DNA of 21,536 nt, taken from the IMG/VR virus record IMGVR_UViG_3300008219_000129, positions 1 to 21,536 of that record; one strand, given 5' to 3'. The number at the start of each line of letters is the position of its first letter. Positions within the stretch are counted from its first letter, which is position 1. Source of the DNA: a virus. The notes below the pieces were generated by a model, which ran no database searches, had not been told where the DNA came from, and saw only the letters and a program-made list of their open reading frames with translations. Shown one piece after another: positions 1 to 21,536 of this stretch. A program made the position numbers and the translations under genes.

Positions 1-1
1 G

Positions 2-328
2 ATATCCTTTCTTGACAAAGAAAAATTATATGACGTGAAATATTCAGATTCCTATGTTAGACTAAAAACTATGAATTTGATGAAAGAATATGGAATTCGT
101 GGCAATAGTCACGGCAAAAACAAACGACATGCTATTAAAATTGAACATGCAAAAAGAGAAGTTAGAAATTTAGAAAGTAATACATATGAACCAGTTGAGA
201 ACATTAAGTTCTTTCCTTCTACAGATGAAGGGTTCAATATGAAAAATTTTACTTTTGATACCTACCTATCAAGAGTAAGTAATTATTTTTTAGGAGATAT
301 TCAAAATGTCTCGAATTCGAAGCGGTAG
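2..328 (+). CDS. C-terminal part of an unknown protein, cut by the window start
   Basis: The reading frame is open from base 2 to a TAG at 326-328 and no start is needed inside the window, so this is the last 108 residues of a gene that begins upstream. A GTG at 35 is in frame but has no good ribosome-binding site, so I do not treat it as the start. The visible part is basic and polar, with a Lys/Arg/His-rich stretch in the first half and an aromatic segment near the end (FDTYLSRVSNYFLGD). No signal peptide, membrane segment or known motif is visible and I do not recognise the family. The next gene starts at 345, 16 bases after the stop, so the two are probably co-transcribed. Confidence 0.6.
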   Translation: MSFLDKEKLYDVKYSDSYVRLKTMNLMKEYGIRGNSHGKNKRHAIKIEHAKREVRNLESNTYEPVENIKFFPSTDEGFNMKNFTFDTYLSRVSNYFLGDIQNVSNSKR

Positions 329-344
329 GAGAGGAGAAAAAAAT

Positions 345-872
345 ATGAGTGGTGTAGGAGGAATTGGGGGAGTTGGTGGCGCTGGTGCGGCCCATGCCCC
401 CGGCGCAGGTGCCGGTGCGGCCGGAGCATCAAACACGCAAGTGGTCACCCCATCAAAAGGTGCTGGCGGGGTATCAGATGATGGCGGCAAAAATAGTTTA
501 GCCATTGGAGATCAAAATTTAATTGGTAACACACAGAATCAAACTGTTAATAATACCAATAATTATTATGGTGGTATGAATACTCAAGATTTTTGTTCGC
601 TTCATAACTCGTCGGTCAATGAAAGCCAGGGAGCATTTCAGAGTATTGGTGAAATGAGTACTGAAGATATGCAAAAAATGCTACTGATTATTATGATTAT
701 GAAAATGCTTGAAGCGTTTATGGAGAACTCAGGTGGCGGTGGCCAATCTGGTGTACAGAGCGCTGCAGGTGCTGGTGTTGGTGCTAGCGCAGGAGCTAGT
801 GCTGGTGGTGCTGGTGGTGGTGCTGGGGAAGCCTCTAGTGGTGGCCAAGGTGGGTATTCAGGGGTGATGTGA
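345..872 (+). CDS. Gly/Ala-rich protein with a central hydrophobic helix, unknown function
   Basis: This gene encodes 175 residues from the ATG at 345. I chose that start over the in-frame ATG at 306 because AGGAGAGGAG at 328-337 is well placed for 345, while 306 lies inside the preceding gene with no ribosome-binding site. The protein has three parts: a Gly/Ala-rich head, a middle with an Asn-rich stretch (NQTVNNTNNYYGG) followed by a Met/Ile/Leu-rich helix (MQKMLLIIMIMKMLEAFM), and a second Gly/Ala/Ser-rich tail. Charged residues are few outside the middle. The codons in the Gly/Ala parts are more G+C-rich than their surroundings because of composition. The layout suits a self-associating or structural protein, but that is inference; I do not recognise a family. 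The stop overlaps the next start as GTGA. Confidence 0.8.
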   Translation: MSGVGGIGGVGGAGAAHAPGAGAGAAGASNTQVVTPSKGAGGVSDDGGKNSLAIGDQNLIGNTQNQTVNNTNNYYGGMNTQDFCSLHNSSVNESQGAFQSIGEMSTEDMQKMLLIIMIMKMLEAFMENSGGGGQSGVQSAAGAGVGASAGASAGGAGGGAGEASSGGQGGYSGVM

Positions 873-1762
873 AATCTTTTCACTTGGCCGGAATAATTCC
901 TGTTGCTGGCCAAAAATCCGATTTTAATTTACCGTGGCATGATACAATGATGCCCATTGCGCCAGATTATTTTGCAGTAGAAAGATCAGTTGTAGAATGT
1001 GCATATGCGGGTTGCGAGACAATTTGGATTGTTTGTAACGACGATGTACAGCCGCTAATTCGATATAAAATAGGCGATTACGTAAAAGATCCGATTTGGT
1101 TTAATCGTTCGCAATATGGTACTTATCCAAAAAATGAAATAAAAGAAATTCCAATATTTTATGTTCCTATACATCCAAAAGATCGGGGCAGGCGAGACTG
1201 TTTATCTTGGAGTGTCTTATATGGTGCTCTAACTGCTTATCATATAAGTCAGCAAATAAGCAAGTGGCTTAAACCAAAGAGATATTATGTTTCGTTTCCG
1301 TTTGGGATATATCCACCTGAAAATTTAAGAAAACATAGAACACAGATTTCTAGCACTTCAGATTTTTATCTTTCTTTTCAAGATAAAACTGTTAAAGATG
1401 GAGAATATCTTGGATTTACTTTTAATGAAGAGAACTATAAAGCTTTTAAAAGAGCAATTAGAGAGGGCACTGGAGCGCATATTGCGGGACAGAGATTCGA
1501 GAATGGCCGAGGTCCACAAAGACTACCTATAGAAGAAAGGTGGTCCCAACGTAATTTTACTCTTAAAGATGTTTTTGGATTAGCAAATATTAACGAATCG
1601 AATATATATGAAGTTGATTGGTATTATAATGTTGACAGTTGGGAAAAATATTGTTATTATTTAGGTTCAGAGCAAAGTACACTTGTTAAACGCCCTGCTA
1701 GTACCATGTTAGCCTACAGAGAATTTAATGAAATTGGTGTTGACAATGGGGAAGATGTTTGA
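869..1762 (+). CDS. Nucleotidyltransferase-like protein (divergent)
   Basis: This gene encodes 297 residues from a GTG that overlaps the preceding TGA by four bases. The N-terminus (residues about 6-60: AGIIPVAGQ, LPWHDTMMPIAP, AVERSVVECAYAGCETIWIV) follows the outline of a sugar-phosphate nucleotidyltransferase Rossmann-like domain: a first strand and loop, a 'P-x-x-P-I' segment, a helix, then 'AG-x-x-x-I-x-I-V'. The usual G-x-G-T-R-x-x-P loop and the Lys of the PK motif are not present in standard form, so the fold is a moderate call and activity is uncertain. The C-terminal half has several Trp/Tyr-rich segments (IYEVDWYYNVDSWEKYCYYLG) that I cannot assign. It sits between a Gly-rich protein and the polymerase block. 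Inference: it may modify or bind a nucleotide or sugar nucleotide, or be a non-catalytic relative. Confidence 0.75.
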   Translation: MKSFHLAGIIPVAGQKSDFNLPWHDTMMPIAPDYFAVERSVVECAYAGCETIWIVCNDDVQPLIRYKIGDYVKDPIWFNRSQYGTYPKNEIKEIPIFYVPIHPKDRGRRDCLSWSVLYGALTAYHISQQISKWLKPKRYYVSFPFGIYPPENLRKHRTQISSTSDFYLSFQDKTVKDGEYLGFTFNEENYKAFKRAIREGTGAHIAGQRFENGRGPQRLPIEERWSQRNFTLKDVFGLANINESNIYEVDWYYNVDSWEKYCYYLGSEQSTLVKRPASTMLAYREFNEIGVDNGEDV

Positions 1763-1788
1763 TACAGTTGCAAAAATAAGGAGGTTAT

Positions 1789-2031
1789 ATGAACGAGGAA
1801 AACACTTACGACAATATACCAACCAGGTATAAGGAATATGTTGGATTTCCAACAAACTATTCTCAGCTATCTTTAGAACAAAAATTCTTTGTAGATTCTA
1901 TTTTTTGTGCTAAACTGGGAATAGAATCAGATACTACGATTTATGAAATTGAATGTATTAAAGATGATTTAGAATCTGCTTTAGAAGTAATAAACAAAAT
2001 AATGCTAGAATTAAGGGGAAAAAGGAAATGA
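1789..2031 (+). CDS. Small acidic protein upstream of the polymerase, unknown
   Basis: This gene encodes 80 residues from an ATG preceded by a strong AAGGAGG at 1778-1784. The C-terminal half is a predicted amphipathic helix (ECIKDDLESALEVINKIMLELRG). Residues 26-29 read QLSL, similar to the first four positions of a bacterial sliding-clamp-binding pentamer (QLSLF), but the fifth residue is Glu rather than Phe. The stop overlaps the polymerase start as ATGA at 2028-2031, so translation of the two is probably coupled. Function is unknown; a role near the replisome is only suggested by position. Confidence 0.75.
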   Translation: MNEENTYDNIPTRYKEYVGFPTNYSQLSLEQKFFVDSIFCAKLGIESDTTIYEIECIKDDLESALEVINKIMLELRGKRK

Positions 2032-5000
2032 AAAAGAGTAATATGCCCTTTGTTGGACTTCATGCACATTCCGTTGCAGGCTCCCCCTTTGACGGTTTGG
2101 GTTATCCACAAGAACACATGGAATTCGCATTTCAAAATGGCTCCAATGCCCTAGCCCTTACAGATCATGGTAATATGAATGGGTTGGCTTATCAAGTTCT
2201 TCATTCAAAGAAAATGCAAGAAGAAGGTAAAGACTTTAAACCTATTTATGGTGTTGAGGCTTATTTTCTTCCTTCTATCGCAGACTGGCGCGAAGAATAC
2301 GAAAATGCTAAAGAAGATAAAAAAAGAAAGAAAGAATTTCAAAAGCAAGGTGGAATGATAATTGAAGATGAAGGTGCTTCAAAAAGAAGTGTCAAGAATA
2401 TTTTAAATCGCAGAAGGCACTTAATTTTGTTGGCCCAGAATCAGATAGGTCTTAGTAATATTTTTTCTATGGTTTCGAAATCTTATTCTGAAAGTAACTT
2501 TTATCGATATCCCAGAATGGATTACGATTTACTTAAGGAGCATAGCGAGGGTGTGATTGCAGCCAGCGCTTGTTTGGGTGGTGTATATGCTGGTAATTTT
2601 TGGGAGAATAAGGATGAAGGCGAAAAGGCTATATTAAATGCAATGCGAGATACCACTCGCAATATGATTAATATCTACGGAGATCGTTGGTATGGCGAAT
2701 TACAGTGGAACAATATTCCTGAACAACATCAGCTTAATAAATATATTATTCAAATGCATAAAGAGTTCGACATCGAACTGATTTCAACTGCCGATAGTCA
2801 TTATCCAAATGAAAATGCTTGGAAAGATCGCGAACTGTATAAGAGACTGGGTTGGCTTGGACGTGGAAAACCAGAATGGCTCAGTATGGAGCTTCCAATT
2901 GAAGTTGAAGAGATCGGATATGAACTTTATCCAAAGAACGGCGATCAAATGTGGGAGTCCTATAAAGCATATTCAGATATAGTTGGCGTATCTTATGACG
3001 ATGACTTGGTTGCGGAGTCAATTATGAGAACACAGGAGATTGCCCACAATCGTATTGAGAAGTTTGCACCAGACACAACTGTACATTTGCCTAATTTTGT
3101 TGTTCCTGCTGGTAAAACTGCGACACAGACTTTGACAGCCCTTTGTTTAGATGGCTTTCGAGCAACAAATATGGCGAACGATAAAGAATATATTGAGCGC
3201 TTGAAAGAGGAGCTTCATGTTATCGATGATCGCGGGTTTAGTAAATACTTTTTAACCATGAAGGCAATTGCAAGAGAAGCTACTGCTTCTCAGTTGGCCG
3301 GCCCAGGGCGCGGATCCGCCGCTGGTTCTTTGGTTTCCTACGTTCTTGGAATTACCCAGATTGATCCAATCAAGTACAATCTCTTGTTTTCAAGATTTCT
3401 TAGGCGAGATGCCAAGGATTATCCAGATATCGACTATGACGTATCAGATCCAATGATTCTTAAAGAAGAACTAGCAGAGAAGTGGGGGAAGACAACAGTT
3501 ATACCCATCTCTAACTTTAATACTTTGCAGCTCAGATCTTTGATTAAAGATATATCAAAATTTTATGATGTGCCGTTTGCAGAGGTAAATAATGTTACAT
3601 CCAAAATGCTTTTAGAAGCAACGCCTTTGGCGAAGAAAGTTCATGGAATCAAGGCTGGTGTTTATATTCCTACTTTTGAAGAGGTTATGCAGTATTCTGA
3701 AACTCTTCGTAGATACTTAGATAAATATCCCGAAATTGAGCAGCGCATCAACGTTCTATATGGACAGGTTCGTTCTACATCTAGGCATGCAGGAGGTGTT
3801 GTTGTTGGAGAAGATCTAGATCAGCATATGCCTCTGATTAACAGCGGCGGCACCATGCAAACTCCATGGAGCGAAGGTCAGAATGTTCGACATCTTGAAC
3901 CCATGGGCTTTATTAAGTTTGATATTTTGGGATTGGCTTCTTTGAGAATGATCGAGACAGCGGTTCGGCATATATTAAAAAGACATCACAATGTTGAGGA
4001 ACCTACGTTTGAAGATGTTAAAAAGTATTACAACGAGAATTTACATCCGGATAAGATTAATTTTAACGATCAAAAGGTTTATAAAAACATTTTTCATGAA
4101 GGAAAGTGGGCAGGAGTATTTCAATTTACAGAAAAGGGCGCTCAATTCTTTTGTAAGAAAGCTAAACCAAAGAGCATTATTGACTTGGCTGCAATTACTA
4201 GTATTTATCGTCCCGGTCCTTTGAGCGCCGGCGTGGATAAAATCTATATTGAGGCAAAAGAAAATCCAAGCTCTATTGAATACGATCACGAAATTGTAAA
4301 AAGAACCACAAAAGAAACTTATGGATTTTTAATTTTTCAAGAGCAGATTGCGCTTTTGGCTCATGAACTAGGAGAAGGAATTACTCTAGACGATGGAAAT
4401 CTTCTTAGAAAGCTTTTGGTTAAGAAAGGAACAGGCAAGGGAAATGAAAAGAAAATCGAAATCGAATCAAAATTCATCAAAGGTTGTATATCTAAAGGAT
4501 TATCTAGAGACACGGCGCGAAAACTGTGGCAAAAGTTTGAATACTTTTCAGGATACGGCTTCAATAAATCGCATGCGGTTAGCTATAGTATTCTTAGTTA
4601 TCAGTGCGCTTGGCTTCTCAATTATTATCCTTCTGAATGGCTGGCCGCCTTTTTAGATAAAGAACCTGAGAGTAGAAAAGAAAAAGCCATTGGCATTGTC
4701 AAAAGCTTTGGTTATAATATAGAGCCTCTAAATATCAACAAATCAGGAAGAGTCTGGGATATATCGGAAGACGAGACTACTCTAATTCAACCACTAACCT
4801 CTATTAAAGGTTTGGGTGATGCAGCCATGCATCAAATTATTACAAATAGGCCATTCAATACAATTGAAAAGTTTTTATTTAATGAAGATATGATTTATAG
4901 TAAATTAAATAAAAAAGCTCTTGATGTTTTAGTTCGAAGCGGCGCTCTGAAGGAATTGATGGACGATAGATTTACTGGAGGCAAACATTTCTGGTCCGCT

Positions 5001-5450
5001 GTTGCTGTTGATAGACCAAGAAAAGAAAAGAATCTGCTTGAAAATATTGAGAAATATGCACAAGAGGGAGAATTTTCTAATGAAGAAAAAATTGAATATC
5101 TTTCCGAACTAACAGGCATATTTCCACTACATTTGGTATTGACTGATGAAGTAAAGAGCAGCTTGGAACAAAAGGTTATTCCTCCTATTTCAGAATATGA
5201 TCCAGATTTACAGTTAGTTTGGTTTATTCCAAGAAAGGTTATGATTAAAAAGACAAAAAATGGAAAAGATTATTATCTGATTGAAGTTGTTGATTCGAAT
5301 AGTGTTCTGACGACAATTAAGTGTTGGGGTATTAAACCTGCAAAGGATAGGGTACATATTAATCGACCTTATTTGGCAAAGCTTCAATATGATGAACAGT
5401 GGGGCTTTAGCACTCGTTCTATTCGACATACTTTTAGGCTATTGGGGTGA
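2028..5450 (+). CDS. dnaE: DNA polymerase III alpha subunit (DnaE type, C-family)
   Basis: This is the replicative DNA polymerase, 1140 residues, close to the usual DnaE length. The N-terminal PHP domain (about 1-270) keeps all nine likely metal ligands by motif: H12, H14 and D22 (LHAHSVAGSPFDG), H47 (TDHGN), E77, H131 (RRRHLILLA), C182, D256 and H258 (TADSHY). The palm follows with PGRGSAAGS near 426-434 and the catalytic Asp pair D467 and D469 in PDIDYD; the third catalytic Asp is D632 in KFDILGL. IYRPGPL and a GYGFNKSHA fingers motif near 842-850 are present. A helix-hairpin-helix-like segment (IKGLGDAAMHQI) and a C-terminal OB-like region (about 1062-1140) complete the protein. It is coupled to both neighbours by ATGA and GTGA overlaps. 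No separate proofreading subunit or clamp is in the window. Confidence 0.97.
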   Translation: MKKSNMPFVGLHAHSVAGSPFDGLGYPQEHMEFAFQNGSNALALTDHGNMNGLAYQVLHSKKMQEEGKDFKPIYGVEAYFLPSIADWREEYENAKEDKKRKKEFQKQGGMIIEDEGASKRSVKNILNRRRHLILLAQNQIGLSNIFSMVSKSYSESNFYRYPRMDYDLLKEHSEGVIAASACLGGVYAGNFWENKDEGEKAILNAMRDTTRNMINIYGDRWYGELQWNNIPEQHQLNKYIIQMHKEFDIELISTADSHYPNENAWKDRELYKRLGWLGRGKPEWLSMELPIEVEEIGYELYPKNGDQMWESYKAYSDIVGVSYDDDLVAESIMRTQEIAHNRIEKFAPDTTVHLPNFVVPAGKTATQTLTALCLDGFRATNMANDKEYIERLKEELHVIDDRGFSKYFLTMKAIAREATASQLAGPGRGSAAGSLVSYVLGITQIDPIKYNLLFSRFLRRDAKDYPDIDYDVSDPMILKEELAEKWGKTTVIPISNFNTLQLRSLIKDISKFYDVPFAEVNNVTSKMLLEATPLAKKVHGIKAGVYIPTFEEVMQYSETLRRYLDKYPEIEQRINVLYGQVRSTSRHAGGVVVGEDLDQHMPLINSGGTMQTPWSEGQNVRHLEPMGFIKFDILGLASLRMIETAVRHILKRHHNVEEPTFEDVKKYYNENLHPDKINFNDQKVYKNIFHEGKWAGVFQFTEKGAQFFCKKAKPKSIIDLAAITSIYRPGPLSAGVDKIYIEAKENPSSIEYDHEIVKRTTKETYGFLIFQEQIALLAHELGEGITLDDGNLLRKLLVKKGTGKGNEKKIEIESKFIKGCISKGLSRDTARKLWQKFEYFSGYGFNKSHAVSYSILSYQCAWLLNYYPSEWLAAFLDKEPESRKEKAIGIVKSFGYNIEPLNINKSGRVWDISEDETTLIQPLTSIKGLGDAAMHQIITNRPFNTIEKFLFNEDMIYSKLNKKALDVLVRSGALKELMDDRFTGGKHFWSAVAVDRPRKEKNLLENIEKYAQEGEFSNEEKIEYLSELTGIFPLHLVLTDEVKSSLEQKVIPPISEYDPDLQLVWFIPRKVMIKKTKNGKDYYLIEVVDSNSVLTTIKCWGIKPAKDRVHINRPYLAKLQYDEQWGFSTRSIRHTFRLLG

Positions 5451-5905
5451 TAATGAATCTTAAATTTTATAGAATTAGAAAAGTAGCAAAACTACCTGTT
5501 AGAGCACACAAGGCCGATGTTGGTATGGATATTTTTTATTGTCCGACACACCATAAGGAATCTGCGTTTTCCATACCAAGAAATAGTAGTAGAGTTATCC
5601 CAACTGGATTGAAGGTCGAGGTACCTGAAGGTTATATGTTGGAAATAAAAAATAAATCGGGAATAGCCTCGATGAGACAACTATTGGTGGGGGCGTGTGT
5701 AATTGATCCAGGCTATGATGGAGAAATATATATTAATTTACACAACCTTGGTCACGATACACAAATCATTGAACCAGGGGAAAAAATAGCTCAGGCAGTT
5801 TTGGTGCCCGTTATACATTGTGGAATTCAAGAGGTTTTTGAAGATACTTTAAATAAAGGTGGTCAACGAGGCGATGGAGGCTTCGGCTCAACAGGTAGGT
5901 GGTAA
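5447..5905 (+). CDS. dut: dUTP diphosphatase (dUTPase), trimeric type
   Basis: This enzyme hydrolyses dUTP to dUMP and diphosphate, keeping uracil out of phage DNA and feeding dTMP synthesis. All five trimeric dUTPase motifs are visible: I ADVGMDI (23-29), II NKSGIA (69-74), III GACVIDPGYDGEI (82-94) with the catalytic Asp 87, IV PGEKIAQ (110-116), and V GGQRGDGGFGSTG (138-150), the C-terminal arm that closes over the substrate. Motif II has Lys where Arg is common (RSG), a mild change. Length (152 residues) is normal. The GTG at 5447 overlaps the polymerase stop; an ATG at 5453 is an equally possible start two residues later. The stop shares one base with the next ATG. It lies in the nucleotide block after dnaE. 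Confidence 0.96.
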   Translation: MIMNLKFYRIRKVAKLPVRAHKADVGMDIFYCPTHHKESAFSIPRNSSRVIPTGLKVEVPEGYMLEIKNKSGIASMRQLLVGACVIDPGYDGEIYINLHNLGHDTQIIEPGEKIAQAVLVPVIHCGIQEVFEDTLNKGGQRGDGGFGSTGRW

Positions 5906-6225
5906 TGGGAAAAGGTAAACGAAATAAAAAGAAGGCCGATTTGCAAAAAACAATGAATATGTTTAGCAAAATACCTAATAATTGCTTAAATTGTGGTGAA
6001 ACTTTTGATAAAACTAATAAAGAGATGGTTCAAAAGTGGAGAGTTATTGTTAATAATGAACCAGCTTCCGTTAAACTTTATTGTCCAGATTGTTGGGAAC
6101 AAGCCCAGGCTACACTAGAATATGTTAATAAACAACAAAAAGTTGAAGAAAAGACTGAACAAGATAAGCCTCAAGATGATTATGCCACATGGGCTTACAA
6201 TTTAAACAAAACGAGGGAAAAATGA
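5905..6225 (+). CDS. Small CxxC/CxxC zinc-ribbon-like protein
   Basis: This gene encodes 106 residues from the ATG at 5905, which shares one base with the dUTPase TAA (TAATG); AGGTAGGTGG just upstream can serve as ribosome-binding site. The N-terminus is strongly basic (MGKGKRNKKKADLQK). Two Cys pairs, C27-x2-C30 (NNCLNCGETF) and C60-x2-C63 (LYCPDCW), are spaced as in a zinc ribbon. The C-terminal third is acidic and probably disordered. A zinc-binding nucleic-acid or protein-interaction role is likely from the pattern, but the family is not named here. It is coupled to the next gene by ATGA. Confidence 0.8.
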   Translation: MGKGKRNKKKADLQKTMNMFSKIPNNCLNCGETFDKTNKEMVQKWRVIVNNEPASVKLYCPDCWEQAQATLEYVNKQQKVEEKTEQDKPQDDYATWAYNLNKTREK

Positions 6226-7244
6226 GAAAAGCTTTAAGTTTTGATGATGTTCTTTTAGAACCTCAATATTCTGATATTTTTAGTAGAAAGGATGTTGACT
6301 TAAGCGTTGATTTAGGAAGAGGTGTCGAACTAGAGCTTCCTATTATTTCTAGTCCGATGGACACCATAAGTGGTAAAGACATGGCAATTGCCATGATGTC
6401 TGCTGGGGGAATGGCTATTATACATCGATATAACACAATTGAAGAGCAAGTAGGAATTATCACAAAGGTTGTTGAAGAACGATTTCCTGCTAATATTGGT
6501 GCAGCAATCGGTATTACTGGAAATTATTTAGAAAGAGCAGATTTGCTTTATACAGCAGGAATAAAAATGCTTTGTATTGATGTTGCACACGGAGATCATA
6601 CTCTCATGAGAGAAGCTTTGCAAACTCTTAAAAATAAATTTAATGATTCCGTACACATAATGGCTGGCAACGTTGCAACTTTAGAAGGATTTAATCGACT
6701 GGCTGATTGGGGTGCCGATAGTATTAGGGTTGGAATTGGGGGTGGTTCTATTTGTTCGACAAGAATCAAAACTGGGCATGGTATACCAACTTTTCAATCA
6801 ATATTAGATTGCGCCAAATCTGATAGAGAAGCCAAACTTATTGCTGACGGTGGGATCAAAAATAGTGGAGACATAATAAAATCTATAGCGGCCGGCGCTG
6901 ATGCAATTATAACTGGTTCTCTTTTAGCGGGTACCGACGAAACACCTGGGCCAATTGTACACGACGAAAAAGGAAATCAATATAAGTCATATAGAGGTAT
7001 GGCATCAAGATCAGCCCAAGTAGATTGGCGTGGCAAATCTTCTTCGCCAGAAGGAGTATCAACACAGGTGATATACAAAGGCTCGGTAATTGATATTTTG
7101 TCTGACTTGGAAGGTGGTATACGTAGTGGCCTTTCTTATTCTGGTTCTATTGATTTGGATATTTTGAGGGCAAAGGCTAAATTTTTAACTCAAACAAATG
7201 CTGGCCAAAAAGAAAGTTGGACTCACATTTTGGAGCGCAATTAA
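6222..7244 (+). CDS. IMP dehydrogenase / GMP reductase family enzyme, no CBS domains
   Basis: This is a (beta/alpha)8 enzyme of the GuaB/GuaC family, 340 residues from the ATG at 6222, which overlaps the previous stop as ATGA and begins with the family signature [14 protein letters not shown]. The catalytic loop reads [13 protein letters not shown], with the thioimidate Cys 178 and Thr 180. A nucleotide-binding IADGGI follows near 207, then SYRGMAS near 257, PEGV near 276 and [11 protein letters not shown] near 298. The CBS pair that IMP dehydrogenases usually carry is missing. The flap between RGMAS and PEGV is short and lacks the Arg-Tyr (RYFQ) pair of IMP dehydrogenases, which is closer to GMP reductase. 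It therefore either oxidises IMP to XMP or reduces GMP to IMP; I lean slightly to GMP reductase-like. It would adjust purine pools during infection. Confidence 0.93.
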
Positions 7245-7245
7245 A

Positions 7246-7575
7246 ATGGTCACATATGGCAAGAGTGAAAAGAAAATTGTATTTTATGATACAGAAAAGA
7301 AACATGCTGATCTAAAAATACGCTTACATTATGATGGACTAACTCAAACGGACTTTTTTTGTGGTATTATAAATGGGTATATTGAGGGCGATGAAAATTT
7401 AATACTGTATATTAACAAGCTAAAAGAATCTTATGGAAAGCATGGCAGGGGAAGAAGGTTAGCCTCAAAAAAACTTCAAGAACTAGGCAAAGAAAATAAA
7501 AATAAATTTGCTTTAAGCGAGAAAGAGGTAGAAAATATATATGACACACTAGAGAAGGAGTATTCGGATATATGA
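7246..7575 (+). CDS. Small hypothetical protein
   Basis: This gene encodes 109 residues from the ATG at 7246, one base after the preceding stop, with GGAG at 7232-7235 as ribosome-binding site; a longer in-frame start at 7198 lies inside the preceding gene and is less likely. The protein begins with a short beta-rich segment (KKIVFYDTEKK), then a helical part (FFCGIINGYIEGDENLILYINKL), a basic stretch (YGKHGRGRRLASKKLQEL) and a charged C-terminal helix (SEKEVENIYDTLEKEYSDI). I do not recognise the family. It overlaps the next gene, a helix-turn-helix protein, as ATGA, so the two are probably made together and may act together. Confidence 0.8.
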   Translation: MVTYGKSEKKIVFYDTEKKHADLKIRLHYDGLTQTDFFCGIINGYIEGDENLILYINKLKESYGKHGRGRRLASKKLQELGKENKNKFALSEKEVENIYDTLEKEYSDI

Positions 7576-7811
7576 GAAAGTGTATGATAGAGTGTATAAA
7601 TAATGATAGTCCGTGTAAACAAAAAGAATGTAGACAGTGGCTTGATTATGAAGAAGATTTAAATTGTACTTTAATAACGGTTGAAAAACATGGAATGCTA
7701 ACATTGCGAGAAGTCGCAGATAGAATGCAAGTTAGTTTTGTAAGAATTAAGCAAATACAAGATCGGGCAATTGAAAAATTAGCCAAAGCAATAAAGAAAA
7801 CAAGAACTTAA
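7572..7811 (+). CDS. Sigma-70 region 4-like helix-turn-helix protein
   Basis: This gene encodes 79 residues from an ATG overlapping the previous stop as ATGA. Residues about 32-73 match sigma-70 region 4.2: LTLREVADRMQVSFVRIKQI gives helix-turn-helix and the 'R-I-K-Q-I-x-x-x-A-I-x-K-L' recognition and following helix. Regions 1, 2 and 3 of a sigma factor are absent, so it cannot direct open-complex formation alone. The N-terminal part has four Cys at 4, 8, 15 and 20 and one at 32, possibly a metal site. Inference: it binds promoter DNA or host RNA polymerase and redirects transcription. It ends the cluster; an 82-base gap follows before the next gene. Confidence 0.85.
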   Translation: MRKCMIECINNDSPCKQKECRQWLDYEEDLNCTLITVEKHGMLTLREVADRMQVSFVRIKQIQDRAIEKLAKAIKKTRT

Positions 7812-7893
7812 TTAAAATGGAACTTTTGATTTCATAATACTATTTACTTTAGCAATTTGTAATGACTTGGTATCATTTTACAGGAGATAAAAA

Positions 7894-8610
7894 ATGAAAA
7901 ACAGAGATTTATTAAGTGAAAACACTGTTCGTCGCTTTATGCAACTAGCAAATGTTGGCTCTATTGGTTTGAGTTCAAACCAGAAGCTTCATGAACAATT
8001 CCCAGAAGAAGAAGAAGAAGAAGAAAGAGGCCCAGATTTAGATGCGCCCGATGAGGCCCCTATGGCCGCGGCAGAACTTGAGCCTGAACTTGAGCCTGAG
8101 CTTGAGCCTGAGCTTGAGCCTGAGCTTGAGCCTGAGCTTGAGCCTGGCGCCGAAGAGGGCGTTGTAAAGGGTGAAGTGGCTGTTATGGATCTTGTTGATG
8201 CAATTGCTGATGCAATCACCACCGAAACAGGCGTGAAAGTAAAAGCAGAAGAGGCCGGCGGAGAAGAACTAGCTTTGGGTGGAGAAGAAGAGGAAGGTGA
8301 AGAAATGGAAGGTGGCGAAGAGTTGGGTATGGCTCCTGAATTGAGTGATGAAGAAATAATGGCTGAGAAATACATTCGCGACAAGGTACGCCAAGCTCTT
8401 GTTACGGAATCCAAGACTCATACAAAACAACCCTCTAAACTAGAAGAAAAAATAGCTACGCTTTATAATCATCGTATGAGACAGTTATCTAAGCCAGTAT
8501 ATGTAAAGGCAGAGGCCGATATCGTCAAAGAAGTTAGGACTGAAACTTTATCCAATGAAGTACAGCGCCGGGTTCTTTCGCGCATACTGGAAGATACAAA
8601 AAACAAATAG
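7894..8610 (+). CDS. Acidic low-complexity protein with ELEP repeats
   Basis: This gene encodes 238 residues from an ATG with CAGGAGA at 7881-7887. The first 30 residues (LLSENTVRRFMQLANVG) form a compact, conserved-looking basic helix. They are followed by a long Glu/Pro/Ala/Gly-rich acidic region that includes six perfect ELEP units and several Glu runs, then a mixed helical C-terminal domain (about 155-238) that ends in basic helices. The design (short N-terminal tag, acidic disordered middle, helical tail) resembles phage prohead core or other virion-internal proteins, but this is inference. It is the last gene before a terminator and is preceded by an 82-base gap. Confidence 0.85.
   Translation: MKNRDLLSENTVRRFMQLANVGSIGLSSNQKLHEQFPEEEEEEERGPDLDAPDEAPMAAAELEPELEPELEPELEPELEPELEPGAEEGVVKGEVAVMDLVDAIADAITTETGVKVKAEEAGGEELALGGEEEEGEEMEGGEELGMAPELSDEEIMAEKYIRDKVRQALVTESKTHTKQPSKLEEKIATLYNHRMRQLSKPVYVKAEADIVKEVRTETLSNEVQRRVLSRILEDTKNK
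8074..8145 (+). repeat. Six 12-bp in-frame tandem repeats (ELEP)
   Basis: Six head-to-tail 12-base units, GA(A/G)CTTGAGCCT, cover 72 bases and encode ELEP six times. The first two units have GAA and the remaining four have GAG as the first codon, so the last four are identical at DNA level. Such an array can lengthen or shorten by replication slippage without a frameshift. Confidence 0.95.
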
Positions 8611-8611
8611 C

Positions 8612-8640
8612 TTGACATATCCTGTAGAATGAACTATTAT
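8612..8640 (+). promoter_or_regulatory. Sigma-70-type promoter (TTGACA-17-TATTAT)
   Basis: A perfect -35 TTGACA at 8612-8617 is separated by exactly 17 bases from TATTAT at 8635-8640 (5 of 6 consensus). It lies just after a stop codon and in front of the membrane-protein gene at 8688. The expected start point is near 8647, inside the left arm of the terminator hairpin at 8641-8667. It should drive the 8688-onward gene group with host sigma-70 RNA polymerase. Confidence 0.8.
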
Positions 8641-8672
8641 AAAAGCCACATAAGTTATGTGGCTTTTGTTTT
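8641..8672 (+). terminator. Intrinsic terminator overlapping a promoter start
   Basis: An 11-bp perfect inverted repeat, AAAAGCCACAT and ATGTGGCTTTT, is separated by the loop AAGTT and runs into a T-rich tail (GTTTT). It would end transcription of the 7894-8610 gene. The left arm begins directly after the promoter -10 box, so transcripts starting near 8647 would carry only four or five bases of it. Confidence 0.8.
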
Positions 8673-8687
8673 ATGTAGAGGTAAAGA

Positions 8688-9065
8688 ATGTATGAATTGT
8701 TATGGTTTTTTGGCGGTATTTTAACCTATAGACTACTCGCTTTTCTTCTTAACTACGGGTATCTGCTCATATTTGTAAAAGAAATTAACATGCTTGGCAT
8801 GACTTTGTTGGCTTCTATTGTGGATGATCTGACTTTAATAAAGAAATTAAAATACAAAATATTGGAAGAAAGTAACATTGATGAAGAAAGTATCAAAATG
8901 TTTAAATTATCAGACGAGCAAATAATGGAAGCTTGGAAAGGGGTGGCAATATCAAAATTTACTGCGGTTTGGCCAAAAAAGTTTCATGCTGCTAGTACTC
9001 CCAAAACATGGGAAGAAGCAATGACTGCTGTTAATGATCATTATAAGGAGCAAATTTGGAAATGA
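8688..9065 (+). CDS. Small membrane protein, unknown
   Basis: This gene encodes 125 residues from the ATG at 8688 with AGAGG upstream (8676-8680). The first 50 residues hold one or two hydrophobic helices (LLWFFGGILTYRLLAFLL and YGYLLIFVKEINMLGMTLLAS), so the protein is probably anchored in the inner membrane by its N-terminus. The rest is soluble, charged and helical, ending with a Trp/Pro-containing stretch (VWPKKFHAASTPKTWEEAM). I do not recognise a named family. It is the first gene after the 8612 promoter and is therefore probably the leader of a transcription unit. Confidence 0.82.
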   Translation: MYELLWFFGGILTYRLLAFLLNYGYLLIFVKEINMLGMTLLASIVDDLTLIKKLKYKILEESNIDEESIKMFKLSDEQIMEAWKGVAISKFTAVWPKKFHAASTPKTWEEAMTAVNDHYKEQIWK

Positions 9066-9095
9066 TTGGATATTTACTATGGAGGTCTTTGGAAA

Positions 9096-9428
9096 ATGGC
9101 GAGATTTTTAAAAGTGAAAGAAAAAAGGCCCTTATTGCATTTGATGTTAGAACAGGATGAGGCTTTTAGGGTGGACAAAAACGTTATGTATGCGGAAAAC
9201 GCATTTTTTATAAATTCACTAATTAATTGGTGTGCATTTAGAAGACGTAACAAAGATATAAGTTATGAACAATTCAAATCATATATGTTATTATTGGAAA
9301 AATATGTAAAAAAAGAGGTTGATCTTTTTTGGAAGGATGATATACTACATGTAAGAAAATTTGTGAGTCACAAAGAACAAGGAGAAAATGATGACGGCAA
9401 CAATTTGGAAAGTTTCGAGCAAGAATGA
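9096..9428 (+). CDS. Hypothetical protein, start uncertain
   Basis: This gene encodes 110 residues from the ATG at 9096, which has GGAGG at 9081-9085 at normal spacing. The body (DEAFRVDKNVMYAENAFFINSLINW and onward) is helical and rich in aromatic and Lys residues; no catalytic motif is visible. A competing reading is a start at 9062, coupled to the previous stop as ATGA, with AAGGAG at 9045-9050, which encodes 32 residues and then stops at 9158-9160; a +1 shift there would join ALIAFDVRTG directly to EAFRVDKNV. The true N-terminus is thus unresolved. The 3' end overlaps the next gene by 41 bases. Confidence 0.7.
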   Translation: MARFLKVKEKRPLLHLMLEQDEAFRVDKNVMYAENAFFINSLINWCAFRRRNKDISYEQFKSYMLLLEKYVKKEVDLFWKDDILHVRKFVSHKEQGENDDGNNLESFEQE

Positions 9429-9699
9429 AGAATCTCTCCGCTACAGATTGCAAATTGATAATATTCCTGGCAAGAGAGCGAGAAATGAGATTCAAAAAAT
9501 AATGTCGGATTGGGATCCGGCGGGTCATGGGTATATAAAAGGTACCAATAAACTTACTTTGTTGTATACTCGTATGTTTGGGGATAAAAAAGTAATGTTG
9601 GATTGGGCTCGCCTATTTCCTTATGAACTTTATGAAGAATCTTCCCATGGTAATAAGAAAAAGCTTAAAACAAGCCACAAACCAGAAAAATCCAAATGA
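9388..9699 (+). CDS. Small hypothetical basic protein
   Basis: This gene encodes 103 residues from the ATG at 9388, with AAGGAGA at 9379-9385; a second ATG at 9391 follows directly. It begins inside the end of the preceding gene. The N-terminal part alternates strands and helices (ATIWKVSSKNEESLRYRL, KRARNEIQKIMSDWDPAGHGYIKG) and the last 20 residues are strongly Lys-rich and probably disordered. No family is recognised. It is coupled to the ClpP-like gene by ATGA at 9696-9699. Confidence 0.75.
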   Translation: MMTATIWKVSSKNEESLRYRLQIDNIPGKRARNEIQKIMSDWDPAGHGYIKGTNKLTLLYTRMFGDKKVMLDWARLFPYELYEESSHGNKKKLKTSHKPEKSK

Positions 9700-10340
9700 A
9701 ATTTAAACTAAAAGAAAAAGAAGAGCCGGAAGAAGAATTAGAAGAATCAGAACACACTGGTTCTCCAATCATCATGCTGGATTCACCTAGGGAAGATAAA
9801 AAACTACGAAAAGTTAATATAGTTGGTGAAATCGAAGAAGAAAGAACTCCAGACATTTTATATTCCATGTGGCATTTTAAAGAGAATGGAATGTATATTG
9901 ATGAAGAAAATGAAGAAATTCAATATGAACCATTTGAAGTTGTCATTTCCACTTATGGTGGAGCCGCCATGGAAATGTTTGCAATTTATGACGCCATGCG
10001 TATGATTCGCGAAGATTGTGAAGTTCAAACTTTGGGATTGGGAAAAGTAATGTCTGCTGGTGTGCTTTTACTAGCTGCAGGAACCAAAGGTCAGAGAAGG
10101 ATTGGAAAGAATTGTCGTGTCATGATTCATAGCGTTATTGGTGGTCAACATGGGCCTGTATATAACCTTGAAAACGAATTTGAAGAAGTAAAATGGATTC
10201 AAGAACAATATATTAATGCTCTAATTGAAGAAACTGATATGACCAAAAGATATATAAAAAAATTGTTAGGAAGAAAAATGAATGTTTATTTAACAGCGCA
10301 AGAAGCAGTTGAACTGGGCATTGCTGATGAAATAGTTTAG
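9696..10340 (+). CDS. ClpP-like serine protease with Asp-to-Asn change in the triad
   Basis: This gene encodes 214 residues. After an acidic N-terminal extension (about 1-36), the ClpP fold is clear: STYGGAAMEMFAIYDAM (85-101) for the oxyanion and substrate strand, GKVMSAGVLLLAAG with nucleophile S120, RVMIHSVIGG with H145, and YLTAQEAVELGIADEIV at the end. Aligning the final block with standard ClpP (ERDRFLSAPEAVEYGLVD) places N196 where the catalytic Asp normally is. Asn in this position is known from Listeria ClpP1, which is still a protease when partnered, so activity is possible but altered. No Clp ATPase is in the window. It could use host ClpA/ClpX, process virion proteins (ClpP-type proteases serve as prohead proteases in some phages), or modify host ClpP by mixed assembly. 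Confidence 0.93.
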   Translation: MKFKLKEKEEPEEELEESEHTGSPIIMLDSPREDKKLRKVNIVGEIEEERTPDILYSMWHFKENGMYIDEENEEIQYEPFEVVISTYGGAAMEMFAIYDAMRMIREDCEVQTLGLGKVMSAGVLLLAAGTKGQRRIGKNCRVMIHSVIGGQHGPVYNLENEFEEVKWIQEQYINALIEETDMTKRYIKKLLGRKMNVYLTAQEAVELGIADEIV

Positions 10341-10349
10341 GAGAAAACC

Positions 10350-11261
10350 ATGGATAAGAATTTTTATAATACTGCTAGTGCATCAAAACTTGGTTGGGAA
10401 CCAATTTGGTTTGGTGCTTTGGAGTTTGATGACAGACTTATAGAAAAGATCGAAGAGTTTCAAGAGGAACACGATTTAAAAGCAGATGGCCTATGTGGGC
10501 CCGCAACTTATAGGCGAATTGTGACTGCAAGACAAGCTCTAATGGAATTGACTTTAGATCAGTATGAATCTAAAATCAAGGATTTGGAAAATATAAAAAA
10601 GATCATATGTGGCGGCAAAGGCTTACCAATTAAATGGAATAAGGTTGTCAATTTAGTGGACTCTGGTAATTTGGAACTTCCCTCCAACTGTTACAGGTTG
10701 GTCACAAAAGAAAGAATTCCGACAATGATTGTTACTCATTGGGATGTTGCGCTTTCTGCTAGTTCTTGTTATAAAATTCTAAAAAATAAAGGAATATCTA
10801 GCCATTTTGCAATTGACAACGATGGCACAATTTATCAAATGGTCGATACTCAAAACATAGCTTGGCATGCTGGAAATAGAGGAGTTAATAATACTTCAAT
10901 TGGTATTGATTTTAGTAATGCGTATTATACTAAATATCAAAAGTACTATGAGAAAAAGGGCTTTGGATCCCGCCCGGTGTTAGGTGATTCTAAAGTACAT
11001 GGTAGAACTCTAAAGGAACATTTAGGCTACTACCCTGTGCAGATAGAGGCATATAAGGCTTTAGTCAAGTGTTTGAGTGAACACTATGACATTCCTTTGG
11101 TATGCCCACTGGATAATAATGGTGATCTATTGACTACCGTACACCCGCCCTCAAAAAAAGCCAATTGGCATGGCGTGGTTAGCCATTATAATTTGACTGA
11201 TGGAAAAATTGATTGTGCAGGGCTTCCTTTAGAACAGATACTTAGCGAAATAAGGAACTAA
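10350..11261 (+). CDS. Endolysin: peptidoglycan-binding plus N-acetylmuramoyl-L-alanine amidase
   Basis: This enzyme cuts the amide bond between muramic acid and the peptide stem, for lysis at the end of infection. It has 303 residues from an ATG with AGGAG at 10339-10343. Residues about 10-60 are a PG_binding_1 domain (FQEEHDLKADGLCGPATYRRI); a helical linker follows, and about 122-300 is an amidase_2 domain. Visible motifs are MIVTHWD with zinc ligand H130, SHFAIDNDGTIYQ, IAWHAGNRGVNNTSIGID and VSHYNLTDGKIDCAG with H279 and D288 (by analogy to AmpD K-x-D; C289 is adjacent). There is no signal peptide, so a holin would be needed for release. Confidence 0.95.
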   Translation: MDKNFYNTASASKLGWEPIWFGALEFDDRLIEKIEEFQEEHDLKADGLCGPATYRRIVTARQALMELTLDQYESKIKDLENIKKIICGGKGLPIKWNKVVNLVDSGNLELPSNCYRLVTKERIPTMIVTHWDVALSASSCYKILKNKGISSHFAIDNDGTIYQMVDTQNIAWHAGNRGVNNTSIGIDFSNAYYTKYQKYYEKKGFGSRPVLGDSKVHGRTLKEHLGYYPVQIEAYKALVKCLSEHYDIPLVCPLDNNGDLLTTVHPPSKKANWHGVVSHYNLTDGKIDCAGLPLEQILSEIRN

Positions 11262-11269
11262 TTACTGGT

Positions 11270-12880
11270 ATGGAAAATAAAGATTTAGATTCTCTCTTAA
11301 TAGAACATTATGCCAAAAATAAAAAACAAGCCATCACTCCAAAATTATTATTTGAAATGATTGAGGAGGTAATGGATGGGCTAAAGACCGTACAATCAAT
11401 AACAGAAAAGAGAAGCCCCGGAGCTAGTGAGGAAAAAGAGTTAACAATTATTATGCCAATCATTCGACTATCTGAAAAAGAATGGGGCAAGGAAGGCACA
11501 AAAGATAGAGAAATCTTAACCAATCTTTTGCAGAGAATTATTGCAAAAGGAAGAACTCTTTCTGAAAAAATTACAGCAATTAATGATTTCCTCACATCTC
11601 CTCCAATTGAGGGTGCTGAAATTTCAGAGATCTTAAGCCACATTGTCTTTTTGGACACCTTAACCAACATTCTTATACACTTCAACGCTTCTGCTGCTGG
11701 CTTTACCTTTGAAGGTTTTCTAGCTGCACTTCTAGAGGGCGAACAGGTGCCAGCAGGAACAGCCGGTATTCAGGATATTATTGATAACGAGAAGGCTCCA
11801 ATCAGCTTAAAATTGTTAACGGAGTCTAGAGGTGGTGATATCCACGGAAGCTATGCTGATTTAATTTCTCACTTCACAGACCCAACAAAAGTTTCTCCTC
11901 TTGTGGCGGATCCGGAAACTGGAAAAATGATTGACAACCCTGACTACTTGGGACAATCTGGTGTTGGCGGTTCAATGAAATATATCATTGCTCTCAAAGA
12001 ACTTTCCGGAGAAGGCTCAGATGAACTGGAGGGCAACATTAAATTTTATGAGTTTGACTTTAATGCAGAAACCTTTTTAGATGCGCTAATTCAAGGCCCC
12101 TCTAAGAATCATTCGCTTCTCTTATTACCTAAAAATTTGGGCGCAGAGTATAAAGTCGAAGCTGACTCAGTTGAAGAATTTAATCCTTTGGGCGCACCAG
12201 AAACCGATGAATATTTAAATCTTGGTAAAGATAGTAAAAAGGTCTACAATACTATGATGAGCGATATGACTCCTGCGGCAGCTTGGGAACTTTGGAAGAC
12301 CGCTGAAATAAATAAAGATGAAGTGTGGGGCGGCGGCCCAAGATTGGGACAACCGAGATTAAAAATTGTACAAAGAGGAACAGATAAAATTTTATACATT
12401 CCCAGTGGTACAATCAGGGGAGCAGATCCTAGATTCAAAAAAGTGGCCGGCCTTTCAATGGAGGGTTATATGTCTTATGGTGAGTCGGTTAAACTTTTAA
12501 GGTATACTTTATCTAACAGCGAACAAGCTTTTTGGGATTTGATCGGCAAGACCACCGGCGCTGATCTTCAAAGCGGTGAAAGAGAAGAAACACAGTTTGT
12601 GGTAGCTAATAGATATTATAGGAAAGATTACGAAAATGGCGTTGGCTACTTGGGGCAAATTGGTGTTGGCAAGTCTGCAATTACAGAATTGGCAAATAAA
12701 TATGCGGAAGTTCTACAGCAACAGATTTTTGATATCTTTGGGCTCGTACAAACTTTGAGCAGCCAGTTGAATAGCTATTTTGTTGGTGGCGATAAAGAAC
12801 AGGGTCTTGAAGCAGCCAGAACTGCTGGAAGAATTGAAAAGGGCACTAGAAAATATCACAAAAAAGAACAAGAGAAATAA
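11270..12880 (+). CDS. 536-residue protein with a possible PD-(D/E)XK nuclease signature
   Basis: The first 130 residues are helical and hydrophilic. Residues about 146-185 read FTFEGFLAALLEGEQV, then GIQDIIDNEKAPISLKLL. This has the arrangement of a PD-(D/E)XK nuclease core: a helix with Glu (E148), a strand with Asp (D169), and a strand with S179-L-K181 in place of E-x-K, followed by a GGDIHGSYADLI segment. It is an outline match, not a proven family. The remaining 330 residues are mixed and contain Gly/Pro-rich turns (GGGPRLGQPRLKIVQRG) and a coiled-coil-like stretch near 475-500 (AEVLQQQIFDIFGLVQTLSS). The start has a weak ribosome-binding site (AAGGA 11252-11256). A virion structural role cannot be excluded. 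Confidence 0.8.
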   Translation: MENKDLDSLLIEHYAKNKKQAITPKLLFEMIEEVMDGLKTVQSITEKRSPGASEEKELTIIMPIIRLSEKEWGKEGTKDREILTNLLQRIIAKGRTLSEKITAINDFLTSPPIEGAEISEILSHIVFLDTLTNILIHFNASAAGFTFEGFLAALLEGEQVPAGTAGIQDIIDNEKAPISLKLLTESRGGDIHGSYADLISHFTDPTKVSPLVADPETGKMIDNPDYLGQSGVGGSMKYIIALKELSGEGSDELEGNIKFYEFDFNAETFLDALIQGPSKNHSLLLLPKNLGAEYKVEADSVEEFNPLGAPETDEYLNLGKDSKKVYNTMMSDMTPAAAWELWKTAEINKDEVWGGGPRLGQPRLKIVQRGTDKILYIPSGTIRGADPRFKKVAGLSMEGYMSYGESVKLLRYTLSNSEQAFWDLIGKTTGADLQSGEREETQFVVANRYYRKDYENGVGYLGQIGVGKSAITELANKYAEVLQQQIFDIFGLVQTLSSQLNSYFVGGDKEQGLEAARTAGRIEKGTRKYHKKEQEK

Positions 12881-12883
12881 TTC

Positions 12884-12912
12884 TTTACATTTCTACTAAA
12901 AACAATTATATT
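12884..12912 (+). promoter_or_regulatory. Sigma-70-type promoter (TTTACA-17-TATATT) upstream of groEL
   Basis: TTTACA at 12884-12889 (5 of 6) and TATATT at 12907-12912 (5 of 6) are separated by 17 bases, directly after the stop codon at 12880. The expected start point is near 12919, about 17 bases ahead of the ATG at 12936, which has AAAGG at 12926-12930. This suggests groEL has its own host-type promoter. Confidence 0.65.
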
Positions 12913-12935
12913 ATATAACAACAAGAAAGGTATAT

Positions 12936-13046
12936 ATGTCACGAAAATATGATACGGTTCATCGCTTCGAGAAAAAACCCTCAAAGGAGTTGATGTGTTG
13001 GCTGATAATGTTGCTTCAACATTGGGCCCAAGAGGAAGAAACGTAA
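12936..13046 (+). other. Out-of-frame 5' fragment of groEL / 36-residue leader frame
   Basis: The ATG at 12936 has the promoter and ribosome-binding site expected for groEL but reads only 36 residues to TAA at 13044-13046. It starts MSRKYD, as a GroEL would, and then diverges. Moving back one base at about 12951-12953 gives YGSSLREKTLKGVDVLAD in the groEL frame, exactly the conserved N-terminal helix of the family. The ORF is therefore either the 5' exon-like piece of a frameshifted groEL, a site of programmed shift, or a sequence error. Confidence 0.65.
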
Positions 13047-14503
13047 TTATTCATCAAAAAGGTAAAAATCCTTTTATTACCAAAGATGGTGTTACTGTTG
13101 CAAGGTTTGTGGAATTAGAAGATCCCTTTGAAAATGCAGCCGCCCAAATCATTAAACAAGCAGCATCGCAAACAAATCAAGTTGCCGGAGATGGGACAAC
13201 AACAGCAACAGTTATTGCTCGTTCTATTTTACAAAACGCACAAAAATATTTGGTTGCCGGCGTCTCTTCAATTGAACTTAAAAGAGGTATTGACAAGGCT
13301 GTAAAAGAGATAGTTAAAAATCTAGAGGAACAATCAAAACCCATTAGATCAAAAGAAGATATCGCTCATATTGCAATTATTTCAGCCAATAATGACAAAA
13401 CTATAGGAGATCTTATAGCAACCGCAGTCGACAAAGTTGGCAAGGATGGCGCCATTACAGTTGAAGAGGCAAGGTCCGTTGAGACGGCCTTAGACGTACT
13501 TGAGGGCTTCCGTTTTGATTCCGGGTACTTGGCCACTGCCTTTGTCACTGACGAGCGCAGAGGGGCTCTGAGATACGAAAATCCATATATTTTAGTAACC
13601 GACCATTCAATTGATTCTCTTGAAGATATTTTGCCCGTATTAGAGGTTGTAGCCAGAGAAAACAGACCTTTTGTTATTGTTGCTGAAAATGTTGAAGGTC
13701 AGGCTTTGGCTGCGTTGATTATGAATTCATTACGTGGAACAATGAAAGTAGCCGCTGTTAAAGCACCAAGATATGGTGAGGAAAGAAAAAATATTCTAGA
13801 AGATTTATCTCTTTCTATTGGCGCAACTTTTGTTTCAAGAGAATCTGGTATGAGAATTCGTGATGCCAAGCTAGAACATCTAGGTACAGCTAAAACAATT
13901 GAGTCTCTTAAAAATCTCACAACAATTGTTGGAGGAAAAGGAGACCACGAAGTTGTCGAAGATCGCATTGAATCTTTAAAAGAGTTGATAATACAAACTG
14001 ATTCAGTTTATGAATGTGAAAAAGTTCAAGAAAGAATTACTAGACTAGCTAGCGGTATTGCGGTTGTTTATGTTGGTGGTTTAACTGAAGTGGAAATGAT
14101 TGAGCGCAAACATCGAATTGAAGATGCACTAGAAGCAGTTAAGGCCGCGCAAGAAGAAGGAGTTGTCCCAGGAGGTGGAGTTGCTTTGATCCGTGCAATT
14201 AAAAACTTGATTGTAGAGACTGAGAATGAAGAACAAAAGCTTGGTGTAGATATTGTTGTTAATTCTGTTAAGGAACCTTTAAAACAAATGGCTTGTAATG
14301 CAGGAAAATCTGCAGACCTCATATTAGACTTGGTTGAAAATCAGACTTGTGAGACACATGGTTATGATTTTGTAACAGATAGTGTTGTTGATATGTTTGA
14401 AGTTGGCGTAATTGATCCAGTAAAAGTTACAAAAAATGCGTTAATAAATGCAGCTTCTGCTGCCTCTGTACTAATTACTACTGATTATGCGATTGTTGAA
14501 TAG
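12995..14503 (+). CDS. groEL: GroEL-type chaperonin (apparent frameshift near the 5' end)
   Basis: This is a group I chaperonin subunit that folds proteins inside a double ring by ATP hydrolysis. From the GTG at 12995 it has 502 residues, starting at LADNVASTLGPRGRN; the family normally has about 20 more residues before this. Key ATPase motifs are intact: LGPRGRNV, ITKDGV, AGDGTTTATV, EDALEAVKAAQEEGVVPGGG and VIDPVKVTK. The C-terminus ends without the usual GGM-rich tail. AGGAG at 12985-12989 is suitably placed for the GTG, so a truncated start is possible; but frame-2 codons upstream (12953 onward) encode the conserved YGSSLREKTLKGVDVL, which points to a longer ancestral protein (about 522 residues). 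No GroES-like gene is in the window, so it may use host GroES or act alone, as the chaperonin of phage EL is reported to do. Confidence 0.93.
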   Translation: MLADNVASTLGPRGRNVIIHQKGKNPFITKDGVTVARFVELEDPFENAAAQIIKQAASQTNQVAGDGTTTATVIARSILQNAQKYLVAGVSSIELKRGIDKAVKEIVKNLEEQSKPIRSKEDIAHIAIISANNDKTIGDLIATAVDKVGKDGAITVEEARSVETALDVLEGFRFDSGYLATAFVTDERRGALRYENPYILVTDHSIDSLEDILPVLEVVARENRPFVIVAENVEGQALAALIMNSLRGTMKVAAVKAPRYGEERKNILEDLSLSIGATFVSRESGMRIRDAKLEHLGTAKTIESLKNLTTIVGGKGDHEVVEDRIESLKELIIQTDSVYECEKVQERITRLASGIAVVYVGGLTEVEMIERKHRIEDALEAVKAAQEEGVVPGGGVALIRAIKNLIVETENEEQKLGVDIVVNSVKEPLKQMACNAGKSADLILDLVENQTCETHGYDFVTDSVVDMFEVGVIDPVKVTKNALINAASAASVLITTDYAIVE

Positions 14504-14524
14504 TTGAGCGGGAGAAACATTTTC

Positions 14525-14800
14525 ATGCCAAACGAACCACTAAGTGAAACGCAATGCCTATCAGTCAATATTGCTGAACTCGGCGCAAAAATTGAAATGC
14601 TCTTGGAAAGACAAGAGGAAATGGCAGAAAATGTAGCAAAAATTAAAGAAGCTATTTACAATCCAGATCAGGGTTTGTATGCTAGGTTACGCGAATTAGA
14701 AAATTGGAAACAAACCTATTCCCGCCTTCAGTGGATAATCGTCACAGGTCTTGTAGCTCTTACAACTGGTGCTCTTTGGAATGTTATTATTAGTAGTTAA
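14525..14800 (+). CDS. Coiled-coil protein with C-terminal membrane helix; possible holin/XhlA-like
   Basis: This gene encodes 91 residues from the ATG at 14525, with GCGGGAG at 14508-14514; the earlier in-frame TTG at 14504 is less likely. Residues about 16-45 are a heptad-like coiled coil (LGAKIEMLLERQEEMAENVAKIKEAIY), then YNPDQGLYARLRELENW, then one membrane helix at the end (LQWIIVTGLVALTTGALWNVI). The order (coiled coil, then a C-terminal membrane helix) is that of XhlA-type hemolysin/holin-associated proteins. An endolysin without a signal peptide is 3 kb upstream, which fits a lysis role, but the call is inference. It ends nine bases before the next promoter. Confidence 0.78.
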   Translation: MPNEPLSETQCLSVNIAELGAKIEMLLERQEEMAENVAKIKEAIYNPDQGLYARLRELENWKQTYSRLQWIIVTGLVALTTGALWNVIISS

Positions 14801-14808
14801 AAAAAAGC

Positions 14809-14837
14809 TTGAAATAATGGTTCAAACATTGTATAAT
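14809..14837 (+). promoter_or_regulatory. Sigma-70-type promoter (TTGAAA-17-TATAAT)
   Basis: TTGAAA at 14809-14814 (5 of 6) and a perfect TATAAT at 14832-14837 are separated by 17 bases. Start point is expected near 14844, giving a leader of about 25 bases that contains GAGGAG (14859-14864) ahead of the ATG at 14870. It should drive the small-gene group from 14870 to the terminator at 17654. The -35 and spacer contain a short TTGAA/TTCAA inverted repeat (14809-14813, 14821-14825) that could be an operator, though it is too short to claim. Confidence 0.8.
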
Positions 14838-14869
14838 TATGCTTGAGTAAAAACTATCGAGGAGCATAC

Positions 14870-15463
14870 ATGCAATACGTAAAAATAAGCTATTCTATCG
14901 ACATGGAGGAGATACCGGCAAAAATTTTGTCACTCCTCTCGGAAATAGAGAAATTAAACTCATCTTGCCCTAAGAAACTAAAGAAAATTACTAATCTTGT
15001 TGAGGAGACCGGCGATCTTCCTACTACCTTAAAAGAACTTGATCAACTAAGGGGCGATCTTTATAAAATAGATGTTCGACTAGCAGATTGTTATCAAATG
15101 TTGCGTAGCTATCAAAAAGCTATGATTATTGAAGATGATGTGCCACCCGAAGAAGAGGTAGATTTCGAATCACATGAATCCGGGCCATATGAATATGATC
15201 GAAGTATGCAAGAGCAAGTAAAAAAGAAAGTTACAGACGAAGCGGTGGCTCTGATGAAGGAACAAATGGAAAAAATGACTTCATCGTGGGAAGCTTCAAA
15301 AGCCAGCACCGATTATGCACAAAACTTGGCCATGAGTCAACTTCCACCAGATGTGTTATCACAAATGACAGGTGAACAATCTGGTCAAGCAGAAATTATG
15401 AAATCTATGATGGAAAAAATGATGTCTGGACAAGGCGGTAATACATCTAAAGGAAATAAATAA
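14870..15463 (+). CDS. Coiled-coil hypothetical protein
   Basis: This gene encodes 197 residues from the ATG at 14870, with GAGGAG at 14859-14864; an in-frame start at 14843 precedes the ribosome-binding site and is unlikely. The N-terminal 85 residues are heptad-like helices (ILSLLSEIEKLNSS, LKELDQLRGDLYKIDVRLADCYQML). An acidic linker (DDVPPEEEVDFESHES) follows, then a Met/Gln/Lys-rich helix and a Met/Gly-rich C-terminus (MKSMMEKMMSGQGG). No family is recognised; it is the first gene after the 14809 promoter. Its stop overlaps the next start as TAATG. Confidence 0.8.
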   Translation: MQYVKISYSIDMEEIPAKILSLLSEIEKLNSSCPKKLKKITNLVEETGDLPTTLKELDQLRGDLYKIDVRLADCYQMLRSYQKAMIIEDDVPPEEEVDFESHESGPYEYDRSMQEQVKKKVTDEAVALMKEQMEKMTSSWEASKASTDYAQNLAMSQLPPDVLSQMTGEQSGQAEIMKSMMEKMMSGQGGNTSKGNK

Positions 15464-15774
15464 TGGTTGTAAAACTGGTAGAAGTTTATGAAAATAAATT
15501 TGATTCGTTTGATTCAAGAGAACTGGGTACTAAGAATTATTCTCTAAGGGAAGTTTTTGTTAACCCAAAACATGTTGTAATGCTACGCCCGAATCACATA
15601 TTTGGTGAAAAAAACAGTGAAACAAAATTGCCAGAAGGTTTGCATGCAGCGCAAGAGTATACTACAATATATATTAATAGAGGTCATTCCGGAATGGAAA
15701 TTGTAGTGGTTGGTGAACCCTCTGTTATCGAAGAGAAGTTGCGAACTACTAGCAAAAAGGTTTTGAAAGGATGA
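15463..15774 (+). CDS. Small beta-rich hypothetical protein
   Basis: This gene encodes 103 residues starting in a TAATG overlap and ending in an ATGA overlap. It is mostly strands (SLREVFVNPKHVVMLRPN, YTTIYINRGHSGMEIVVVG) with one C-terminal helix (PSVIEEKLRTTSKKVL). The strand-strand-helix ending is reminiscent of small FlbD-like proteins, but the resemblance is only in layout. Function is unknown. It is translated in line with the glutaredoxin gene. Confidence 0.75.
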   Translation: MVVKLVEVYENKFDSFDSRELGTKNYSLREVFVNPKHVVMLRPNHIFGEKNSETKLPEGLHAAQEYTTIYINRGHSGMEIVVVGEPSVIEEKLRTTSKKVLKG

Positions 15775-16025
15775 AAAGTTCTTATCATTTATATATTGAA
15801 ACAGGCTGTTCGTTTTGTGATAAAGCAATTGAATTGCTGGATAAGCACAAATTGGAATATGTTATTAACATTATGGATTGTAACGAAGAGCTTTTATTGG
15901 AAACAAAAAAGAAATATAGTTGGGAAACTGTACCAATGATTCTTGAGATATCGGAAACAAAAGGTTTCCATTTTATTGGTGGTTATGCTGAATTGTGTAC
16001 ACACTTCGGAGAAAACAATGATTGA
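15771..16025 (+). CDS. Glutaredoxin
   Basis: This gene encodes 84 residues with the thioredoxin fold of a small glutaredoxin: strand HLYIETG, active site C13-S-F-C16, helix DKAIELLDKH, strand YVINIMD, helix, TVPMILEI with the cis-Pro at residue 55, and FIGGYAEL near the C-terminus, where the glutathione-binding GG is normally found. It reduces disulfides with glutathione and in phages usually supplies electrons to ribonucleotide reductase, which is not in this window. It is coupled to the preceding gene by ATGA, and its end overlaps the next start by eight bases. Confidence 0.93.
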   Translation: MKSSYHLYIETGCSFCDKAIELLDKHKLEYVINIMDCNEELLLETKKKYSWETVPMILEISETKGFHFIGGYAELCTHFGENND

Positions 16026-16467
16026 GTGCAAACTGCGACCCAGACCAGAATTTGGTACTGTACTTAAAAGTTATAAATCCAATAAGAAAAAGCTCGGGAG
16101 ATATCATAGTTCTTACTTCCATGATGTGAGTGGATATGGCAAAAGTAAATGGATTGTTCTTGCAGAAATTGATATAATTGACAAAAAGGACAAAATTACC
16201 TTAGAAAACCATCAGACTCTTGCTAAAGACTGCATAGAATATTTAAATCAGTTGCCTATCAAAAAAAGAAAGACAAGGAAAAAACAAACTCCTTTATATG
16301 GCAATTTAGAACTTTATCGAAGTTATTATAGAGAAGATAAATCTGGTCCCCACATTATGGTTATGTTGATAACAGATCAGAAAAAAAATAAGCATTTTTG
16401 GGGCACCGGAGTAGCTGGAGGCTCTCGTGCAAGAAAAAGAAAGACAAAAACTACGAAAACATATTGA
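16018..16467 (+). CDS. Basic hypothetical protein
   Basis: This gene encodes 149 residues from the ATG at 16018, with GGAG at 16008-16011; an earlier in-frame start at 15943 lies inside the glutaredoxin gene and lacks support. It is strongly basic, especially the linker KKRKTRKKQ and the tail SRARKRKTKTTKTY. Between them are strand-helix segments (WIVLAEIDIIDKKDKITL, GPHIMVMLITDQKKNKHFW). The charge suggests nucleic-acid or ribosome contact but no motif supports a function. It overlaps the next gene by 41 bases. Confidence 0.75.
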   Translation: MIECKLRPRPEFGTVLKSYKSNKKKLGRYHSSYFHDVSGYGKSKWIVLAEIDIIDKKDKITLENHQTLAKDCIEYLNQLPIKKRKTRKKQTPLYGNLELYRSYYREDKSGPHIMVMLITDQKKNKHFWGTGVAGGSRARKRKTKTTKTY

Positions 16468-16846
16468 GGACGTGGAAATATACTTAGAAGATGTAAAAAA
16501 TATTGTAGTAATCTTTGATCGCAAAGTCGGCAATACTTATTGTGGTAATGTGATAACTATAAACAATTGTCAACATTTACGATATCAACTGCACACCCTG
16601 CTTCATGAAGCTGGCCATGCTTTGATTAGAGGTAATAAGAAAAGGTTCGAACAAAAATTTCCAGGCTTACAAAAAAGAAGAAATAGCAAAAGCTTCAAAC
16701 TGGATACTTTAAAAGAAGAATTTGAAGCTTGGGATAAAGGTTTTAAATTAGCAAAGAGATTGGATATTATACTAGATGAAAAACAGTGGAAACGACATAG
16801 CGAACAATGCTTACATGAATATGTAAAGTGGGTAACAGGTGAGTAA
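16427..16846 (+). CDS. HEXXH zinc metallopeptidase-like protein
   Basis: This gene encodes 139 residues from a GTG at 16427, supported by GGAGG at 16417-16421. The helix LHTLLHEAGHALIRGN carries H60-E61-x-x-H64, the zinc and catalytic motif of gluzincin-type metallopeptidases, and a second Glu-rich helix, EEFEAWDKGFKLAKRL (98-113), can supply the third ligand (E98 or E100), as in ImmA/IrrE-like proteins. The C-terminus ends in a Trp-containing helix. No signal peptide is present, so it would act in the cytoplasm. The target is unknown; ImmA/IrrE relatives cut repressors, but that role here is speculation. Confidence 0.82.
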   Translation: MQEKERQKLRKHIEDVEIYLEDVKNIVVIFDRKVGNTYCGNVITINNCQHLRYQLHTLLHEAGHALIRGNKKRFEQKFPGLQKRRNSKSFKLDTLKEEFEAWDKGFKLAKRLDIILDEKQWKRHSEQCLHEYVKWVTGE

Positions 16847-17207
16847 AGAAGAAGCTTTTGGTTGTCCAAAAAAGCTCGTTGATGTTGTGATCAGTGATGC
16901 AGAGAAACTAAGCAAGTGGGTATGCGAATTGATTCGTGAACGTAGTGGAAAAGAATATGATTGTGTATGGAATAATTATCACTCTGTGATTACTGTGTTG
17001 TGTGAGTATTATGTTAGTACTATGAGCTTGTTACATTATTTAAAGGAGATGAAAAAAGTACAAAAACTTCATGTGCTAGAAGATGGTACTAAATATTTTA
17101 TTCTTTCTCCACCAGACTTAAGTCTGGTGTCTAGTTTGATGGCAACAATGAGATTTTGTGAAGAAGAGCTATCAAGAGCATACAATATATCTCTTCAAAC
17201 ACATTGA
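16839..17207 (+). CDS. Hypothetical helical protein
   Basis: This gene encodes 122 residues from a GTG that overlaps the previous gene by eight bases. It is helix-rich with six Cys (CPKK, WVCELI, DCVW, VLCEYY, RFCEEEL and others spread out) and no clear spacing for a metal site. The middle has a hydrophobic helix (VITVLCEYYVSTMSLLHYLKEM). The ribosome-binding site is weak, so translation may rely on coupling to the metallopeptidase. No family is recognised. Confidence 0.7.
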   Translation: MSKEEAFGCPKKLVDVVISDAEKLSKWVCELIRERSGKEYDCVWNNYHSVITVLCEYYVSTMSLLHYLKEMKKVQKLHVLEDGTKYFILSPPDLSLVSSLMATMRFCEEELSRAYNISLQTH

Positions 17208-17220
17208 AACTATTTAATAT

Positions 17221-17601
17221 ATGAAGAACAAAGAGGCAAAAAAAGTGAAAGAAGAAACACCCAATGTGGAAACAAGCACAACAACAGAAAATTTAATCCC
17301 CAAGGCACCTCCGAAATTAGCTCCAAGGGGTATTAGAACTTTTACTGTTTTTCGTGATTCCGATGAAACAAGTGTGTCTGGCGCAGGCGTTGTTATTGAA
17401 GGCGTCGAATTGGCAACTGGTCAATGTATTGTCCATTGGCTTTATCCACCACCACGAGGAGGGGTTGCTATATTTGAATCCTTGGATGATTTTATTAAAG
17501 TCCATATCAAACCTCACCCTTCAAACAATACGATAATTACCTTCCAAGATGGCGAGCAATTGAAGTTCGGTGATGTCAATAAAGAATTGGAGGAAGAGTA
17601 A
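17221..17601 (+). CDS. Hypothetical protein with a beta-rich domain
   Basis: This gene encodes 126 residues from the ATG at 17221. The first 35 residues are charged and low-complexity (Lys/Glu/Thr/Pro) and probably disordered. The rest is a compact strand-rich domain: RTFTVFRDSDETS, AGVVIEGVELATGQCIVHWL, PPPRGGVAIFESLDDFIKVH. I see no Shine-Dalgarno sequence in the 13 bases before the start, which is unusual here; the first ATG is nonetheless the only good start. It is the last gene before the terminator at 17654. Confidence 0.72.
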   Translation: MKNKEAKKVKEETPNVETSTTTENLIPKAPPKLAPRGIRTFTVFRDSDETSVSGAGVVIEGVELATGQCIVHWLYPPPRGGVAIFESLDDFIKVHIKPHPSNNTIITFQDGEQLKFGDVNKELEEE

Positions 17602-17653
17602 TAATGGATCGAAAAACATTTTAAGTAAATAAATTTGAGTTGTGGGTCTGATT

Positions 17654-17685
17654 GGGCATCAAGTTTTTCTTGATGCCCTTTCTTT
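17654..17685 (+). terminator. Strong intrinsic terminator
   Basis: A perfect 10-bp stem, GGGCATCAAG and CTTGATGCCC, closes a TTTTT loop and is followed by TTTCTTTT. It lies 52 bases after the stop at 17601 and should end the transcript that starts at the 14809 promoter. Confidence 0.92.
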
Positions 17686-17713
17686 TATATAAAACAGGAA
17701 CTAATTATTGATG

Positions 17714-17719
17714 TATAAT
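17714..17719 (+). promoter_or_regulatory. Possible -10 box (TATAAT)
   Basis: A perfect TATAAT at 17714-17719 lies between the terminator and the next gene. The position 17 bases upstream (17691-17696, AAAACA) is a poor -35, and there is no TGn extended -10. The expected start point, near 17726, suits an ATG at 17744. It is only a candidate. Confidence 0.35.
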
Positions 17720-17743
17720 TGTAACCTGCGAGGCACTTTAGAT

Positions 17744-17980
17744 ATGTTTAGAATACTATTGCTGGCAATTCTTTTTATTCTTCCAGCCACAATCTTGACT
17801 AATCCACCTAAATCAAAATTTTATGACTTTGATGAACAGGTAATCGATGGAGAAATAAAAAAGCCAACAGCACTTTACACGAATGCGAGACAGAAAATAA
17901 AATTTGAAAGATTGTTGAAATTTAAGAAGTCTTTCATTCCAGATTTGCTGGAAACTTCTAAAGAAAAGACGTTTAAATAA
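17744..17980 (+). CDS. Small membrane-anchored protein, unknown
   Basis: This gene encodes 78 residues from the ATG at 17744, with AGG at 17731-17733; an earlier in-frame ATG at 17711 overlaps the possible -10 box and would add a non-hydrophobic lead. The first 18 residues (MFRILLLAILFILPATIL) form a signal or anchor helix. The rest (FDEQVIDGEIKKPTALY, then KFKKSFIPDLLET) resembles a short 'V-I-x-G-E-I-x-K-P' plus 'F-x-P-x-L' module I associate with deltaproteobacterial envelope proteins; this is from memory and weak. It may be a lysis or envelope-interacting protein, or a host-derived gene. Confidence 0.7.
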   Translation: MFRILLLAILFILPATILTNPPKSKFYDFDEQVIDGEIKKPTALYTNARQKIKFERLLKFKKSFIPDLLETSKEKTFK

Positions 17981-17992
17981 AAGGTACGCAGC

Positions 17993-20900
17993 ATGAAAAT
18001 AAATAAATTGTTTGAGAACTGGAATAGCTTTCTCAATGAATCAAATAAAAATAAAGAACAAAAAGTAATTTACGAGATCAGCGATCAAGCGCATGATATG
18101 ATGGCAAATTACTTGGGCGGCGAAGTCTATATTGATGACCTTCGGTTTACAAATTTATTTGGTGATAAGCTTCGCATGATAAAGGAACTGAAGACAAAGG
18201 GCGCCGGCCCTCGCTCAGACCTTGTTCATTTTTTTGAAAACAACGGATGGGAAATCACTATAGAACCAAGAGAGGTTCAGATAAAAAAAACGAGAAGAAT
18301 GCCGGATGGTTCCGAGCAAAGGGTTGCTAGCACAGAAACTCGAAATGATGTATTCGTCACCAAAAAGTTTGAGGTTGACCCCGAAAAAGTTGCAAGTTTT
18401 ACCAAAGGGGACAGGGGCCCAAGAGATCAAGTAAGAAAAATAAAGCTTGGCAAAATGCTGAATAAATTAGCTAAAAGCAAACTATTAGATAGTGACCTTT
18501 CATATGAAGACAGAACTCAACACTGGACAAGAATAGAAACCCCGCAAGGGCCCTACCTTCAAGCAGAGTTTCCAAATATTAGAGAACACCACATAGGAGA
18601 ACAGGAGTATTCCGAGGAATTGGAATCCAGTGACAACAAAATGAATTTGTGGAATGAATACTGGAACAAAAAATCAGCTTATTTTTCCGAGAAGCCAGAG
18701 GAGTTAACAGCGAAAGAGAAAAAGTATGTGATTTTCTCTAGAGATCCCATAGATGTGATAAGGATGAGCGATTGGAGTCACATAGATTCTTGTCATACTG
18801 AAGGAAAATCACATTTTCATTGTGCAGTAAAAGAGGCAAGAAATTCAGGCTTTGTCGCTTATTTGGTTGATGAAGATAGTTTTGATAACGAAATCATGCG
18901 ACATGCTGACGACGAGGATAGTCCACAGGACGCTTTGAGTTCCTTTGATGGTGAAGAGATATTTAGCGATAGTGAAAGAAACGTTTCTGGGATAAAACCC
19001 ACTGCAAGACTCCGCGTAAGACGCTATGTAAATTATGAAGATGATGTTGAATTGGCAGTACCTGAAACTAGAGTATACGGTGATAAGCTTCCCGGTTTTT
19101 ATACAGCAGTAAAAAGCTGGCTACACGATAATCAAGAAGACCCAGAAAAGATAGTTGATCCAAATAGAGATGACGTGGAGGCCGCAAACTACATGCACGA
19201 GTTCTATCTTACTGGAGGCTCATACGAAGACAATAGCGCTAGTGACCTTTGGAACAAATATTTCAATACAGATATATTTACGGGCAACGTAGAACATGAT
19301 GATGAGGGAGATCCCGAAGATCAATATGAGAATATGGGTCAAGCTGCGGAATACGAGAGGAGAACTCAGGAGCTTAATGATTATGCGAACCAGAACCTAA
19401 ATCACATCAGCGCTGGTTCCGATGTTGATGATCACGGCTTCGGAGAAAACCCTTATATATCTTTTTGGGCAGCCGGCCGCATTGAATTTCCAGCCCATGA
19501 AAGAGCACCAAACGAAGACCCAGAGTTTGAGGGTAAATATGCTGAATTACCAGATTGGTCGTGGAGCAATACAGATACTGAAATTGCAGATGAAATCAAA
19601 GAGGACTTGGATAATAGATATTTTGATACTCCTCAACTTGCATATGATAGCGACGGTCTAGAAATAGAAGAGACAGGAGTTGAGGACTCCGTAAGGGTTG
19701 GGTTAAGATTTAGTAGCGACGATTATGATCCTGACCCAGACGGATATGAGAACTTCATTGACAATCTAGAACACTGGGACCAAAACTGGGTTGAAGTCAA
19801 AAAGATAATAAAGTCAGTATTAAGAAAACATGGAATCTTACAAAAAACAGCAGTTCAGATTTATGCTACTGCTGAAAGAGAATTTAAACATTTTGACATT
19901 GATGAAGTCGCTGACGGTTATGAAGTGGAACAAACTGATTGGGTTGAAGTTGGCACTGCTTTGAACCTACCCGCTTCAATGGTAAAAATAGTTGGCGATA
20001 AGTGGAATCGAAGCAGCCCCGGAGGCGGATCCTCTTATACTATTGAGTGGGTTGACATTAGCAATGAATTGCTTGACGGCACAATTTCCCAATTAATTGG
20101 AAAAATCCGAGACAAAGAAAAACAAACTAGTCTTGATTTAAATGAGGCGAGAAGTAGGGCTGGATTACATCAGGGGCAATTTAGAATACTAAAAGACGTA
20201 CTTAGAAAAGGATTCAAGATGTGGCTTGACCCAGTAGAGGAAAAGATTTCCGGTACCGGCAACGGCGGCGGAACTAGGGCCTTTTCTCAAGAAGATTATA
20301 AGCTAGGCAATTATAAAATAAGAATGAAGATGAGGTTCGATCTCCCTGATGATTTGCCCAAAGAGATGTTGGAATACTTTCTTATGCTCATTGATTATAT
20401 TGATGATAACATGGAATGGATAGCACAAAGGGTTGACGCCATATTACAGGACTATAACATCAAATATGTGAGACATATAAAAGCCCAAATTGAAGCTGAT
20501 CAACTTTGGAGAGATGAATTTATGCCCGACTTGGAAAAGAGAATGGCGGTAGCTGGAAAAGAAATGGCACAAACAGTAAGTTTTTGGCAATCATTGATTC
20601 CCAAAGATACACTAGAAGACCAGACTCAGCAATTTATTCGCGAATGGATAAACGAGGAGTCAGGATATCAAGATTACATGACAACAAACCACACCCGCGC
20701 AAAAGAAAGCTTGGAGACATGGGGAGAGGGCGAGGTATTACCCGATACGGCCAAACACTACGTTAAAAGTTTTAAAGAAAGTGTCGATAACTGGGAACGT
20801 TCTAAACCAATTCGAGATAAAATTAATACCATGGTGACGGAGATGATGAAAGCTTTGGGAGAAATGGCCTCTGGTAAGTTGGACTGGCCGATTGCTTACG

Positions 20901-21536
20901 AAAAGATTGTTGGTATTGATACCAACGCTCAAGACACTCGTCCTATGAAGCGACGGGCCCTTCTTGGAGAGTTGTTTGCCATGTACAAAGATGTGGCTCT
21001 TAGAGGGATGAGGAGCGAAGAAGAGCCCGAATTTGGCGACTACAAGGTAAGACAGTTGGCTAGAACCAGAGCATTCCTCAAGCGGTATGAAAGGAAAGTG
21101 GCTAGTCTTGAAGCAGGAGAAGCGGAGAAAGACATAGCAGACGAAGTAGATGCGCTGAGACAAAGCGCAGAAGTTTCTTTCAAATATAGATTCGAACAGA
21201 GAATGAACACCAGCGCAGTCGAGTTGGATGTCAAAAGAGCAGAGCACCTGTTGGAATATATTGTTGATAATCAAATTAAAGCAGAAAATGATTTGCCTAG
21301 AAGGTATCTTTTACAATTAAACTATTTAAGAGGGTTATATCGAGATTTTCATGGCCACCCCGCGTCCTACATGATTCCAGAAATGGAGAAGCTGCACCAT
21401 CACCAATTCATTGGCAAATTAGATCGCATGGTTGCTTATCTCAATAAAGCGTTTGAGGCGGGTACGGCAGACTATGAGTCGGTGTTCACGCGACCGGAAT
21501 TAAAGCGAGGCGGCGAAGGTCTACACGCATTGAAAC
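17993..21536 (+). CDS. Giant open reading frame, at least 1181 codons, runs off the window
   Basis: The ATG at 17993, with AAGG at 17981-17984, opens a frame that I read through codon by codon to the last base with no stop, so the protein is at least 1181 residues. The first 16 residues (MKINKLFENWNSFLNE) look like a separate short N-terminal tag. Residues about 262-292 hold WSHIDSCHTEGKSHFHC, then FVAYLV, and PTARLRVRR follows near 336-343; the SC, VAYL and AR blocks recall a loose phage-protein pattern of unknown role, with C267 and the nearby His as possible functional residues. From about 300 to 640 the protein is very acidic (Asp/Glu-rich); from about 700 on it is mainly long charged helices, including probable coiled coils. 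A virion-internal or structural protein is plausible by size, but I do not recognise it. Confidence 0.88.
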   Translation, partial: MKINKLFENWNSFLNESNKNKEQKVIYEISDQAHDMMANYLGGEVYIDDLRFTNLFGDKLRMIKELKTKGAGPRSDLVHFFENNGWEITIEPREVQIKKTRRMPDGSEQRVASTETRNDVFVTKKFEVDPEKVASFTKGDRGPRDQVRKIKLGKMLNKLAKSKLLDSDLSYEDRTQHWTRIETPQGPYLQAEFPNIREHHIGEQEYSEELESSDNKMNLWNEYWNKKSAYFSEKPEELTAKEKKYVIFSRDPIDVIRMSDWSHIDSCHTEGKSHFHCAVKEARNSGFVAYLVDEDSFDNEIMRHADDEDSPQDALSSFDGEEIFSDSERNVSGIKPTARLRVRRYVNYEDDVELAVPETRVYGDKLPGFYTAVKSWLHDNQEDPEKIVDPNRDDVEAANYMHEFYLTGGSYEDNSASDLWNKYFNTDIFTGNVEHDDEGDPEDQYENMGQAAEYERRTQELNDYANQNLNHISAGSDVDDHGFGENPYISFWAAGRIEFPAHERAPNEDPEFEGKYAELPDWSWSNTDTEIADEIKEDLDNRYFDTPQLAYDSDGLEIEETGVEDSVRVGLRFSSDDYDPDPDGYENFIDNLEHWDQNWVEVKKIIKSVLRKHGILQKTAVQIYATAEREFKHFDIDEVADGYEVEQTDWVEVGTALNLPASMVKIVGDKWNRSSPGGGSSYTIEWVDISNELLDGTISQLIGKIRDKEKQTSLDLNEARSRAGLHQGQFRILKDVLRKGFKMWLDPVEEKISGTGNGGGTRAFSQEDYKLGNYKIRMKMRFDLPDDLPKEMLEYFLMLIDYIDDNMEWIAQRVDAILQDYNIKYVRHIKAQIEADQLWRDEFMPDLEKRMAVAGKEMAQTVSFWQSLIPKDTLEDQTQQFIREWINEESGYQDYMTTNHTRAKESLETWGEGEVLPDTAKHYVKSFKESVDNWERSKPIRDKINTMVTEMMKALGEMASGKLDWPIAYEKIVGIDTNAQDTRPMKRRALLGELFAMYKDVALRGMRSEEEPEFGDYKVRQLARTRAFLKRYERKVASLEAGEAEKDIADEVDALRQSAEVSFKYRFEQRMNTSAVELDVKRAEHLLEYIVDNQIKAENDLPRRYLLQLNYLRGLYRDFHGHPASYMIPEMEKLHHHQFIGKLDRMVAYLNKAFEAGTADYESVFTRPELKRGGEGLHALK

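Follow-up and report, generated by a model that had tools for sequence, protein, structure and literature searches.

Frame break between the start signals and body of a viral groEL: most likely an error in the sequence or a recent deletion of one base

The window, meaning the whole stretch of DNA that we analysed, is a 21,536-base virus record. Besides groEL, the contig carries genes for a DNA polymerase III alpha subunit, a dUTPase, a ClpP-like protease, an amidase and a glutaredoxin. At 6189-7244 lies a phage-borne member of the IMP dehydrogenase/GMP reductase family (PF00478, 343.6 bits). Two further frames had no PHROG match: an acidic ORF at 7894-8610 in which EPELEPELEPEL is repeated in tandem, and a 1181-codon frame at 17993-21535 that runs off the contig end. 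The nearest relative of the window groEL is IMGVR_UViG_3300025141_000432 (L021), whose protein is 84% identical; the two contigs are collinear in several stretches with 63-74% DNA identity, including 12870-14814. The features at the groEL locus are as follows.

12925-12952, plus strand: groEL start segment, comprising Shine-Dalgarno-like GAAAGG, ATG 12936 and the opening codons MSRKYD, separated from the body by the change of frame (alignment to the L021 start region)
12950-12956, plus strand: site of the one-base difference in codon 7, with its placement inside the codon approximate (single gap versus L021)
12936-13046, plus strand: 36-codon frame opened by the native start and terminated by TAA (direct reading)
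12953-14503, plus strand: groEL body frame, Cpn60_TCP1, 516 open codons (Pfam PF00118, PHROG 5725)
12983-12997, plus strand: AAAGGAG...GTG internal start-like signal on groEL codons K-G-V-D-V, judged incidental (conserved in 0 of 101 relatives)

Direct reading places GAAAGG at 12925-12930 and the ATG at 12936-12938, from which translation gives MSRKYDTVHRFEKKPSKELMCWLIMLLQHWAQEEET up to the stop at 13044-13046; the residues following MSRKYD in this frame are unrelated to GroEL. The GroEL-coding frame, beginning YGSSLREKTLKGVDVLADN, starts at 12953 immediately 3' of its in-frame TGA (12950-12952) and runs uninterrupted as far as TAG 14501-14503, in the -1 frame relative to ATG 12936. In this contig, the complete N-terminal strand and first helix are consequently not found in frame with the body. 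The initial annotation had put the start signals and the GroEL body in different frames, and its coordinates proved correct. It had also claimed a promoter, for which a TTTACA-17-TATATT match does exist at 12884-12912, but a single match is what chance would give (mean of 1.1 in shuffles). Its view that the two pieces together make up a GroEL N-terminus holds beyond chance, as L021 aligns across the Shine-Dalgarno sequence, the start codon and the body; the same alignment rules out a chance resemblance of the N-terminal piece to GroEL.

The body matched profile positions 1-487 of 490 in Pfam PF00118 (225.9 bits) and 24-532 of 540 in PHROG 5725, and it contains the ATP-binding motifs TLGPxGRN and GDGTTT, which are invariant or nearly so in a 17-member alignment. 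Judged from its sequence, the body belongs to the Group I chaperonins (GroEL). Over the 516 codons compared with L021, the window differs at 80 first, 32 second and 266 third codon positions, so that third positions hold 266 of the 378 differences; dN is 0.10 and dS near 2.8, a value at saturation. This pattern indicates strong purifying selection on the body, the gene having been maintained as a protein until very recently. Even the short stretch of 14 codons that separates the lesion from the internal GTG still resembles the GroEL N-terminal helix, with 9 of 14 residues identical. Because the gene displays no decay, the lesion is either very young or not real.

Comparison with related phages, which the initial annotation had suggested, confined the break to this contig. 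Two profile or protein searches gathered 115 IMG/VR groEL loci, 101 of which were distinct in 5' sequence and readable, and L029, read separately, makes 102; three loci that start at a contig edge (L075, L082 and L085) were excluded from the frame judgement. In every one of these 102 distinct viral-contig loci with a readable 5' end (34-84% identity), the start is in frame with the body, the start codon lying about 28-37 codons upstream of the GPxGRN motif; none showed a break between the two. In another relative, IMGVR_UViG_3300005747_000090, we observed three elements in succession at about 480-1360: a short piece of the groEL N-terminus that matches over residues 1-56 and then reaches a stop, an ORF resembling a GIY-YIG homing endonuclease (MNSGIYKITNLVTKKIYIGSSKNLKHRF...), and a further groEL that has a start of its own; this looks like a mobile endonuclease inserted at groEL.

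When the start regions of L021 and the window were aligned, exactly one base was absent from the window, in codon 7. The initial annotation had named an extra T as the base that would join the frames. This T is not favoured, because it would make residue 7 a Tyr, which occupies that position in 0 of the 101 relatives. The residue is Asp in L021, and among the 101 it is Ser in 28, Asp in 21, Phe in 18, Asn in 16, His in 8 and others in the rest, as located by a fixed offset from GPxG that is approximate in the most distant members.

It is almost certain, from these comparisons, that the groEL of the window is an ordinary phage gene carrying in codon 7 a one-base lesion peculiar to this contig, which arose from either a sequence or assembly error or a very recent deletion. 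This option, which the initial annotation had listed among three, agrees with every comparison made. Between its two forms, we judge sequencing or assembly error to be the most likely, and a recent real deletion to be the less probable but still a serious candidate. The gap itself is free of any homopolymer, so that a homopolymer error of the usual kind is less likely; this is the main point against simple sequencing error, though a single error and a real deletion would both be compatible with it. Short-read-based viral assemblies are reported to contain about 2 indels per 100 kb or fewer, and long-read ones many more (PMC6487183); at such rates, one indel in 21.5 kb would be unsurprising. 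A tblastn search with the relatives' ORFs, which is blind to the first few codons of genes and to regions lacking relatives, detected no further frame break in the window, so the contig does not seem to be generally poor, which again is compatible with a single error as well as with a real deletion. Neither exact IMG/VR DNA scans allowing 0-4 bases at the lesion nor one with a 35-base piece of the groEL body returned another copy of this virus from a scan set that may lack near-identical records, and BLASTN against isolate phages gave distant matches only.

The two forms would have different consequences for the predicted product of a gene that is ordinary apart from the one base absent from codon 7. 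If the base was lost through sequencing or assembly error, the viral GroEL would be normal, at about 522 residues. With a real and recent deletion, ribosomes starting at 12936 would terminate after 36 codons, and the sampled genotype would lose full-length GroEL.

Alternatively, translation could begin at GTG 12995 and give a functional chaperonin of 502 residues with a shortened N-terminus. The internal start signal that the initial annotation had pointed out, AAAGGAG-TTGAT-GTG ending at 12997, is indeed present; its AAAGGAG is good and lies 5 bases from the GTG, and the body beyond is conserved and open. However, AAAGGAG is formed by groEL's own K-G-V codons, and the codon aligned to GTG 12995 is a start codon in only 2 of 101 relatives (one TTG, one GTG). 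None of the 101 distinct relatives has both a start codon and a Shine-Dalgarno sequence at the aligned site, which dismisses a conserved internal start. The codons 5' of the GTG also remain GroEL-like. Moreover, truncation would cost the protein its N-terminal strand, half of its first helix and, within these, L5 and G12 (body frame), two residues that show no variation in the 17-member alignment. Subunit-subunit contacts in E. coli GroEL involve the N-terminal strand. A literature search on tests of GroEL N-terminal deletions provided nothing directly usable. With the readable relatives all full length and in one frame and the internal start signal unconserved, the new truncated chaperonin offered by the initial annotation finds no backing, and we regard translation of a functional protein from GTG 12995 as very improbable. 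The same low probability applies to the fuller scenario, in which a real deletion has been fixed in this virus and the 502-residue chaperonin of the phage works without the inter-subunit N-terminal strand.

The least probable explanation is that GroEL output is regulated by a programmed -1 frameshift or by transcript slippage, with GAAAAAA (12971-12977) as the point where the frames are joined. The A run is present where the initial annotation had placed it and sits in the overlap of both frames, and a -1 slip there would yield a full-length protein with some residues altered. Against this, it is not a canonical heptamer: GAAAAAACCC at 12971-12980 provides no X-XXY-YYZ in the start frame, and a slip at this point would leave the GroEL-like codons of 12953-12971 in the wrong frame. 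The RNA of 12978-13060 folds no better than shuffles (z of -0.10, for pseudoknot-free structures), and the window had no Rfam match. A frameshift is needed by 0 of the 102 relatives, and since 16 of 101 carry a six-A run in the same stretch, every one of them in frame, the run is a matter of codon composition. Programmed frameshifting was rejected for want of a heptamer, a structure and conservation, and the regulated expression that the initial annotation had considered is likewise unsupported.

We may conclude that the break most likely reflects an error in the sequence or a recent loss of one base, and not a new kind of gene. Automated gene calling would log a truncated, GTG-started GroEL at this locus, and such an entry should not be read as a new chaperonin form. 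Outside annotation the case has little significance; if the deletion is real, it would capture a single phage genotype just after the loss of its chaperonin.

Among known systems, the L021 phage groEL is the closest, with the same start region (MSREYDDGRSLREK) and collinear flanks, but it misses no base and its start and body are in frame. More distant than L021 are the GroEL proteins of cultured phages such as Flavobacterium phage vB_FspM_immuto_2-6A, which is annotated and about 46% identical across the whole body. E. coli GroEL (1AON and other solved structures) belongs to the same fold family, with residues 1-514 of the window body aligning to chain residues 7-520, whereas it is a cellular protein with an intact N-terminus.
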